From positions 372,001-436,000 of the forward strand of contig NZ_FOAZ01000002.1 of NCBI RefSeq assembly GCF_900109465.1: DNA of 64,000 nucleotides, given 5' to 3'. The stretch comes from Streptacidiphilus jiangxiensis. Lineage in GTDB: Bacteria; Actinomycetota; Actinomycetes; Streptomycetales; Streptomycetaceae. Each line of letters starts with the position of its first letter. The first letter of the stretch is position 1. A program made the translations under genes and the position numbers. The notes under the pieces were generated by a model, which was given only the letters and a program-made list of their open reading frames with translations, had not been told where the DNA came from and ran no database searches. Of the stretch, positions 1-64,000 are shown in pieces.

Positions 1-105
1 GTGGCGCCCACGTGTCTGCGGGCGGAGCACCAGTCTCCCGATCGGGCGAGGAGCCGTCAGCTGGTTTTTGATCAGTCCGGCGAGCTCGGGTGAGCTCGGG
101 TGGAC

Positions 106-894
106 TCAGGAGGTCGCGACGTCCTTGCGGGTCACGCCCAGGTAGCCGACGAAGCCGGCGATGAGCACGGCCAGCACGAGGCTGACCCAGCCGGTCCCCC
201 AGTTCAGACCGCCGCGGGCGTGCGAGACGCCCATCCAGTCGGCGAACGAGGCACCCAGCGGGCGGGTGACGATGTACGCGAACCAGAACGCGAAGATCGC
301 GTTGAGGCCGAGCTTCCAGTGGGCGATCGTCGGGATGGCGATCAGCACGGCGAAGAGCACGCCGGAGGAGAAGTAGCCGAGCTTCAGCGTGGAGGCCGTC
401 ATGTCACCGGTCGCCGTGCCGAGCGCGAAGGTGGTGAGCACCGTCGCCCAGTAGAACAGCTCACGGCGGCGGGTGGTGATGCTGTGGATGGACAGCGTCT
501 TCTCGCTCCGGTACCAGAGCAGGAAGATCGCCACGAGAACGACCGCGAAGAAGCTGGTCGAGACGACATACGGAACGCCGAGCTGCACGTGCAGCACGTC
601 CGCCGCCATGGTGCCGAAGACGCTGACCATGACGACCGCGAACCAGTAGATCGCGGCACTGTAGCGCTTGGCGGTCAGCTGCACGGCGAGCGCGGCCGCC
701 AGCACCAGGCCGGCCACGGGCACGACAAGGAACGGGTTGAACGTCTTGACCAGGAAGTCGGAGGTGGTTTCACCCATACCGGTGGTGAGCACCTTGACGA
801 CCCAGAAGAGGACAGTGACTTCCGGAACCTTGCTCAGCGCCTGGCGGGCGGGCGCCTCGCCGTGCCGGGACTGCAGCAGTTGATCTCTCGCCAT
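106..894 (-). CDS. COG4705-type integral membrane protein with four internal repeats
   Basis: Polytopic membrane protein of about 262 aa with roughly eight predicted transmembrane segments. It falls into four similar units, each ending in a G-x(4)-D type motif (GETTSD, GTMAAD, GTATGD, GASFAD), which is the hallmark of the uncharacterised COG4705 membrane-anchored family. The first unit contains the family string KVPEVTVLFWVVKVL. I place the start at the ATG at 894 (MARDQLLQ), because an upstream GTG at 912 has no good ribosome binding site; this choice is tentative. The repeated acidic residues inside the membrane suggest an ion or metal related role, but no substrate can be named. It is monocistronic as far as can be seen, transcribed away from the SnoaL-like gene upstream. 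Confidence 0.8.
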   Translation of the reverse strand: MARDQLLQSRHGEAPARQALSKVPEVTVLFWVVKVLTTGMGETTSDFLVKTFNPFLVVPVAGLVLAAALAVQLTAKRYSAAIYWFAVVMVSVFGTMAADVLHVQLGVPYVVSTSFFAVVLVAIFLLWYRSEKTLSIHSITTRRRELFYWATVLTTFALGTATGDMTASTLKLGYFSSGVLFAVLIAIPTIAHWKLGLNAIFAFWFAYIVTRPLGASFADWMGVSHARGGLNWGTGWVSLVLAVLIAGFVGYLGVTRKDVATS

Positions 895-1025
895 AGCCGC
901 AGAGCCTTTCACACCGGAATGACGCTCCGGTACCGCGGGGGCTCGTCGCCGAAAATCTCACCGAGTTATGGAATCGCCCATATCGGGGCGAACCGGAACA
1001 CAAGCCCCCGCTTGCCGCCGGCCGG

Positions 1026-1661
1026 TCAGCGGGCGACCGGGCATCCGCCCGTGAGACCGCCGAGGAACGCGTTCGGGTCGTAGAAGTGCTCGACCTCCAG
1101 CAGCTTCAGGTCGTCGCTGACCTTGGCGATACTCACGCCGAACATCTCGATCAGTCTGCCGTCGGGCTCGTGCCCGGCGTACTCGCCCTCGAAGGCACCC
1201 CAGTGCCGCCACTTGAAGGTGACCACCGGCGGAGGCGTGAGAACCTCCAGCACCTCCCAGAAGAATCCGTTCGGGAAGGCGGTGTGGAAGACCTCGTGCG
1301 AACCGTCGAAGTCGACCCGCGGGTAGAAGGGGCTGTCGCCGACCAGGATGTTGTAGCTGCCGTTCTCCACGATGTCCTGCGCGGAGGCCCAGGCGCCGCC
1401 GTTCACGCGGGTGCGGAAGCGCTCGGCGACCATGGAGACCCAGGTGGCCGGGTCCTTCTTGTGCGAGACCTCCATCTCGAAGACCTGCACGATGCCCTCG
1501 ACGATCGCCTCCAGCGAGCCGGCCTCGAAGGAGGTGGTGCGCTGGGCGGGCATGATCTCGTGAGAGAAGTGGTAGTCCGGCGCCTCTTCGCGCCAGTCCT
1601 GCGCGTCGGCGGCGGCGATCACGGCCTCACGGCCCTGGAGCCAGAGGGGCGTCTCAGTCAC
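1026..1661 (-). CDS. SnoaL-like (NTF2-fold) protein
   Basis: About 211 aa, ending in a block (RLIEMFGVSIAKV then LLEVEHFYDP) typical of the SnoaL/ester-cyclase branch of the NTF2-like fold, where the sheet closes over a hydrophobic pocket. The GTG at 1661 is chosen because AGGAAAGG lies nine bases upstream; the open frame continues to 1754 but those residues do not look like protein. Members include polyketide cyclases, dehydratases and proteins with no known activity, so the substrate is not assignable. It is a lone gene, divergent from the HAD phosphatase. Confidence 0.7.
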   Translation of the reverse strand: MTETPLWLQGREAVIAAADAQDWREEAPDYHFSHEIMPAQRTTSFEAGSLEAIVEGIVQVFEMEVSHKKDPATWVSMVAERFRTRVNGGAWASAQDIVENGSYNILVGDSPFYPRVDFDGSHEVFHTAFPNGFFWEVLEVLTPPPVVTFKWRHWGAFEGEYAGHEPDGRLIEMFGVSIAKVSDDLKLLEVEHFYDPNAFLGGLTGGCPVAR

Positions 1662-2023
1662 TGTGCGCAACCTTTCCTGAAAATAGGCAAGTTGACAGCG
1701 CTTCACTTTCGAAAATGATCGAGCCGGATCATTTCGCACACGGGACGTCCACACAAGGGAAGCCGGGCGGCGGCTTACGCTCCGCTTTCGGGCCAGGGCA
1801 ATCCGTGGTGACCTGCCCCTTTGATGCCGTTGGGTGCAGGCTTGGGCGTTCCCTCACCCGACTGTTCGAGCTCGATCAGCACAGGCTGCGGTCCCCATAC
1901 GCCGCACGATCTCCTCACACAGCTCATGCATGCGGTCTCGCTGGTCCGGAACGAACATCTACGGCGTCCTGGTCGAGCGTGAGGAGGTCGCCGCAGCTTG
2001 AACAGCGGGCCTATCCTGCGGGG
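1662..2023. other. Divergent intergenic region (362 bp)
   Basis: Lies between the SnoaL-like gene (minus strand) and the HAD phosphatase (plus strand) and must hold both promoters. It is visibly less GC-rich near 1670-1740 than the flanking genes. No clear palindrome or RNA element is seen. Confidence 0.5.
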
Positions 2024-2677
2024 ATGATCAAGCCCATTGAACTCGTCATATTTGATTGCGACGGCGTGCTCGTCGACAGCGAACGCATCGCCGCTCGCGT
2101 CCAGGTCGCCCTCGGAGCCGAGCTGGGCTGGCCGCTGACCGAGGACGAGGTCGTGGACCGGTTCATCGGCCGCTCGCACGCAGCCATCCATGAGCAGGTC
2201 GCCGCTCAGCTCGGCCCCGAGACGGCTGCGATCTGGTCAGAGAGATTCGAGCAGCTCCACCGGGAGGCCGTGGACGCCGAGCTTGCCCCGGTCGACGGCT
2301 TGCCGGAAGCGCTCGATGCGCTCACGCTGCCCACCTGCGTCGCCTCCAGCGGCTCCCACGACAAGATGAGGCACACTCTGGGCCGCACCGGGCTCTACGA
2401 ACGCTTCGCCGGCCGCATCTACAGTTCAACCGAAGTCCCTCGCGGCAAGCCCGCCCCAGACCTGTTCCTGCACGCCGCTCAGCAGATGGGCGTCGACCCC
2501 GAAGCCTGTGTGGTGGTCGAGGACAGCCAGCCCGGCGTCCACGCCGCCCGTGCCGCCGGCATGCGCGCGTTCGGCTACGCCGGTGGACTCACCCCGGCCG
2601 AACGCCTCGAAGGCCGCAACACCACCGTCTTCCACGACATGCGCGAGCTGCCGGCCCTGATCGCCGAGCATTGCTGA
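2024..2677 (+). CDS. HAD-superfamily hydrolase, subfamily IA
   Basis: 217 aa haloacid dehalogenase-like phosphatase. Motif I is FDCDGVLVDSE near the N-terminus (nucleophile and acid/base Asp), motif II is the Ser in CVASSGS, motif III is the Lys of RGKPAPD, and motif IV is VVVEDSQPG. A helical cap follows motif I, as in the beta-phosphoglucomutase/GPH-like group, so the likely activity is hydrolysis of a small phosphorylated metabolite. The start is the ATG at 2024; the open frame upstream to 1715 does not look coding. No neighbour indicates the substrate. Confidence 0.85.
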   Translation: MIKPIELVIFDCDGVLVDSERIAARVQVALGAELGWPLTEDEVVDRFIGRSHAAIHEQVAAQLGPETAAIWSERFEQLHREAVDAELAPVDGLPEALDALTLPTCVASSGSHDKMRHTLGRTGLYERFAGRIYSSTEVPRGKPAPDLFLHAAQQMGVDPEACVVVEDSQPGVHAARAAGMRAFGYAGGLTPAERLEGRNTTVFHDMRELPALIAEHC

Positions 2678-3137
2678 CGCGCGCCCACATCACCACCGGC
2701 CACTGGTCGGCATCGCCATCCGAAGCGGGCCGGAAGTGTCGTCTTCTTCGTGGTCGAACTCGGAGCCGAAGAGGCCATCCGTTTTCGAGGCGTGCCACTC
2801 GACGTAGCCCTTCATCGGCCGCGAGTTGGCTCAGGGCGTCCGACATGCCGCACTCCGTGATGGTCACTCTCGGTCAAGGATGAAGGGCGAGATCGCCAGC
2901 CCACGCTGGTGATCCCACGTTTGCAGAAATCGCCGCAGCCGGCAGCCGGAACCCCCGAGGCGTCCTCGTCCTCCCACCAAAACTCCCACGCCCCGTCCAC
3001 GTGATGTGATCGACAATCAAGGCTGGTGCCCCTGCGACGTCTTGGGCCAGCGGACGATCTACTTCCGACCGTCCGCGGCACATTCGGGCGCTAGGATCCG
3101 GCTGTCGGTCAGAGGGGGCGTCAGGTACGGGGGCACC
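2678..3137. other. Intergenic region before the TIR operon (460 bp)
   Basis: Contains one short possible reading frame on the minus strand (2690-2815, listed separately) and the promoter region of the TIR/Macro operon. No strong palindrome is apparent. Confidence 0.4.
2690..2815 (-). CDS. Possible small acidic protein (41 aa), uncertain
   Basis: Open frame starting MKGYVEWHASKTDGLFGSEF and continuing with an acidic stretch (FDHEEDD). Composition and low-redundancy sequence look protein-like, but there is no Shine-Dalgarno sequence before the ATG. An overlapping minus-strand frame upstream (containing MSDALSQLAADEG near 2850) could be the true N-terminus joined by a frameshift. Not recognised; it may be a remnant. 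Confidence 0.3.
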   Translation of the reverse strand: MKGYVEWHASKTDGLFGSEFDHEEDDTSGPLRMAMPTSGRW

Positions 3138-3899
3138 ATGCTGAAGATCTTCCTGAGTTGGTCCGGCGAGCAGTCCCGGCTGTGCGCCGAGGAGTTGAAG
3201 CGATTCCTGCCGTTCTTCAACTCCTCGATCGAGGCCTTCGTCTCCTCGGCCGACATCAGGAAGGGAGACCGCGGGCTCCAGCGGATCGCCGCCCAACTCG
3301 AGGGGTCGACGTTCGGGATCGTCTGCATCACCCCGCACAACCGCGACGCGCCCTGGATCAACTTCGAGTCCGGGGCGCTGTCGCGTCAGGTCGCCGAGGG
3401 CAAGGTGATCCCCTTCCTGCTCGGCGCCAGCGTGCGGGACCTGCTCGAGAGCCCGCTGGAGCAGTTCCAGGCCGTGGTGGCGGACTCCGGCGCCGATGTG
3501 CTGGCGATGATCAAGTCGATCAACGCACGCTGCGAACCGGTGAACGAGGAGAAGAGGATCGAGCAGCTCTTCGAGGTGCTCTGGCCGGAGACGCAGCAGC
3601 GCCTTGCGGAGATCATGTCGAGCCCCGCGAGCCTCCCGGACGGATCCGTGGTGCCGCAGCGCCGGACCGAAGAGATCCTGGACGACCTGCTGCCGCTGAT
3701 CAGGGAGCAGATCGACCGGATCACCGAGTTGGAGGGCGCAGTGCGGGCGTTGCGGCTGACCGCCGGCTCGCTCGCCCCGCAGCAGGACCGCAGGGTGCCC
3801 TTCAACGGGATGTTCGACGAGACCGGGCCGAGGATCCCCGCCGCTCCCCTGGGCGACATCACTGGCACGGCCGGCATCCAGCAGCGTCCCGCCGAATGA
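3138..3899 (+). CDS. TIR-domain protein, first gene of a TIR/Macro/Fxs operon
   Basis: 253 aa. The first ~150 residues form a TIR fold: MLKIFLSWSG (strand A), SSADIRKGDRG (BB-loop region), FGIVCITPHN, then PWINFESGALS, where Glu77 is the candidate catalytic glutamate of TIR NAD-cleaving enzymes. A helical coiled segment with ITELEGAVRALR follows near residues 190-210. TIR proteins of this kind are the sensors/enzymes of Thoeris, making an ADP-ribose-type signal from NAD. The start is the ATG at 3138. The stop codon overlaps the start of the next gene (ATGA), so the two are translationally coupled. The next gene encodes a TM-Macro protein, which supports a Thoeris type II reading; this is inference from domain pairing. 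Confidence 0.78.
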   Translation: MLKIFLSWSGEQSRLCAEELKRFLPFFNSSIEAFVSSADIRKGDRGLQRIAAQLEGSTFGIVCITPHNRDAPWINFESGALSRQVAEGKVIPFLLGASVRDLLESPLEQFQAVVADSGADVLAMIKSINARCEPVNEEKRIEQLFEVLWPETQQRLAEIMSSPASLPDGSVVPQRRTEEILDDLLPLIREQIDRITELEGAVRALRLTAGSLAPQQDRRVPFNGMFDETGPRIPAAPLGDITGTAGIQQRPAE

Positions 3900-4774
3900 A
3901 GGCGGGCGATCTTCTGCGGCGGCTGCGCATCCTCGTCGGCACCCGTATCGGGCTGCGGCTGCTGGGTCGGAGCTGGGCGGTGCAGTTCGGGGTGCTGTCC
4001 GGAGTCGCCCAGCTGTACCTGACCTTCTGGCCGGACGCGCCGCTGCCGCGTACCACTGCCTTCGCTGCGATTGCCGGGGTCGCGCTCGTGGGCGGCGCGG
4101 CGACCGCGCTGCCGCGCAACCGGGTCCGTCGGGAGTTCAGCCACCCCGACTTCGCCGTCACCGTCGAGGTCGGTGACCTCTTCGAGCAGCCCGGGCACCT
4201 GGTCGTCGGGTTCAGCGACACCTTCGACACGGACACCGCGAGCGACTTGCTGGTGGTGGGCCGCAGCGTGCAGGGCCAGTTGCTGAACCGGGTCTTCGGT
4301 GGGGATGTGGCCCGTCTCGACGCCCTGCTCGCGCAGTCGCTGCGTGGCGTGCGAGCACTGGGCACGGAGCCGCGTTCGGCGAAGCCGCAGGGCAATCGGG
4401 TCCGCTACCCGCTGGGCACGGTCGCGGTGGTGGAGGAGGGCGCCCGCTGTCTCTTCTGCGTGGCCTACGGGCGGATGAGCAACGACCTGGTGGTCGACTG
4501 CGACGTCCGGGTGCTCTGGGACAGCCTGGCCGCGCTCTGGGAGTCGGTGCGGGTCCGCAGTCACCGCGAACCGCTGGCGATGGCGGTGGTCGGCTCGGAC
4601 CTCGCCCGGATCAACAGCATGGACCACGCCGGACTGCTCCGGCTGATCCTGCTCTCCTTCGTGACCAGGTCGCGTGAAGGCGTAGTCTGTTCGGAACTGA
4701 CGGTGGTGGTCCATCCGCGGGACTACCGGCGCATCAACATGCTGGAACTCGACGTATTCCTACGGTCCTTGTGA
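3896..4774 (+). CDS. Two-TM plus Macro-domain protein, like type II Thoeris ThsA
   Basis: 292 aa. Two hydrophobic helices (about residues 28-46 and 52-72) are followed by a domain starting FAVTVEVGDLFEQPGHLVVG with a FDTDT motif. This resembles the ThsA-type Macro domain (former DUF6430) found behind a transmembrane hairpin in type II Thoeris effectors. In that family the Macro domain binds an ADP-ribose derivative made by the TIR partner and the membrane part executes the response; this is family knowledge, not shown here. Its ATG overlaps the TGA of the TIR gene, and an FxsC-type TIR gene follows after 16 bp. It is presumably in the cytoplasmic membrane with the Macro domain inside. I see no frameshift or truncation. 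Confidence 0.7.
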   Translation: MKAGDLLRRLRILVGTRIGLRLLGRSWAVQFGVLSGVAQLYLTFWPDAPLPRTTAFAAIAGVALVGGAATALPRNRVRREFSHPDFAVTVEVGDLFEQPGHLVVGFSDTFDTDTASDLLVVGRSVQGQLLNRVFGGDVARLDALLAQSLRGVRALGTEPRSAKPQGNRVRYPLGTVAVVEEGARCLFCVAYGRMSNDLVVDCDVRVLWDSLAALWESVRVRSHREPLAMAVVGSDLARINSMDHAGLLRLILLSFVTRSREGVVCSELTVVVHPRDYRRINMLELDVFLRSL

Positions 4775-4790
4775 GTGGGGAGGCGGCGCG

Positions 4791-6164
4791 TTGGCGTCGG
4801 AGTCCTGGGCTGAAGGGGCGTCACGCCCCTACTTCTTCCTGAGCTACGCGCACACCCCTCGTCCCCGTGCTGAACGTCATCCCCGCGATCAGGACATCTG
4901 GGTTCGACGGCTCTTCGACGACCTGAGTGAGACGGTCATGGACCTGACCGGCGTCGACTCCAGGGAGGCGGCCGGGTTCATGGACCAGGGCCTGGTCCTG
5001 GGCGAGGGGTGGTCGGATCGACTGAGCGACGCCCTGGCGACCTGCCGGGTGTTCGTCCCGCTCTACTCCCCGCGCTACTTCCGCAGCCAGTGGTGCGGGA
5101 AGGAGTGGGCCGCCTTCGCGTCCCGGTCCACCTTCTCGCTGCGCGGGACCGACGGGGCCGAAACGGCCTCCCGGGCGATCGTTCCGATCCAGTGGGTCCC
5201 CATGTCTCCGGGGAGTCTTCCGCGCACGGCCGCGGAGCTGCAGTACTTGCACGACCTGTTCGGACCTGACTACGTGACGGAGGGCCTGTACGCCCTCAGT
5301 AAGCTCAACTACTTCCGCAACGCCTACGAGTTCGCGGTCCATCGCATCGCCCAGCGCGTGGTGGAGCTTGCGGAGACGACCGTCACTCCGGTCGGTCCCC
5401 GCCGAGGGTCCGAGTCCTTTCCCGATGCCTTCGAATCGGCGCGATCACCGCGTCGGCGTCTGCGGATTGCGGTCGTCGCTCCTACCGTCGCGGCCCTTCC
5501 CGCAGACCGCAGCAGCGACTACTACGGCGCCTCGGCGCTCGACTGGAACCCCTACCACCCCTCCGCGGAGCTGTCGTTGGGCCGAGTGGCGGTGGAGATC
5601 GCCAGGGGCCTCGAGTTCCTGCCGGTGCTGGAGGACTTCGACACGGTCGCCGAGTCACTGCTGACGGCGGCGTCCGCCCGGAGTCCCGTGCTCCTGCTGG
5701 TCGACCGCTGGGCGGTTCGGGACCCGGGGCGGCGGGCCCGGCTCGCCGCCCTCGACGCGAGTGCGCCGCCCTGGGCGAGCGCGCTCGTCCCGTGGAACAC
5801 CACCGATCCGGACAGCCTCGGCGAGGGTGCTCCCGACGTTGCCGAAGTCGAGGCCGTCATCCCGGAACTGCTGCGCGCCGGCCGCTCTGCGGTGGGCACC
5901 GCCGGTGGCAGCATCACCACCCACGAGGAGTTCCAGAACGCGTTCGCCATCGCCTCCGCGCGGGCGCTGGCCGAATACGCACGCCTCGAACCGTTACCCA
6001 CCGGCCCTGCGCCCAGCCCTGTGCCCAGCCCTGCGCCCAGTCCTGCGCGACCGCGTCTGCGCCCACCGTTCGGCGACGAGCGAGCGGGCGACGATCAGCC
6101 CGTCCGACCGATGAATCATCCCGCGCCTCCATCCCCCAGCGGTGCGAGGGTCGATGATGAGTAG
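4791..6164 (+). CDS. fxsC: FxsC-type TIR-like protein
   Basis: 457 aa. The N-terminal TIR-like domain (PYFFLSYAHTP at ~13; QWCGKEWAAF at ~100 with Glu105) is followed by the FxsC C-terminal domain (about 225-395; DYYGASALDWNPYHPS, then LLLVDRWAV and PWASALVPWN). A proline-rich tail encoded by short DNA repeats ends the protein. FxsC accompanies the radical-SAM/FxSxx-COOH peptide system; here no FxsA peptide or FxsB radical SAM gene is present. The start is TTG at 4791, justified by GGGGAGG seven bases upstream. It overlaps the next gene by 8 bp. Why an FxsC is coupled to a Thoeris-like pair is unknown. Confidence 0.75.
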   Translation: MASESWAEGASRPYFFLSYAHTPRPRAERHPRDQDIWVRRLFDDLSETVMDLTGVDSREAAGFMDQGLVLGEGWSDRLSDALATCRVFVPLYSPRYFRSQWCGKEWAAFASRSTFSLRGTDGAETASRAIVPIQWVPMSPGSLPRTAAELQYLHDLFGPDYVTEGLYALSKLNYFRNAYEFAVHRIAQRVVELAETTVTPVGPRRGSESFPDAFESARSPRRRLRIAVVAPTVAALPADRSSDYYGASALDWNPYHPSAELSLGRVAVEIARGLEFLPVLEDFDTVAESLLTAASARSPVLLLVDRWAVRDPGRRARLAALDASAPPWASALVPWNTTDPDSLGEGAPDVAEVEAVIPELLRAGRSAVGTAGGSITTHEEFQNAFAIASARALAEYARLEPLPTGPAPSPVPSPAPSPARPRLRPPFGDERAGDDQPVRPMNHPAPPSPSGARVDDE

Positions 6165-8859
6165 TCAGCCAGATGGCCGGATCATCACGTTCTACTCCTA
6201 CAAGGGCGGGGCCGGCCGGACCATGGCCGCGGCCAACGTCGCGTGGATCCTGGCCGCGAACGGCTTCCGGGTGCTCGTCTCCGACTGGGACCTGGAGACC
6301 CCGGGCCTGCACCACTACCTCCACCCGTTCCTGCCCCCCGACACGATCACTTCCACCACGGGGCTGATCGACCTCTTCGCAGGCTTCGCGGAGGAGGCCC
6401 GGACGGTACTCCGGCGCGAACGCGTGCCCGGACTGTATCGGGACCACGCCCGGGTCCGACCGCACGCGGTCTCCGTCGACTGGCCCTTCCCTGCGGGCGG
6501 GCGACTCGACTACCTGTCAGCGGGGCGCCGGAACCGGGACTATCTGAGCACCCTGGCCTCCTTCGACTGGAGCGACCTGGACGAGCCGTTTCTCGAGGCA
6601 CTGCGTCAGGACGTGCGCCGGAACTACGACTTCGCTCTGATCGACAGCCGCACCGGACTCGGGAGCGCGGTGGAGATCTGCACCAGGGACCTGCCCGACA
6701 TCCTGGTCAGTTGCTTCACCCTGAACAGCCAGAGCATCGAGGGGGCCTCCGACACCGCTCGCTACATCGACCAGACAGCTCCTGCGCGCGGGATCACCAT
6801 CTTCCCGGTACTGATGCGCATCAACGAGGGATCAGGGTCGAGGGCGATCGCCTCGGGAATGCGCCGAGCCCGGGAGAGGTTCCACGGGCTGCCCCGCGGG
6901 CTGTCGGCCGCCGAAGCGGACCGGTACTGGGAGCTGACCCAGATCCCCTACCGCCCCGAATACGACTGCGAGGAGATCCTCGCCACCTTCGGCGACCGTC
7001 CGGGCGAGCCCAACGGGCTGCTCGCCGCCTACGAGCGGCTGGCCTCGCTGGTCGCCGCCGAAAGGGTCACGGGACTGCCGACGCTGGACGAGTCGTTGCG
7101 CCTCCGCCACCTCGGCTCCTTCATTCGGCCCGCATCGCCCGAGGGCGCCCGGCTGATACTCCACCACGCCCCCAGGGACCGGATGTGGGCCGAGTGGATT
7201 CGCTCGGTGCTCACCCAGGCCGGCTTCCACGTGCTGGCTCCGGATGCGACCGACACCCCGGACGAGGCGCGTGCGGTCGCCGTCGTGTCCGCGGCCTTCC
7301 TGCGGACGCGCTTGGGGGATCGCCTGGCATCGCAGGCAGGGGGCACGGCCAGGGACGCGGGCCGCGCGCCGATCCTGCTCCAGATCGGCGACGGCGAGGG
7401 CACGCCCGGAACGGTCCTGCTCGGCGGCCTCGACGAATCCGCGGCCGCATCAGCGGTTCTCAGGGCGATCGGGGCGGCCAAGCCTTCAGGTCCGAGCCAC
7501 ACGGCTGCACGGTTCCCCGGCCGTGGCCCCACGGTGTTCGGAGTCCCCGCGCGCAACCCGCAGTTCTCAGGGCGCGACCTGGTGCTGGACGGGATGCACG
7601 ACGCCCTCGGGGTCAACCGCGCGCTGGTGATGGTGGCCACGGAGCCTCGCGGACTGGGTCGGCGGCAGTTGGCGATCGAGTACGCGCACCGGTTCGGCAG
7701 CGACTACGACCTGATCTGGTGGGTACCGGCAGCCTCCCGCCAGACGGCCCTTTCCGCGCTGGCCCGTCTGGCCCGCAAGCTCGACCTCCCGCCCGGCCCG
7801 GACGCCGCGTCCGCGGCCGACGCCGCGCTGGCCGTGCTGACGGAGAACGCAGCGGAAGCCCGGTTCGGCCGCTGGTTGCTGATCTACGAGGACGCCGCAC
7901 CCCCGAGGGATCTTGACGGGCTGCTGCCCAACGGCGGCGGCCGCATCCTCGTCACCTCACGACACTCGGCGTGGACGGACGAAGGCATGGACGTCCTCCA
8001 GGCGCAGGAGTTCAACCGTCGGGAGAGTGCGGAACTGCTGCGGAGCCGGAAACCGGGGCTGAACGGCAGCGCCGCGGCCGCACTGGCCGAGGCGCTCGGT
8101 GACGTGCCGCTCGCCCTGCACCAGGCGGCCCGGCGGATGGCGCGGACGGGCGAGTCGGCGGAGGACTACCGGGGCCGGCTGGCCCTCGCCCCTGACGGGG
8201 TCGACGCCGGCACCTGGACGGCGTACACAGGCCTGCAGCAGTCGGCTCCGGCGGCGCACCGACTGCTCGAGTTGTGCAGTTGCTTCGCCCCCCTCCCGGT
8301 GCCGCTGATCATCGTGCAGAGCGAAGTCGTCCTCGACCAGCTGAGACGCTACGACCCCACTCTCAGCAACCAACTGGAACTGGGCCCGCTCGTGCTGGAG
8401 TTGGACCACGCAGGACTTGTCGAGGTCGACCAGCCCGCGCAACGGCTTCGGGTGCCCGAGTTGGTGCGCCGGACCGTGCTGAACCAGCTCACGGGAGAGG
8501 TGCTGGCCACGTTGGGCCACGAGGCGCACCGGGTGCTGGTGGCGGTCGCCCCCGCAGCCGGGGGAGATGAGGACTCCTGGTTCGGACGGCGTGAGTTCGA
8601 GGAGCTGTGGCCGCACTTCGACGCGTGCGGAGCGGATCGGTGCCGCGCGCAGGGAACCCGCGCGGCACTACTGGAACGGGTCAGGCGCACCGTTCAGCTC
8701 TTCGGTGCGGACGCCGGCTCCAGGCTGGCACAACGTCTGGACGAGGCCTGGAAACTCGCTGACGGCGGTGCGGACGGGGTCTGCCGTACCGACCTGGAGG
8801 CGCTCTTGCAGAGCTTCGGGACGCGCGACCGGTCCAGGGCCACCACCGACGCCGGGTGA
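6157..8859 (+). CDS. fxsT: FxsT-like protein: ParA-type ATPase, degenerate TIR, NB-ARC, no TPR
   Basis: About 900 aa. Domain order: MinD/ParA-like ATPase (KGGAGRT at 16-22, DSRTGLG and PDILVSCFTLNSQS further on), a weak TIR-like segment (~330-440, LILHHAPRDRMWAEWIRSVL), then an NB-ARC-like region (~460-700; SGRDLVLDGM, YDLIWWVPA, WLLIYED, RILVTSRHSAW) and a winged-helix part. The expected NB-ARC P-loop (GxGGxGKT) is replaced by EPRGLGRRQ, so nucleotide binding there is doubtful. Family members usually continue with a long TPR array; this one stops just before it. The start is the ATG at 6157 with GAGGG six bases upstream; 6154 and GTG 6142 are alternatives. It is the last gene of the operon. 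The role is probably regulatory, scaffold or sensor, by inference. Confidence 0.75.
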   Translation: MSSQPDGRIITFYSYKGGAGRTMAAANVAWILAANGFRVLVSDWDLETPGLHHYLHPFLPPDTITSTTGLIDLFAGFAEEARTVLRRERVPGLYRDHARVRPHAVSVDWPFPAGGRLDYLSAGRRNRDYLSTLASFDWSDLDEPFLEALRQDVRRNYDFALIDSRTGLGSAVEICTRDLPDILVSCFTLNSQSIEGASDTARYIDQTAPARGITIFPVLMRINEGSGSRAIASGMRRARERFHGLPRGLSAAEADRYWELTQIPYRPEYDCEEILATFGDRPGEPNGLLAAYERLASLVAAERVTGLPTLDESLRLRHLGSFIRPASPEGARLILHHAPRDRMWAEWIRSVLTQAGFHVLAPDATDTPDEARAVAVVSAAFLRTRLGDRLASQAGGTARDAGRAPILLQIGDGEGTPGTVLLGGLDESAAASAVLRAIGAAKPSGPSHTAARFPGRGPTVFGVPARNPQFSGRDLVLDGMHDALGVNRALVMVATEPRGLGRRQLAIEYAHRFGSDYDLIWWVPAASRQTALSALARLARKLDLPPGPDAASAADAALAVLTENAAEARFGRWLLIYEDAAPPRDLDGLLPNGGGRILVTSRHSAWTDEGMDVLQAQEFNRRESAELLRSRKPGLNGSAAAALAEALGDVPLALHQAARRMARTGESAEDYRGRLALAPDGVDAGTWTAYTGLQQSAPAAHRLLELCSCFAPLPVPLIIVQSEVVLDQLRRYDPTLSNQLELGPLVLELDHAGLVEVDQPAQRLRVPELVRRTVLNQLTGEVLATLGHEAHRVLVAVAPAAGGDEDSWFGRREFEELWPHFDACGADRCRAQGTRAALLERVRRTVQLFGADAGSRLAQRLDEAWKLADGGADGVCRTDLEALLQSFGTRDRSRATTDAG

Positions 8860-8924
8860 GTGGCCGCGAGCCGTGCCTCCGCCACCCCCGCGCGGCAAGC
8901 GCACAGGTCGGCGCAGAGCGCTGG

Positions 8925-9854
8925 TCAGGATGCTTCGATCCGACGCACGACCTCCTCGCACAGCTCATGCGTGCGCAGCGCGTCCTGCGCATCGATGATC
9001 TTGCCCGAGCGGACGGCGTCCAGGAAGGCGAGGACGGCCTGCTCGATGCCGCGCTGGCGGGCCACCGGAATCCAGTCCCCGCGACGGGTGACGGTCCGGC
9101 CGCCGTCGTGGTCGACCACCTCGGCGAGGTTCAGCACCTCGCGCTTGGCGTCGCCGCCGGAGACCTCCAGCACCTCCTCGGTCGACCCGCTCCTGCGGTT
9201 CATGATGCCCAGCGCGGTGAAACCCTCCCCGGCCATCGTCAGCACCAGATGCTCGACCAGGCCGTCCACGCTGCGCGCCCGCACGTCGACGTGCTCGATC
9301 TCACCAGGGACCAGGAAGCGCAGCGTGTCGACGACGTGGACGAAGTCGTCGAAGACGAGCGACCGGGCCGCCTCGGCGAGCCCGACGCGGTTCTTCTGCA
9401 GCACGATCAGCTCGCGCGGGCCCTGCTTCGCCCGGACGTACCCGGGCGCGTGACGACGGTTGAAGCCGACCATCAGCGAACGCCCGCGACGCTCGGCGAG
9501 TTCGACGAGCCGGCGGGCACCGTCCAGCGTGTAGTCGAGGGGCTTGTCGACGTACACGTCGACGTCGGCCTCCAACAGCCGCTCCGCGATCGGCACGTGC
9601 TGCTCGGTGGAGGCGTGCACGAACGCCGCCCGGATCCCGCTGTCGATCAGCTCGCCGAGATCGGTGAACCGGTGTTCGGCGGCCACCCGGTGGGCCTCCC
9701 CGAGCCGGTCCAGCTTCGCCCGGTCCCGCGTCATCAACCGCAGGTCCAGGCCGGGGAGCGCCCCGAGCACCGGCAGATACGCCTTCTGCGCGATGTCACC
9801 GAGGCCGATCACGCCAACCGGCAACAGGACATCGGACGCGAGGGAGTCGGACAC
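8925..9854 (-). CDS. Gfo/Idh/MocA-family oxidoreductase
   Basis: About 309 aa. A Rossmann N-terminus (PVGVIGLGDIAQKAYLPVL) binds NAD(P); the family motif DKPLDYT (usually EKP) sits near residue 100, and a C-terminal mixed sheet follows (FVHVVDTLRFLVPG). Enzymes of this family oxidise or reduce sugars and related alcohols. The GTG at 9854 is preferred over one at 9884 because GGAG precedes it. It converges with the FxsT-like gene and shows no operon partner, so the substrate is unknown. Confidence 0.8.
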   Translation of the reverse strand: MSDSLASDVLLPVGVIGLGDIAQKAYLPVLGALPGLDLRLMTRDRAKLDRLGEAHRVAAEHRFTDLGELIDSGIRAAFVHASTEQHVPIAERLLEADVDVYVDKPLDYTLDGARRLVELAERRGRSLMVGFNRRHAPGYVRAKQGPRELIVLQKNRVGLAEAARSLVFDDFVHVVDTLRFLVPGEIEHVDVRARSVDGLVEHLVLTMAGEGFTALGIMNRRSGSTEEVLEVSGGDAKREVLNLAEVVDHDGGRTVTRRGDWIPVARQRGIEQAVLAFLDAVRSGKIIDAQDALRTHELCEEVVRRIEAS

Positions 9855-10059
9855 GAGCGCTCCAAACAGGTCAGTGATCACCAACGCACCGACCCTACGA
9901 CACCACCCCCGGGTCGACGGCCCACCTGGTTCTACGACCGTGCGGCCGTTCCCCGCCTTCGGGGTTCTTCGACCGCCCCGGGCCGTCGCCGGTTAGCCTG
10001 AGCCGAAGCCGGTAGCCGGTAGCCAGTAGGCGGGGACGAGTCTTTCGCGGGGGGTAGGC

Positions 10060-10734
10060 GTGGCTCTGGAGATGATCCCGGACCGTCCTGGTCGGGAGGT
10101 TGCGTTCGAGCCACTGCTCGACGGTCTGTTGGAGCTCTTCAGCCCCTCCTGGACCCTTCCCGAGGTGATGGCGGGCGAACATCCGCGCCACCGGTGCGAG
10201 GTCAAACGGTGGGAGATCGGCCGGGCCGCGGAGGAAGACCTCGACCTCACGCGACGGCAGGCCGACCTGCTCGTGCAGGCCGCCGTTCTCGACCAGTGCC
10301 GAAGCGGCGTCGATCAACTCGTCCGACCGCTGGTCGCGGCCATCGGGCACCGCTCCACGCAGGAGCGGATCATCCGCTACGTGCGCGACGGCTCGGACGC
10401 CGAGAAGGTCGGTGCCACCATGGCCTGGTACTTCACCGGACCCGGGCTGCGCTACGCGTCGAGCGAGGACCTGCGGAACCGGAGACCCACGCCGGAGAGC
10501 CGAGCCGCCTTGGACGCGCTGTCCGATCTGCGCGCCGACTACCGCGCCGCGGTGCTGGCAGCTTTCCTGGCCTGCGACGATCCGAAGACCCGCCAGGATC
10601 TCTCGTTGTGGATCTCACTGGACGCCTCTGCGTATCCGGAGTCCCTGCAGGCCGACCACACCGCGGCCAAGAACCTCATCCTGGCCGATCCCGAGCACTA
10701 TCGCTGGATGCTCCAACGCTCCGACCGCCACTGA
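10060..10734 (+). CDS. Uncharacterised protein
   Basis: 224 aa, mostly alpha-helical by composition, with no signal peptide or membrane segment. It contains QERIIRYVRDGSDAEKVGATM and helical blocks that could be HEAT-like, but no family is recognised with confidence. It starts with GTG at 10060 after a G-rich leader. It is a single gene followed by a clear hairpin terminator. Confidence 0.65.
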   Translation: MALEMIPDRPGREVAFEPLLDGLLELFSPSWTLPEVMAGEHPRHRCEVKRWEIGRAAEEDLDLTRRQADLLVQAAVLDQCRSGVDQLVRPLVAAIGHRSTQERIIRYVRDGSDAEKVGATMAWYFTGPGLRYASSEDLRNRRPTPESRAALDALSDLRADYRAAVLAAFLACDDPKTRQDLSLWISLDASAYPESLQADHTAAKNLILADPEHYRWMLQRSDRH

Positions 10735-10745
10735 GGGGGGCGGGA

Positions 10746-10772
10746 GCCCCGGCCGAGCACGACGGCCGGGGC
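10746..10772 (+). terminator. Hairpin terminator
   Basis: Perfect 10-bp stem GCCCCGGCCG / CGGCCGGGGC around a 7-base loop, 11 bp after the stop codon of the gene ending at 10734. It has no U-tract, as is common in high-GC actinomycetes. Confidence 0.7.
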
Positions 10773-11013
10773 GGCCCCCGCCCACAGGACGCAGACGGGC
10801 GTTCCGCTTCTCATGCTTCCGGAACCGGTCGGCGGTTCGCTACCACCGCCCGGCGGTACCGGCACCCTCGTTCGTCGGGTTCGTGTCGCGGTCGGAGCAT
10901 CTGGTTAAGAAAGGTTATTAACACCCCTTGTCCGACGGCTCGTTGCCACCCTAGGCTCCCCGCGAGCCAGCAGATTGACATGCTCACACCGTGAACCAGC
11001 AGAGGAGTCCCCC

Positions 11014-11553
11014 ATGCGCTCCGTCCCCCGCGCATCCCTCGCCCTGGCAGCCGCCGCACTCGCCCTGCTCACCGCCGGCGCGCCCGTCCACGCACGGACC
11101 ACCGACAGCCAGACGCTCCAAGTCAACGTCACGTCCTACGGCTACAACGACAACGACAACGGATCCGGCAGCTACGGCACCGCCGTCATCGCCTACCCCC
11201 AGATCCACTCCCTCGCCACGGAGGGGAGCGGCAGCTACGACGACCCCGTCACCTTCGCCACCGACGAGAACGAGTTCGCGCCCGGGACGATCATCTACGT
11301 CCCGCACCTGCAGAAGTACTTCGTGATGGAGGACGGCTGCGTCGAGTGCACCAGCGACTGGAACAACGGGGTCCGCCACGTGGACCTGTGGATGGGCCCC
11401 AACGACGGCATGCAGCCCGAGCCGGCCCTCGACGACTGCGAGGCGCTGGTGACCCGCGACAACGCCGACATCGTCGTCGGTCCGGACCCCGGCCTGCCCG
11501 TCGACACCACACCGATGTTCTCCGGCGGCCAGTGCACCGCGGTGCTGCACTGA
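11014..11553 (+). CDS. Small secreted protein, probable double-psi beta-barrel (RlpA/EG45-like)
   Basis: 179 aa with a Sec signal peptide (RASLALAAAALALLTAG, cleavage probably after VHA). The mature part has GSYDDPVTFATDENEFAPG, IIYVPHLQKYFVMEDGC and RHVDLWMGPNDG, a pattern seen in secreted double-psi beta-barrel (RlpA/EG45-like) proteins of fungi and actinomycetes. Cysteines (DGCVEC, DDC, GGQC) could form two disulfides. The start is the ATG at 11014 with AGAGGAG upstream. The AT-richer leader just upstream (GTTAAGAAAGGTTATTAA) probably contains the promoter. The substrate is unknown, with a cell-wall or polysaccharide role likely. Confidence 0.65.
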   Translation: MRSVPRASLALAAAALALLTAGAPVHARTTDSQTLQVNVTSYGYNDNDNGSGSYGTAVIAYPQIHSLATEGSGSYDDPVTFATDENEFAPGTIIYVPHLQKYFVMEDGCVECTSDWNNGVRHVDLWMGPNDGMQPEPALDDCEALVTRDNADIVVGPDPGLPVDTTPMFSGGQCTAVLH

Positions 11554-11600
11554 CGCACTGACACAGCGTCACGCCGCGGGCTCTCGGGCCGCACAGGTGA

Positions 11601-13667
11601 CTACGCCGGGCGCGCGGCCGCCTCGCGGCTCTGTGGCAGACCGTTCGCCAGGTCCTCCAACAGCAGCCGCTTGGCGATGCCGTCGACGGCGGCACGCAGC
11701 TCCGCGCCGCCCGGGCGGCCGATGTCCTCGGCGAGCCGGGCACCGAGCCAGTCCGACCAGGCCGTCGTCAGGACGCGGACCTGCCCGGCGCCGGCCGGGG
11801 TGTGGTCGAGGAAGTCGTGACTGCGCGTCAGGTAGCCCTCGACGACCATCCGGTCGAAGACGGGGTCGAGGACCTCCGGCGGGACCCGCTTCCGGGCGGC
11901 GACCAGGCCGACCCGGGCGTGGCCGACGCTGCGGGTGAGGCCCTCGACCTCCATCAGCGCCCAGGCCCCGGCGATGTCGACCTCGGCGCCGGAGCCGCGC
12001 ACGATCTCGCGCGCGGTGTCCAGGTCGACCCGGGAGATGATCTTCCCGACGGCGTACTCCAGTTGGCGCCCCGAGTCCCCGCCGGTCGGCTGCGCGAAGC
12101 CCTCCCCCACGTCCGTGGAGACCGAGCGCGCGGTGTCGCGCAGCTTGACCTGCTTCAGGAAGAGCGAGACGACGAAACCGAGCAGCGCGACCGGGACCGT
12201 CCACAGGAACACCGTGTGGAGCGAGTCCGAGTAGGCCTTGACGATCGGCGCGGCCTGCGCCTTCGGCAGCGCGTGCAGGCCCTGCGGGCTCTGCGCCGCC
12301 TTGCCGAGCACGGCCGGGTCCGCGCCGGTGAGCCGGGCCGAGGCGGCCACACCCGCGACCAGGTTGGTCTTCAGGCTGTTGGCGTAGATCGTGCCGAACA
12401 CCGCCGTGCCGAAGGAGCTGCCGAGGGTGCGGAAGAAGGTCACGCCGGAGGTGGCGGTACCGAGGTCGGCGTAGTCGACGGTGTTCTGCACGGCGATGGT
12501 GAGCACCTGCATGCACAGCCCGATGCCCAGCCCGAGCACGAACATGTAGAGCGAGCTCAGCCACACCCCCGTGCTGGGCTTCATCAGCGACAGCAGCCAC
12601 AGGCCGAGCGCCATGACGAGCGACCCGGCGATCGGGAACAGCCGGTACTGGCCGGTCTTGCTGACCACGTTGCCGCTGGTGATCGAGGCGAGGAAGAGCC
12701 CGGCCACCATGGGCAGCATCCGCAGCCCCGACACGGTCGCGCTGACCCCGTCCACGTACTGGAGGTAGGTGGGCAGGAACGTCATCGCGCCGAGCATGGC
12801 GAACCCGACGATGAAGCTCAGCACGGTGCAGACGGTGAAGACCGGGTTGCGGAAGAGCCGCATCGGCAGCATCGGTTCGGCCGCCCGCGTCTCCACGTAC
12901 GCGAAGAGCGCGAGCGCGAGCGCGCCACCGACGAAGAGCGCGACGATCGTCGCCGAGCCCCAGGCGTACTCGTTGCCACCCCAGCTCGTGGCCAGGATGA
13001 GCGCGCTCGCGCCGATCGAGACCAGGGCGATCCCGAGGTAGTCGACGACGGGACGGGCGACGGAGCGCACGGACGGGATGGTCCGCGCCGCGACGACGAC
13101 CACCAGGATCGCGATCGGGACGTTGACGTAGAACGCCCAGCGCCAGGAGAGGTGATCGGTGAAGAGCCCGCCGAGCAGGGGGCCGATGACGGTGGCGACG
13201 CCGAACACCGCCCCGATCGCGCCCTGGTACTTGCCGCGTTCGCGCAGCGGGATGACGTCGGCGATCAGCGCCATCGAGGTCACCATCAGCCCGCCGGCGC
13301 CGAGACCCTGCAACGCGCGCCAGGCGATGAGCAGCGTCATGTTGGTGGCGAGCCCGCAGAGGAACGAGCCGGTGATGAAGACGATCGCGGACACCTGGAA
13401 GATCAGCTTGCGTCCGAACAGGTCGCCGAACTTGCCGACCAGGGCCGTGCTGACGGTCTCGGCCAGCAGGTAGGAGGTGACCACCCAGGACATGTGCGCG
13501 GCGCCGCCCAGGTCCGCGACGATGGTGGGCAGCGCGGTGCCGACGATCGTCTGGTCCAACGCGGCCAGCAGCATGCCCAGCATGATCGTCCCGAAGACGA
13601 TGTTGCGCTGCCGCACGTCGAGCACGGGCGGCACGGAGGTCTGCGGCGGGTCGGCGACGGTGCTCAT
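11601..13667 (-). CDS. MFS transporter (DHA2, EmrB/QacA type) with C-terminal winged-helix-like extension
   Basis: 688 aa. Residues ~20-540 form a 14-helix drug:H+ antiporter with the motif-A-like [10 protein letters not shown] and the motif-C-like [10 protein letters not shown], plus [14 protein letters not shown] in helix 1, typical of DHA2 members. An extra ~130 residues at the C-terminus ([27 protein letters not shown]) look like a soluble winged-helix unit, an uncommon fusion seen in some actinomycete exporters. The start is the ATG at 13667. The gene is divergent from the LacI regulator, and a TGTTAGCGCTAACA operator lies between them, so it is probably under the same control. The substrate is unknown; sugar or drug export are both possible. 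Confidence 0.85.
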
Positions 13668-13754
13668 GAGCGAAGCCTCACACCGCGCCGCCTGCGGCGC
13701 GAGCCCGGAGCGCCAAGGCGGTGACATGGCGAGGGCGGGCAGGGCGTGCTGACA

Positions 13755-13768
13755 TGTTAGCGCTAACA
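13755..13768. promoter_or_regulatory. LacI-type operator (MFS side)
   Basis: Perfect 14-bp palindrome TGTTAGCGCTAACA with the central CG typical of LacI-family sites, lying between the MFS gene and the LacI gene. It matches the two sites before araB. Confidence 0.8.
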
Positions 13769-13844
13769 ATGCATGGTCGGCCCCCTGCCTGGGAGCGCTT
13801 TCGCGGTAACGTGCTGCGACGAAGCCGCATGCGGGCGGCGTCGC

Positions 13845-13884
13845 GACGGCGCGACGGCACGACGGCACGACGGCACGACGGCAC
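13845..13884 (+). repeat. 8-bp tandem repeat in the leader of the LacI gene
   Basis: Four perfect copies of GACGGCAC plus one imperfect copy (GACGGCGC), immediately upstream of the ribosome binding site of the regulator. It is a possible slippage-prone microsatellite. Confidence 0.85.
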
Positions 13885-13909
13885 GAACGACGAGGGGCGA
13901 GGGGCGAGG

Positions 13910-14941
13910 ATGACGGCGGAGACCGCAGCGACCGGGCGCAAACCGGTCATGTCCGATGTGGCGCGCCTGGCGGGCGTGTCGCACCAGACGGTCTCCCGCG
14001 TGCTCAACGGCAGCCCGCACGTCAAGGAGGCGACGCGGGACCGGGTGCTCCAGGCCATCCACGAGCTCGACTACCGCCCGAACTCGGCGGCGCGGGCGCT
14101 GGTCACCAACCGCTCGCAGACCCTGGGCGTGGTCAGCTTCGACACCACCCTCTACGGCCCCGCGTCGATGCTCCACGGCATCGAGCAGGCGGCCCGCGGC
14201 CACGACTACTTCGTCAGCATCGTCAGCGTACGCACCTTGGACGCCCACTCCATCCAGCAGGCCGTGGACCGACTGCGGGACCAGGCCGTCGAAGGGGTGC
14301 TGGTGATAGCGCCGCAGAACTCCGCGCCCGGCTCGCTCGCCGGGCTCGGCGGGGACCTGCCCGTCGTGGCGGTCGGCAGCGGTCCGAGCGGGAGCGTGCC
14401 GGCCGTCGCGGTCGACAACGAGGCGGGCGCGCGGGCGGTCACCCGCCACTTGCTGGACCTCGGCCACCGCACCGTCCACCACCTCGCCGGCCCCGCCGGC
14501 TGGCTCGACTCCCAGGCCCGCCTGGCCGGCTGGCGCGCGGTCCTGGACGAGTCCGGCGCGGCCGTCCCCGAGGTGCTGACCGGCGACTGGAGCGCGCGCT
14601 CCGGCTACGAACTCGGCCTGCGCCTGGCCGCGGACCCCTCGGTGACGGCGGTCTTCTGCGCCAACGACCACATGGCGCTGGGCCTGCTGCGCGCCCTGAA
14701 CGAGGCCGGGATCTCGGTCCCCGGCGACATCAGCGTGGCGGGCTTCGACGACATCCCCGAGGCGTCGTACTTCACGCCGCCGCTGACGACGGTCCGTCAG
14801 GACTTCGGCGCGCTGGGACGCCGAGGGCTGGAGCTGCTCGTCGACCGGATCGAGGCCGGCCCGGAGAGCGCCCGGCAGCCCCACGCCCTGATCCCCCCGG
14901 AGTTGGTGCCGCGCGGCAGCACGGCCGCGCCGGGGCGGTAG
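13910..14941 (+). CDS. LacI-family repressor of the arabinose genes
   Basis: 343 aa. N-terminal LacI helix-turn-helix ([22 protein letters not shown], hinge RPNSAARAL) followed by a periplasmic-binding-protein-like effector domain ([41 protein letters not shown]). It lies directly before araBDA and is flanked by three matching palindromes, so it most likely represses araBDA, and perhaps the MFS gene and itself, until arabinose or a derivative binds. The start is the ATG at 13910 with a strong GAGGGGCGAGG ribosome binding site. The sequence does not reveal the inducer. Confidence 0.88.
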
Positions 14942-15005
14942 TTCTGCACAGACCGGGAGTTGCACCTCCGGAGAGGCATGTTGTGCCAAGCCTTGACGGC
15001 TGGTG

Positions 15006-15023
15006 ATTGTTAACGCTAACAAT
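15006..15023. promoter_or_regulatory. LacI-type operator O1 upstream of araB
   Basis: Near-perfect palindrome ATTGTTAACGCTAACAAT, 65 bp before the araB start codon. The core TGTTAACGCTAACA matches the site at 13755 in all but one base. Confidence 0.8.
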
Positions 15024-15074
15024 TACCCACGCACACCGCCCTGCATCCCTTGAGCCTCCGCCCTCGCCGAGAAA

Positions 15075-15088
15075 TGTGAGCGTTAACA
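15075..15088. promoter_or_regulatory. LacI-type operator O2 overlapping the araB start
   Basis: TGTGAGCGTTAACA, a half-conserved copy of the same operator. Its last base is the A of the araB ATG, 67 bp downstream of O1 (about six helical turns), so looping or steric block of transcription is plausible. Confidence 0.7.
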
Positions 15089-16797
15089 TGACCACCAGAC
15101 CGCCGAACGTCACCGTCGGCGTCGACTTCGGCACCCTCTCCGGTCGCGCGGTCGTCGTCTCCGTCGAGGACGGCACCCTGCTGGCCGACGCCGTGCACGA
15201 GTACCGCCACGGCGTGGTCACGGACCGGCTGCCGGGCGGCGGAGCCGCCCTCGGGCCGGACTGGGCGCTGCAGGTGCCGGAGGACTGGCGCGAGGTGCTG
15301 CGCAGCGCGGTGCCGAAGGCGCTGGCGAAGGCAGGGGTCACCGCGGAGCAGGTCGTCGGGATCGGCACGGACTTCACCGCCTGCACGGTGCTGCCGACCA
15401 CCGCGGACGGCACGCCGCTGTGCGAGCTGCCGCGGTTCGCCGACCGGCCGCACGCCTACCCGAAGCTGTGGCGTCACCATGCCGCCCAGCCGCACGCCGA
15501 CCGGATCAACGCCCTCGCCGCCGAGCGCGGCGAGAGCTGGCTGCCCCGCTACGGCGGCAGGATCTCCAGCGAGTGGCAGTACGCCAAGGCACTCCAGCTG
15601 CTGGAGGAGGACCCGGAGGTCTACGCCGCCGCCGAGCGCTGGATCGAGGCCGCGGACTGGATCGTCCGGGAGCTGACGGGCCGCGAGACCCGCAACAACT
15701 GCACGGCCGGCTACAAGGGCATCCACCAGGACGGCGCCTACCCGTCCGCGGAGTACCTGTCGGCCCTGAACCCCGGGTTCGCGGGTTTCACCGCGAAGCT
15801 GGGAGACGGCCCGCCGGCCCCGCTCGGCGGGCGTGCGGGCACCGTGACCGCCCGGGCGGCGGGCTGGACCGGGATCGGTGAGGGGACCCCGGTCAGCGTG
15901 GGAAACGTCGACGCCCACGTCACCAGCGCCGCCGCCCGGGCTCTCGACCCGGGCCACCTGCTCGCCATCATGGGCACCAGCACCTGTCACATCCTCAACT
16001 CCGACATCCTGGCCGAGGTGCCGGGGATGTGCGGGGTCGTGGCGGACGGGGTGGTGCAGGGCCTGTACGGCTACGAGGCGGGGCAGAGCGGTGTCGGGGA
16101 CATCTTCGCCTGGGCCGTGCGCACGGTCCTGCCGGAGTCCTACGCCGTGGAGGCGCGCGAGCGCGGGCTGTCGGCGCACGAGCTGCTGACCGAGAAGGCG
16201 CAGGCCCAGCCCGTCGGCGCGCACGGACTGGTCGCACTGGACTGGCACAGCGGCAACCGCTCGGTCCTGGTGGACCACCACCTCTCCGGCCTGGTGCTCG
16301 GCCTGACGCTCGACACCCGCCCGGAGGAGATGTACCGGGCCCTGCTGGAGTCGACCGCCTTCGGCACCCGAGTGATCGTCGAGGCCTTCGAGGCCGCCGG
16401 CGTCCCGGTGCGGGAGTTCACCGTCGCGGGCGGCTTGGCGAAGAACCGGTTCCTGATGCAGCTCTACAGCGACGTGCTGCGCCGGCCGGTCAACCTGGTC
16501 GGCTCGGAGCAGGCCCCCGCTCTCGGCTCGGCGATCCACGCGGCGGTCGCCGCGGGCGCCCACCCGGACATCCGGACCGCGTCCGAGGCTATGGGCCGGA
16601 TCCAACGCGCCGCGTTCACGCCGGACGAGGAGCGCGCCGCGGTCTACGACGCGCTGTTCGCGGAGTACCGCGAGCTGCACGACCACTTCGGCCGCGGCGG
16701 CAGCGACGCCCTGCACCGACTGCGGGCGTTGCGCGACACCGCCCGCCACCACACCGACGCCCGGCCTGACGAGAACAGCCTGGAGGACCACGCGTGA
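15088..16797 (+). CDS. araB: Ribulokinase AraB
   Basis: 569 aa FGGY-family kinase that phosphorylates L-ribulose to L-ribulose-5-phosphate in the cytoplasm. The N-terminal ATPase lobe begins VTVGVDFGTLSGRAVVV; GTDFTACTVLP and the C-terminal ATP-binding segment EFTVAGGLAKNRFLMQLYSDVL are typical of AraB rather than xylulokinase. The ATG at 15088 lies within operator O2; an in-frame GTG at 15076 is an alternative start. No strong Shine-Dalgarno sequence is seen. The stop overlaps the GTG of araD, so translation is coupled. First gene of the araBDA operon. Confidence 0.93.
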   Translation: MTTRPPNVTVGVDFGTLSGRAVVVSVEDGTLLADAVHEYRHGVVTDRLPGGGAALGPDWALQVPEDWREVLRSAVPKALAKAGVTAEQVVGIGTDFTACTVLPTTADGTPLCELPRFADRPHAYPKLWRHHAAQPHADRINALAAERGESWLPRYGGRISSEWQYAKALQLLEEDPEVYAAAERWIEAADWIVRELTGRETRNNCTAGYKGIHQDGAYPSAEYLSALNPGFAGFTAKLGDGPPAPLGGRAGTVTARAAGWTGIGEGTPVSVGNVDAHVTSAAARALDPGHLLAIMGTSTCHILNSDILAEVPGMCGVVADGVVQGLYGYEAGQSGVGDIFAWAVRTVLPESYAVEARERGLSAHELLTEKAQAQPVGAHGLVALDWHSGNRSVLVDHHLSGLVLGLTLDTRPEEMYRALLESTAFGTRVIVEAFEAAGVPVREFTVAGGLAKNRFLMQLYSDVLRRPVNLVGSEQAPALGSAIHAAVAAGAHPDIRTASEAMGRIQRAAFTPDEERAAVYDALFAEYRELHDHFGRGGSDALHRLRALRDTARHHTDARPDENSLEDHA

Positions 16798-17483
16798 GCG
16801 ACATCGACAGGATCAGGGCGGAGGTCTGCGCCCTGCACGCGGAGCTGCTGCGCTGGGGACTGGTCACCTGGACCAGCGGCAACGTCAGCGCGCGGGTACC
16901 GGGTGAGGAGCTGCTGGTGATCAAGCCCAGCGGTGTCTCCTACGACGACCTGACGCCCGAGACGATGATCGTCACGGACCTGGACGGCAAGGTCGTCGCG
17001 GGGGACCGCTCCCCCTCCTCCGACACCGCCGCGCACGCCTACGTCTACCGCGCGATGCCCGAGGTGGGCGGGGTGGTGCACACGCACTCCCCCTACGCGA
17101 CGGCGTGGGCGGCGCGCGGCGAGGCGATCCCGTGCGCGATCACGGCCATGGGCGACGAGTTCGGCGACGACATCCCGGTCGGACCGTTCGCGTTGATCGG
17201 CGACGACTCGATCGGGCAGGGCATCGTGGCGACCCTGCGCGGCCACCGCTCCCCCGCGGTGCTGATGCGGCAGCACGGCGTCTTCACCATCGGCGGCAGC
17301 GCGAGGGCGGCTGTGAAGGCGGCGGTGATGTGCGAGGACGTGGCGCGCACGATGCACCTGGCCCGACAGCTCGGGCCGGTCGAGCGCCTGCCGCAGCCGG
17401 ACATCGACCGGCTCCACGACCGCTACCAGAACGTGTACGGCCAGCCGGCCGTCGACGAGAACCCCCAAGGAGTCGAGGCATGA
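16794..17483 (+). CDS. araD: L-ribulose-5-phosphate 4-epimerase AraD
   Basis: 229 aa class II aldolase/epimerase that converts L-ribulose-5-phosphate to D-xylulose-5-phosphate for the pentose phosphate pathway. It shows [10 protein letters not shown], the KPSG phosphate-binding loop, the HTHSPYAT zinc-binding histidines and QHGVFTIG with a further histidine. The GTG start overlaps the araB TGA, and the stop overlaps the araA start (ATGA). Length and gene order fit the araBDA operon seen in actinomycetes. Confidence 0.93.
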
Positions 17484-18985
17484 CCGCAGCCACCACCCGC
17501 GAGGTCTGGTTCCTCACCGGCAGCCAGGACCTGTACGGCGAGGAGACGCTGCGTCAGGTCGCGGACCAGTCCCGGGCCGTCGCGGCCGAGCTGGGCGCGC
17601 GGCTCGGCGCGCCGGTCCGGTTGGTGTGGAAGCCGCTGCTGAAGGACGCCACCGCGATCCGCCGGGCGATGCTGGACGCGAACGGCGACGACGCGTGCGT
17701 CGGGGTGATCGCCTGGATGCACACCTTCTCCCCGGCCAAGATGTGGATCGCGGGCCTGGACGCGCTGCGCAAGCCGCTGCTGCACCTGCACACCCAGAGC
17801 AACGTCCACCTGCCCTGGGACACCATCGACATGGACTTCATGAACCTGAACCAGGCCGCCCACGGCGACCGCGAGTTCGGCTTCGTGCAGACCCGGCTGG
17901 GGGTGCCGCGCAAGACCGTGGCCGGACATGTGAGCGCACCCGCGGTGGCGGCCCGCGTCGACAGCTGGGTACGCGCCGCGCTCGGCAGGGCCGAACTGGC
18001 CACGCTGAAGGTGGTCCGCTTCGGCGACAACATGCGCGACGTGGCGGTGACCGAGGGCGACAAGGTCGAGGCACAGCTGCGCTTCGGCGTCTCGGTCAAC
18101 ACCCACGGCGTGAACGACCTGGTCGCCGCCGTCGACGCCGCCTCGGACGCCGAGGTCGACGCGCTGGTCAAGGAGTACCAGGAACGCTACGAGGTCGCCG
18201 TCGAACTGCGCGAGGGCGGCGAGCGCCACGACTCCTTGCGCTACGGCGCCCGAATCGAGCTGGGCCTGCGCCACTTCCTGCAGGACGGCGACCACGGCGC
18301 GTTCACCACCAACTTCGAGGACCTGGGCGGGCTTCGGCAGCTGCCCGGCCTGGCCGTGCAGCGGCTGATGGACGAGGGCTACGGCTTCGCCGGCGAGGGC
18401 GACTGGAAGACCGCCGTCCTGGTCCGCACGCTCAAGACGATGGCGGCGGGCCTGCCCGGGGGCACCTCGTTCATGGAGGACTACACCTACGACCTCACGC
18501 CCGGAAGCGAGTTGATCCTGGGCGCGCACATGCTGGAGGTCTGCCCCTCCATCGCGGCCGGCACGCCCCGGGTGGAGATCCACCCGCTCGGGATCGGCGG
18601 CCGCGAGGACCCGGTGCGTCTGGTCTTCGACGCCGCGCCGGGCGAGGCCGTCGTGCTCGGCATGGTCGATCTGGGCGACCGGTTCCGGCTGGTCGCCAAC
18701 GAGATCGACACCGTCGTACCGCCGCAGCCGCTGCCCATGCTGCCCGTGGCCCGCGCCGTCTGGCGCCCGCGCCCCGACCTGGCGTCCGCCGCCGAGGCAT
18801 GGATCACCGCGGGCGGCCCGCACCACACCGTCTACTCCAGCGCGCTCGGCGCGGAGCAGTTGGACGACCTGGCCGAGATGACCCGCACCGAGCTGGTCCT
18901 CATCGGCGCCGACACCACACCGCGTCGCCTCGCCCACGAGCTGCGCTGGAACCAGGCCTACCACCGGCTGGCCCAGGGGTTCTGA
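17480..18985 (+). CDS. araA: L-arabinose isomerase AraA
   Basis: 501 aa, the usual length. It interconverts L-arabinose and L-ribulose using Mn2+. The N-terminal [18 protein letters not shown] is the family signature; [14 protein letters not shown] and [15 protein letters not shown] carry conserved active-site residues. It is the last gene of the operon, with its ATG overlapping the araD stop; a strong nested hairpin follows. No arabinose ABC transporter is seen in the window, so uptake must be encoded elsewhere, unless the MFS gene contributes. Confidence 0.95.
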
Positions 18986-18995
18986 CCGCCATCTC

Positions 18996-19054
18996 GGCTG
19001 TGCGGGGGCGGCGCCCGTCCCGAGGACGGGCTTCTCGTTCTCCCCCGCACAGCC
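18996..19054 (+). terminator. Nested hairpin terminator after araA
   Basis: Outer perfect 13-bp stem GGCTGTGCGGGGG / CCCCCGCACAGCC enclosing an inner 7-bp stem CCCGTCC / GGACGGG. It starts 11 bp after the araA stop. Confidence 0.8.
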
Positions 19055-19266
19055 GACGGCGGTCCCGCGGCCGCGCGACCTCGCCGCCCTGACCGGGGAG
19101 TTCGACCCCATGAGCAGGTTTCGTCATGACCTGCTCGCCATCTGGCGGTCCGATGCCGTTTCTTGACCGTTCGTCGGCGCTCGATGGCGCGAAGCGGCGT
19201 AGGCTGGACGGCGGGGATGCACCACCACCGCCCCCGGCGGTGGTCACGGGGACGGGGGACTCCGAC

Positions 19267-20121
19267 ATGCCACGACGACAGGCCACCTGGCCGGCCGACG
19301 ACGCGAACGCCGCGCCGTCGGCCGCGCTCGATCTCGACCGAGCGCATCCGGCGCGGATCTACAACTACCTCATCGGCGGCAAGGACCACTTCGCCGCCGA
19401 CCGCGAGGCCGCGCACGCGCTGCAGCGCATCGTCCCGGAGAGCCGGGACGCGATGCGCCTCAACCGGGCCTTCCTGGCGCGCGCCGTCCGCCGCGCCGCC
19501 GAGGCGGGAATCTCCCGCTTCCTCGACGTCGGCACGGGCATTCCGGCTCCCGGCCACACCCACGAGGTCGCCGTGCAGATCCGGCCGGACACCCGCGTGG
19601 TGTACGTGGACCGCGACCCGCTGGTGGTCACCCATGCCCGCGCGCTCGTCGCGCACCCGGGCGTGCCCGCCACCGCCGTGGTCAAGGCCGACGTGCGCGA
19701 CCCGGATTCGGTCCTCGACGCGCCCGCGGTCGCCGAACTCCTCGGCGACGGCGCGCCGGTGGCGCTGGTCCTGGGCGCGGTGCTGCACTTCGTCGACGAC
19801 GCGGACGAGCCGCACGCCGCCGTGCGCCGGCTGCTCGAACCACTGCCGTCCGGCAGCATGCTGATCGTCAGTCATGTCTGCCACGGCTCGCAGTGGGTCG
19901 ACGCCGCCGACCGGGCCCGCGCGGACCAGGTCGCCGCCCTCTACCGGGAGACGGTGGACCGGCTCACGCCGCGCGACAGCGGGCCCATCGAGGCGTTCTT
20001 CGACGGCCTGGAGCTGCTGCCGCCCGGCCTGGTGCCGTGCGCGGCGTGGGACGCCGAGGCCACGGTCAGCGAACTGCGGGCCACTCGGGGCTTCCTGGGC
20101 GGGGTCGGCGTCAAGCACTGA
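19267..20121 (+). CDS. SAM-dependent methyltransferase, PF04672 (DUF574) family
   Basis: 284 aa. It begins with the family signature ARIYNYLIGGKDHFAADREAA; FLDVGTGIPAPGHTHEV is the glycine-rich SAM-binding loop and VVYVDRDPLVVTHARAL the acidic ribose-binding strand. PF04672 is greatly expanded in Streptomycetaceae, and most members have no known substrate. A second, clearly related copy lies at 38277-39095. The ATG at 19267 is chosen over upstream in-frame codons because the family signature begins soon after it. Confidence 0.85.
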   Translation: MPRRQATWPADDANAAPSAALDLDRAHPARIYNYLIGGKDHFAADREAAHALQRIVPESRDAMRLNRAFLARAVRRAAEAGISRFLDVGTGIPAPGHTHEVAVQIRPDTRVVYVDRDPLVVTHARALVAHPGVPATAVVKADVRDPDSVLDAPAVAELLGDGAPVALVLGAVLHFVDDADEPHAAVRRLLEPLPSGSMLIVSHVCHGSQWVDAADRARADQVAALYRETVDRLTPRDSGPIEAFFDGLELLPPGLVPCAAWDAEATVSELRATRGFLGGVGVKH

Positions 20122-20224
20122 GCCACCGACGCAGTCGGGCCGCTCGGAGGGTCCGCTCGGACGGTCGGCTCCGAGGGGCCGCTCGGACGGTCCACTCGGT
20201 GGGGCCGTTCGGTGCGGTCGCCGC

Positions 20225-21046
20225 TCAGGCGCCCGTCGCGGCCATCACCAGCAGCACCACGACCAGCAGCGTCACGTAGGCGATCGAGTGGACCCGGTCC
20301 GGGACGCGCCCGGTGACCCGGCGGACCAGCGCGATCGTGGGCAGCGAACCGAGCAGCAGGGCGCACCCGGCCGTCAGGTCGACGTAGCCCAGCTGCCCGG
20401 CCTGCCCGAGGTGCGCGGGCGCGCCGGGGGCGAAGGCGTAGACGAGGCTGCCCGCGACGGCGACGGGAACGCTCAGCGGGTTGGCCATGGCGGTCGCCTC
20501 CACCATCGGCAGGCCGCGTCGGCGCAGCAGCGGCACGGTCATGACGCTGCCGCCCACGCCCAGTCCGGCCGCCACCAGGCCGATGCCGGTGCCGCCGAAA
20601 GTCGTCGTGGCGCGTCCGAGCGGCCGCGGCCGCTGCTCGGCGCCGACGGTCAGGAAGCCCTTGCGCAGCACGCTGTCCGCGATCGTCACCAAGAGGTACA
20701 CGGCGAACAGCAGCCGCAGCTCCGTCCCGCCGAGCAGCGTGGTCCCGAAGGAGCCGGCCGCGGCGCCGAGCGCGATCCAGCCCGCGAGCGGCCACAGGTA
20801 GTCGCGGTGCAGGCGCCCCTGACGCCACTGCCCGACCGCGGCGACCAGCGCGTTCACCGCCATGACCGCCGCCGAGGTGGCCACCGCGACGTGCATCGCG
20901 TCCGCGCCGGAGGGCGCGGTGAGGGTCAGATAGGCGTAGAGGACCGGCACCGTCACGAAGCCGCCGCCGAAGCCGAACAGCACGGTCAGCACGCCCGTCA
21001 GGCAGCCGAAGAGCAGGAGGGTGAGGGAGGAGGTGAGCACGCCCAC
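20225..21046 (-). CDS. TauE/SafE-family membrane transporter
   Basis: 273 aa with about eight transmembrane helices in two repeats, each starting with a GFGGGFVTVPVL or GVGGSVMTVPLL motif, as in TauE/SafE sulfite/organosulfonate exporters. It starts with GTG at 21046. It is divergent from the AraC-family gene (gap under 100 bp). The substrate (sulfite, sulfonate or other anion) is not deducible. Confidence 0.85.
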   Translation of the reverse strand: MGVLTSSLTLLLFGCLTGVLTVLFGFGGGFVTVPVLYAYLTLTAPSGADAMHVAVATSAAVMAVNALVAAVGQWRQGRLHRDYLWPLAGWIALGAAAGSFGTTLLGGTELRLLFAVYLLVTIADSVLRKGFLTVGAEQRPRPLGRATTTFGGTGIGLVAAGLGVGGSVMTVPLLRRRGLPMVEATAMANPLSVPVAVAGSLVYAFAPGAPAHLGQAGQLGYVDLTAGCALLLGSLPTIALVRRVTGRVPDRVHSIAYVTLLVVVLLVMAATGA

Positions 21047-21142
21047 GACGCTACGGAGGGCAGGGACTGGCGGGCAATCGAAGCTCGGTCACGCTCCTAC
21101 GCGCAGACGACAGGCCGAGGGGTCAGGCCCTACCCTCGTCCC

Positions 21143-22039
21143 GTGCACAACATCCCGATCGCGCAGGTGGAGGACCTCGACCGGGCCGTGGTGGCGATCG
21201 GCACCGACTACCCCCACGACCACCTGCTCGCCTGGCACGAGCACCGCCGCGCCCAGGTCCTGTACGCGGCCACCGGCCTGATGCACGTCGAGACCGCCGA
21301 CGGCAGCTGGACCGTCCCGACGGCCCGTGCCGTCCTGATCCCGCCCGCGGTCCGGCACCAGGTGGCGATGAAGGGCGTCAGCACCCGCAGCCTCTATCTG
21401 GAGCCGGCCGCGGTGCCCTGGTTCCCCGCCCGCTGCCAGGTCGTCGACGTCTCCACGTTGCTGCGCTCGCTCATCCTGGCCGCCGTCGAGATGGAGCCGC
21501 GCTACCCCGAGCGCGGCCGCGACGCGGCCGTCGCCGACCTGCTCCTGCACGAGCTGCGCAGCCTCACCCCGCTTCCGCTGGACGTGCCGCTGCCGCAGCA
21601 GCCGCGGCTGCGCGAGCTGTGCGAGGCGTTCCTGCGGCAGCCCGACGTCCACGACCCGCCGTCGCGCTGGTGCGCGGCGCTGAACATCAGCGAGCGCACC
21701 CTCGGCCGGCTCCTGCGCCGCGAGACCGGCCTGTCGTTCGCACAGTGGCGGCAAAGGGCCTGCATCCTGCACTCGCTGCCGCTCCTCGACGCGGGCGTGC
21801 CGGTCACCCGCATCGCGTCCGGCCTCGGCTACGACAACCCGGCGGCCTACACCGCGGCCTTCGGCCGCCTCCTCGGCCGCCCGCCCACCGCCTATCGGCG
21901 ACCCGCCGGTCAGCGGGTCAACCGGACAGCGGGTCAACCGGTCGGCGAGCCCGCCGGAGTGAAGGTGTCCGACGCGGTGTCCAGCATCAGCCCGACGCGG
22001 GCCGGGTCGGTGGTGGGGCCGGAGGCCCACAGGGTGTAG
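21143..22039 (+). CDS. AraC-family transcriptional regulator
   Basis: 298 aa. An N-terminal cupin-like sensing domain (HDHLLAWHEHRRAQVLYAATG, VLIPPAVRHQVAM) is followed by a C-terminal double helix-turn-helix (LNISERTLGRLLRRETGLSF, then VTRIASGLGYDNPAAYTAAF). It starts with GTG at 21143 and no Shine-Dalgarno sequence; TACCCT shortly upstream could be a -10 box, so a leaderless transcript is possible. The last ~40 residues go beyond the normal family end and overlap, antisense, the 3' end of the kinase gene. It probably regulates the divergent TauE gene, by inference from position. Confidence 0.85.
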   Translation: MHNIPIAQVEDLDRAVVAIGTDYPHDHLLAWHEHRRAQVLYAATGLMHVETADGSWTVPTARAVLIPPAVRHQVAMKGVSTRSLYLEPAAVPWFPARCQVVDVSTLLRSLILAAVEMEPRYPERGRDAAVADLLLHELRSLTPLPLDVPLPQQPRLRELCEAFLRQPDVHDPPSRWCAALNISERTLGRLLRRETGLSFAQWRQRACILHSLPLLDAGVPVTRIASGLGYDNPAAYTAAFGRLLGRPPTAYRRPAGQRVNRTAGQPVGEPAGVKVSDAVSSISPTRAGSVVGPEAHRV

Positions 22040-23520
22040 GTGGTGCCCGCGTCCGTCCACAGCAGCAGCTCCGAGAGGCGCGGCGGACCGCCCGGGGTGC
22101 CCTGCCAGGTGAAGGAACAGGAGGCGGCCGGGTGGCCGTCCCGGACGGTGCGGTGCGGGCCGGTCGACCGGAACTCGGCGTAGCCCCTGGGGTCGGGGCA
22201 CACCTGCGCCGCGAGCGGTGTGCCGGAGACGCCCGGCTGGACCCTGATACCGATCTTGTACAGCGCCTCCGGGGCGCCCGCCTGCGCCGGGGAGACGTAG
22301 TACACCCGGGTGCCGTCCCCCGCGTCCACCTGGCGGTCCCAACCGGTCGGCACGGCCAACCGGAAGCCGTGGGAGTCCTGCTGGACGGCGAACCCGGCAG
22401 GCAGCGGACCGGCCCCCGCCAGGGGCGTGGAGCCGATCGGGGCGGAGGGCCCGCCGGTGGGCGTGCCCGGCGCCGCGCCGCCGGAAGGTCCGCCGGACCA
22501 GGCGTCGACCGCGAACGAGCCGCCGAGCGCCGCCGCGACGACGACCACCGCGGAGCCGACGAGCGCGGCGGCGCGGCGCCCGCGACGACGTCCGCCCGCG
22601 CCGGAAGCCGCCGTGGGCGAGGCCGCCTGCTCGGGGCCCCGCTGCCCGGGGGCGTGCTGCCCCGGGCCGTGTTGCCCGGGGGCCGCACGCACGGTCGCAC
22701 CCAGGGCGCCGTCGCGGACGAACGTCTCCAACTGTGCGCGGATCCATGTGGGTTGCGGTCGCGACGCCGGGTCCCGCTGCAACAGCGGCTCGATCACCGC
22801 GGCCAACGGGCGGGCCCGTTCCGGCAGCGTGATCGCGCCGAAGGCCACCGCGTGCAGCACCGCGGTGACGGCGGTGCGGTGGAACAGCGACCTCCCGTCC
22901 AGGGCGGCGACCAGCAGCGCGCCGAGCGACCACAGGTCCGCCGCGGGACCGCCCTCCTCGCCGTGCAACCGCTCCGGCGCGGTGAACTCCGGGGAGCCCA
23001 GGAACGCCCCGGCCTCCGTCAGCGTCGCCTCGCCGTCGATCCGGGCGATGCCGAAGTCCGTCAGCACCCAGCGGTCCTTGGCCCGCTCCCAGAGCACGTT
23101 GGCGGGCTTGACGTCCCGGTGCAGGACGCCGATGGCGTGCGCCGCGCAGAGCGCGTCGAGCACGGCCAGGCCCATCCGGGCGGCCTCACGGGGCGGCAGC
23201 GGGCCCTCGCCCGCGATCCGCGCCGCCAGCGAGGCGCCGTCCACGAGCTCCATCACGATCCACGGGCGGCCGTCCTGCTCGACCACGTCGTGGACACCGA
23301 CCACGCTGGGGTGCGTGACGCGGGCCACCGCCTGCGCCTCGCGCAGCGTCCGGTTCCTCTGCTCGGCCTCCAACAGGCCGCCCCGCGGATGCACCTCCTT
23401 GACGGCGACCGGCCGACCCAGCAGCAGATCGTCCGCGCGCCAGACCGTTCCCATCCCGCCCCGGCCCAGCTGTGCGACAAGGCGGTACCGCCCCGCAACC
23501 ATCCGTTCCCCGTCGGACAC
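21934..23520 (-). CDS. Transmembrane Ser/Thr protein kinase (PknB-like)
   Basis: About 528 aa. Kinase domain ~10-265: LGRGGMGTVWRADD (glycine loop), VAVKEVHP (ATP Lys), HRDVKPANVL (catalytic loop), DFGIA, SPEFTAPERL (activation segment). A Gly/Pro-rich linker (GQHGPGQHAPGQRGP) leads to one TM helix (AALVGSAVVVVAAALGG) and an ~180-residue extracytoplasmic domain (FRLAVPTGWDRQVDAGDGTRVYYVSP). The GTG at 23520 has GAGGGCGGGG upstream. Its ligand and substrates are unknown. The 3' end overlaps the convergent AraC gene by 106 bp. Confidence 0.88.
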   Translation of the reverse strand: MSDGERMVAGRYRLVAQLGRGGMGTVWRADDLLLGRPVAVKEVHPRGGLLEAEQRNRTLREAQAVARVTHPSVVGVHDVVEQDGRPWIVMELVDGASLAARIAGEGPLPPREAARMGLAVLDALCAAHAIGVLHRDVKPANVLWERAKDRWVLTDFGIARIDGEATLTEAGAFLGSPEFTAPERLHGEEGGPAADLWSLGALLVAALDGRSLFHRTAVTAVLHAVAFGAITLPERARPLAAVIEPLLQRDPASRPQPTWIRAQLETFVRDGALGATVRAAPGQHGPGQHAPGQRGPEQAASPTAASGAGGRRRGRRAAALVGSAVVVVAAALGGSFAVDAWSGGPSGGAAPGTPTGGPSAPIGSTPLAGAGPLPAGFAVQQDSHGFRLAVPTGWDRQVDAGDGTRVYYVSPAQAGAPEALYKIGIRVQPGVSGTPLAAQVCPDPRGYAEFRSTGPHRTVRDGHPAASCSFTWQGTPGGPPRLSELLLWTDAGTTYTLWASGPTTDPARVGLMLDTASDTFTPAGSPTG

Positions 23521-23634
23521 CCCGCCCCGCCCTCGCCATCCCCGCACCGACCGTCGGCAGCCACTGTAGTTGCACCGTCCGACGGCCGGACGACCCGAGG
23601 CGTCACGTGCGGCCGGGGTCGGCCGGGACGCGGG

Positions 23635-24006
23635 TCAGGTGAGGCGCAGGCGGGTCTCGAACTCGTGCTCGCCGGAGACCCAGCCGAGGTCCTGGACGGT
23701 GAAGACGTCGGCGAGGAGCCGACGGGCCTGCTGGACCGCGTCGGACGGGCCGAGGATGTCCACGTCGACCGAGTGGGCGAGGTGCGGCGGGGTGAGAGCG
23801 GCGGCGGACGGGGTGTCCGGGTCCATCAGGAAGGAACGCGCCCGGCACATCGCCGGACCGATCGCCCCGGCGGGGGCGGTGGCTGCCGGCATCGGGGGGG
23901 TGTCACCCGTGGCTCGGAACATCTGCGCCAGAACGGCGAGCACCGTGTCGCCGTCGTGCGCGTCGTTCTCGACGACTTCGACTGTGATCTCTGCGGTGGT
24001 GGACAT
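23635..24006 (-). CDS. Uncharacterised small protein
   Basis: 123 aa starting MSTTAEITVEVVENDAHDGD, with GAGGAGG upstream of the ATG. It is soluble, without signal peptide, and ends in a segment predicted alpha/beta (AVQQARRLLADVFTVQDLGW). No family is recognised. It is transcribed in the same direction as the kinase, with a 114-bp gap. Confidence 0.65.
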   Translation of the reverse strand: MSTTAEITVEVVENDAHDGDTVLAVLAQMFRATGDTPPMPAATAPAGAIGPAMCRARSFLMDPDTPSAAALTPPHLAHSVDVDILGPSDAVQQARRLLADVFTVQDLGWVSGEHEFETRLRLT

Positions 24007-24127
24007 CGAGGCCTCCTCGTCCCGACCGCGCGACCGGGAGGCGCGCCGGGCGGTCGGGCTCACCACCAGTGAACCCCCGTTTCCGGCGCGCCGCACCCCG
24101 CTGCGAGACCGCGCAGCGAGCAGCCCG

Positions 24128-25276
24128 TCAGCTCCCCGGCTGCGCCGGAGGCCGCTGCCCCGGCGGGGGCGCGAACTCGGTGGGACGGTAGGACATCGCC
24201 TCCTGCGTCGGCGTCGGCTGCTGACCGGCCTGCGGGCCCGGCTGCGGCTGACCCTGCGGCGGCACGGGCGCCTGCGGCTGCTGCCCCGGGTAGGGCTGAC
24301 CGGGCTGCTGCCCCGGATAGGGCTGCGACTGCGCCGGGTACGGCTGCGCCGCGGGCTGTCCGGGCGGGGGCGCGAACTCGGTGGGACGGTAGGACATCGC
24401 CTCCTGCGTCGGCGTCGGCTGCTGACCGGCCTGCGGGCCCGGCTGCGGCTGACCCTGCGGCGGCACGGGCGCCTGCGGCTGCTGCCCCGGGTAGGGCTGA
24501 CCGGGCTGCTGCGGGTAGCCGTACCCGAGCTGCTGCGGCTGGACCTGCTGCGGGTAGCCCGGCACCGGCGGCTGGGGCTGCGGCGGGTAGGGCTGGCCCG
24601 GCTGGCCGGCGGGCATCGGGCCCACGCCCGGCTGCATCATCGGCGCAGCCATCCCCGCCGGCGCCGGACGGCGGGTCCCGCCGTTGCGAGCGGCTGCCAG
24701 GAGCACCGCCACGAACGTGCCGAGGGCGACGAGCACCTCGGCGATGATGACCAGGTAGATCCAGAGGTTGTGCCCCTGCCCGAACCCGGCACGCCCGGCA
24801 GCCGTACGCAGGGAGTCCAGCAGCATGGTCGTGTCGGGATAGGCGATCATCGCCATCATGGCCAGGATGACCGGGCGGCCCCAGGTGCGGCCTCCGAAGC
24901 TGCCGATCACACCGGCCGCCAACGTCCCGCACATGGCGACGTCCCAGCTGCTGAACGGCGCCCACACGTCGGGCAGGTTGTCGGCCAGCCCGAACAGGGA
25001 GGCAAGGTAGGTGCCCACGTTGTGGGAGGAGACCAGGCACACCAGCATCAGCAGCAGCTCGAGCACGAGCGCCGCCGCACCACCCATCGCAGCGACCAGG
25101 CTCGCCCCGTCGGCGCGCTTCGGAGCGGCCTGCGGCATCCCACCGGGGGCGGGCATGGCACCTGGGGCGGGCATGCCGCCGGGGACCGGCCCCGGAACGG
25201 CTCCCGGCACCGGTCCGGGCCCCTGCCCGGGCACGGGCCCGGGCGGGCCGGCCGGGCCGGTTGGGTTGAACGACAT
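24128..25276 (-). CDS. Four-TM membrane protein with Pro/Gln/Gly-rich cytoplasmic tail
   Basis: 382 aa. A GP-rich N-terminus, four hydrophobic helices (~60-200; LVAAMGGAAALVLELLLML, VAMCGTLAAGVIGSF, PVILAMMAMIAY, NLWIYLVIIAEVLVALG) and a ~170-residue tail rich in QPGQPYPGQQ-like repeats. Two copies of the block ending TQEAMSYRPTEFAPPPGQ arise from a 150-bp DNA duplication. The ATG at 25276 has GGGGAGG upstream. The tail may be a disordered interaction region, as in other actinomycete membrane proteins; the function is unknown. Confidence 0.75.
   Translation of the reverse strand: MSFNPTGPAGPPGPVPGQGPGPVPGAVPGPVPGGMPAPGAMPAPGGMPQAAPKRADGASLVAAMGGAAALVLELLLMLVCLVSSHNVGTYLASLFGLADNLPDVWAPFSSWDVAMCGTLAAGVIGSFGGRTWGRPVILAMMAMIAYPDTTMLLDSLRTAAGRAGFGQGHNLWIYLVIIAEVLVALGTFVAVLLAAARNGGTRRPAPAGMAAPMMQPGVGPMPAGQPGQPYPPQPQPPVPGYPQQVQPQQLGYGYPQQPGQPYPGQQPQAPVPPQGQPQPGPQAGQQPTPTQEAMSYRPTEFAPPPGQPAAQPYPAQSQPYPGQQPGQPYPGQQPQAPVPPQGQPQPGPQAGQQPTPTQEAMSYRPTEFAPPPGQRPPAQPGS
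24162..24512 (-). repeat. Perfect 150-bp in-frame direct repeat
   Basis: Bases 24162-24311 and 24363-24512 read identically by eye; the period is 201 bp (67 codons), so the duplication keeps the frame of the Pro/Gln-rich tail. Confidence 0.85.
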
Positions 25277-25354
25277 CCGTGACCTCCCCTGTCTCCGCGC
25301 ACGACGACCTGCGCGCGCCACCGGTCGAGGGTATCGGTGCCCGGCGTGGGCGTC

Positions 25355-26128
25355 TCACCCCGGCGGTGACGCACCGCCACCGGCTGCCCGCCAGGCCTCG
25401 GCGAGCACCTCGCGCAGCATCTGCGGGGTCAACCGCCCGGTGAAGGTGTTCTGCTGGCTCACGTGGTAGCAGCCGAAGAGCGCCAACGGGCTTCCTGCGC
25501 CCGTCGGTTCGAGCACCGCCCGGGCACCGTGACCGAAGACCGGGCGTGGGCGCGGGACGGCCCAGCCGGCTGCCGCGACGGCCGGGAGCAGCGCCTGCCA
25601 GCCGAAGCCGCCGAGCGCCACGACGGCGCGCACCGTCGGCCGGAGCAGCTCCAGTTCGCGCACCAGCCAGGGGCGGCAGGTGTCCCGCTCGGCCGGTGCG
25701 GGTCGGTTGCCTGGCGGGGCGCAGTGCACGGGAGCGGTGAAGCGCACGCCGTGCAGGCGCAGGCCGTCGTCGCGCCGCTCCGAGGTGGGCTGCGAGGCCA
25801 GGCCGAGTGAGTGCAGGGCCGTGACGAGGACGTCGCCGGAGCGGTCACCGGTGAACATCCGGCCGGTGCGGTTGCCCCCGTGCGCAGCCGGGGCCAGACC
25901 CACCAGCAGAAGTGATGCATCGTCAGGACCGAAGCCCGGCACGGGCCGCGCCCAGTAGTTGTCCTCCGCGAAGGAGCGCCGCCGGACCCGGCCGACCTCT
26001 TCGCGCCACTCGACCAGCCGCGGGCAGGCGTAGCAGCGGCTGACGGCAGCGTCGAGCCCCGCGAGGTCCGCCGCGTGCGGCGCCACCTCGCGGGGCTCGG
26101 TCACCCGCTCCGGCAGGGGCTGCGACAA
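25355..26128 (-). CDS. Uracil-DNA glycosylase, family 5 (UDGb)
   Basis: 257 aa. Motif A is GLAPAAHGGNRTGRMFTGD and motif B is HVSQQNTFTGRLTP, both diagnostic of family 5 glycosylases that remove uracil and other deaminated bases from DNA. Four cysteines (RCYACP; PVHCAPPGN; RDTCRPW) fit the family Fe-S cluster. It starts with TTG at 26128, two bases after the stop of the Clp ATPase gene, so the two are probably co-transcribed; a GTG at 26104 is an alternative start. The catalytic residue is not the family 1 Asp, as expected for UDGb. Confidence 0.9.
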   Translation of the reverse strand: MSQPLPERVTEPREVAPHAADLAGLDAAVSRCYACPRLVEWREEVGRVRRRSFAEDNYWARPVPGFGPDDASLLLVGLAPAAHGGNRTGRMFTGDRSGDVLVTALHSLGLASQPTSERRDDGLRLHGVRFTAPVHCAPPGNRPAPAERDTCRPWLVRELELLRPTVRAVVALGGFGWQALLPAVAAAGWAVPRPRPVFGHGARAVLEPTGAGSPLALFGCYHVSQQNTFTGRLTPQMLREVLAEAWRAAGGGASPPG

Positions 26129-26130
26129 CG

Positions 26131-28686
26131 TCAGCCCTCGCCGGAGTCCTGGGCCGTCGCCGAGGCGCTGGCCGGGTCACCGGCCGCCACCTCGGGCTTC
26201 TTGATCCGGCAGACCAGCGCGTCGCCCTGCACGTCGGCAACGACGGTGTCGCCCGGCGAGACCTCGCCGCCCAGCAGCAGCGAGGCGATGCGGTTGTCGA
26301 GCTCGGTCTGGATGGTGCGGCGCAGCGGACGCGCGCCGAACTCGGGCTGGTGGCCGTGGGCGACGAGGAGGTCGCGGGCCGCCTGGGTGACCTCCAGCTC
26401 CAGGCCCTGCGCCCGCACCCGCCGCTCGCTGCCCTTGAGCAGCAGGTCCACGATCTTGTTCAGGTCCTCCCTGGTGAGGGCGTGGAAGATGATGGTGGCG
26501 TCGATCCGGTTGAGGAACTCGGGCGGGAAGTGGCCCTGCAGGTCCCCCATCAGCTGGTCGCGGATGCTGTCGGTGTCGCCCTGGTTGGCCAGGATCCGGT
26601 GCGCACCGATGTTGCTGGTGAGGATGACGACGGTGTGGCGGAAGTCGACTGTGCGGCCCTGCGCGTCGGTCAGCCGACCGTCGTCGAGCACCTGGAGCAG
26701 CGCGTTGAAGACGTCCGGATGGGCCTTCTCGACCTCGTCGAAGAGCAGCACGCTGTAGGGCTTGCGGCGGACCTTCTCGGTCAGCTGGCCGGCCTCCTCG
26801 TAGCCGACGTAGCCGGGGGGTGCGCCGACCAGCCGGGAGACCGTGTGCTTCTCCTGGAACTCGCTCATGTCGAACCGGATCAGCCGGTCCTCGTCGCCGA
26901 AGAGCAGCTCGGCGAGGGCCTTGGCCAACTCGGTCTTGCCGACGCCCGTCGGGCCGAGGAAGAGGAACGAGCCGACGGGCCGGTTCGGGTCGCCCATGCC
27001 CGCGCGGTTGCGGCGCACCGCCTCGGAGATCGCCACCACCGCCTCGTCCTGGCCGACGACGCGCGCGTGCAGGTCCTGCTCCAGCTTGAGCAGCTTGGCC
27101 TTCTCGTCCTGGGTCAGCTGCGCGACCGGAATGCCGGTGCGGCGCGAGACGACCTCGGCGATGTCGTCGACCGTCACCGCCATCACGCCCTCGCGGCGCT
27201 CGGCGATGCCGCCCAACTCGCCCTCGGCCTCCGCGATCTCGTCCTTGAGCCGCTTGGCCGCCTCGAAGTCCTCGGCGGCGACGGCCTGGTCCTTCTCCCG
27301 GTGCAGCTTGGCGAGCCGGTCCTCGCGCTCGGTCGCCTCGGAGGACTTGCCCAGCGACCTGAGCCGCACCCGTGCGCCCGCCTGGTCCATCAGGTCGATC
27401 GCCTTGTCCGGCAGGAACCGGTCGGCGATGTAGCGGTCGGACAGCTCGGCGGCGGCCCGCAGCGCCTCGTCGCTGAACCGCACCTGGTGGTGGGCCTCGT
27501 AGGCGTCCCGCAGGCCCTCCAGGATCTGCACCGTCTCCTCGACGCTGGGCTCCGGGATCAGCACCGGCTGGAAGCGACGCTCCAAGGCGGCGTCCTTCTC
27601 GATGTACTTGCGGTACTCGTCGATGGTCGTGGCACCGATCACGTGCAGCTCGCCGCGCGAGAGCGCGGGCTTGAGCATGTTGCCCGCGTCCATCGCACCC
27701 TCGCCGCCGGCGCCCGCGCCGACGACGGTGTGCAGCTCGTCGATGAACAGCAGCAGCGACTCGGTCGACTCCTGCACCTCGGTGATGACGTTCTTCAGCC
27801 GCTCCTCGAACTCGCCCCGGTACTTGGCCCCGGCCACCATCCCGGCCAGGTCCAGCGAGACCACGCGCTTGCCGCGCAGCGTCTCGGGCACCTCGTCGGC
27901 GACGATGCGCTGCGCGAGCCCCTCCACGATCGCGGTCTTGCCGACGCCGGGCTCGCCGATGAGCACCGGGTTGTTCTTCGAACGGCGCGAGAGGATCTCC
28001 ACGGTCTGCTCGATCTCCTCCGCGCGCCCGACCACCGGGTCGAGCCTGCCCGCCTTGGCGTCGGCGGTGAGGTCGCGGCCGTACTCGTCCAGGGTGGGCG
28101 TGCTGCTCGCCTGCCTCGCCGGACCGCTGCCGCCGTGCTCGCCGCCGGGGCCGCCGGCCCGCTCCGAGTCGCCGCGCAGCCGGTCGACGTCGACTCCCCC
28201 GGCCCCCAGCAGCCGACCCGCGCCGGAGTCCGGGTCCTCCAGCAGCGCGCCGAGGATGTGCTCCGGCCCGATGTACGAGCCCCCGCCCGCCTGCGAGCGC
28301 GCGTGGGCGGCGATCAGCACGCGCTTGGCGGCGGGCGTCAGGCTCGGCTCCGCGGAGGGCGTGCCCGCGAGGCCAGGCAGCACCTTCTCGATGGCCTGCG
28401 CGAGCCCGTCCGGATCGACCCCCGCCTGCGCGATCAGGGACCGCGAGGGGTCCACCTGCGCGGCGGCCCAGAGCAGGTGCTCGGTGTCCAGATCCTCACT
28501 GCCGTCCTCGGCGGCCTTCTGCTGCGCCCGCGCGATGAGCTCACGCGCGGACTCGGTCAGCAGCTTGCCGATGGGCACGCGCTGGACGGCGGGCGGCGAG
28601 GAGGCCGGGGACATCCCGAAGAAGCGGTTGAGCAGGTCGGAGAAGGGGTCTTGGCCACCGAAGGAACCGAAGGTGGACATCGACAT
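26131..28686 (-). CDS. Clp ATPase (ClpC-like AAA+ unfoldase)
   Basis: 851 aa. Order: Gly/Phe-rich N-terminus, double Clp_N repeat (~35-185), AAA D1 with GEPGVGKT and [15 protein letters not shown], a UVR-like middle helix pair ([20 protein letters not shown]), AAA D2 with [14 protein letters not shown] and [17 protein letters not shown], and a C-terminal D2-small domain. It unfolds proteins for ClpP or for disaggregation. The short middle domain favours ClpC over ClpB. The ATG at 28686 is used; ATG at 28680 is equally possible. It is likely co-transcribed with the downstream glycosylase. Confidence 0.9.
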
Positions 28687-28776
28687 GGGAGAACAGCCTC
28701 CTCACCCCCGAGTCGGCATGAACGCTCCCCATTCAACCCCGTGTGCCCAGGGGACACACGTGCAGCTCGGCCACCC

Positions 28777-28980
28777 GGGGACGCGAGACTGCACCGATCT
28801 GCGGCTCCGCCGCGAGGGCGCGAGCCGGGTCAGGCACGCTCCCGCCCGTGGTGGCACAACCCAGGGGCGCGAGACCGTGCCGATCTGCGGCTCCGCCGCG
28901 TGGGCGCGAGCCGGGTCAGGCACGCTCCCGCGCATGGTGGCTCAACCCAGGGGCGCGAGGAACTGCGCGAGAAGCCCACT
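28777..28980. repeat. Imperfect 86-bp tandem repeat in an intergenic region
   Basis: Two copies (28777-28862, 28863-28949) and a partial third share GATCTGCGGCTCCGCCGCG, GAGCCGGGTCAGGCACGCTC and AACCCAGGGGCGCGAG. The last part (GGGGCGCGAGGAACTGCGCG) is a dispersed intergenic sequence well known from Streptomyces genomes. No gene is seen between 28687 and 29017. Confidence 0.8.
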
Positions 28981-29017
28981 GCGGGCAGATGGCCCTGCCC
29001 GCTCGGGGTCTGAGCAG

Positions 29018-29839
29018 CTACCTGTTGAGCAGGGCGTTCAGCGTCGGCCAGTCCATCTCCGTCGCCAGCGACTCCGCGGTCCCGCGCGTCAGCAGCTCCC
29101 GCGCGGCGCGGTCCACCAGGCCGTACGCCGCCTCCGCGATCGACGCGCCCGCGCTGACGCGGGACGCGCCCGCCGCGGCGAGCTCGGCGACCGGGAGGGC
29201 GCCGGGGCCCACGGCCACGTTGATCGGGACGGTGATCTCCTTGGCCAGAGCGGCCAGCTCGTCCGCGCCGAGGCGGTCCAGGACGAAGACGCCGCTCGCG
29301 CCGGCCGCGGCGTACGCCGCCGCGCGAGTGACCGTCTCGTCGTGGCGGCGGTGGCGCTCCGTCGACGGGAGGCGGTGGGTGTCGATGCGGGCGTTGATGT
29401 AGAGCGGGACGCCCGCCGCGTCGGCCGCCTCGCGCGCGGCGGCGATGCGGGCCGCGTTCTCGGCGACGGGGCCGAGCGCGTCCTCCAGGTTGACGCCGAC
29501 CGCGCCGACGGCGATCACGCCACGGATCGTCTCGGCCACCCCGGCCGCGTCCTCGGCGTAGCCGCGCTCGATGTCGGCCGTGACCGGGACGGAGACCGCG
29601 TCGACGATGCGGGCGAGCGCCGCGAGACCGGCCTCGCGGGTCAGGCTGCCGCCGTCGACACAGCCGAGCGACCAGGCGAGGCCCGCGCTGGTGGTCGCGA
29701 CGGCGCGCGCGCCTGCGGCCTCGACGACGCGCGCGGAGGCGACGTCCCAGGCGTTGGGCAGCACCAGCGGCGCGCCGGGCTGGTGCAGGGAGTGGAAGTA
29801 CCGGGCCTTGTCGGCGAGTTCGGCAGCAACGGTGTTCAT
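29018..29839 (-). CDS. Isocitrate lyase/PEP mutase-superfamily enzyme
   Basis: 273 aa TIM-barrel protein. It shows [27 protein letters not shown] and [21 protein letters not shown] (metal-binding acidic residues), GVNLEDALG, and [10 protein letters not shown]. The family includes PEP mutase, methylisocitrate lyase-like and oxaloacetate hydrolase-like enzymes; the KKCGH-type motif of isocitrate lyase is absent, so a small-molecule C-C or P-C lyase is likely, but the substrate is unknown. Start ATG at 29839; an ATG at 29848 is also possible. Confidence 0.85.
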
Positions 29840-29971
29840 GGACCCCATCCCATCACACGCCACCGACAACACCGGTGGGAACGCGGACACCGCACCGGCC
29901 CGGCCGCGAGAACGCGGTCGGGCCGGCAGGCAGGTCACGTGGCCCCCGGACCGATCCGGGGCCGCCGCAGG

Positions 29972-30172
29972 TCAGTTGTGGCCGAAGCGCTTCTCCTTCT
30001 TGCGCGGGGAGCGCATCGCCATCTCGCCGGAGGCGTCCATGGAGTCCGCCTCCGGCCTGTGCTGACCGGCCTTCATCTCCGCGAGCATCGCCTTGTCGTG
30101 CGTCTGCGCGCGGCTCGGGGTACGGGCCGCCGACTGCTTCTGCTTGCGGGGCTGGTTCTTGACCTTCGTCAT
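29972..30172 (-). CDS. Small basic protein (66 aa), function unknown
   Basis: Begins [20 protein letters not shown] and is rich in Lys/Arg/Gln at both ends ([13 protein letters not shown]), with an acidic centre. The ATG is preceded by GGGAGAGAACACC. Probably a genuine small nucleic-acid-binding or disordered protein; no family recognised. Confidence 0.55.
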
Positions 30173-30278
30173 GGTGTTCTCTCCCGAAGGGGGTGAGGCG
30201 CCGTGCCCGGGGAACCGGACAAAACCTCTCGGCGCACGACCTCACCCTGACAGCGCCGGTGCACGATCGCATCTCGAA

Positions 30279-30297
30279 CGGTCACGGATCGTGACCG
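30279..30297. promoter_or_regulatory. Short inverted repeat between two small genes
   Basis: CGGTCACG-gat-CGTGACCG, an 8-bp perfect arm with 3-base spacer, 107 bp upstream of the 29972-30172 gene and 14 bp after the stop of the 30311-30595 gene. It could be an operator or a weak terminator. Confidence 0.4.
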
Positions 30298-30310
30298 ACG
30301 CCTTTCGGGC

Positions 30311-30595
30311 TCAGTGCCCGCTGAGGGCCGAGTGCTGCTCCGCGCCGCGGTGCCGGTGGCCAGGAACCAGGTCGTGGGCGGCGGCCATCCGCGAGCCGGA
30401 CCACTGGCCGCGCCGGTCGCCGGCGGCGTGGTGGGCGAAGGCCGGGGCCATCGGGCCGGTGGCGGCGCGACCGGCCGTGTCCGACATGGGCATCGCCATC
30501 CACTCGGCACCACCGCCGGGCGTGTTGGTCATCCCGGTCCGGCGCAGCAGGTCCTCCGCGCTCCGGCGCAGCTTCTTGGACTGGTGAGCGGCCAT
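30311..30595 (-). CDS. Small protein (94 aa), function unknown
   Basis: Begins MAAHQSKKLRRSAEDLLRRT, then a Met/His/Gly-rich region (AEWMAMPMSD, HDLVPGHRHRGAEQHSALSGH). It has a good GAGAGGAG ribosome binding site. The His-rich C-terminus might bind metal, but no family is recognised. Transcribed with the 66-aa gene downstream. Confidence 0.6.
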   Translation of the reverse strand: MAAHQSKKLRRSAEDLLRRTGMTNTPGGGAEWMAMPMSDTAGRAATGPMAPAFAHHAAGDRRGQWSGSRMAAAHDLVPGHRHRGAEQHSALSGH

Positions 30596-30817
30596 CGCGG
30601 CGCTCCTCTCCGCGCGCTCGTCCACCGCGCGCTCCTTGCTCGTCCTCGGGCCGCCCCGCAGGGCGGGTGTCTGCCCAAGTGTAGTGAGGTATGCCCCGTT
30701 TCGTCCCTGTGAGCTTCGGGATCGCACAGGCCGCCCACCATCTCCTCCCGGGCCGCCATACTCGGCACGGACGCGCCGCCGGGTTCGGCGGGCGCGCACC
30801 CACGAGGAGGGGGACAC

Positions 30818-32041
30818 GTGCGGGGGCTACGAGTGGCGGTCGTCGGCGGCAGCATCGCGGGCTGCGCGGCAGCCCGGGCGCTGCACCGGGCCGGGGCCGG
30901 GGAGGTCGTCGTCCTGGAACGGGCGACCGGACGACTGCAGGACCGCGGGGTGGGCCTCGGGATCCAGAAGGAGCGGTACGCCGAACTGGAGGCTGCCGGC
31001 TACCTGGACGCGGAGATGCCGTGGATCGACCTGGCCCGCCGGCCCTGGGTCGTCCGCGACGGCACGCGGCGCGCGGGCCGGGTGATCGCCACGCTGCCGT
31101 TCCCCTACCGGTCCTACAGCTGGGGCTCGCTCTGGCAGGAGCTGCGCCGCCGCGTCCCCGACGCCGTCGACCACCGCACCAGTACCGCGGTCACCGCCGT
31201 CGCGGACGGCCCCGACGGCGCGGTGCTGACCCTCGGGAACGGGCGCGAGGAGCGGTTCGACCTGGTCGTGGGCGCGGACGGACACCGCTCGCTGGTCCGC
31301 GCCGCGATGCTGCCACCCGGTCGCTCGACGGCGTCCTTCAGCGGGTACCTCGCCTGGCGCGGCACCCTCGCGACCGAGCAACTGCCGGACCCGGCCGAGG
31401 CGTTCCCCGAGGACAGCGCCACCACGGTGGCCTTCCCCGGCGGCCACATGATCTCCTACCGGATCCCGGGAACGCCGGATGGTGACGGCGGCGCGCGGGT
31501 CAACTGGGTCTTCTACGCGACGCCTCCGACACACCTCGCGGACGCCCTCGCCGATCCGGAGTCGACGCCGTCGACCTCAGTGGCAAAGGAGTTGACGGAC
31601 TACCAGTTGGACGTGGTGGCGCGACACCTGCCCGGCTACTGGCAGGACGTGGTGCACAACACCCCCGAGGAGCGTCGCCTGCTCCAGCCGATCCACGACG
31701 TGGCGGCGCCGAGTTACGCGCGCGGCCGGCTCGTGCTGCTCGGCGACGCCGCGGCGATCGCCCGTCCGCACACCGGCAGCGGCGCGCTCAAGGCCCTGCA
31801 GGACGCGACCGTCCTCGGCCGGGCCATGGCCGAGGCGCCGTCCGTCCCGGCCGGGCTCGCCGTGTACGACGCGGAGCGCGCACCGGTCGGGCGGACGATC
31901 CTGGAGCTCGGCCGCGCGGTGGGCCGGGCCCACGTGCAGCGGACCCCCGACTGGGCGGCGATGGACCAGCCGGCCTTCGAGGCCTGGTGGCAGGCGAACG
32001 GCGGCCCGGGCATCGGCGGCCGGCCCCTGGGCCGGGGCTGA
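30818..32041 (+). CDS. FAD-dependent monooxygenase (PHBH type)
   Basis: 407 aa class A flavin monooxygenase. FAD dinucleotide fold VAVVGGSIAGCAAARAL at the N-terminus, the DG motif VVGADGHRSLVRAAM near 155, and the second FAD motif VLLGDAAAIARPHTGSGALKALQDA near 305. These enzymes hydroxylate aromatic or polyketide substrates with NAD(P)H. It starts with GTG at 30818 after GAGGAGGGGG. No neighbouring biosynthetic genes show the substrate. A 12-bp hairpin terminator follows. Confidence 0.85.
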   Translation: MRGLRVAVVGGSIAGCAAARALHRAGAGEVVVLERATGRLQDRGVGLGIQKERYAELEAAGYLDAEMPWIDLARRPWVVRDGTRRAGRVIATLPFPYRSYSWGSLWQELRRRVPDAVDHRTSTAVTAVADGPDGAVLTLGNGREERFDLVVGADGHRSLVRAAMLPPGRSTASFSGYLAWRGTLATEQLPDPAEAFPEDSATTVAFPGGHMISYRIPGTPDGDGGARVNWVFYATPPTHLADALADPESTPSTSVAKELTDYQLDVVARHLPGYWQDVVHNTPEERRLLQPIHDVAAPSYARGRLVLLGDAAAIARPHTGSGALKALQDATVLGRAMAEAPSVPAGLAVYDAERAPVGRTILELGRAVGRAHVQRTPDWAAMDQPAFEAWWQANGGPGIGGRPLGRG

Positions 32042-32050
32042 ACGCCGCCT

Positions 32051-32083
32051 CGGGTCGGGGCCCCGCACCGAGGCCCCGACCCG
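32051..32083 (+). terminator. Hairpin terminator
   Basis: Perfect 12-bp stem CGGGTCGGGGCC / GGCCCCGACCCG with a 9-base loop, 10 bp after the monooxygenase stop. Confidence 0.75.
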
Positions 32084-32237
32084 CGGGCCCGCACGGCAGG
32101 CCCGCGGCGGGCCCGGTGGGCTCTGGACGCGGCCGCGCGGGCGTGCTCCCCTGGAAGGGTGGCCGTCCGGCCACGAGCACGCACCACACGCACCACACCG
32201 CTACACAGCCACACACGACACTGTGAGGGAGGCGGCC

Positions 32238-32444
32238 ATGCAGGCGGTCGTCGGAGACCACGTCGTCGTGGAGGGCACCCGTCCGGGCACCATGCGGCGC
32301 GACGGCGAGATCGTCGCCCTGCACCACCCCGACGGCACCCCGCCGTACGACGTGCGCTGGGACCAGACGGACCAGGTGACGATCTTCTTCCCCGGTCCGG
32401 ACACACACCTCGTCCACCCCCAAGCCGGAGCGGGCCCGCGCTGA
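32238..32444 (+). CDS. DUF1918-domain small protein
   Basis: 68 aa. MQAVVGDHVVVEGTRPG, then RDGEIVALHHPDGTPPYDVRW and a C-terminal hydrophobic strand (DQVTIFFPGPDTHL) match DUF1918, a small SH3-like beta barrel of actinobacteria with unknown role. The ATG at 32238 is chosen for its GAGGGAGG ribosome binding site. It is followed by a strong terminator. Confidence 0.85.
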   Translation: MQAVVGDHVVVEGTRPGTMRRDGEIVALHHPDGTPPYDVRWDQTDQVTIFFPGPDTHLVHPQAGAGPR

Positions 32445-32455
32445 GAGGCGCGGCC

Positions 32456-32498
32456 CGGTCGGGCCCCGGCACTCCCCGCTCGTGCCGGGGCCCGACCG
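32456..32498 (+). terminator. Strong hairpin terminator
   Basis: Perfect 17-bp stem CGGTCGGGCCCCGGCAC / GTGCCGGGGCCCGACCG, 9-base loop, followed by TTTCGTGTT. It separates the DUF1918 and DUF952 genes. Confidence 0.85.
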
Positions 32499-32517
32499 TT
32501 TCGTGTTGAATCGGGGC

Positions 32518-32880
32518 ATGATCTACCACGTCGTACCGCTCGCCGAGTGGGCCGCCGCGCCCGCGCTCCCCTACGAGCCGGCCTCCCTCGCCGCCGAGGG
32601 CTTCATCCACTGCTCCCCCGACGAGGCGACGACGCTCGCCGTCGTCGAGGCGTTCTACCGGGACGCCCCGCGCCCGCTGCTCGCCCTGGTCGTCGACGAG
32701 CGGCGGCTGAGCGCCGAGTGCGTCTTCGAGGAGGCCGTCCCGGCCCCGCCGCCGGGCGTCGCCGACGGCGTCCGGTTCCCGCACGTCTTCGGTCCGCTGA
32801 ACCGTGACGCGGTCACCGCCGTGCGCGAGGTCGTCTGGGACACCGGCGGCCACCCCACAGGCCTCGCCGACCACAACTGA
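32518..32880 (+). CDS. DUF952-domain protein
   Basis: 120 aa. MIYHVVPLAEWA at the start, EGFIHCSPDEATTLAVVEAFY and the C-terminal FPHVFGPLNRDAV are the conserved blocks of DUF952 (His/Cys in FIHCS and HVFGPL form the putative active site). The function is unestablished. The ATG at 32518 lies 20 bp after the terminator, too close for a normal leader, so the promoter may overlap the hairpin or the transcript may be leaderless. Confidence 0.85.
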   Translation: MIYHVVPLAEWAAAPALPYEPASLAAEGFIHCSPDEATTLAVVEAFYRDAPRPLLALVVDERRLSAECVFEEAVPAPPPGVADGVRFPHVFGPLNRDAVTAVREVVWDTGGHPTGLADHN

Positions 32881-33009
32881 ACAGAACGGACGTGCGGCCG
32901 GAGCGCAACTGACCGGGCTCGACCGCCCCGGACCGGGTGGTCACGTGTCGCGACCGATTCGCGCGGGTGCCGTCCGGGACGGTCGATCTGACGGAGTATC
33001 GTCTCCGCC

Positions 33010-33939
33010 ATGCCCCAGTTGATCCGCATCGTGACGCGCTCCTCCCCCATGGCCCTCGCCCAGGTGGACCGGGTCCGCGCGCTGCTGGCCGCGACGCACC
33101 CCCGGCTGGTCACCGAGGTCGTGCCGGTCACCACCTCCGGCGACCGCTGGCTCGGCGCACTGTCCGCGCTCGGCGGCAAGGGCGCGTTCACCAAGGAGGT
33201 CGACGCCGCGCTGCTCGCGGGCGAGGCCGATCTGGCCGTGCACTGCCTCAAGGACATGCCGGGCGACCGCCCCCTGCCGGAGGGCACCGCCGTCGCCGCC
33301 TACCTGCCGCGCGACGACATCCGCGACGCGGTCGTGCAGCCGGCCGGTCTCACCCTGGCCGAGCTGCCCGCCGGGAGCCGGATCGGCACCAGCTCGGTCC
33401 GCCGGATCGCCCAGATCGCGGCCGCCCACCCGGAGCTGGAGTGCCTACCGATCCGCGGCAACGCCAACTCCCGCCTGGCCAAGCTCGACGCGGGCGAGTA
33501 CGACGCGCTGCTGCTGGCCGTCTCCGGCCTGGAGCGGATCGGCCAGGCCGAGCGGATCACCCAGGTCCTGGACGCCGACGCGATGTGCCCGCCGATCGGC
33601 GCGGGCATCCTGGCGCTGCAGTGCCGCGCGGACGACTCCGCGACCGTCGACGCGGTCAGCGCCCTCAACCACGCCTCGACCTGGCGCGAGGCGGCCGCCG
33701 AGCGGATGATGCTGCACGCCCTGCAGGGGCACTGCAACTCCCCGATCGCGGGCTACGCGCAGGCCGAGCCAGACGGGCGCCTCTCACTGCGCGCACGCGT
33801 GTTCACCCTGGACGGCAAGCGGGTGCTGGACGCCCATGAGTGGGCCGGTGCGCTCTCCCCGGAGGAGTTGGGCATGGCCACGGCGCTGGCCCTGCTGCGC
33901 CAGGGCGCGCGCGAGCTGATCGACGGCATCCCGCACTGA
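33010..33939 (+). CDS. hemC: Porphobilinogen deaminase (hydroxymethylbilane synthase)
   Basis: 309 aa. Assembles four porphobilinogen units into hydroxymethylbilane for heme, siroheme and cobalamin. Conserved: [44 protein letters not shown] (Asp), [21 protein letters not shown], and [10 protein letters not shown] with the Cys that carries the dipyrromethane cofactor. It is not beside hemA/hemD/hemB here, so this may be a second, stand-alone copy. It converges with the DUF2277 gene with a 20-bp gap. Confidence 0.93.
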
Positions 33940-33959
33940 CCCTCGTCGGACCGGCGGCC

Positions 33960-34229
33960 TCAGACGCCGGCCGCCTCCTCGACGGACTCGTGCGAGTGGG
34001 GGTGCGGATGCGCGTGCGGGTGCGCACCGCGGACGACGAGGGATTCCAGCAGCTCCTGGGTGGCCTCGGCGATCGCCTCGACGGCGGCGTCGAAGGCCTC
34101 CCGGTTGTGCGCCGCGGGGGCGCGGAAGCCGGAGACCTTGCGCACGTACTGGAGGGCGGCCGCACGGATGTCGGCCTCCTGCGGGTCAGGGGTGACCGGG
34201 GCCCGGAGCGTCTTGATCGATCGGCACAT
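33960..34229 (-). CDS. DUF2277-domain protein with His-rich tail
   Basis: 89 aa. MCRSIKTLRAPVTPDPQEADIRAAAL and FRAPAAHNREAFDAAVEAIA match DUF2277, a small helical family. The C-terminus has alternating HPHAHPHPHSH, suggestive of metal binding. The start is the ATG at 34229. Function unknown. Confidence 0.85.
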   Translation of the reverse strand: MCRSIKTLRAPVTPDPQEADIRAAALQYVRKVSGFRAPAAHNREAFDAAVEAIAEATQELLESLVVRGAHPHAHPHPHSHESVEEAAGV

Positions 34230-34327
34230 GCGTCCAGCGTAGGGCGGTGCGGCGCGGTGCGGTGGGGGTGCGCCGGGTCTACAGTGCTGGGAAGAGCCAA
34301 AACGTTCATGCAGGGCAGGAGGTACCA

Positions 34328-34519
34328 ATGTCCCAGCCCCAGGGCGACGACGAGCGACCCACGCCGGACCGGCTTCTCCACACCGGAGCCGAACACCCGG
34401 TCGACCCGGAGGACCTGGTGCGCGCGAGCGGCCGGGAGCCGACTCCGGCACTGATCGAGAAGGCCCGCAAGGCCCTGGAAGAGCAGGGCGCCGCAGCCGT
34501 CGAGCGCCTGCTGCCCTGA
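34328..34519 (+). CDS. Small uncharacterised protein (63 aa)
   Basis: MSQPQGDDERPTPDRLLHTG, with conserved-looking HPVDPEDLVRASGREPT and a helical tail. Excellent GGGCAGGAGG ribosome binding site. Soluble, no cysteines. Not assigned to a family. Confidence 0.65.
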   Translation: MSQPQGDDERPTPDRLLHTGAEHPVDPEDLVRASGREPTPALIEKARKALEEQGAAAVERLLP

Positions 34520-34739
34520 CGCTGCCCGACCTGCCGGACCCTGTCCGGACCTGTCCTGGCCTGCCGAACCTGTCCTGATCCCGGAAGCCCGATCCGACCA
34601 CCTGCGCAACACCGGCCGGGTCGGGGTTCCGTGCGCCCCGGAGTCCCCGGGGGTCGACGGCGCGCAGCAGGCCGCGTCGTGGCGGGCACGCGGGGGTGTC
34701 TCGCCGAGCGCCGGGGCAGCCACCCCGAGAGAATGAGCC

Positions 34740-35423
34740 ATGGTCAGCGACGCGCCCCAGGAGGGCCCGAGCGGAACACCCGCCGAGCGCGGCGAACCGT
34801 GGTGGCCGGTGGCGCTGGCGGTACTGATCGCGGGCGGACTGCACGTGGTGCTACCGGCGAGCTACCGCACCGCACCGCGCTGGCTGCTGCCGGCGATCCT
34901 GCTGGTGCTGCTCGCGGCGCTGGTCATCGGCGACCCGGGGCGCATCGACCGGCGCCGCCCCTGGCTGCGCGCCGTCACCAGCGTAGTGATCGCGTTCATC
35001 ACCGTCGCCAACCTCTACGCCGCCGGACGCCTCGTCGCGGACATCCTGACCAACGACAAGCTCTACGCCAACAACGCCACCGCGCTGCTGGCCACGGGCG
35101 GCGTGATCTGGGCGACGAACGTGATCGCGTTCGGCCTGTGGTACTGGGACCTGGACCGCGGCGGCGCCGCCGCCCGCGCCCACCGGCCGTTCGACAACCC
35201 GGCGTTCGTCTTCCCCGAGATGCAGCACCGGGACTACGCACCCGCCGACTGGGTGCCGGTCTTCGCCGACTACCTGTCCCTGTCGTTCTGGACCGCGACC
35301 GCGTTCAGTCCCACGGACGTCTCCGCGATCAAGCACTGGTCCAAGCTGCTGATGATGGTCCAGGCGGCCGTCTCGCTCCTGCTCGGGGCACTGGTGATCG
35401 CCCGGGCGATCAACATCCTGTGA
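34740..35423 (+). CDS. DUF1345-type integral membrane protein
   Basis: 227 aa with about six predicted helices. Conserved: VIAFGLWYWDLDRGG, the inter-helix FVFPEMQHRDYAPADWVPVFADYLSLSFWTATAFSPTD, and LLMMVQAAVSLLLGALVIARAINIL. Channel-like topology is suggested by the family, but the transported species is unproven. The ATG at 34740 follows GAGAGAATGAGCC. Confidence 0.8.
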   Translation: MVSDAPQEGPSGTPAERGEPWWPVALAVLIAGGLHVVLPASYRTAPRWLLPAILLVLLAALVIGDPGRIDRRRPWLRAVTSVVIAFITVANLYAAGRLVADILTNDKLYANNATALLATGGVIWATNVIAFGLWYWDLDRGGAAARAHRPFDNPAFVFPEMQHRDYAPADWVPVFADYLSLSFWTATAFSPTDVSAIKHWSKLLMMVQAAVSLLLGALVIARAINIL

Positions 35424-35447
35424 GCCGTGCCGCCGCTCCGGCGACGG

Positions 35448-35867
35448 TCACGCGCGCCCGGCGCAGTCGGCACACAGGCCGCGGTAGGTCACGTCGACGC
35501 CGAGCAGGGTGAAGCCGAAGCGCTCGGACGAGGGAAGCCCGGCGATCAGGTCACCCGACGGGTGGACGTCCCGGATGGCCCCGCACGACTCGCAGACCAG
35601 GTGCTGGTGGGCGTCGTGGGTGTTCGGGTCGTAGCGCTTGGCCCGGCCGTCGGTGCTGACCTCCAGCACCTCGCCGAGGCTCACCAGCTCGCCCAGGGTG
35701 TTGTAGACGGTGGCGCGGCTGATCTCCGGCAGCAGTGCCACGGCCCGGGCATGGATCTCGTCGGCCGTGTAGTGGACGTGCTCGCCGTCCAGGACCTGGG
35801 CGACCACGCGGCGCTGCGCGGTGAGCCGCCAGCCGCGCTCTCTCAGTCGTGCCAGCAGGTCACTCAT
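35448..35867 (-). CDS. furA: Fur-family regulator, peroxide-sensing FurA/CatR type
   Basis: 139 aa. Winged helix (LRERGWRLTAQRRVVAQVLDG) and dimer/metal domain with HDAHQHLVCESCGA and CADCAG. The divergent katG and the operator between them fit the FurA/CatR-KatG pair of actinomycetes, where metal-bound repressor is released on peroxide oxidation. The start is the ATG at 35867 without a Shine-Dalgarno sequence; TAGTCT just upstream suggests a leaderless mRNA. The PerR-versus-Fur specificity is inferred from position. Confidence 0.88.
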   Translation of the reverse strand: MSDLLARLRERGWRLTAQRRVVAQVLDGEHVHYTADEIHARAVALLPEISRATVYNTLGELVSLGEVLEVSTDGRAKRYDPNTHDAHQHLVCESCGAIRDVHPSGDLIAGLPSSERFGFTLLGVDVTYRGLCADCAGRA

Positions 35868-35917
35868 GAAAGGAGACTAGCAAGAGAACCGGACGGTGTT
35901 CCAGATTAGTGGGACTG

Positions 35918-35945
35918 TTGACTTAGACACTGTCTAATGTAGGGT
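35918..35945 (+). promoter_or_regulatory. katG promoter with Fur-type operator
   Basis: Perfect inverted repeat TTAGACA-C-TGTCTAA at 35923-35937 lies between a -35-like TTGACT (35918) and a -10-like TAGGGT (35940; 16-bp spacer). Repressor bound there would block the promoter of katG directly. Confidence 0.75.
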
Positions 35946-35975
35946 CGAAAACCGAAGTCGGACTCACTCCCCTAG

Positions 35976-38204
<2,229 letters not shown>

Positions 38205-38220
38205 TCTCCACCCTGAGCAC

Positions 38221-38256
38221 GTGAGCGGGCCGGCCCTGGAGGGCCGGCCCGCTCAC
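38221..38256. terminator. Bidirectional hairpin terminator
   Basis: Perfect 16-bp stem GTGAGCGGGCCGGCCC / GGGCCGGCCCGCTCAC, 4-base loop, followed by GTTT. It serves convergent katG and the methyltransferase. Confidence 0.85.
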
Positions 38257-38276
38257 GTTTCCGCGACAGCGCCCGG

Positions 38277-39095
38277 TCAGCCGACGCGAGCGACGGCGGC
38301 CAGCGGCGAACCCAGGCCGCCCACCTCGTTCTCGTCCGCACGCCACTTGAAGTACGTCACGAGGCCCGGCTCGACCAGGCTGTAGGGCGCGAGCCAGTCC
38401 GCCACCGACGCGGGCGTGTGCATCACCAGCGGCGAGGACGCGTTGGCGTACACGGCCTCGGCCCGGTCGATCTCCTCCTGCACCATGTCGCCGCTGCTGG
38501 CGATGGACATCACCAGGTGGCTGCCGGGCGCCAGGCGCTCGGTGTAGGCGCGGATGACCGCGGCCGGGTCCTCCTCGCGGCGCACGAAGTGCATCACCGA
38601 GATCAGCAGCAGGCCCACGGGCTGGGAGAAGTCGATGGCGCCGGTCGCCTCGACCCGGTCGAGCACCTCCTTGGGCCGGCGCAGGTCGCCCTCCAGGGCG
38701 GTGACACCGGTCTCGGCGCGCAGCGCACGGGTGTGGGCGAGCACGACCGGGTCGTTGTCGACGTACACGATGCGGGCGTCCGGCTGGTGGCCGCGCACGA
38801 TCTCGTGGACGTTGGGACTGGTCGGGATGCCCGCACCGACGTCGACGAACTGCCGGATCCCGCTCTCGGCCAGCATGCCGACCGCCCGCACCATGAAACG
38901 GCGGTTGGCCTGCGCGATGTCCCGCGCCATCGGCTGCACGGCCAACAGCCCCTCGGCCGCGGCCCGGTCGGCGGCGAAGTTGTCCTTGCCGCCGAGCAGG
39001 TAGTCGTAGACCCGTGCGGTGCTCGGCACGCTGGGGTCGAAGCCCATGGTGCCGTCGCCGTCTCTGCCCGCTGAGCCCCGGTCCGCCTCGGACAT
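38277..39095 (-). CDS. SAM-dependent methyltransferase, PF04672 (DUF574) family
   Basis: 272 aa. ARVYDYLLGGKDNFAADRAAA, FVDVGAGIPTSPNVHEIV (SAM loop) and IVYVDNDPVVLAHTRAL match the copy at 19267-20121 block for block. Start ATG at 39095. The target is unknown for the family. Convergent with katG. Confidence 0.87.
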   Translation of the reverse strand: MSEADRGSAGRDGDGTMGFDPSVPSTARVYDYLLGGKDNFAADRAAAEGLLAVQPMARDIAQANRRFMVRAVGMLAESGIRQFVDVGAGIPTSPNVHEIVRGHQPDARIVYVDNDPVVLAHTRALRAETGVTALEGDLRRPKEVLDRVEATGAIDFSQPVGLLLISVMHFVRREEDPAAVIRAYTERLAPGSHLVMSIASSGDMVQEEIDRAEAVYANASSPLVMHTPASVADWLAPYSLVEPGLVTYFKWRADENEVGGLGSPLAAVARVG

Positions 39096-39260
39096 CCTCG
39101 CCCGCCCCTCGCCCTGTCGTCATGCACGCCGTGGTCGACATCATCGTCATGGTCGCCATGACACTCGATCAACTGTGCTGCGCAGTCTAGAGGACTCCGG
39201 CTGGACACAGCAGCGGCGCCGAGGTCCATGACAGGAGCCTCGGCGCGGCGGTGGGAATGC

Positions 39261-39335
39261 TCAGCAGCAGGGACGCTTACCGTGGTTCGCCCCGCCCCTG
39301 CGCTGCTTCTTCTTACGACGGCGCCTGGACGACAT
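39261..39335 (-). CDS. Ribosomal protein bL37 (24 aa)
   Basis: Twenty-four residues: a run of SSRRRRKKKQRR followed by GGANHGKRP and a short tail ending in Cys-Cys. This basic mini-protein with the ANHG-K/S-RP motif matches bL37, the short large-subunit protein first seen in mycobacterial ribosome structures and conserved in actinobacteria. The ATG at 39335 is preceded by GAGAGGAG. Being far under normal length cut-offs, it is easily missed. The two C-terminal cysteines are unusual for such a tiny protein. Confidence 0.75.
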   Translation of the reverse strand: MSSRRRRKKKQRRGGANHGKRPCC

Positions 39336-39696
39336 GGCCACTCCTCTCGCTACGGCGGCCCCTCCTCCACGCTGGCACACAACCTGCCCCGCGGCATCCC
39401 GGGAGCGAACGGACACGGAATTCGCCGTTCCGTCCCAGCCACTGCTCGGCGCCTCCAGTTCACTTGCACCGGACACGGACCGACTCAGTCGCCTCATGGC
39501 CGACGCCCAGGCGCACGCCACACACGACCAATTCCCGCAAACCTGGACATACGGCGTCAACTTGCTTCCCTGGAGCGACTGTTCTGCACATTCGCGCCCG
39601 CTCCCCCTGGCGTTCTCGTTCATGTCGCCTGACCACGCCAGAGTCACCACGGGGCCACCGGGGCGGTGGCCGTCGGTGCGCACAAGGAGCCTGGAC

Positions 39697-42381
39697 ATGC
39701 CCATACGCACGATGAGCCGTCGCGCGATGGTCCTCACCTCCACCGCTACGGCGCTCGCGCTCGGCGCGGGCGTCACGTTCGCCGCGACCGGCCTCGGCGG
39801 CACCACACTGGGCTCGAAGCGTGTGGGCCGGCAGGCGGACGGCTCCTACCTGACCGCGACCAACCAGTTCGTCACCCCCGTCGGCGACGTCATCAAGGAG
39901 GACAGCCGCCCGTTCGGCCTGGCCCTGCGTCCCGACGGGAGGACGGCCGCCGCGCTCGACTCCGGCGGCACCTCCCCCAACCTGGTCACCGTCTTCGACC
40001 TGGTCCACCACAAGGTGCTGCAGCAGATCGGCCACGGGCTGATCTCCGACGGCGGGATCCTCTACTCCCCCGACGGGAAGCACCTGTGGGCCGCGCAGCC
40101 GGGCAACCTGGTCCGCTACAACGTCGCCGCGAGCGGGTGGCTGAGCCACGCCGTCATCGTGCCCCTGCCCGGCTCGGGCGGCCGTCAGGCCGTGCCGACC
40201 GGTCTGGCCTGGGCGCCGGACGGCAGCCTGCTGGTCACCCTCAGCGGCAACAACACGCTCGCCGTGGTGAACGCCGGCAACGGCAGGGTGCTGCGCCAGG
40301 TCCGCGTCGGCAACGCGCCGAACAGCGTCGTGGTCGTCGGCGGCAAGGCCTACGTGAGCAACCAGGGCGGCCGGCCCGCCCGGGCGGGCGACCAGACCGA
40401 CCTTTCCTACGGCACCGCGATCGTCACCGACAACGCGGCCCCCAGCACCGGCACCGTCTCCGAGGTCGACCTGCGCACCGGCCGCCAGGTGCGGACGTTC
40501 GCCGTCGGCCTGGAGCCGAGCGCGCTGCTCGCGATCGGCGGCGACGTCGTCGTCGCCAACACCGACGACGACAGCGTGACCACCATCGACACCCTGAAGC
40601 AGCGGGTCGGCCGCACCTTCAGCGCCGACCCGGCCCCGGGTGCGCCGTTCGGCGCGCAGCCCAACGGCCTGGCCATGCTGGACGCGACGCACCTGGCGGT
40701 GAGCCTGGGCCGGGACAACGCCGTCGCCGTCTACTCGTACGGCGGCGCCTACACCCAGCCGACGTTCGAGGGGCTCATCCCGACCGGCTCCTTTCCGACC
40801 GGCATCGCCCAGGACCGGCAGCTCAAGCGGCTCGTCGTGGCCAGCGAGCAGGGCCTCGGCTCCGTCGGCCCCGACGAGACGGTCGTCCAGGGCCTCGGCA
40901 CCAAGCCCGCCACCGGTCACTTCGTCTACAACTACGTCGGGACCGTGCAGAGCATCGCCATGCCGACGGCCCGTCAGATGGCCGCCTACACGGCCCAGGT
41001 GTTCAAGAACAACCAGTGGAACGGCCTGCAGCAGCGCAACCTGAGCGGTGACGGCAGCGCCGCGCCGGTCGCCCTGCCGCTGCGGGTGGGCGACCCGTCG
41101 ACGATCAAGCACGTGTTCTTCATCGTCAAGGAGAACCGCACCTACGACCAGGAGCTCGGCGACCTCGGCCGCGGCAACGGCGACCCGGCCCTGGCCCAGT
41201 TCGGCCGACAGGTCACCCCGAACGTCCACGCCCTGGCCACCCGGTTCCCGCTGATCGACAACCTCTACTCGGACGGCACCGACTCCGCCGAGGGCCACCA
41301 CTGGCTGGACCAGGCATTCGTCAACAACTACCTGCAGCAGATGTACGGCAACTACACCCGCTCCTACCAGACCCTCGACCCGCTCAGCGACGTGAAGACC
41401 GGCTGGATCTGGGACGACGCACTGGCCCACGGCAAGTCCGTGGTCAACTGGGGTGAGCAGATGGACAGTTACGTCGACGCCTCGGGCAACCTGACGCCGC
41501 CCGGCAGTTGGGCCTCCTGGTACCACGACTCCCGGGTGATGGAGGGCAAGGCCGGCGGCCCGCTGAACCACCCGCTGGGCAGTTACACCGTCAAGACGGA
41601 CATCCCCTCGCTGGCCCGGATCACCAAGCCGGACTTCCCCAACTTCGACCTCGGCATCCCGGACCAGTACCGGGCCGACCTGTTCCAGCAGGACTTCGCG
41701 CAGTACGTGCAGAACGGCAACCTGCCCGACCTCAACATGATGTGGCTGATGAGCGACCACACCGAGGGCACCAACCCGGGCGGCATCACGCCACGCGCCC
41801 ACGTCGCCGACAACGACCTGGCGCTCGGCCGCATCGTCGACACCATCTCGCACAGCCCCTACTGGAAGGACTCCGCGATCTTCGTGATCGAGGACGACTC
41901 CCAGTTCGGCGTGGACCACGTGGACGGCCACCGCAACATCGCGATGGTCATCAGCCCCTACGCGAAGCCCGGCGCGATCGTCGACGACTACTACAGCCAG
42001 CTGAACTTCATGCGCACCATCGAGCAGATCCTCGGCCTGCCGCCGATGAACCAGGAGGACCTGGCCGCGGAGCCGATGTTCGACGCGTTCACCGACACGC
42101 CCGACTTCGCGCCCTACACCTACCTGCCCAACCGCATCCCGCTCACCGAGACCAACCCGCGTCCCGCGGCGGCGGGCAACGGGGCGGCGCAGGCGTGGGC
42201 CGCGTGGTCCGCGAAGCAGGACTACGCCCGCGAGGACATGATCAACATGGCCCAGGAGAACCGGGACATCTGGTACTCCACCAACGGGTTCAGCAGCCCC
42301 TACCCGGGTGACTCCTCCGTCCTGTTGCCCGACCAGGTCCCGGGCGGCGCCGCCACCCCGACCGGCGACACCGACGGCTGA
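39697..42381 (+). CDS. Secreted beta-propeller/phosphoesterase fusion
   Basis: 894 aa. Twin-arginine-like or Sec signal (TMSRRAMVLTSTATALALGAG), then a YncE-like beta-propeller (~50-400; repeated SRPFGLALRPDGRTAA, VPTGLAWAPDGSLL, PNSVVVVGGKAYVSNQGG). A phosphoesterase domain starts near 470 with KHVFFIVKENRTYDQELGDL (metal-binding residues) and includes DNLYSDGTDSAEGHHW, MMWLMSDHTEG and FVIEDDSQFGVDHVDGHR. This is the bifunctional propeller/alkaline-phosphatase-like layout. ATG at 39697 with AAGGAG. It probably acts outside the cell on phosphodiesters or phospholipids; the substrate is not fixed. Confidence 0.87.
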   Translation: MPIRTMSRRAMVLTSTATALALGAGVTFAATGLGGTTLGSKRVGRQADGSYLTATNQFVTPVGDVIKEDSRPFGLALRPDGRTAAALDSGGTSPNLVTVFDLVHHKVLQQIGHGLISDGGILYSPDGKHLWAAQPGNLVRYNVAASGWLSHAVIVPLPGSGGRQAVPTGLAWAPDGSLLVTLSGNNTLAVVNAGNGRVLRQVRVGNAPNSVVVVGGKAYVSNQGGRPARAGDQTDLSYGTAIVTDNAAPSTGTVSEVDLRTGRQVRTFAVGLEPSALLAIGGDVVVANTDDDSVTTIDTLKQRVGRTFSADPAPGAPFGAQPNGLAMLDATHLAVSLGRDNAVAVYSYGGAYTQPTFEGLIPTGSFPTGIAQDRQLKRLVVASEQGLGSVGPDETVVQGLGTKPATGHFVYNYVGTVQSIAMPTARQMAAYTAQVFKNNQWNGLQQRNLSGDGSAAPVALPLRVGDPSTIKHVFFIVKENRTYDQELGDLGRGNGDPALAQFGRQVTPNVHALATRFPLIDNLYSDGTDSAEGHHWLDQAFVNNYLQQMYGNYTRSYQTLDPLSDVKTGWIWDDALAHGKSVVNWGEQMDSYVDASGNLTPPGSWASWYHDSRVMEGKAGGPLNHPLGSYTVKTDIPSLARITKPDFPNFDLGIPDQYRADLFQQDFAQYVQNGNLPDLNMMWLMSDHTEGTNPGGITPRAHVADNDLALGRIVDTISHSPYWKDSAIFVIEDDSQFGVDHVDGHRNIAMVISPYAKPGAIVDDYYSQLNFMRTIEQILGLPPMNQEDLAAEPMFDAFTDTPDFAPYTYLPNRIPLTETNPRPAAAGNGAAQAWAAWSAKQDYAREDMINMAQENRDIWYSTNGFSSPYPGDSSVLLPDQVPGGAATPTGDTDG

Positions 42382-42413
42382 CCGGGGCGGGGCGGCACGG
42401 CCAGGGGCGGCAC

Positions 42414-42460
42414 GGCACGGGGCGCCGCCGCGTGGCACGGGGCGCCGCCGCGTGGCACGG
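42414..42460. repeat. 20-bp tandem repeat
   Basis: GGCACGGGGCGCCGCCGCGT occurs twice head-to-tail, followed by a partial third (GGCACGG). It overlaps the terminator between two convergent genes. Confidence 0.8.
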
Positions 42461-42485
42461 CACGGCGCGGCGCCGTGCCACGCGG
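42448..42485. terminator. Bidirectional hairpin terminator
   Basis: Perfect 13-bp stem CCGCGTGGCACGG / CCGTGCCACGCGG with a 12-base loop, between the convergent phosphoesterase and flavoprotein genes. Confidence 0.75.
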
Positions 42486-42490
42486 CCGGT

Positions 42491-43921
42491 TCAGCCGGCT
42501 GACCCCCGGTAGGTCTCCAGCAGGCGCAGCCACACCTCGCTGATCGTCGGATACGCCGGGACCGCGTGCCAGAGCCGCCCGATCGGGACCTCGCCGACGA
42601 CGGCGACCGTCGCCGAGTGCAGCAGCTCCGCCACGCCGGGGCCGACGAAGGTGACCCCGACCAGGACCTCCCGGTCCAGGTCGACCACCGCCCTGGCCCG
42701 ACCCCGGTACCGGTCGACGTAGAGCGACGCGCCCGCGACGTTCCCGAGCTCGTAGTCCACGGCCCGCACCCGCAGTCCGCGCTCACCGGCCTCGTCCAGG
42801 GTGAGGCCGACCGAGGCGACCTCGGGGTCGGTGAAGACCACCTGCGGCACGGCGAGCCGGTCGGCGGTGGCCGCGCTGCGGCCCCACGGCTCGGTGTCCA
42901 GGCTCCGGCCCGCCGCGCGGTCGGCGATGACCGTCCCGAAGACCCTGCCCTGGTACTTGCCCTGATGGGTGAGCAGGGCGCGGTGGTTGACGTCACCGGC
43001 CGCGTACAGCCAGCCGCCCGGCACGTCGACGACCTGTCCGGTGACGTCCACCGGCAGCCAACTGCCCGGCGCCAGCCCGACCGTCTCCAGCCCCAGATCC
43101 GCCGTGGCGGGCACGCGGCCGGTCGCGAAGAGGACCTCGTCCATCCTGAGGGTCTCCGCACCGCCGAGCTCCAGCACCACCTCACCCCCGGGCACCCGCG
43201 ACAGGCCGGCGACCGCGACACCGAAGCGGACGTCGACGCCCGCCTCCTTCAGCCCCTCCGCGACGGCCTCACCCGCGAACGGCTCCGTCCTCGGCAGCAG
43301 CGCACCGCCACGCACCAGCAGCGTCACCCGACTGCCCAGCGCGGCCCACGCAGTGGCCATCTCCACCGCCACGACCCCGCCGCCGACGACGGCCAGACGA
43401 CCGGGCACCTCCTGCGCGCTGGTCGCCTCCCGGCTCGTCCACACTGCCGCCTCGGCAAGCCCCGGCAGGTCGGGCAGGGCAGCACGGGTCCCGGTGCAGA
43501 CGGCGACGGCATGCCGGGCCTGCAACACCCGCCGCTCCCCGTCCGAGGTGTCGACCACGACCCGCCGCTCGCCGTCGAGACGCCCGTGCCCGCGCACGAG
43601 CGCGATACCGGTGGAGTCGAGCCAGGCCACCTGGCCGTCGTCCCGCCAGTGCGAGGCGAACTCGTCCCGCCGCCGCAGCACCGCGGCCGCGTCGAGCCGC
43701 CCCGTCACCGCCTCCCTCGTCCCCGCCACCCGCCGCGCCTCGTTCAGCGCGACAGCGGGGCGCAGCAGCGCCTTGCTGGGCATGCAGGCCCAGTAGCTGC
43801 ACTCGCCGCCGACCAGCTCCCGCTCGACGACCGCCACCTCGAGCCCGCCCGCTCGCGCCCGCTCCGCGAGGTTCTCCCCCGTCGGTCCCCCACCCAGCAC
43901 CACCACGTCGTAGGTGTCCAC
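42491..43921 (-). CDS. Pyridine nucleotide-disulfide oxidoreductase (class I)
   Basis: 476 aa flavoprotein. FAD motif YDVVVLGGGPTGENLAERA, redox disulfide GGECSYWACMPSK (CxxxxC), NAD(P) fold LAVVGGGVVAVEMATAWAALG and the C-terminal dimer domain (VVFTDPEVASVGLT). It resembles dihydrolipoamide dehydrogenase/mercuric reductase relatives, but no 2-oxoacid dehydrogenase genes are near, and the family's C-terminal HAHPT-type active-site His appears as HAVPAYPT, so substrate and class are uncertain. The GTG at 43921 is chosen with GGAG upstream. Confidence 0.85.
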   Translation of the reverse strand: MDTYDVVVLGGGPTGENLAERARAGGLEVAVVERELVGGECSYWACMPSKALLRPAVALNEARRVAGTREAVTGRLDAAAVLRRRDEFASHWRDDGQVAWLDSTGIALVRGHGRLDGERRVVVDTSDGERRVLQARHAVAVCTGTRAALPDLPGLAEAAVWTSREATSAQEVPGRLAVVGGGVVAVEMATAWAALGSRVTLLVRGGALLPRTEPFAGEAVAEGLKEAGVDVRFGVAVAGLSRVPGGEVVLELGGAETLRMDEVLFATGRVPATADLGLETVGLAPGSWLPVDVTGQVVDVPGGWLYAAGDVNHRALLTHQGKYQGRVFGTVIADRAAGRSLDTEPWGRSAATADRLAVPQVVFTDPEVASVGLTLDEAGERGLRVRAVDYELGNVAGASLYVDRYRGRARAVVDLDREVLVGVTFVGPGVAELLHSATVAVVGEVPIGRLWHAVPAYPTISEVWLRLLETYRGSAG

Positions 43922-44037
43922 CCTGCGCACTCCTCGCTCGTCTCCGGCCCTCGCTCCTGACGGCTGCGCCGCTTTGAGGCCGGGCCCACGTGCCCTAGTC
44001 TCCAACTGACAGGGCGACACTTGGGGGACTGATCGCG

Positions 44038-46005
44038 TTGGCCGACGTTGTGTTCCGCTTCGAACCGCTTCAACCCGGTGACCCGGAGCAGGTCGGGAGC
44101 TACCGCTTGCGGGCCCGTATCGGCGTCGGCGGCATGGGGCGGGTCTTCCTCGCGTTCACTCCGGGGGGACAGCCGATCGCGGTCAAGGTCGTCAAGCCGG
44201 AGCTGACCCAGGACCCGAGGTTCGCCGACCGCTTCGCGCGCGAGGTGCGGATCGCGCAACGGGTCACCGGCAGCAACGTCGCCCAACTGCTCGACGCGGA
44301 CCCGCAGGCCCCTGAACCGTGGCTGGCCAGTGTCTACGTGGCCGGGCCGTCGCTCCAGGAACTGGTGGTCTCCACCGGGCCGCTGACGCCGGACCACGTG
44401 CTGCTCATCGCGGCGGGCATAGGCCGCGCACTGGGGTCCATCCATCACGCCGAGGCGGTCCACCGCGATCTGAAGCCCGCCAACATCATGCTCGACGAAG
44501 CGGGGCCGAAGGTCATCGACTTCGGGATCGTCCGGTCGCTCGCCGCCTCGATGGCGGAACACACCACCGCGACACGCATCGGGACGCCGCCCTACATGTC
44601 GCCGGAGCAGGCCATGGGACGGCGGGTGACCCCCGCCTCCGACGTCTTCTCGCTCGGTTCCACGCTCTACTTCCTGGCCACCGGCCGTCTGGTCTTCGAC
44701 GCGGACAACGCCCTGGGCATGGCCTACCGGGTCGTCCACGACGAACCCGTGCTGGACGGTCTTGACGCCAGGCTGGCGCGGTTGATCGGCACCTGTCTGG
44801 CCAAGGAACCGGGTGACCGGCCGACGCCCGCCCACGTGGTCGACCAGTGCACGCGCGCGCTCGGAACGATCGGTCCGGGCGCCTACCTCCAGATCGGTCA
44901 GGCCACCGACGCCATCCGCGGGCGGACCAGTGCACTGCGCGCCATCACCGCCGATGCCGTCGACACGACGGAGCTGCCCGCACCGGCCCGGCGCCCGGTG
45001 AGGACCAAGGTCGAGCCCGTCGAGCCCGTCAAGCCCGTCGTGCCCGTCGTGGCGCCTGGCCCCCGCCCCGGCGGCCCGGACCTCGGCGTCGGCGTCGGCG
45101 TCGGCGGCGCGGACCTCGGTGTGGTGGGCGGGCGACCCGTCCAGGGCAATGCCGGCGGTGACCGCCGAAACGCGCGGGCCGTTCCCGGCGTGATCGGCGC
45201 GCTGGCGGGCGCGGCGTGCGTGCTCGGACTCGTCGTCTGGCTTCCGGGCCATCTGCAGGGCAGCCTCAGCGCGGGGCAGACGACGGGCTCGACCACCCCG
45301 TCGCCGTCCATGACGATCAGCGCCACCCCGACCGACCCGAACCCGGACCCCTCCTACTCGCCGTCCCCGTCCGACTCCCCGTCCCCGTCCGACTCGCCGT
45401 CCCCGTCGGACTCGCCGTCCAGCTCCCCGGCCTTCTCCGCGAGCGACATGAACTCCGCGGACACGGACCCGGCTCCGTTCACCTCGGACGCCCTGCTTCC
45501 GCAGAGCTTCATCGACAGCAAGGGCGTCCACTACGCGCTCAGGGCGGCCGGGGTGCACGACTGCGTCGAGAGCGACATGAGCAGCAACGTGCAGGGGATC
45601 CTGCGCCGACACGGCTGCACCCAGGAGCTGACCGGCTCCTACACCGTGGACAGCAGCACGGTGACCAGCACCAGCGACGTCCTTGTCTCGGTGCAGATCT
45701 TCGCCTTCCCCGACGCGTCGACGGCCGAACAGATCTACACGGACCTGCCCGACACACAGTCGTGGGACTTCGGCATCTGGTGCCCGGAGTCCGGCAACGG
45801 CGCGAACCCCTGCTCCGGGAGCCCCAACTACGCGAGCGCGGCGAAGTCGGAGTGGGTCAACCACTTCTACCGGTACGTCATCGCGTCCACGGCGCTCTAC
45901 ACGGACCTGAGCTCGAGCACCGCCAACAAGGACTGGACCGACTCCGCCGCCAAGCAGGCCTTCGACTCGACCGGACCGGCCTACTACATCTCCACGCATT
46001 CATAG
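44038..46005 (+). CDS. Transmembrane Ser/Thr protein kinase with secreted domain
   Basis: 655 aa. Kinase domain ~20-280 (IGVGGMGRVFLAF, IAVKVVKPE, HRDLKPANIMLD, DFGIVRS, GTPPYMSPEQ). A linker with PVEPVKPVVPVV repeats, one TM helix (~GVIGALAGAACVLGLVVWL), a Ser/Pro wall-spanning repeat (SPSPSDSPSPSDSPS from 18-bp DNA repeats near 45360-45418) and an extracytoplasmic domain with three or four cysteines (DCVESDM, HGCTQEL, WCPESG, NPCSGSP). TTG start at 44038 with GGGGGACT upstream. It presumably senses the envelope; ligand unknown. Confidence 0.88.
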   Translation: MADVVFRFEPLQPGDPEQVGSYRLRARIGVGGMGRVFLAFTPGGQPIAVKVVKPELTQDPRFADRFAREVRIAQRVTGSNVAQLLDADPQAPEPWLASVYVAGPSLQELVVSTGPLTPDHVLLIAAGIGRALGSIHHAEAVHRDLKPANIMLDEAGPKVIDFGIVRSLAASMAEHTTATRIGTPPYMSPEQAMGRRVTPASDVFSLGSTLYFLATGRLVFDADNALGMAYRVVHDEPVLDGLDARLARLIGTCLAKEPGDRPTPAHVVDQCTRALGTIGPGAYLQIGQATDAIRGRTSALRAITADAVDTTELPAPARRPVRTKVEPVEPVKPVVPVVAPGPRPGGPDLGVGVGVGGADLGVVGGRPVQGNAGGDRRNARAVPGVIGALAGAACVLGLVVWLPGHLQGSLSAGQTTGSTTPSPSMTISATPTDPNPDPSYSPSPSDSPSPSDSPSPSDSPSSSPAFSASDMNSADTDPAPFTSDALLPQSFIDSKGVHYALRAAGVHDCVESDMSSNVQGILRRHGCTQELTGSYTVDSSTVTSTSDVLVSVQIFAFPDASTAEQIYTDLPDTQSWDFGIWCPESGNGANPCSGSPNYASAAKSEWVNHFYRYVIASTALYTDLSSSTANKDWTDSAAKQAFDSTGPAYYISTHS

Positions 46006-46443
46006 ACGAGTTGTCCCGACCACGTCTGCGCGAGCATGACCCGCGCCCAGGAGGGCGCGATCTCATCAGCAAGAAACCAGACCCGGGCGGTGTTCCTGAC
46101 CTACCAGGCCCGCGGCTACCTCCAGCGCGGAGAGGTCGAACAAGCCGTCGCCGCGACGAAGGCCTCAATGGATTTGGCGCAGCAAATCGGGGCCGACCGG
46201 TGTGTGACCCAGGTTCGAGAGCTGGCCCGGCACTGCGCCGCCCTCGGGACGTCGACGGCGTGACTGCCATCCTGGAGCGTCTGCAAGCAACCTAAGCAGT
46301 ACATGCCCGATGCGGCTCTCGCCTGACGATTCTCCCGACCGCCCCGCCGTACGGACCGTCAACGGACCAGGCCAGACTTGCGGTCGCGGGTTCCACCCGC
46401 AGTCTTTGAGTGCTGATCGGCTCGTCACTGGACTTGGGTCGAC
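46006..46443. other. Gap containing a gene fragment
   Basis: 438 bp without an intact gene, after the kinase. It holds the TPR-like fragment listed separately (46073-46263) and otherwise nothing recognisable. Confidence 0.45.
46073..46263 (+). pseudogene. Remnant of a TPR-type regulator C-terminus
   Basis: In-frame stretch RAVFLTYQARGYLQRGEVEQA followed by AVAATKASMDLAQQIGADRC and a normal stop. This looks like the C-terminal helical repeats of streptomycete XRE/TPR regulators, but there is no upstream domain or suitable start, so it is probably a leftover fragment. Confidence 0.45.
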
Positions 46444-46866
46444 TCAGGAGCGGACCGTGCGCCAGCCCAATACGAAGCAGACCAACGCGCCGGCGCACAG
46501 CAGGCTGGGGATCACCAGCTCTGCCCTGCGGAGGTTGGCGGACGCGATCGCGTCGGAAGGGTCGGACGGGTTGTAGACCACGCTGATCACATCGCCAACC
46601 TCTCCGGCGATGCCGGTCCAGGTGTCCGCTGGAGCATGCGGAGCGCGGCTGAAGTGGATCAGGTAGCTGGACTGGCGCCCGTAGTGCTGGGCATGGACGA
46701 TGGTCGCGGTGGTACGCACGCCTTGTCTATCGAGGGTCCAGTAGAAGTGGTGCTCCCACTGTGCCACCCAGGCCAGCAGACCGAGCCCCACTGCTGCCAA
46801 GAAGACCGCAATGGTCCACCGTTGCGCCCGGCTTCGCGTCACCTGGTCGGCCGTCCCTCTTCGCAC
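46444..46866 (-). CDS. DUF3592-like membrane protein
   Basis: 140 aa with a TM helix near each end (WTIAVFLAAVGLGLLAWVA; LVIPSLLCAGALVCFVLGW) around an extracytoplasmic beta-rich segment (YWTLDRQGVRTTATIVHAQH, GDVISVVYNPSDPSDAI). The GDV-VYxPxDP pattern is typical of DUF3592 domains. Start ATG at 46866. Function unknown. Confidence 0.7.
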   Translation of the reverse strand: MRRGTADQVTRSRAQRWTIAVFLAAVGLGLLAWVAQWEHHFYWTLDRQGVRTTATIVHAQHYGRQSSYLIHFSRAPHAPADTWTGIAGEVGDVISVVYNPSDPSDAIASANLRRAELVIPSLLCAGALVCFVLGWRTVRS

Positions 46867-47088
46867 GCGATGATCTTCGCACAGCGGGGATCGTCGGGCA
46901 CCGCATTCTGCCTCTGTACCTGGCCGGCCACGACCGCCGCCCTGACACGAGCGACTGGGTCACCTCCTTCGTCCGCGCCGAGCCCCCCGACGACGACCAG
47001 GGCGAGGCCACCATCAAGAGCGCCAACGAAACCGGGGCCCCCGACCACCGCATCACCCACCCCGACCGCATCCCTCATCTGCCCCTCA

Positions 47089-47385
47089 ATGCTCACCAGC
47101 GAACTCGCCCGCCTCAACCTGCAAGCCTGGGCCCACACCCTCGGCTACCGGGGCCACTGCCTCACCAAGAGCCACACCTACTCCACCACTTACGGCGAAC
47201 TACGCGCCGAACGCGCCAGGCATCAAGGTGCCCTCTACAGCCTCGACACCGGCGACGAGACGGTCACGGACTCGGCCTGGGCCCACGTGGGGTCCGGCCA
47301 TTTGGAGGGCGAGGCCTTGGTCGCCGCTGGCATCCGGTCGGAGCAGGAAGAGGCAAGGGGTTGGGTGGGACTGCTCGATGAGTGA
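47089..47385 (+). pseudogene. C-terminal fragment of a RepSA-like replication initiator
   Basis: SELARLNLQAWAHTLGYRGH, then CLTKSHTYSTTYGELRAERA, is the conserved end of replication initiators of pSAM2-type integrative plasmids. The frame runs to a normal stop, but the catalytic N-terminal part is missing; the DNA before 47089 does not continue the protein convincingly. It is likely a relic of an integrated actinomycete element (AICE). It overlaps the next small gene by 8 bp. Confidence 0.6.
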
Positions 47386-47551
47386 TCAGCAGTCGCAGGG
47401 GGCTGGCGTGCGGGGGCAAGCACCCACGGAGGCTGAGCGCTGGGCCCAGTTCTGGGCGATCCTGGGCCGGGCAGCGGCAGAGAGGTATCTCCGGGAAGTC
47501 GGGAACGGGGACGTGGAAATCGGTGAGAGTGACGCACCCGATGCGGCCTAG
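47378..47551 (+). CDS. Small protein (57 aa) downstream of the Rep fragment
   Basis: MSDQQSQGAGVRGQAPTEAE, then a helical RWAQFWAILGRAAAERYLREV. The ATG overlaps the Rep stop codon, a usual arrangement for small AICE genes next to rep. Possibly a transfer or regulatory accessory; unknown. Confidence 0.45.
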   Translation: MSDQQSQGAGVRGQAPTEAERWAQFWAILGRAAAERYLREVGNGDVEIGESDAPDAA

Positions 47552-47898
47552 AGCGTGTCTCTTTGACCGGTTGGCGAGAGGAAGCGAGTGCGAGTCCAGC
47601 TGTGGTTTCGGAAGGGCAAGGGGAGCGTCGCTCGTTCGTGCCTCGGCCTGCGCTGCGCCCTGCAATGATCATTCGGCGGCTTGAGTGGCAGCCGCCTCGT
47701 GACCCAGCAGTGGAGGAACCTTGTCGAGCGCTGAGAAGCAGACCTCCCGCAGGCCGTCTTGTAGTAGCAAGAAGCCTCCGGGTCGATCGGGTCGCGTCAG
47801 TGTCCGGGCCCCGGAGGCCAAACTCTTGTGATCCAGCCCTTGGACGTGCCCGGTTGCGGGAGGATTCCGTAGTTGCTGCCATCAGATCGGGGCCTTTG
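47552..47898. other. Intergenic region with hairpin (347 bp)
   Basis: No convincing gene. An imperfect-looped hairpin with a 9-bp perfect stem GCCTCCGGG / CCCGGAGGC spans 47774-47818. An integrase gene, expected after rep in an intact AICE, is absent. Confidence 0.45.
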
Positions 47899-48444
47899 AT
47901 GAATCTGACCAGCCAGATACTTCCCCTCGCCGGCGTCGTAATCGGTGCCGCCACCTCGTTCCTGGTGACGGCCCTCACCGAGCGAACGAGATGGAAGCGC
48001 CAACTGTCCGTCCGGTGGGACGAACGGCGCCTCGGCGCCTACGCCGACTACGCCCACATCGTCAAAGAACTCGCCCAGCGCTACCAGCGCATCGCCGTGG
48101 CTCGCGGCCTCACCACGGACGGTTCACCCTTGGAGCCCACTGGAGAGGTCCTCGAAGATCTCGCAGCAACGGAAATCCGTCGGTCGGCCCTGTCCGAAAC
48201 CGTAGTCCTACTCGGAGACACTAGAACGATCACTGCGTCAAGGAAGATGAACCAGTGCCTCTGGCACCTCGAAGGACTCGCCCGTGGCAACCCCACAGCA
48301 ACGCACCAGATCTGGGGACCCGCGTATGACGCGTACCGGGACGCACGACAGAATTTCATCAAGCAGGCACGGTTGGACCTCGGCGTGATCGGTTCAGCCA
48401 CTGATCAGGCCACCTGGTTCCCAGACTGGCACTCCGCGAACTGA
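47899..48444 (+). CDS. Membrane-anchored uncharacterised protein
   Basis: 181 aa with one N-terminal helix (ILPLAGVVIGAATSFLVTAL) and a charged, helical cytoplasmic domain (KRQLSVRWDERRLGAYADYAHI, then WHLEGLARGNPTATHQIWG). Looks like the many single-TM proteins seen in actinomycete genomic islands. Start ATG at 47899 without an obvious ribosome binding site. No domain recognised. Confidence 0.6.
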   Translation: MNLTSQILPLAGVVIGAATSFLVTALTERTRWKRQLSVRWDERRLGAYADYAHIVKELAQRYQRIAVARGLTTDGSPLEPTGEVLEDLAATEIRRSALSETVVLLGDTRTITASRKMNQCLWHLEGLARGNPTATHQIWGPAYDAYRDARQNFIKQARLDLGVIGSATDQATWFPDWHSAN

Positions 48445-48515
48445 CCGTTGATCGCCGCCCTCGAGCACAGGCAGAATCGGAAGGACGCCGGAGGTACGGG
48501 TGCGGTCCGGCGTTC

Positions 48516-48631
48516 ATGGGGACGCCCATGAAGGCGCACTTCACGAAGCTCCTGAGCGCCTGGAAGGGCGAGTTGACCGTCAATGTGGACCGGACCGTCG
48601 ATCAGATGAAGGATGAGGCGTCCGGTGATCC
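48516..48631 (+). pseudogene. Small gene fragment cut by an insertion sequence
   Basis: MGTPMKAHFTKLLSAWKGEL and about 18 further residues, protein-like, stopping abruptly at the IS left end (48632). The reading frame beyond belongs to IS sequence. Probably a truncated reading frame; function unknown. Confidence 0.35.
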
Positions 48632-49569
48632 TGTGGGGCTCGAAAAGTCATCGCTGCAGCTCAAGCCGCGTACTGATACTGGCTGATGACTCCGCCGAGG
48701 ATGCGGGTGCGCAGGAGCCTGCGCGGCACGCCCAGCGGCCGGACCAGCGGCCGTTCCGGGGCTTCGGGTGGCCGTTGGTCTCGTAACCGCGCGGGTGCCG
48801 AGGTTGACGGTGAAGTCGCGGGCCTGCTGGGTCGCCCACTGCGCCGTGGGATGGGCGGTGACACCGGTGATGTAGAGCTTGCGGGTGCCATGTTCCAGGA
48901 ACGCCAGCGCGTACAGCCGGTACCGGTGACCGTGTCGATGTGGAAGAAGTCCGCCGCGAGAATCCCCTCGGCCTGGGCGGTGAGGAACTCCCGCCAGCTC
49001 GGGCCGACCCGCCGCGGGGCCGGGTCGATGCCGGCCGCGTGCAGGATCTGCCAGACCGTGGACGGCGCGATCGAATGCCCCAACCTGGCGAGCTCGCCCT
49101 GGATCCGCCGGTGACCCCACCGCGGGTTCTCCTGCGCCAGACGCAGCACCAGCTTCTGGAGCGCCGCCGCCGTCGGAGGGCGGCCGGTGCGCCCACGTCG
49201 GTGGGAGAAGTCCCACCGCTTCGCGATCAGCCTGCGGTGCCAGGCCAGCAGCGTCCCCGGGGTGACCGGGAAGACACGGCTCCAGTCGCAGCGCGGTATC
49301 AGCGAAGACAGCGCGGCCAACCAGAACCGATCCGCAGGTTCATAACGGACCGGACCATCGAGCTGACGGCGCAACACCGCGTTCTCGTGCCGCAGCACCA
49401 GCAGTTCGGCGTCCTTGGCCGTGTCGCGGCGCAGCAGAGCTGCGGGCACAGACAGCAGCGCCCGGGTGGCCCGGTAGAGGATCGAAATGATCACCAGCGC
49501 AGCATCCCAGGCATCGTCGAGGGCGTTGCCCCCAGCCCCACCTGCGGCGATGACTTTACCAGCCCCACA
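48632..49569 (-). mobile_element. Defective IS (IS481/IS3-like) with matching terminal repeats
   Basis: 28-bp terminal inverted repeats: 48632-48659 begins TGTGGGGCTCGAAAAGTC, and the reverse complement of 49542-49569 begins TGTGGGGCTGGTAAAGTC; three mismatches in all. The element is only 938 bp because the transposase inside is internally deleted. No target duplication is recognisable at the flanks. Confidence 0.75.
48661..49494 (-). pseudogene. Transposase pseudogene (integrase-core type)
   Basis: The N-terminal half is good (DAELLVLRHENAVLRRQL, WHRRLIAKRW, LRLAQENPRWGHRRIQGELA, first Asp in AADFFHIDTV). After DTVTG the frame shifts: the expected RYRLYALAFLEHGTRKLY continues in another frame. 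The central catalytic part is then missing, but the natural end GGVISQYQYAA is present. So there is one frameshift and one internal deletion; inactive. Confidence 0.8.
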
Positions 49570-49779
49570 CGGCCTGCCGCGCCGGACGGTCGGCGTCCGC
49601 CGGCTGCTGCTGCAGGACTACGAGAGGGCCGCACACATCAAGAGTCGGGCTCGACACCGAAGCATCCCGATCATCTCCTGGCCTCGCGCTCGCTGGACCA
49701 GCCCTTCACCGCGCTAAGCGCCCCACTTGACGAGGGAGACGTCCTCGGGCCGAGGCGAGGGCCAGTTGGTTCGGCTCGA

Positions 49780-50322
49780 TCAGAAGCAGATCGAGGACAG
49801 GTGCGCCGAGGCGTAGGTCCCGGGGGGGGCGTCCTCGGCGTCCAGCCGAACGACGCGGACCAGGCCGTCAGCCCAACTGATCGCGAGGGTAATCGGGTTG
49901 CCCTCGCTGTCGGGACCGGCCGCCACGGCGACCGAGATTGCCAGAACCGGGCAGGCGCGCTCTTCCAGCGGCTCCGGGAGCGGGTCCTCCCCGGGGCTCC
50001 ACAGGCGGACCGTTCCGTCCGCACCCCCGCTGAAGACCAGCGGCGCCAGCCCCGGGAGCTGCGCGACAGCCAGCGACGAGACCGGGCCGAAGTGCGAGCG
50101 GACCCGCTCCGTGCGACCGGTACCGGCATCGTGCCAGGTGACCTGACCGACGGCGTTCCCCGTCCCGCACATTGCACCGGCGCGGAGCAGCGCGACGACC
50201 TCACCCTCCGCCCCGGCAGGGGACGGGACTTCGAAGTTGGGCGTCCCCCACACGTCCAGCCAGGCAAGCGCCGGCTGTGCAGCGTCGGGCACCTCCGCCC
50301 ACCAGCGCTCCAGCAGACTCAC
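49780..50322 (-). CDS. WD40-like protein, possibly 5' truncated by a frameshift
   Basis: 180 aa with beta-propeller-like repeats (GNAVGQVTWHDAGTGRTERVR, LVFSGGADGTVRLWSP, LVRVVRLDAED). The GTG at 50322 has no ribosome binding site. Upstream, protein-like text continues in frame (GNPSPGLAQLAVALGEAPSS) to a stop, and another frame reads DLLLFVDPRGLWAGLADSSG between about 50410 and 50512, so the original gene may have been longer and is now frameshifted. It follows a SUKH-4 gene; function unknown. Confidence 0.55.
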   Translation of the reverse strand: MSLLERWWAEVPDAAQPALAWLDVWGTPNFEVPSPAGAEGEVVALLRAGAMCGTGNAVGQVTWHDAGTGRTERVRSHFGPVSSLAVAQLPGLAPLVFSGGADGTVRLWSPGEDPLPEPLEERACPVLAISVAVAAGPDSEGNPITLAISWADGLVRVVRLDAEDAPPGTYASAHLSSICF

Positions 50323-50543
50323 CGACGGCGGAGTCGGGGACGAGGGCGCTTCGCCGAGCGCTACGGCGAGTTGGGCCAGACCCGGGCTGGGGTTTCCTGC
50401 GAAGCCGGGACGCTGCGAGCAACGCTACCGTCGCCTTCGGGGAACGTGGCGCCGCCGGAGGAGTCCGCAAGGCCGGCCCACAGGCCGCGTGGATCCACGA
50501 ACAGGAGCAGGTCAGCGGCCTGCAGCGGCCGCCTCCACGGGCC

Positions 50544-51128
50544 TTACCGCGGCTTCCGGGGGTAAATACCGCCGCCGAAGGAGTCCAGGAAATCCGTCCA
50601 GAAACCGTCCGGGTCGGCGAAGGGCGCCGGGTCGACCGCGCTGATCTCCGCCTCGATCTCCGCCGCAGCCCGCGCGTACAGCGGCAGGGCCTCCGCATAC
50701 GGAAGATCGGGGTCGGGCGCCTTCGACTCGATCAGCAGCAGCAGCTTCGACAACGACGACACGTCCGAGTGGATCCGCTCGTACCCCTCGTCGGAGTTCT
50801 CCGAGGTCGCAAAGACCACGCCGTCGCTGCGCCGCACGTACACCAGGACGTACTGGAGTCCCCCCAGGGATCCGAGTTCTCCGAAGGGCGTGTCGATCAC
50901 CATCGGCAGGCTGCCCCGCTCCGACACAAGCCGGTCAGGCGTCGACGTCGGCGCGAGCGAGGAACCCAGGTGAAACACGCCGCTGCACCAGGGAACGCCC
51001 ACCTCGCTGAGGAAGGCGACCGCGTCCGGTGCGGCGATCACCTCGGCGGCCGCCGACCAGTCGGTCCGCACCACCTGCTCGGGCGGAAGCACGGAGGTGA
51101 GGTCGTCCGACGTCAAGGGGAAGAGCAC
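50544..51128 (-). CDS. SUKH-4-family immunity-type protein
   Basis: 194 aa. FLSEVGVPWCSGVFHLG at the start, a middle with GLQYVLVYVRRSDGVVFATSE, and the C-terminal DPAPFADPDGFWTDFLDSFG are hallmarks of SUKH-4 proteins, which often neutralise polymorphic toxins. The GTG at 51128 has AGGAGA upstream. A stray C-terminal fragment of another protein lies just upstream, and a WD40-like gene follows. No intact toxin is visible in the window. Confidence 0.75.
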   Translation of the reverse strand: MLFPLTSDDLTSVLPPEQVVRTDWSAAAEVIAAPDAVAFLSEVGVPWCSGVFHLGSSLAPTSTPDRLVSERGSLPMVIDTPFGELGSLGGLQYVLVYVRRSDGVVFATSENSDEGYERIHSDVSSLSKLLLLIESKAPDPDLPYAEALPLYARAAAEIEAEISAVDPAPFADPDGFWTDFLDSFGGGIYPRKPR

Positions 51129-51158
51129 GGGTTCTCCTGTTGTGCCGCAAGCTTGCTG

Positions 51159-51206
51159 GTTCCGGTGGGCATCACAGTGCCGGTGGGCATCACGGTGCCG
51201 GTGGGG
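51159..51206. repeat. 18-bp tandem repeat
   Basis: Two and two-thirds copies of G-T-(T/G)-CCGGTGGGCATCAC-(A/G), immediately upstream of the SUKH gene; it overlaps the 3' end of the stray fragment at 51190-51360. Confidence 0.85.
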
Positions 51207-51360
51207 CGGTGTCGAAGTCCCGGGACCCGGCAGTCCCACCGTACTGGGGCGGCGACGCCCCGTGGTCCGCCCGGAGTTGGCTGATGTAGCGTCCGAACGG
51301 CTCGTTGCGTACGACCGGGTCCTTGATGCTGCTGTCGTACTGCACGCCGTGGGGCCGGAG
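51190..51360 (-). pseudogene. C-terminal fragment of an unknown protein
   Basis: Protein-like open frame reading RPHGVQYDSSIKDPVVRNEP then FGRYISQLRADHGASPPQYG, with a proper stop but no start and no domain; upstream it runs into the kinase gene. Its place next to a SUKH-4 gene fits a toxin or effector remnant, but this is only inference. Confidence 0.4.
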
Positions 51361-51400
51361 GCCACCGGGCGCCGTTCGGGAGCTGCCCGTGGGCGTTCCG

Positions 51401-53239
51401 TCAGGACATCGTCGCTGAGCCCGGCTGCGTTGCCGGGATCCGCAGGGTGAACACCGAGCCGGTGCCCGGCTCGGAGGTCACCGAGACCGTGCCACCGTGG
51501 GCCGCGGTGAGCTGGCGGACGATGGACAGGCCGAGGCCGCTGCCACCGGTGCGTCTGCTGCGTGACTTCTCGGCCCGCCAGAACCGGTCGAAGACGTGCG
51601 GAAGGTCGCGAGGGTCGATGCCGCTGCCCGTGTCGGCCACCTCGAACACAACATGATCGCCGTCGACGTCGGCGGAGAGCGTGATCGTGCCGCCGGCCGG
51701 GGTGTGGCGGATCGCGTTGGAGACGAGGTTCCCCAGCGCCTGCCGCATGCGGACCGGGTCGGCGTCCAGCCACGGGCACCCGTCCGATGTGGTCACCAGG
51801 CGCACGCCGGCGGTGTCGGCGGCAATGCGGTGCGCTGAGGCGACCTGGGCGAGCAGTTCGTCGGCGCGGACAGGCTCGCAGTGCAGTTGCAGGGTGCCCG
51901 CGTCGGCGGCTGCGAGGTCCTGGAGGTCGTCGATGACGCGTTGAAGGACGAGGGCCTCTTCGTGCAGCGAGGCCAGCAGCTCGGGGTCGGGGTCGACGAG
52001 GCCGTCGCGGGTCACTTCCAGCCAACCGCGGATGTTGGTCAGCGGCGTGCGCAGTTCGTGGGCGATGTCGCTGACCATCTGCTTGCGCTGCGCCTCCAGG
52101 CGTTCGCGGCCCTCGGACAGCGCGTTGAACGCCTCGGCCAGGATGCCGGTCTCGTCACGCGTGGTGACAGGCACCCGGGCATGCCGGTCGGGCGGCTGCT
52201 GTGCGGCGTGAGTGAGGGCCCGCAGGGGCCGTACGAGCCGAGTCGCGACCACTGCCGTGACGGCCACGGTGAGCGCGAAGACGAGCGCCGTGACTGCGGC
52301 GACCTTGGTCTTGTTCGCGGACGACATGTCGAAACTCGTCGACGTGCTGCTGCCGTTGCCGAGGAACAGCTCCGCCGCGGGGGCGACGAACGGCGCGAGC
52401 TGCTCGCGGCGCGCCTCGTTCACGCAGTCGATCGCCGCGTGTCTCTCCGCCGTGGCCGGCCCTGGCGGGGTGAACTGCCCGGGCACCTGGATCGGCTGGA
52501 CGGACGTAGGGACGAAACCCAGCGAGAAGAGCAGCAGTGACGGTGCCAGGTGCCGGCGGGCGAGGCAGGACCGGGCCAGCGTCTCCAGCCCGTCCAGCGC
52601 CTTCCTTTCCGTGGCCGTCGGAGTGCCGAGCGCCGTGCCGGGGCATTCGTCCGCCGCCACGAAGGGGTCGGGTGGTGTGCCGCCCGGCTGGACCAGGAAG
52701 GGTCGGCCACTCGGGGCCAGGACGACGCTGGTGTGGATGTTGTCGGCCTGGAAGCACCGCTGCCGCGCCACCACGAGCGTGTGGAGGTGGGCCCGCTCCG
52801 CGGGGGAAAGCCGGTACGGTCCCACGGCGCGCGGGTCCACGGCGCTGAGCTGCGCCCCCGGCTCGGAGTAGGTGTCGGTGCGCAGGGGATCCACGGTGGC
52901 GACTGACTGGGCGGGCAGGGAGGTGCCGCGCCGCGCGGAGTCAACGACCAGCGCGCCGTCGGGGGTCGTCAGCGCGATCCGTCGGCGCAGGCGGACGGAG
53001 AGGTCGCGCACGGCGCCCGTGACCCCGGACCAGTTCGGATGGGTGGCCGCGTAGCCGCTCAGGTCCCGCAGGATCTCGGCGTCGTCGGCGAGCGCCTGTC
53101 CCTGTTCCGCTTGGAGGGCGTGGGTGGTGGTCTGCACGGCCAGCCATGCCGTCGCCGCCACCGACAGCATCGCGATCAACACGGAAGTGGCCACCAGCCG
53201 GACGAGGAGGCGCTTACGCAGGGGTATGCCGCCGCTCAC
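51401..53239 (-). CDS. Sensor histidine kinase
   Basis: 612 aa. TM1 (LLVRLVATSVLIAMLSVAATA), a ~280-residue extracytoplasmic sensor, TM2 (AAVTALVFALTVAVTAVVATR), HAMP, HisKA with MVSDIAHELRTPLTNI (phospho-His), HATPase with NLVSNAIRHTPAGG, DTGSGIDP and GGSGLGLSIV. The GTG start overlaps the response regulator stop (GTGA), so the pair is coupled. Its likely stimulus is cell-wall stress, judged from the neighbouring L,D-transpeptidase; inferred only. Confidence 0.92.
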   Translation of the reverse strand: MSGGIPLRKRLLVRLVATSVLIAMLSVAATAWLAVQTTTHALQAEQGQALADDAEILRDLSGYAATHPNWSGVTGAVRDLSVRLRRRIALTTPDGALVVDSARRGTSLPAQSVATVDPLRTDTYSEPGAQLSAVDPRAVGPYRLSPAERAHLHTLVVARQRCFQADNIHTSVVLAPSGRPFLVQPGGTPPDPFVAADECPGTALGTPTATERKALDGLETLARSCLARRHLAPSLLLFSLGFVPTSVQPIQVPGQFTPPGPATAERHAAIDCVNEARREQLAPFVAPAAELFLGNGSSTSTSFDMSSANKTKVAAVTALVFALTVAVTAVVATRLVRPLRALTHAAQQPPDRHARVPVTTRDETGILAEAFNALSEGRERLEAQRKQMVSDIAHELRTPLTNIRGWLEVTRDGLVDPDPELLASLHEEALVLQRVIDDLQDLAAADAGTLQLHCEPVRADELLAQVASAHRIAADTAGVRLVTTSDGCPWLDADPVRMRQALGNLVSNAIRHTPAGGTITLSADVDGDHVVFEVADTGSGIDPRDLPHVFDRFWRAEKSRSRRTGGSGLGLSIVRQLTAAHGGTVSVTSEPGTGSVFTLRIPATQPGSATMS

Positions 53240-53997
53240 CCACGGGGTCCGCTCAGCTTGTATCCGGCGCCGAACACCGTCAGCAGTCGCACGGGGCGAC
53301 GCGGGTCGGGTTCGATCTTCTTTCGCAGGTTCATCATGTGCACGTCGATGGCGCGTTCGGTGGCGGCACGGTCGATGCCGCGGGTGCACTCCAGCAGCTG
53401 CCGCCTGGAGAAGACCCGTTCGGGCTCGGTGACCATCGCGAGCAGGATCCCGTACTCGCCGGGCGTGCACTTCACGGGCGAGCCTTCGCAGAGGATCTCG
53501 CGTCGTACCGGGTCGACGCTGATACCCGCGGCCCGAACGACCCGATGCCCGCCGGAGCTCTGGCGGTCGGTGCGGCGCAGGACCGTGCGGATGCGGGCCA
53601 TAAGCTCGCGCGGACTGTACGGCTTGGTCATGTAGTCGTCCGCACCGAGCTCCAGGCCGGCCAGCACGTCGTCCTCGGCGGTGCGAGCGGTGAGCATCAG
53701 GACGGGCATGTCGTCGTCGCGGCGCAGCATCCGGCATACGGCGAAGCCGTCGATCACCGGCAGCATCAGGTCCAGGACGACCAGGTCGGGCCGCTGCCGC
53801 CGGACGGCGTCCAGGGCGGCCCGGCCGTCGTGGACCACGGTGGCGGTGTGGCCCTCGCTCAGCAGTGAGCGGCGGATCAGCTCGGCCTGCTTCTCGTCGT
53901 CCTCGGCGACCAACACATGTGCACACACCGGGCCGATGCTAACTGCGCCGGAACGCGGAACATGAACGGGGCGGGGGCCGGGAGACCCTTCCCACAT
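53236..53997 (-). CDS. OmpR/PhoB-family response regulator
   Basis: 253 aa. Receiver with HVLVAEDDEKQ (acid pocket), PDLVVLDLMLP (phospho-Asp), LTARTAEDDV and DYMTKPYSPRELMARI (Lys); C-terminal winged helix (VKCTPGEYGILLAMVTEPERVFSR, VHMMNLRKKIEP, LLTVFGAGYKL). ATG at 53997 with GAGGAAGG. A TGACACCTTCCTCAC site covers this leader, so autoregulation is likely. First gene of the two-component operon. Confidence 0.92.
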   Translation of the reverse strand: MWEGSPGPRPVHVPRSGAVSIGPVCAHVLVAEDDEKQAELIRRSLLSEGHTATVVHDGRAALDAVRRQRPDLVVLDLMLPVIDGFAVCRMLRRDDDMPVLMLTARTAEDDVLAGLELGADDYMTKPYSPRELMARIRTVLRRTDRQSSGGHRVVRAAGISVDPVRREILCEGSPVKCTPGEYGILLAMVTEPERVFSRRQLLECTRGIDRAATERAIDVHMMNLRKKIEPDPRRPVRLLTVFGAGYKLSGPRG

Positions 53998-53999
53998 GC

Positions 54000-54014
54000 T
54001 GACACCTTCCTCAC
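54000..54014 (+). promoter_or_regulatory. Putative response-regulator box, copy 3
   Basis: TGACACCTTCCTCAC, one or two bases different from the copies before the L,D-transpeptidase and lipoprotein genes; opposite orientation, directly before the regulator start. Confidence 0.45.
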
Positions 54015-54068
54015 GTCGATGTGCAGCCTCACGTCCGGGTGCCGGCTCCCGGCGTGCCGCGCTGCGGT

Positions 54069-54836
54069 TCACTCGGCCAGGGACGCCGCATCGCCCATCA
54101 CGACCACCGGGTGCCGGGCCGGATCCAGGCTCACCAGGAGCGTCTTCATGGCGGACTCCGCCAGGCCGACGCAGCCATGGGTGGGGCCGCCGTGATCGAC
54201 GTGGATCCAGATGCCCCCGCCGCGGCTCGATCCGAGCGGACGTGCACCGTCAAGGGGCGAGGCGCCAGGGACGCGGTTGTAGTCGATGGCGATCACGAAG
54301 TCGAAGGAGCCGGCCAGGGGCTCGCCCTCAAAGCCGGTGCCGACGACCGTGAAATCGCCCGAGTGGTCGTACGGCATCCTGGTGCCGGGGTTGTCCAGCA
54401 GTCCTCCCGCATCGGTGAGGGTGTACACGCCGATGGGCGAGTGCAGGTCACCGACCATGTGGTGGTCGGTCCAGCCGTCCAGCGCGTTGTGCGCGGGCCA
54501 GTGCCCACCGGCCTGCCAGCCCGAGGCGGTGCGTGTGTACAACGTCACCGTGGAGTCCGGCGAGTTCCTGCCCCGTCCGCTGACGAGGACGACCTGCTCT
54601 GCCGTCGCCGGGATCTTGGCCCGGGTCCTCGGACCGAGACCGGGCAGCTGCACCGGCTGCCGCCCTGATGCCGTCTCGGAAGCGGTTGCGGACGGCGACG
54701 CCGGGGCGGACGAGACACTGCCCGCCTCGGCGACGACGCCCGCGCGCTCGACCGTCGCGTCGGTGCCCCGCGCGCACCCCGTCAGCAGGAGCGAGGCGAC
54801 GAGTGCGGCCGCCGGAATACATATGGCCTTGTTCAT
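54069..54836 (-). CDS. L,D-transpeptidase-family lipoprotein
   Basis: 255 aa. Signal with lipobox LLLTGCAR (Cys at ~21) suggests anchoring to the outer face of the membrane; Ser/Ala-rich linker, then a YkuD-like domain whose active site is IHVDHGGPTHGCVGL (His and catalytic Cys). Such enzymes cross-link peptidoglycan or attach proteins to it. Divergent from the two-component operon in neither direction: it is transcribed with it, after a 71-bp gap. A putative regulator box lies just before the start codon. Confidence 0.82.
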   Translation of the reverse strand: MNKAICIPAAALVASLLLTGCARGTDATVERAGVVAEAGSVSSAPASPSATASETASGRQPVQLPGLGPRTRAKIPATAEQVVLVSGRGRNSPDSTVTLYTRTASGWQAGGHWPAHNALDGWTDHHMVGDLHSPIGVYTLTDAGGLLDNPGTRMPYDHSGDFTVVGTGFEGEPLAGSFDFVIAIDYNRVPGASPLDGARPLGSSRGGGIWIHVDHGGPTHGCVGLAESAMKTLLVSLDPARHPVVVMGDAASLAE

Positions 54837-54859
54837 GTGATCGACCCTGATGGACAGAT

Positions 54860-54874
54860 GTGAGGGACTTGTCA
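54860..54874 (-). promoter_or_regulatory. Putative response-regulator box, copy 2
   Basis: On the minus strand TGACAAGTCCCTCAC, part of a 34-bp block (54842-54875) that is 27/34 identical to 55683-55716. It sits right upstream of the L,D-transpeptidase start. Confidence 0.6.
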
Positions 54875-54926
54875 GACCGCGGCGTATTCACCGGGGCGCA
54901 CGCGACGGCTTCAGCAGATCGGGCGG

Positions 54927-55526
54927 CTACTGCTGATAGATGGAGGACAGGCGCACTGCGCGGCCCTGGGCGTCGGTGGTGATCTCGAACGGCGTGCGCG
55001 GGTGCCGCTTGACGGCTGCGATCAGCTGATCGAGCGTCATGGTCGAGCCGTGGGAGTTGTCCGTGAGGGGCGCAGAGGCCTCGATGGCGACCGCGGAGGT
55101 GACCGTCATCGGCCGGGCCGTGGAGTCCGCGACGAACCTGCTGCCGCCGTTGCAGGCCCAGTGGCCCGGAGTGACCACAGCCAGCACTCCCCCGTCCTGG
55201 CGGTTGAGCTCGTCGAGGGTGTAGGTGTGCGGGTAGCGGGCGTTCCAGGAACAGGTGCCCGCCCCGGACGTGGAGGTCACCCGCGCTGTCGAGGAGCCCT
55301 GCGCGGCCCCCGCCGCGGCCGACGCGGGCAAGGCCGCGGACGAGGGTGCGGAGGACAACGGGGCGGAGGCTGCGATCGGGGCCGCGGTCGCGGCCGACCG
55401 GTCGGCAGAGGACGCGGCTTGACCGGAACAGGCAGTCAGCGTGAGAGCGCCGAGGAGGAGAACCGGGACCAACGGTCGCCGGAGCACGCGTGACGTAATG
55501 CGGATCATGAAACTCACTGCCTTCAT
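54927..55526 (-). CDS. Secreted lipoprotein, function unknown
   Basis: 199 aa. N-terminal VPVLLLGALTLTACSG lipobox, a long Ala/Ser-rich linker, then a compact domain with GTCSWNARYPHTYTLDELNR, WACNGGSRFVADS and TPFEITTDAQGRAV. Cys residues may form a disulfide. Start ATG 55526 (AGGG upstream), ATG 55508 possible. Transcribed towards the transpeptidase and probably in the same regulon. Confidence 0.7.
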   Translation of the reverse strand: MKAVSFMIRITSRVLRRPLVPVLLLGALTLTACSGQAASSADRSAATAAPIAASAPLSSAPSSAALPASAAAGAAQGSSTARVTSTSGAGTCSWNARYPHTYTLDELNRQDGGVLAVVTPGHWACNGGSRFVADSTARPMTVTSAVAIEASAPLTDNSHGSTMTLDQLIAAVKRHPRTPFEITTDAQGRAVRLSSIYQQ

Positions 55527-55692
55527 ATCGGAGCCCTGCGAACGAGGGCATGACGGTTTCTGCGCTCCGGGCGCAGTGGCGGTCGCGGCCGGCACACCGC
55601 CCGCAGGCGAGCGGGGGCACGGCCGGGTCAGGCGCTGTGCGAGACGAGTTCCGACGGAACTGGTACGGCCGCGACCACGGTCCGACCCTGAC

Positions 55693-55715
55693 AGGAACTT
55701 GTGAGGAACTTGTCA
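55693..55715 (-). promoter_or_regulatory. Putative response-regulator box, copy 1 (11-bp direct repeats)
   Basis: Plus-strand AGGAACTTGTG-AGGAACTTGTC, two 11-bp direct repeats as expected for an OmpR/PhoB dimer; reads TGACAAGTTCCTCAC on the gene strand, ~170 bp before the lipoprotein start. Confidence 0.65.
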
Positions 55716-55761
55716 GGCTTGTGAACGGGAACGGGAACGTGAACCTCCGACCCGCCAGGGA

Positions 55762-57045
55762 TCACGGGCGGGCAACCCGTTCGGTGTTCTGTGCCCGGCG
55801 GGCATCGGTGATCCGGGCAGGAACGGTGCCCAGCCACCAGGTGGGGTTGGCGGTGCCGTCCGTGGTGCGGCCGTCGCTGTGGACGTAGTGGCGCACGTCG
55901 CGTCCGGGCTCACGCAACTCGCCGTTCAGGGCACGCTCGAGCCATTCGGCGCCGAGGCGGAAGACCTCGGCGGCGGTGCCACCCAGCGGGTGGAACTCGT
56001 CCTCGTAGACGCGCATCTCCTTGGGGGCGCGGATGCGCTGGTAGTTGGCCAGGGCCTGCTCCAACTCGGTGAGTTCGTCGAACTCACCGATGCCGTAGAG
56101 CACCGGGCAGGTGATCTCGCCGACCAGGTCGCCGAGCGGCATGTGAGCGACCAGGTCGCGGTCGAAGGCGTCCTCGTCGGTGTAGCCGGCCATGAACATG
56201 TAGTTGTTCTTGAAGGTGGGTTGGGCGCGCTCGAAGATGGTCCGGAAGTCGCCGGTCACGGCCTCGAAGGCGGCGAGCGCGGCAAGCCGCGGGTCGGTGG
56301 CAGCGGCGCGGGAACCCCAGTAGCCGCTCATGGAGATGCCGAACATGCCGATCCGGGCGGGATCGACCTCCGGCAGCGAGGCCAGGTGGTCGATGTAGCG
56401 GCTGATGGCGCGCTCGTAGTTGGTGAGGTCGACCGTGAGCCCGCCTGCCCGCGTCTCGCCCTGCCCCGGGCCTTCGATGGACAGGGCGACGATGCCGCGT
56501 GGGGTGTAGTACCTCTCGGCCGCGTAGATGTAGTCCTCCTTGATCATGTCCATCCCGGGGCCGAGGATGACGGCGGGGGCGCCGACCACCTCACCGGCCG
56601 GCAGGTGTAGCAGGGCGAAGATCTGCCCGCCCTCGACGTCGAGCACCACGCGGCGGACCCGGTTGCCGCGCAGGGCACCCAGGCGCTCGACGCAGTGGTT
56701 GGTGTGCTCGCGGAAGGCGAGCTTGCGCGGGTCGGTGGCGTCGAAGATCGAGTACTGGGCGCGGCCCCACATCACGGCGGCGCGCACGTAGAGGTCGGCG
56801 GCGGTCTGCACGAAGCCGCCCCGCTCGTGGTGCGCGGCGCGCTCCTCGGCCTGCCCGGCCACTGTGGCCCAGGCCTTGGGCAGCATGGCCCCGCTCTGCA
56901 CCAGGGCGAAGACCTTGTCGAAGTCGGTGTGGTCGTGGCCGAGCTGCTCGAGGGTGCCCTTGGCCTGCGGGTGCAGGGCATCGAAGCCGCCCTGGGCGAG
57001 AGCGATGTCCAGGGCCCAGCTCTGGCCGGTCGAACGGATGGTCAT
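55762..57045 (-). CDS. Alpha/beta hydrolase (FrsA/DUF1100-like)
   Basis: 427 aa. An N-terminal helical cap precedes the hydrolase core: GPGMDMIKEDYIYAAERYY (oxyanion side), IGMFGISMSGYWGSRA (nucleophile Ser in GxSxG), GIGEFDELTELEQAL (Asp) and YEDEFHPLGG (His). Resembles FrsA-type esterases and C-C hydrolases. The start is the ATG at 57045. Divergent from a MarR gene with a perfect operator between, so expression is probably induced by an aromatic or lipophilic compound. Confidence 0.87.
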   Translation of the reverse strand: MTIRSTGQSWALDIALAQGGFDALHPQAKGTLEQLGHDHTDFDKVFALVQSGAMLPKAWATVAGQAEERAAHHERGGFVQTAADLYVRAAVMWGRAQYSIFDATDPRKLAFREHTNHCVERLGALRGNRVRRVVLDVEGGQIFALLHLPAGEVVGAPAVILGPGMDMIKEDYIYAAERYYTPRGIVALSIEGPGQGETRAGGLTVDLTNYERAISRYIDHLASLPEVDPARIGMFGISMSGYWGSRAAATDPRLAALAAFEAVTGDFRTIFERAQPTFKNNYMFMAGYTDEDAFDRDLVAHMPLGDLVGEITCPVLYGIGEFDELTELEQALANYQRIRAPKEMRVYEDEFHPLGGTAAEVFRLGAEWLERALNGELREPGRDVRHYVHSDGRTTDGTANPTWWLGTVPARITDARRAQNTERVARP

Positions 57046-57101
57046 GACGGATGTCCCTTCTGGGTGGGTGCGGTACGTGGCGCTCCCTTGAAGTGCAAGT
57101 A

Positions 57102-57130
57102 CCTAAGTACTTATCTATTAAGTACTTAGG
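57102..57130. promoter_or_regulatory. MarR operator in the divergent promoter
   Basis: Perfect inverted repeat CCTAAGTACTTA-tctat-TAAGTACTTAGG (12-bp arms). Each arm contains the palindrome AAGTACTT, 17 bp apart, so two dimers could bind side by side. AT-rich against the GC background. Confidence 0.85.
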
Positions 57131-57181
57131 CTAAGCTGCCTGTCAATTCGCCCGACGATCCGCCCCAAGGAGATCCGCCGC

Positions 57182-57640
57182 ATGCCGGAGCCGCAGCGCA
57201 CGCCCATCCGCGATCAGGCCCTGGACCAGCTCGCCCGTGCCGCGTACAGCCTGAGCGCCGCCGACGCCCGACTGCGCGGACGCGCCACCCGCATCGCCGG
57301 CGCACTCTCCCTCACGCACGCACGAGCCCTGCGCGTCCTTGCCGAGTCCGGCCCGCTGCCAGTCGGTCAACTGGCCGCCGCCACCGAGACCACCGGCGCC
57401 GCCACCACCCAGCTGGTCAACGGCCTCGCCGCTGCTGGGTACGTGACCCGCGAACGCCCCGCGACCGACAAGAGGTCAGTCCTGGTCACCCTCACCGATG
57501 CCGGGCGGCGCCGCCACGAGGAGCGGCAGGCCGTCCTGACCCAGTCGCTCGACACTGCACTCACGCACCACGACGACAACGCCCTCGCCATCGCAACCGA
57601 CGTCCTGCGACACCTGGCCGCCATCTACGACCAACTCTGA
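57182..57640 (+). CDS. MarR-family transcriptional regulator
   Basis: 152 aa. Helical N-terminus, winged helix (LTHARALRVLAESGPLPVGQL, AAATETTGAATTQLVNGLAAAG) and wing with ERPATDKRSVLVTLTDAGRR. ATG at 57182 with AAGGAG. It most likely represses the divergent hydrolase gene and itself through the 57102-57130 palindrome. The ligand is unknown. Confidence 0.9.
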   Translation: MPEPQRTPIRDQALDQLARAAYSLSAADARLRGRATRIAGALSLTHARALRVLAESGPLPVGQLAAATETTGAATTQLVNGLAAAGYVTRERPATDKRSVLVTLTDAGRRRHEERQAVLTQSLDTALTHHDDNALAIATDVLRHLAAIYDQL

Positions 57641-57867
57641 CCCGACCGCCCGCCGACTCCACTCAGCGTCCAAACGTCCGGACGTGCCCAGACCCCCACA
57701 ACGGACTCAAAACCACGAGACGCTCTGCACGAAGGAGCAAACCGGAACAGGTGAGCAGCGACAGACCTTCGGGTCTGCAGGCGCCGAAGAACAGCCAGAA
57801 GGGAGCAATCCGCTTCCTTCTGCTGGGAGCATCCGCAGAGATCTGCCGAACGTCCGTGGAGACGGGG
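57641..57867. other. Gap before the tRNA fragment
   Basis: No gene seen. Contains a small UUCG-type hairpin (CAGACC-TTCG-GGTCTG, 57762-57777). The stretch 57830-57867 resembles 63200-63242, upstream of the second att copy, suggesting shared element-end sequence. Confidence 0.45.
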
Positions 57868-57895
57868 TGACATGACGGCATTGCTGGGGGTCAAG
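57868..57895 (+). repeat. Attachment-like direct repeat, copy A
   Basis: 28 bp (TGACATGACGGCATTG then CTGGGGGTCAAG), matching 63243-63270 with one mismatch. The right half is the start of the tRNA-Pro core. Confidence 0.8.
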
Positions 57896-57928
57896 GGGTC
57901 GCAGGTTCAAATCCTGTCGTCCCGACCA
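57884..57928 (+). tRNA. 3' fragment of tRNA-Pro (GGG), attachment-site scar
   Basis: CTGGGGGTCAAGGGGTCGCA, then GGTTCAAATCC and TGTCGTCCCGACCA. This is the anticodon loop (GGG), variable loop, T arm and acceptor 3' strand with encoded CCA; the 5' half of the tRNA is absent and replaced by unrelated DNA. It is not a functional tRNA; it marks integration of a pSAM2-like element into a tRNA-Pro gene. Confidence 0.8.
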
Positions 57929-59083
57929 GCGTTTTCGCAGGTCGGAGGCCGTTTCCACTGAGAGGTGGGGGCGACCTTTTCGTTGCCTTCGGGCCTGGTG
58001 GTCGCAGTGTGGTCGCAGCCCGCACCTGCCGTAGGGACCGGCTATCGCAGATTTGTGGGTGCCGAAATCCCTGTCCATACAGCTCAAGCAGCGTGCCGGT
58101 ACTCGTGGAGGACTCCGCCGAGTCGGTCGTGTCGGCGTATGTCCAGGCATTCGATCTGGTGCGGTTCGAGCCGTGCGGGGAGGACTCGCAGTGGCGCGGC
58201 GCCGGCCCATGCCCGGTGGGGGCGGTGCTGGTTGTAGTGTCGCTCGTAGGTCGGCAGCGTTCGACGTAGGTGGGCTTCGTTCCAGATGTGGGTCCGGTCG
58301 AGGAGCTCGGCCCGGAGCGTCCTGCCCCAGCGTTCCATGACCGCGTTCATCCCCGGCACCCGCACGCCCGTCAGAACAGTTGTGACGCCTGCGCTTTGCA
58401 GGATCTGGTCCGTCATGGCCGGGCACTTGGTGTCCCGGTCCCGGATCATGAGCCGCATTCTGGCGAGCTGGCCGGAGTCCTCCAGGTCCATCAGGAAGTT
58501 CCGCACCGCCTGGGTGACCCAGGCATGGGTCGGGTGGGCGGTGGTGCCGAGGATGCGGATCCTTCGGCTCGCGTGGTGGATGGCGGCGAGGATGTACTGG
58601 CGCTGTCCGGTGAGAGTGACGGTCTCAATGAAGTCCATCGCCAAGATCGCCTGCGCCTGGGCGCCTACGAAGTCCGGCCAGATGACGCTTGAGCGCTTCA
58701 GCGCGGGGTCGATACCCCCCTGCTTTGAGGAGCTCCCAGACGGTGTGCGGTGCCACCCGGACGCCGAGGGCTGCGAGTTCGCCATGGATGCGGCGGTAGC
58801 CCCAGGACGGGTTCTCCCGGGCCAGCCGTAGCACCAGGCGGCGGATCGAGACGACCGTGCGCGGACGCCCCGGCCTGCGGCGGACACTTGCGCGAGCGTG
58901 CCGGCGCCTGATCAGGTCGCGATGCCAGCGCAGGACCGTATCCGGGCTTACCAGCAGCCGAAGCTGGCTCAGTGGCTGTTGTCTTTCCGGTCTTGATGGC
59001 TGGGTTTCCGCTGGTCAGGCATAGGGTCGGCGGCCCCGTGGCAGTGGTGACGTGTTGCGTCGTCGCTGGGTCGGAGGTCGGGG

Positions 59084-59617
59084 ATGCCGTCGGTCGTGGG
59101 GCTGCTGGAACAGCGTGAACTCACCGCTCGCCGCCGTGTGGATGGTCTCCGGGAGGAGGCTGACCGTATCCACGCCGAGCTGGAGGTGGCCGAGCGGGAG
59201 TGGAACGAGTGGGTCATCGCCCGCTCGCGCGTGGGCGAGGTGTTGGCCCCGGACGACTATGTCACCGCGTCCGAGGGCCAGCATCAGTCCGCTGTGCAGC
59301 GGGTTCGTCCCGAGCCGGCGGAGGCGGCGAAGCCGAAGTCCGTGGTGCCGCTGTGGCGTGCGGGGCTGGCCTGGGCAGCGCTGTCGGTGGACTACCAGCG
59401 CATCCTGCAAGCTCTCGCCGACCGGAACCGGCTCGGTCAAGGACCTTTGACGTGCCAGGAGATGGCCGCCTGCTTCGGCCTGGACCCCGTGCCGGGGAAG
59501 GTGGAAGCCCTGCGGTCGAAGGCGAAGCGGCTGGTCGCCCGGGGCTGGCTGGTGGAGTCGGCGCCGGGCAAGTTCACGCTCGCGAAGGACGTGGCCGGGC
59601 AAGACGGCGGGTCATGA
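59084..59617 (+). CDS. Transposon-carried coiled-coil protein, function unknown
   Basis: 177 aa. Starts MPSVVGLLEQRELTARRRVD with a long coiled coil (~5-45), then a C-terminal winged-helix-like part (LTCQEMAACFGLDPVPGKVEALRSKA, LVARGWLVESAPGKFTLA). Similar proteins occur repeatedly beside transposases in Streptomyces. ATG at 59084. It may bind transposon DNA; inferred. Its 3' end overlaps the convergent transposase gene by 44 bp. Confidence 0.65.
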   Translation: MPSVVGLLEQRELTARRRVDGLREEADRIHAELEVAEREWNEWVIARSRVGEVLAPDDYVTASEGQHQSAVQRVRPEPAEAAKPKSVVPLWRAGLAWAALSVDYQRILQALADRNRLGQGPLTCQEMAACFGLDPVPGKVEALRSKAKRLVARGWLVESAPGKFTLAKDVAGQDGGS

Positions 59618-60491
59618 GCAGCGTCATCGACCAGTAGACCATCGCCTCCGCGCTGCTGGTGGAGCGCTCGAAGTCGCGCACCAGGCGGCGGCTTCGCATC
59701 AGGTGGGCAAAGAACCGCTCCACGATCCACCTCTTCGGCAGCACGACGAAGCCGCGCATGTCGTCGCTGCGCTTCACGATGGCGAGGACCAGGGCGAGCA
59801 CGGCGAGGCTGTGCTCGACGAGGCTGCCGGTGTAGCGGCCGTCGGCCCACACCAGCGCCCACCGGTGGTGCGCGGCGGCGACCTGGGCGAGCAGGACCTG
59901 GGCGGCGGCGCGGTCGCCGATGTCCGCGGCGGTGACCATCACGGCGAGCAGCAGGCCGAGGGTGTCGACCACGGCGTGCCGTTTGCGGCCGTTGATCAGC
60001 TTGCCGCCGTCGAAGCCGCGGCTGTCGGATCCGACGACGGCGTCGGCCTTGACCGACTGGGAGTCGATCACCCCGGCGCTCGGTTCCGGGTCCCGCCCGG
60101 CCTGTTCGCGGACCTTGCGGCGGAGCCGGTCGTGGAATTCGCGGATCAGGCCGTGGTCGCGCCAGCGGCGGAAGAACGCGTAGACCCGGTCCCAGGGCGG
60201 GAAGTCGGCCGGGATGGCCCGCCACTTGGTGCCGTTGTCGACGAGGTAGCGGATCGCATCCAATATCGCTCGGTGGCAGTAGGCCTCCGGCTGGCCGCCC
60301 CGGCCGCGCAGCCAGCCCGGCACCGGCAGTAGCGGCCGCACCGCCGCCCACTCGGCGTCCGACATGTCGGTCGGGTAGGGGCGCTCGCGCACCCCGTGGT
60401 CGCCGGCGTTCCCGAACCTGTGAGCCAGGCAGTCACACGCGAGAGTGGCCGAGCTGGACCCGGCCTCCTCGATGCCGTAGAAATGCGACAA
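59574..60491 (-). CDS. IS5-family transposase
   Basis: 305 aa with an intact DDE core: first Asp in GVIDSQSVK, second in WADGRYTGSLVEH, Glu in KRWIVERFFAHL (YREK-like region RDFERS). N-terminal domain DMSDAEWAAVRPLLPVPGW is the usual DUF4096-like start. TTG at 60491 follows AGGAGG, six bases away; ATG further in is possible. The gene appears complete, so the element could be active. Confidence 0.88.
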   Translation of the reverse strand: MSHFYGIEEAGSSSATLACDCLAHRFGNAGDHGVRERPYPTDMSDAEWAAVRPLLPVPGWLRGRGGQPEAYCHRAILDAIRYLVDNGTKWRAIPADFPPWDRVYAFFRRWRDHGLIREFHDRLRRKVREQAGRDPEPSAGVIDSQSVKADAVVGSDSRGFDGGKLINGRKRHAVVDTLGLLLAVMVTAADIGDRAAAQVLLAQVAAAHHRWALVWADGRYTGSLVEHSLAVLALVLAIVKRSDDMRGFVVLPKRWIVERFFAHLMRSRRLVRDFERSTSSAEAMVYWSMTLLMTRRLARPRPSRA

Positions 60492-60632
60492 CAGGGCCTC
60501 CTGGAAAGCTCGTTGGCGTAGACACCCACTGAGCTACCAAGAGGCCCTGCTTTCATGCGCGGCAAGTGGTGCAGTCACCCGATCGGGATCTCCCGCCCGA
60601 CCGAAACCGCTCGGAGAGCGGACCAACGACCG

Positions 60633-60845
60633 TCACTTGGTTCGAAAGAGCTGCGGGTAGGGACAAACCTCCAGGGGCTCCGCAAGCCGATCCGCCCAGC
60701 GCCACCAGAAGTGACCTGCCGAGCACTTCCATGCCTGGCGACACACGCGCTTCTGGTCCTCGTCGCGGAGGGAGAGGACGAGACCCAGGCTCTTCAGTGC
60801 TCGCCTGCACTCGGGGCAGCTTGGCTGCTCAGGAGGGTTGTCCAC
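60633..60845 (-). CDS. Small zinc-ribbon-like protein in the transposon
   Basis: 70 aa. PSCPECRRAL, then VCRQAWKCSAGHFWWRWADR and VCPYP, with several Cys and a His that could bind zinc. GTG at 60845 without a strong ribosome binding site. Possibly transposon accessory; unassigned. Confidence 0.45.
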   Translation of the reverse strand: MDNPPEQPSCPECRRALKSLGLVLSLRDEDQKRVCRQAWKCSAGHFWWRWADRLAEPLEVCPYPQLFRTK

Positions 60846-61410
60846 GGCCGACAGGGTAGCTCACCCGATCGAGACGCCCGTTCGACCGACACTCCGCAAG
60901 ATCGGAACGACAACAGCCACTCAGCGCGTGCCGCGGCAGCCTTGACAACAGCGCTGCCAGGAACGCCCGATCCTTGGGCCGGAACCTCGGACGCTCGTCA
61001 CCGAGCTGCCGCTGCAAGACCGTCAGCTGGTGACGCAAGGCCAGGATCTCGACATCCTTCTCGTGGTCGCTCACCGGTAGCAGGCGCACGGCCGCGAATG
61101 CGTGGGAGACCGCGAGGTACGCGAAGCGCATAAGCACAAGACGCGATCATGCCGGACGGAGAACGCCCGGACACAAGAGCGCCCTGACCTACATGGACGC
61201 AACATTCGGCACCCACACCCCGCCCCGCCGGACCCGAACCGGCGGAGCGGGGCTTCCTCTTTTTCGCGTGCGGTAAATCGGCCACGGAATGTCTTATTCC
61301 TGGGCTCATATGATCGTGCACCTTCAGTAAGGATCCCATCACTCCCTGTGTTTCGCCTGTGACGTGAGGGCGGCTCAGGGGATGGAGTCGATACCGAAGG
61401 GCTTGTATCC

Positions 61411-62514
61411 GTGCAGATCAGGAAACTGGTGGTCAGCGCAGCAGCGGTGCTGTCTCTCGCCGCGACCGCACTCACCACCACCGCGTCGGCCAACGCCGCA
61501 CCGGAACCCACCATCACCTACCCGCCTGCCAGCGTGCTCGTGCAGCCCGCGCCGGTCGACGTGACCGCCGTCCTCAACGCGGCACCCAGGAACGCCAAGA
61601 CCGTCTACGTCGCGACGTGGGGAACCCCTCACACGGAGACGCCGAACGAGAGCGCGTACTGCCACACCACTCCGGTTTCCGGCCGATGGATGGAGTCCCG
61701 CTTCGAGGCGTGCTTGAACCTTTCCGGCGTCGCCACCGCCTACAACGCCAACACCAAGGCCGTGATCGGTCAGCTCTTCTACACGGTCCACTGGGACGCG
61801 CAGGCGTCCAACGGCTCCAAGAGCTGGGCCTACGCCGTCCACTACACCCGCACCCGAGCGTGGGGTGCCGGACTGGAGGCGGAAATCCAGGGGGCCGGGA
61901 TCTGCAACGCCGGCTGCAACCTGTCTGGTCGCGGACTGGGAACTCAGCCGCTTGGCGCCACCGGAAAGGCCTCCGCGGAGTGGACGGTGAACGCACGCGT
62001 CCCCGCTCGTGGCCGGGTCAACACCACCGCCGAAGCCAAGTGGCGCTTCGTCGCGCCGGGCGTCATCCCCTCCAACACCGTGGGCATCCCCACCCCGACG
62101 GTGCGGTGTGACAACGCCGCCCTGGCCAACATGCCGCGCTACGGCTGCGTGCTGCCGAACATCATCCCTGTGCTTACCGTTCCGTACTCCCGGTACCCGC
62201 AGTACGCGCAGCACATCGCCGATGCCCAGAAGGCCGGACTCCCGTCCACGCTGTCCCGCCTGTTCAACGGGACGCTGATCAACAAGAACCGCAACACGTC
62301 CTGCCCCTCCAGCCTTCCGCGTCCGGCCGGGGACGAGTGCGACGAGTACCCGTTCGCGTCCACCTACCAGGGCGGCTTCATGTCGGGCGGCAAGTTCTCC
62401 CGCCGCATGATCAACGGCAAGCAGAACCGCTTGGGCGGCCAAGACCTCCAGGCCCTCTACAACGGCGCTCGACTCCTCGACGCTGATAAGTTCCAGGTGC
62501 AGGTCACCCGCTAG
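61411..62514 (+). CDS. Secreted NucA/NucB-type deoxyribonuclease
   Basis: 367 aa. Sec signal peptide (LVVSAAAVLSLAATALTTTA, cut near SANA), a ~270-residue beta-rich N-terminal region with paired cysteines, and a C-terminal NucA/NucB motif at about 310 (CDEYPFASTYQGG, with the active-site Glu). These enzymes degrade DNA extracellularly. GTG at 61411 with AAGGG 10 bases upstream. The next gene starts 10 bp after its stop, suggesting an operon with a partner or protective protein. Confidence 0.7.
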   Translation: MQIRKLVVSAAAVLSLAATALTTTASANAAPEPTITYPPASVLVQPAPVDVTAVLNAAPRNAKTVYVATWGTPHTETPNESAYCHTTPVSGRWMESRFEACLNLSGVATAYNANTKAVIGQLFYTVHWDAQASNGSKSWAYAVHYTRTRAWGAGLEAEIQGAGICNAGCNLSGRGLGTQPLGATGKASAEWTVNARVPARGRVNTTAEAKWRFVAPGVIPSNTVGIPTPTVRCDNAALANMPRYGCVLPNIIPVLTVPYSRYPQYAQHIADAQKAGLPSTLSRLFNGTLINKNRNTSCPSSLPRPAGDECDEYPFASTYQGGFMSGGKFSRRMINGKQNRLGGQDLQALYNGARLLDADKFQVQVTR

Positions 62515-62524
62515 AAGGGACGCC

Positions 62525-63067
62525 ATGCCCCAGCCACTGGCCACCCACACCGGCAACGTGGACATGCTCTACGCCGTTCACCACCTCGCCGACTTCGAGA
62601 CCACCGAGCAGTACGGCTACCAGGACGATCCCGCTGCATTCCCGATCGAAAACAACGGGCTCGTCTACCGCGAAGACGGCGCACTGCTGATCGTCACCAG
62701 GGCCGACGCGGGAGCCACTGAGGTCACCGTCGCGTGCTACAGCGAGGAACCCGAACGCGACGCCGGGACCTGGGAGGCCGTGGCTGAGGCATCCGTGACG
62801 GCGAAGGGCGGGGAACTGCTCCTCCAGCAACTCACCGTTGGACCCACGGGGGACTTCCCCATCCTGTCCGCCTGCGGACCTGGGGACTACCGGGTACGCA
62901 TCCACGCGCGCGGCCGGGACGAGGCGAGCCACCTGCGCCCCGACACGGTGACGGAGTTCTACCTGCTCCAGACGTGGCCAGCCCCGTCTTCGCCTCCGAA
63001 ACTCCTTCGCGACGGCGACCGGTGGGGAGCCTTCCAACGTGAAGAGATCACCGCCGAGGACCTGTAA
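62525..63067 (+). CDS. Unknown protein linked to the nuclease
   Basis: 180 aa, cytosolic, beta-rich (TGNVDMLYAVHHLADFETTE, GALLIVTRADAGATEVTVACY, GDYRVRIHARGRDEA, VTEFYLLQTWPAP). No family recognised. The 10-bp spacing with AGAAGGG before the ATG argues for translation with the nuclease, so it may be an inhibitor or immunity-type partner, like Nin for NucA in Bacillus; there is no sequence evidence for similarity. It ends before a strong terminator. Confidence 0.65.
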   Translation: MPQPLATHTGNVDMLYAVHHLADFETTEQYGYQDDPAAFPIENNGLVYREDGALLIVTRADAGATEVTVACYSEEPERDAGTWEAVAEASVTAKGGELLLQQLTVGPTGDFPILSACGPGDYRVRIHARGRDEASHLRPDTVTEFYLLQTWPAPSSPPKLLRDGDRWGAFQREEITAEDL

Positions 63068-63083
63068 CTATCTGAGGCAGCGA

Positions 63084-63118
63084 GAAGCCCCCGCCCGGTT
63101 CGCCGACGCGGGGGCTTC
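63084..63118 (+). terminator. Hairpin terminator
   Basis: Perfect 11-bp stem GAAGCCCCCGC / GCGGGGGCTTC, 13-base loop, then GTCACTTT; 16 bp after the stop of the nuclease partner gene. Confidence 0.85.
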
Positions 63119-63555
63119 GTCACTTTCCCCCCGGTCAGACATGTCAGGGGTCGAGGTGCCGAACATCAACCAAGAGCGAGCGAACTGCTCTCCGATGGCT
63201 GGGAGCGCCCGCCAAATCCGCCCAACTTCCGAGATACCAGAATGACATGACGGCATTTCTGGGGGTCAAGTGCGCAGCCCATGGTTGCGCCTTCCCGAGT
63301 GCCGCGAGGACTCAGGCCGCAGTCCTAGCTTGAAGCTATGCGATGCGGTCGGCCCATAGCGCATCACTTGGTCGACTCCGACCCGATCGGGTGACTCACG
63401 TCATCGCAAAGCGGCCAGAGGGCGCAGGGTTCGATCGACTTGCCCTCGGCTGAGCCCAAGCACGCCGACCGCAGCCTTAGAGCTCGTAACACGATCTTGC
63501 TGCTGTCCTGCGCTACTCCGCTCTCGCTCACCTGGTCGACAGCGATACTTGGACG
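63119..63555. other. Intergenic region with second att copy
   Basis: 437 bp without a convincing gene. Contains the 28-bp repeat at 63243-63270 and otherwise nothing recognisable. Confidence 0.5.
63243..63270 (+). repeat. Attachment-like direct repeat, copy B
   Basis: Same 28 bp as 57868-57895 except one base. It includes only the first 12 bases of the tRNA-Pro core and then diverges, so it is a truncated attachment site. Confidence 0.8.
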
Positions 63556-63858
63556 GTGGGCAGCTATCAGGGCGGGGCGACACTGGAGTGGTGGGCCAAT
63601 AGGTCCACATGCCTGGGCGAGTTCGACGTCCTGGTCTCCGTCCGCGTTGCCGACGGCAACTGGGCCTGCGACGCGGAGCTCGGCCCTGGGTGCCTTCCCG
63701 ACGAGCATCGCGAGGTCTTCGACCTCTTGATGGACCTCGATCCGATCTTCACCCTGCGCTTCGATGAGGGCAGCGAGATCCTGGTCAATGTCTTGAGGGC
63801 CGGGGACGGCGAGCATCTGGCTCTCACGGCGTACGAGCCTAGGGAGCAGGTCGATTGA
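63556..63858 (+). CDS. Uncharacterised small protein
   Basis: 100 aa, acidic (GGATLEWWANRSTCLGEFDV, LPDEHREVFDLLMDLDPIF). GTG at 63556 without an obvious ribosome binding site. Its end overlaps the convergent transposase by 20 bp. No family recognised. Confidence 0.45.
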   Translation: MGSYQGGATLEWWANRSTCLGEFDVLVSVRVADGNWACDAELGPGCLPDEHREVFDLLMDLDPIFTLRFDEGSEILVNVLRAGDGEHLALTAYEPREQVD

Positions 63859-64000
63859 GGCGACGCCAGCAGATGAGGCCGCAGGCGAGTGAGACGAGGG
63901 CGTCGTGCAGTTCGAGGCGTCGCTCCCAGCGGACGGCGAGGCGCTTGAATTGGTGGAGCAGGGCGAAGGTCTGCTCCACCAGGTAGCGAAGTCCGCCCAG
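63839..64000 (-). CDS. IS5-family transposase, C-terminal part (cut by window end)
   Basis: Reads LRYLVEQTFALLHQFKRLAV, then WERRLELHDALVSLACGLIC, the usual end of IS5-type transposases (Glu in VEQTF is the last DDE residue). The N-terminus lies beyond 64000. Different from the copy at 59574-60491, so a second IS type. Confidence 0.8.
   Translation of the reverse strand: MGGLRYLVEQTFALLHQFKRLAVRWERRLELHDALVSLACGLICWRRLNRPAP

Follow-up and report, generated by a model that had tools for sequence, protein, structure and literature searches.

A conserved, apparently undescribed operon joins a type II Thoeris-like TIR/TM-Macro pair to FxsC and an FxsT relative with a degenerate Walker A motif

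The window analyzed here is a stretch of 64,000 nucleotides from Streptacidiphilus jiangxiensis, whose genome (9.5 Mb, 93 contigs) belongs to the same family as the genomes G319 and G318 that are included in the comparisons below. Positions 3138–8859 of the window are occupied by four intact open reading frames, all on the forward strand (Table 1). A sequence-only reading of this region had proposed that a TIR protein and a TM-Macro protein, the composition of type II Thoeris, are fused by overlapping start and stop codons to an FxsC-type TIR protein and an FxsT-like protein. Family models bear out this composition; the overlaps are present at two of the three junctions (−4 and −8 nt), whereas the TM-Macro and FxsC genes are separated by a gap of 16 nt.

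Table 1. Genes and features of the operon, in window coordinates
Feature	Position	Strand	Evidence
TIR protein, 253 aa (ThsB-like position)	3138..3899	+	TIR_2 1.2e-7; Glu77; AlphaFold2
TM-Macro protein, 292 aa (ThsA-type)	3896..4774	+	ThsA_Macro 1e-56; PADLOC ThsA 6.7e-92
FxsC, 457 aa	4791..6164	+	NF040588 3.8e-60; TIGR04276 6.9e-41; structure model and comparison
FxsT relative, 900 aa, without TPR half	6157..8859	+	NF047398 2e-34; NF040586 6.7e-97
Degenerate NB-ARC Walker A, EPRGLGRRQ, residues 496–504	7642..7668	+	Arg502 opposite the Walker lysine

The first gene encodes a protein with a helical C-terminal tail that matches the family model TIR_2 and for which AlphaFold2 predicts a TIR fold (mean pLDDT 82.9). 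Its catalytic-type glutamate, Glu77 (encoded at 3366–3368), is the same residue in 55 aligned relatives. The protein matches the PADLOC TIR-TM model at 1.9e-49 and the PADLOC ThsB model weakly (0.041), and the structural matches of the predicted model include ThsB chains at E of about 1e-3. Neither this protein nor the product of the third gene (14.2 and 16.9 bits, respectively) approaches the cut-off of 220 of NF058526, the model for ThcB4-type TIR proteins of type III Thoeris.

The second protein starts with a hydrophobic hairpin, as judged by eye, and contains a Macro domain (4157–4714) that the Pfam model ThsA_Macro matches over residues 88–273. A profile constructed from three relatives retrieved four PDB sequences, all of them ThsA Macro domains (best match 8v6q, 4e-19). 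Together, the Pfam and PDB matches substantiate the Macro domain that had been read from motifs, and the comparison with known structures leads to ThsA Macro sequences only. The pocket residues D83, D100 and S217 of Escherichia coli ThsA are shared, but N114 is replaced by Q, T220 by A and K262 is lost, and therefore the ligand may differ. In Thoeris, the TIR protein makes an ADP-ribose-type signal, the binding of which by the Macro domain leads to oligomers and clustering of the TM segments (PMC11204291, PMC12360287). The window operon resembles type II Thoeris in that its TIR gene immediately precedes a gene for a TM-Macro protein whose Macro domain is of the ThsA kind and in that the key glutamate and part of the Macro pocket are retained, and departs from it in the addition of FxsC and FxsT-like genes, in the poor fit of the TIR protein to ThsB models and in the three altered pocket residues.

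The identification of the third protein as FxsC was correct, with both FxsC family models scoring above their cut-offs, namely the N-terminal model NF040588 (202.9 bits, cut-off 130) and the C-terminal model TIGR04276 (140.2, cut-off 55). The TIR domain (4827–5375) contains a catalytic-type glutamate, Glu105 (5103–5105), and the C-terminal part is a flavodoxin-like domain (5460–5996), assigned by a model and by structure comparison; both folds are seen in the AlphaFold2 model (mean pLDDT 81.8). The database gene model (P0178) has 408 aa, which equals the length of the reading frame from 4938. The TTG codon at 4791 appears to be the better start because the relatives begin upstream of the YFFLSYAHT strand. 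No functional study of FxsC was found in the literature searched.

The fourth protein combines a KGGVGR ParA-like domain (NF047398), a degenerate TIR domain (TIR_2, 1.4e-6) and the NB-ARC region of the FxsT family. The match to the FxSxx_TPR model NF040586 (325.9 bits, cut-off 300) covers model positions 1–423 of 830; the TPR half is missing and was not found downstream of the window operon either. The original reading of ParA and NB-ARC domains stands, but that of a working NTPase has to be corrected, given that the NB-ARC Walker A motif is degenerate in the window protein and in the eight relatives encoded in the same context.

The four genes form a conserved neighborhood, the absence of which would have counted against the sequence-only reading. 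Among the TM-Macro loci read that have at least 54% identity, window included, all 10 encode TIR, TM-Macro and FxsC proteins in this order, and nine also encode FxsT, the tenth (L100) ending with its contig inside FxsC. The nine complete loci (the window, S. regalis L094, S. humidus L095, Streptomyces sp. D2-8 L096, S. bicolor L097, Streptomyces sp. t39 L098, S. tibetensis L099, L185 and L186) share this order across two genera, which is more than chance would be expected to give; we refer to FxsC and FxsT from such loci as linked. By contrast, there is no FxsC match in any of the 44 loci read with TM-Macro identity of 50% or less (36 in L039–L074, three in L101–L103 and five in L188–L192), and no TIR or TM-Macro match in any of 40 control loci (stretches of mostly 19 kb) selected for spread among the FxsC matches listed. 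These counts derive from the neighborhoods of 38 other genomes with a Macro match, ten loci from a genome collection and eight new loci from a search centered on G319 (392 genomes, 37 matches, of which eight overlap the earlier set and the 21 unread ones have 42–48% identity), with genes in the fetched loci called by a simple GC-frame gene finder. Duplicate loci (L187 and L094, L037 and L097, L038 and L099) were counted once, and six further Macro matches from a class search lie outside the locus counts. Beyond these loci, the database contains, beside the window's own, 43 TM-Macro protein clusters with 54–66% identity and at least 316 bits, the next one scoring 273 bits; as an indirect hint of further co-occurrence, for at least five TM-Macro clusters the longest contig is equal in size to that of an FxsC protein among the 120 of 640 listed. 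Overall, a Macro match is present in 39 of the 394 family genomes drawn and the four-gene combination in three.

Across seven loci, the three successive junctions measure −4 nt, between +16 and +29 nt, and between −17 and −1 nt; those of L186 are +26, +18 and +7 nt. The flanks of the core operon define three layouts. The minimal layout, found in the window, L185 and L186, contains a TPR-less FxsT (900, 807 and 808 aa, respectively); L185 has weak tail-like matches (27%) downstream, and L186 is surrounded by ordinary-looking chromosomal genes. In the divergent layout (L094 and L097), a second FxsT gene is located upstream on the opposite strand, that of L094 being short (679 aa) and ending at transposase-like ORFs. 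In the extended layout (L095, L096, L098 and L099), the operon continues into genes for an FxSxx precursor ending in TFNSAV or TFNSAL, FxsB (TIGR04269 at 1.5e-157 in L099), an AAC(3)-like protein and a second FxsT. Five resistance models hit the AAC(3)-like protein of L099, each with a score below its cut-off, and an AAC(3)-like gene is also found in many ordinary Fxs loci. FxsA and FxsB are thus encoded at four of the nine complete loci; in the window genome they are encoded elsewhere, and none was found near the window locus within 8 kb on the downstream side or 19.5 kb on the upstream side.

The part of Kaur et al. (2020; PMC7159879) available to us describes FxSxx peptide systems of actinobacteria in which an AP-ATPase containing a MinD/ParA-like domain is the coupled component, and mentions neither "Thoeris" nor "FxsC". 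Compared with the FxSxx-COOH (Fxs) systems to which FxsC and FxsT belong (PMC7159879; NCBIfam), the linked operons show the same adjacency and order of FxsC and FxsT, with FxsA, FxsB and the AAC(3)-like gene present at four loci, but they are headed by TIR and TM-Macro genes and their FxsT is P-loop-dead; the window additionally lacks the TPR half and any nearby FxsA or FxsB. No description of the TIR/TM-Macro and FxsC/FxsT combination was found in the literature searched, which mostly excludes subscription journals. The association with peptide-processing systems of multicellular actinobacteria (PMC7159879), reinforced by the FxsA and FxsB genes at four loci, might suggest a role other than defense, namely that of a Streptomyces developmental or peptide-signaling module in which TIR and Macro chemistry would serve programmed cell death or differentiation. 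We consider this very unlikely because a distribution as patchy as three of 394 family genomes fits poorly with a core role in development.

The derived, and unexpected, feature of the linked operons is the NB-ARC Walker A motif. All nine linked FxsT have arginine in place of the Walker lysine, with the glycine pattern altered as well (for example, GLAATGRTQLA in L099 and EPRGLGRRQLA in the window), whereas the GK[ST] signature is retained in all 41 other FxsT captured. The Walker A alignment comprised 48 FxsT rows; outside it were the FxsT of L136, L137 and L171 (contig end), extra copies in L152, L153, L162, L165 and L166, and the cut second FxsT of L095, L096 and L098, unread up to Walker A. 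The Pfam NB-ARC model matches both canonical FxsT tried and none of three linked ones, the window's included. In a quick tree built without the Walker columns, seven linked FxsT form one clade (SH-aLRT 100), L185 and L186 being outside the tree. This pattern of motif loss hints at a regulatory partnership. The genomes of five hosts (G000, G318, G319, G860 and G1020) each encode at least one Walker A-intact FxsT together with FxsB over the cut-off (Walker A was unresolved in L195 and L198, and L207 gave no match); five of five lends only modest support to dependence in trans because FxsC is found in 48% of the family genomes.

Conflict genes tend to cluster, and the flanks differ at most of the loci, so that two independent systems might simply share a transcript while being functionally uncoupled. 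Such coincidental adjacency appears highly improbable in view of the constant order and near-fused junctions that hold among the linked loci at 39–60% identity to the window proteins, the separate FxsT clade and the confinement of the Walker A loss to these loci.

Another possibility is that FxsC acts as an additional ThsB that answers to a separate trigger, and the FxsT relative as a mere scaffold for both TIR proteins. Thoeris with two ThsB proteins is known, namely ThsB1 and ThsB2 of E. coli CFT073 (PMC11204291), and the catalytic-type glutamate of FxsC is present in eight of eight linked rows as well as in 40 of 40 rows of an alignment (A5) picked from the 120 FxsC listed; five divergent controls (L138, L144, L155, L159 and L168) have glutamine instead. 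Nevertheless, we consider this reading unlikely because FxsC is present in 188 of 394 sampled family genomes and TM-Macro at none of the 40 control FxsC loci, which indicates that the usual role of FxsC is with FxsT, not with ThsA. FxsC is also found on five plasmid records, three of them with at least 80% coverage; the plasmid search yielded no TM-Macro match above 39% identity.

The four linked genes are under purifying selection, with dN/dS of 0.16–0.42 among L095, L096, L098 and L099 and 0.21–0.40 between L185 and L186; these values come from pairs of relatives, the window genes having no close relative. Within FxsT, constraint is weakest in the NB-ARC region (0.37–0.50, compared with 0.12–0.30 for the ParA domain, in four pairs). 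The candidate explanation that the window FxsT is a broken copy was rejected: decay is unlikely because two other genomes share the TPR-less form (807 and 808 aa), with a dN/dS of 0.29 between them.

A second independent origin of the combination was likewise considered but is not demonstrated; one FxsC clade was not rejected by the AU test (p 0.319). In the first FxsC tree, the window protein, on a long branch, grouped with same-genus FxsC (support 80/63). In a fuller tree, which gained eight rows and lost nine divergent ones, it is placed beside FxsC of S. griseorubiginosus and Streptacidiphilus (100/99), away from the own-genus group, and the linked FxsC rows are not all in one clade. This tree forces four label changes when six added database rows are taken as unlinked; for three of these (P0179, P0241 and P0268) the longest contig is equal in size to that of a TM-Macro match. 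With all six counted as linked, two changes would, as we read the tree, be required, and therefore linked FxsC may be paraphyletic.

We tentatively interpret the locus, at somewhat less than an even chance, as a composite immune operon in which a type II Thoeris alarm would be gated by FxsC and a P-loop-dead, NLR-like FxsT, with a presumed anti-phage role. The TIR protein would convert NAD+ to an ADP-ribose-derived signal, which the TM-Macro protein would bind, oligomerizing and damaging the membrane in the way proposed for type II Thoeris. FxsC, as a second TIR protein with a catalytic-type glutamate, could form a sensing or gating complex with FxsT on the TIR protein, possibly responding to a phage trigger; the earlier suggestion that these two proteins are extra sensors or regulators is plausible. 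Because its NB-ARC region lost the ATP-binding lysine, the linked FxsT would be a scaffold, brake or sensor partner rather than an ATP-driven switch. The switch could be provided by a canonical FxsT, which is adjacent in six loci and encoded elsewhere in the genome for the minimal forms.

In plant NLR pairs such as RGA4/RGA5 and RRS1/RPS4, one partner represses the autoactive other and its own P-loop is dispensable, which shows that such proteins can act as sensors or repressors (PMC9528088). By analogy only, the linked operons would also have one dispensable P-loop beside a competent partner, but the bacterial ParA-TIR-NB-ARC architecture and the Macro-domain membrane effector as would-be output set them apart, and we do not claim homology. 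Two specific circuits follow this precedent. In one, the P-loop-dead FxsT and FxsC would restrain an autoactive TIR protein until a phage product frees it; the plant repressors, as well as the maintenance of a dead P-loop under selection, suit such a static role. We consider this restraint quite unlikely, given that TIR and TM-Macro loci without FxsC exist (L041, L046, L101, L188 and L190). FxsC and FxsT are therefore dispensable for related pairs, and because two-gene loci persist without them, this TIR family need not be autoactive. In the other circuit, a bacterial paired-NLR arrangement that we rate as unlikely, a cyclophane-peptide pathway would converge with a NAD-derived second messenger. 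A P-loop-intact FxsT would detect either a phage cue or the peptide FxsA and relay this to a dedicated P-loop-dead FxsT bound to FxsC, and their complex would license the Thoeris TIR protein to make its signal and thereby trigger killing by the TM-Macro protein; in the minimal four-gene layout, the operon would then depend on FxsT and FxsB encoded elsewhere.

The operon thus appears to be an undescribed hybrid of two known systems, conserved and under selection, with one derived feature and a putative function in immunity. If the interpretation as a gated composite system is correct, Thoeris signaling would not always be two-part but could sit under an NLR-like module, and the FxsC-FxsT pair would gain its first testable output. 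A P-loop-dead NLR relative maintained by selection beside competent ones would represent a bacterial counterpart of the paired NLRs of plants, and in four genomes the cyclophane-peptide pathway would be tied to a defense effector.

The genome that holds the window carries further Fxs genes. On contig C84, a full Fxs cluster contains an open reading frame with an FxSxx ending (FQSSI), FxsB, an AAC(3)-like gene, FxsC and an FxsT of 1328 aa with an intact Walker A motif. More NB-ARC/FxsT-like proteins, some of which lack the ParA part, are encoded outside the operon on contig C60 (25-35 kb) and on C84 at 584 kb, where a second FxsB is also found.

Coordinates of the loci
Feature	Locus and position	Strand	Domain match
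TM-less Macro fused to SARP-type regulator	L042 7936-9285	-	BTAD, Trans_reg_C, ThsA_Macro
TM-Macro beside the fusion	L042 9489-10307	+	
TM-Macro, then TIR protein	L061 9291-11256	+	TIR_2 3.3e-8
492-aa protein, C-terminal ThsA_Macro	L103 9239-10717	+	Pfam 1.1e-58
Full Fxs cluster	G000:C84 (L085) 5598-14751		

The Macro domain also occurs in other arrangements. At L061, the gene order is reversed, with the TIR protein (382 aa) downstream of TM-Macro. The L103 protein, from Saccharothrix sp. NRRL B-16348, has a VVVDIADYT stretch in its N-terminus that appears cyclase-like by eye; the only Pfam match of this protein was to Macro, with none for the cyclase-like N-terminus. For P0075, a database protein of 380 aa, both ThsA_Macro and TIR_2 are listed, so that signal maker and receptor are apparently joined in one chain.

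TM-Macro and TM-less Macro matches lie together in 23 of the 38 Macro-match loci from family genomes (L037-L074). Among these TM-less proteins, Pfam analysis covered the one from L042, and the N-termini of three others were read by eye. The L042 protein, encoded divergently from its TM-Macro neighbor, matched BTAD (3.3e-7), Trans_reg_C (3e-4) and ThsA_Macro (9e-50), and this Macro-SARP fusion is possibly an ADPR-sensing transcription factor.
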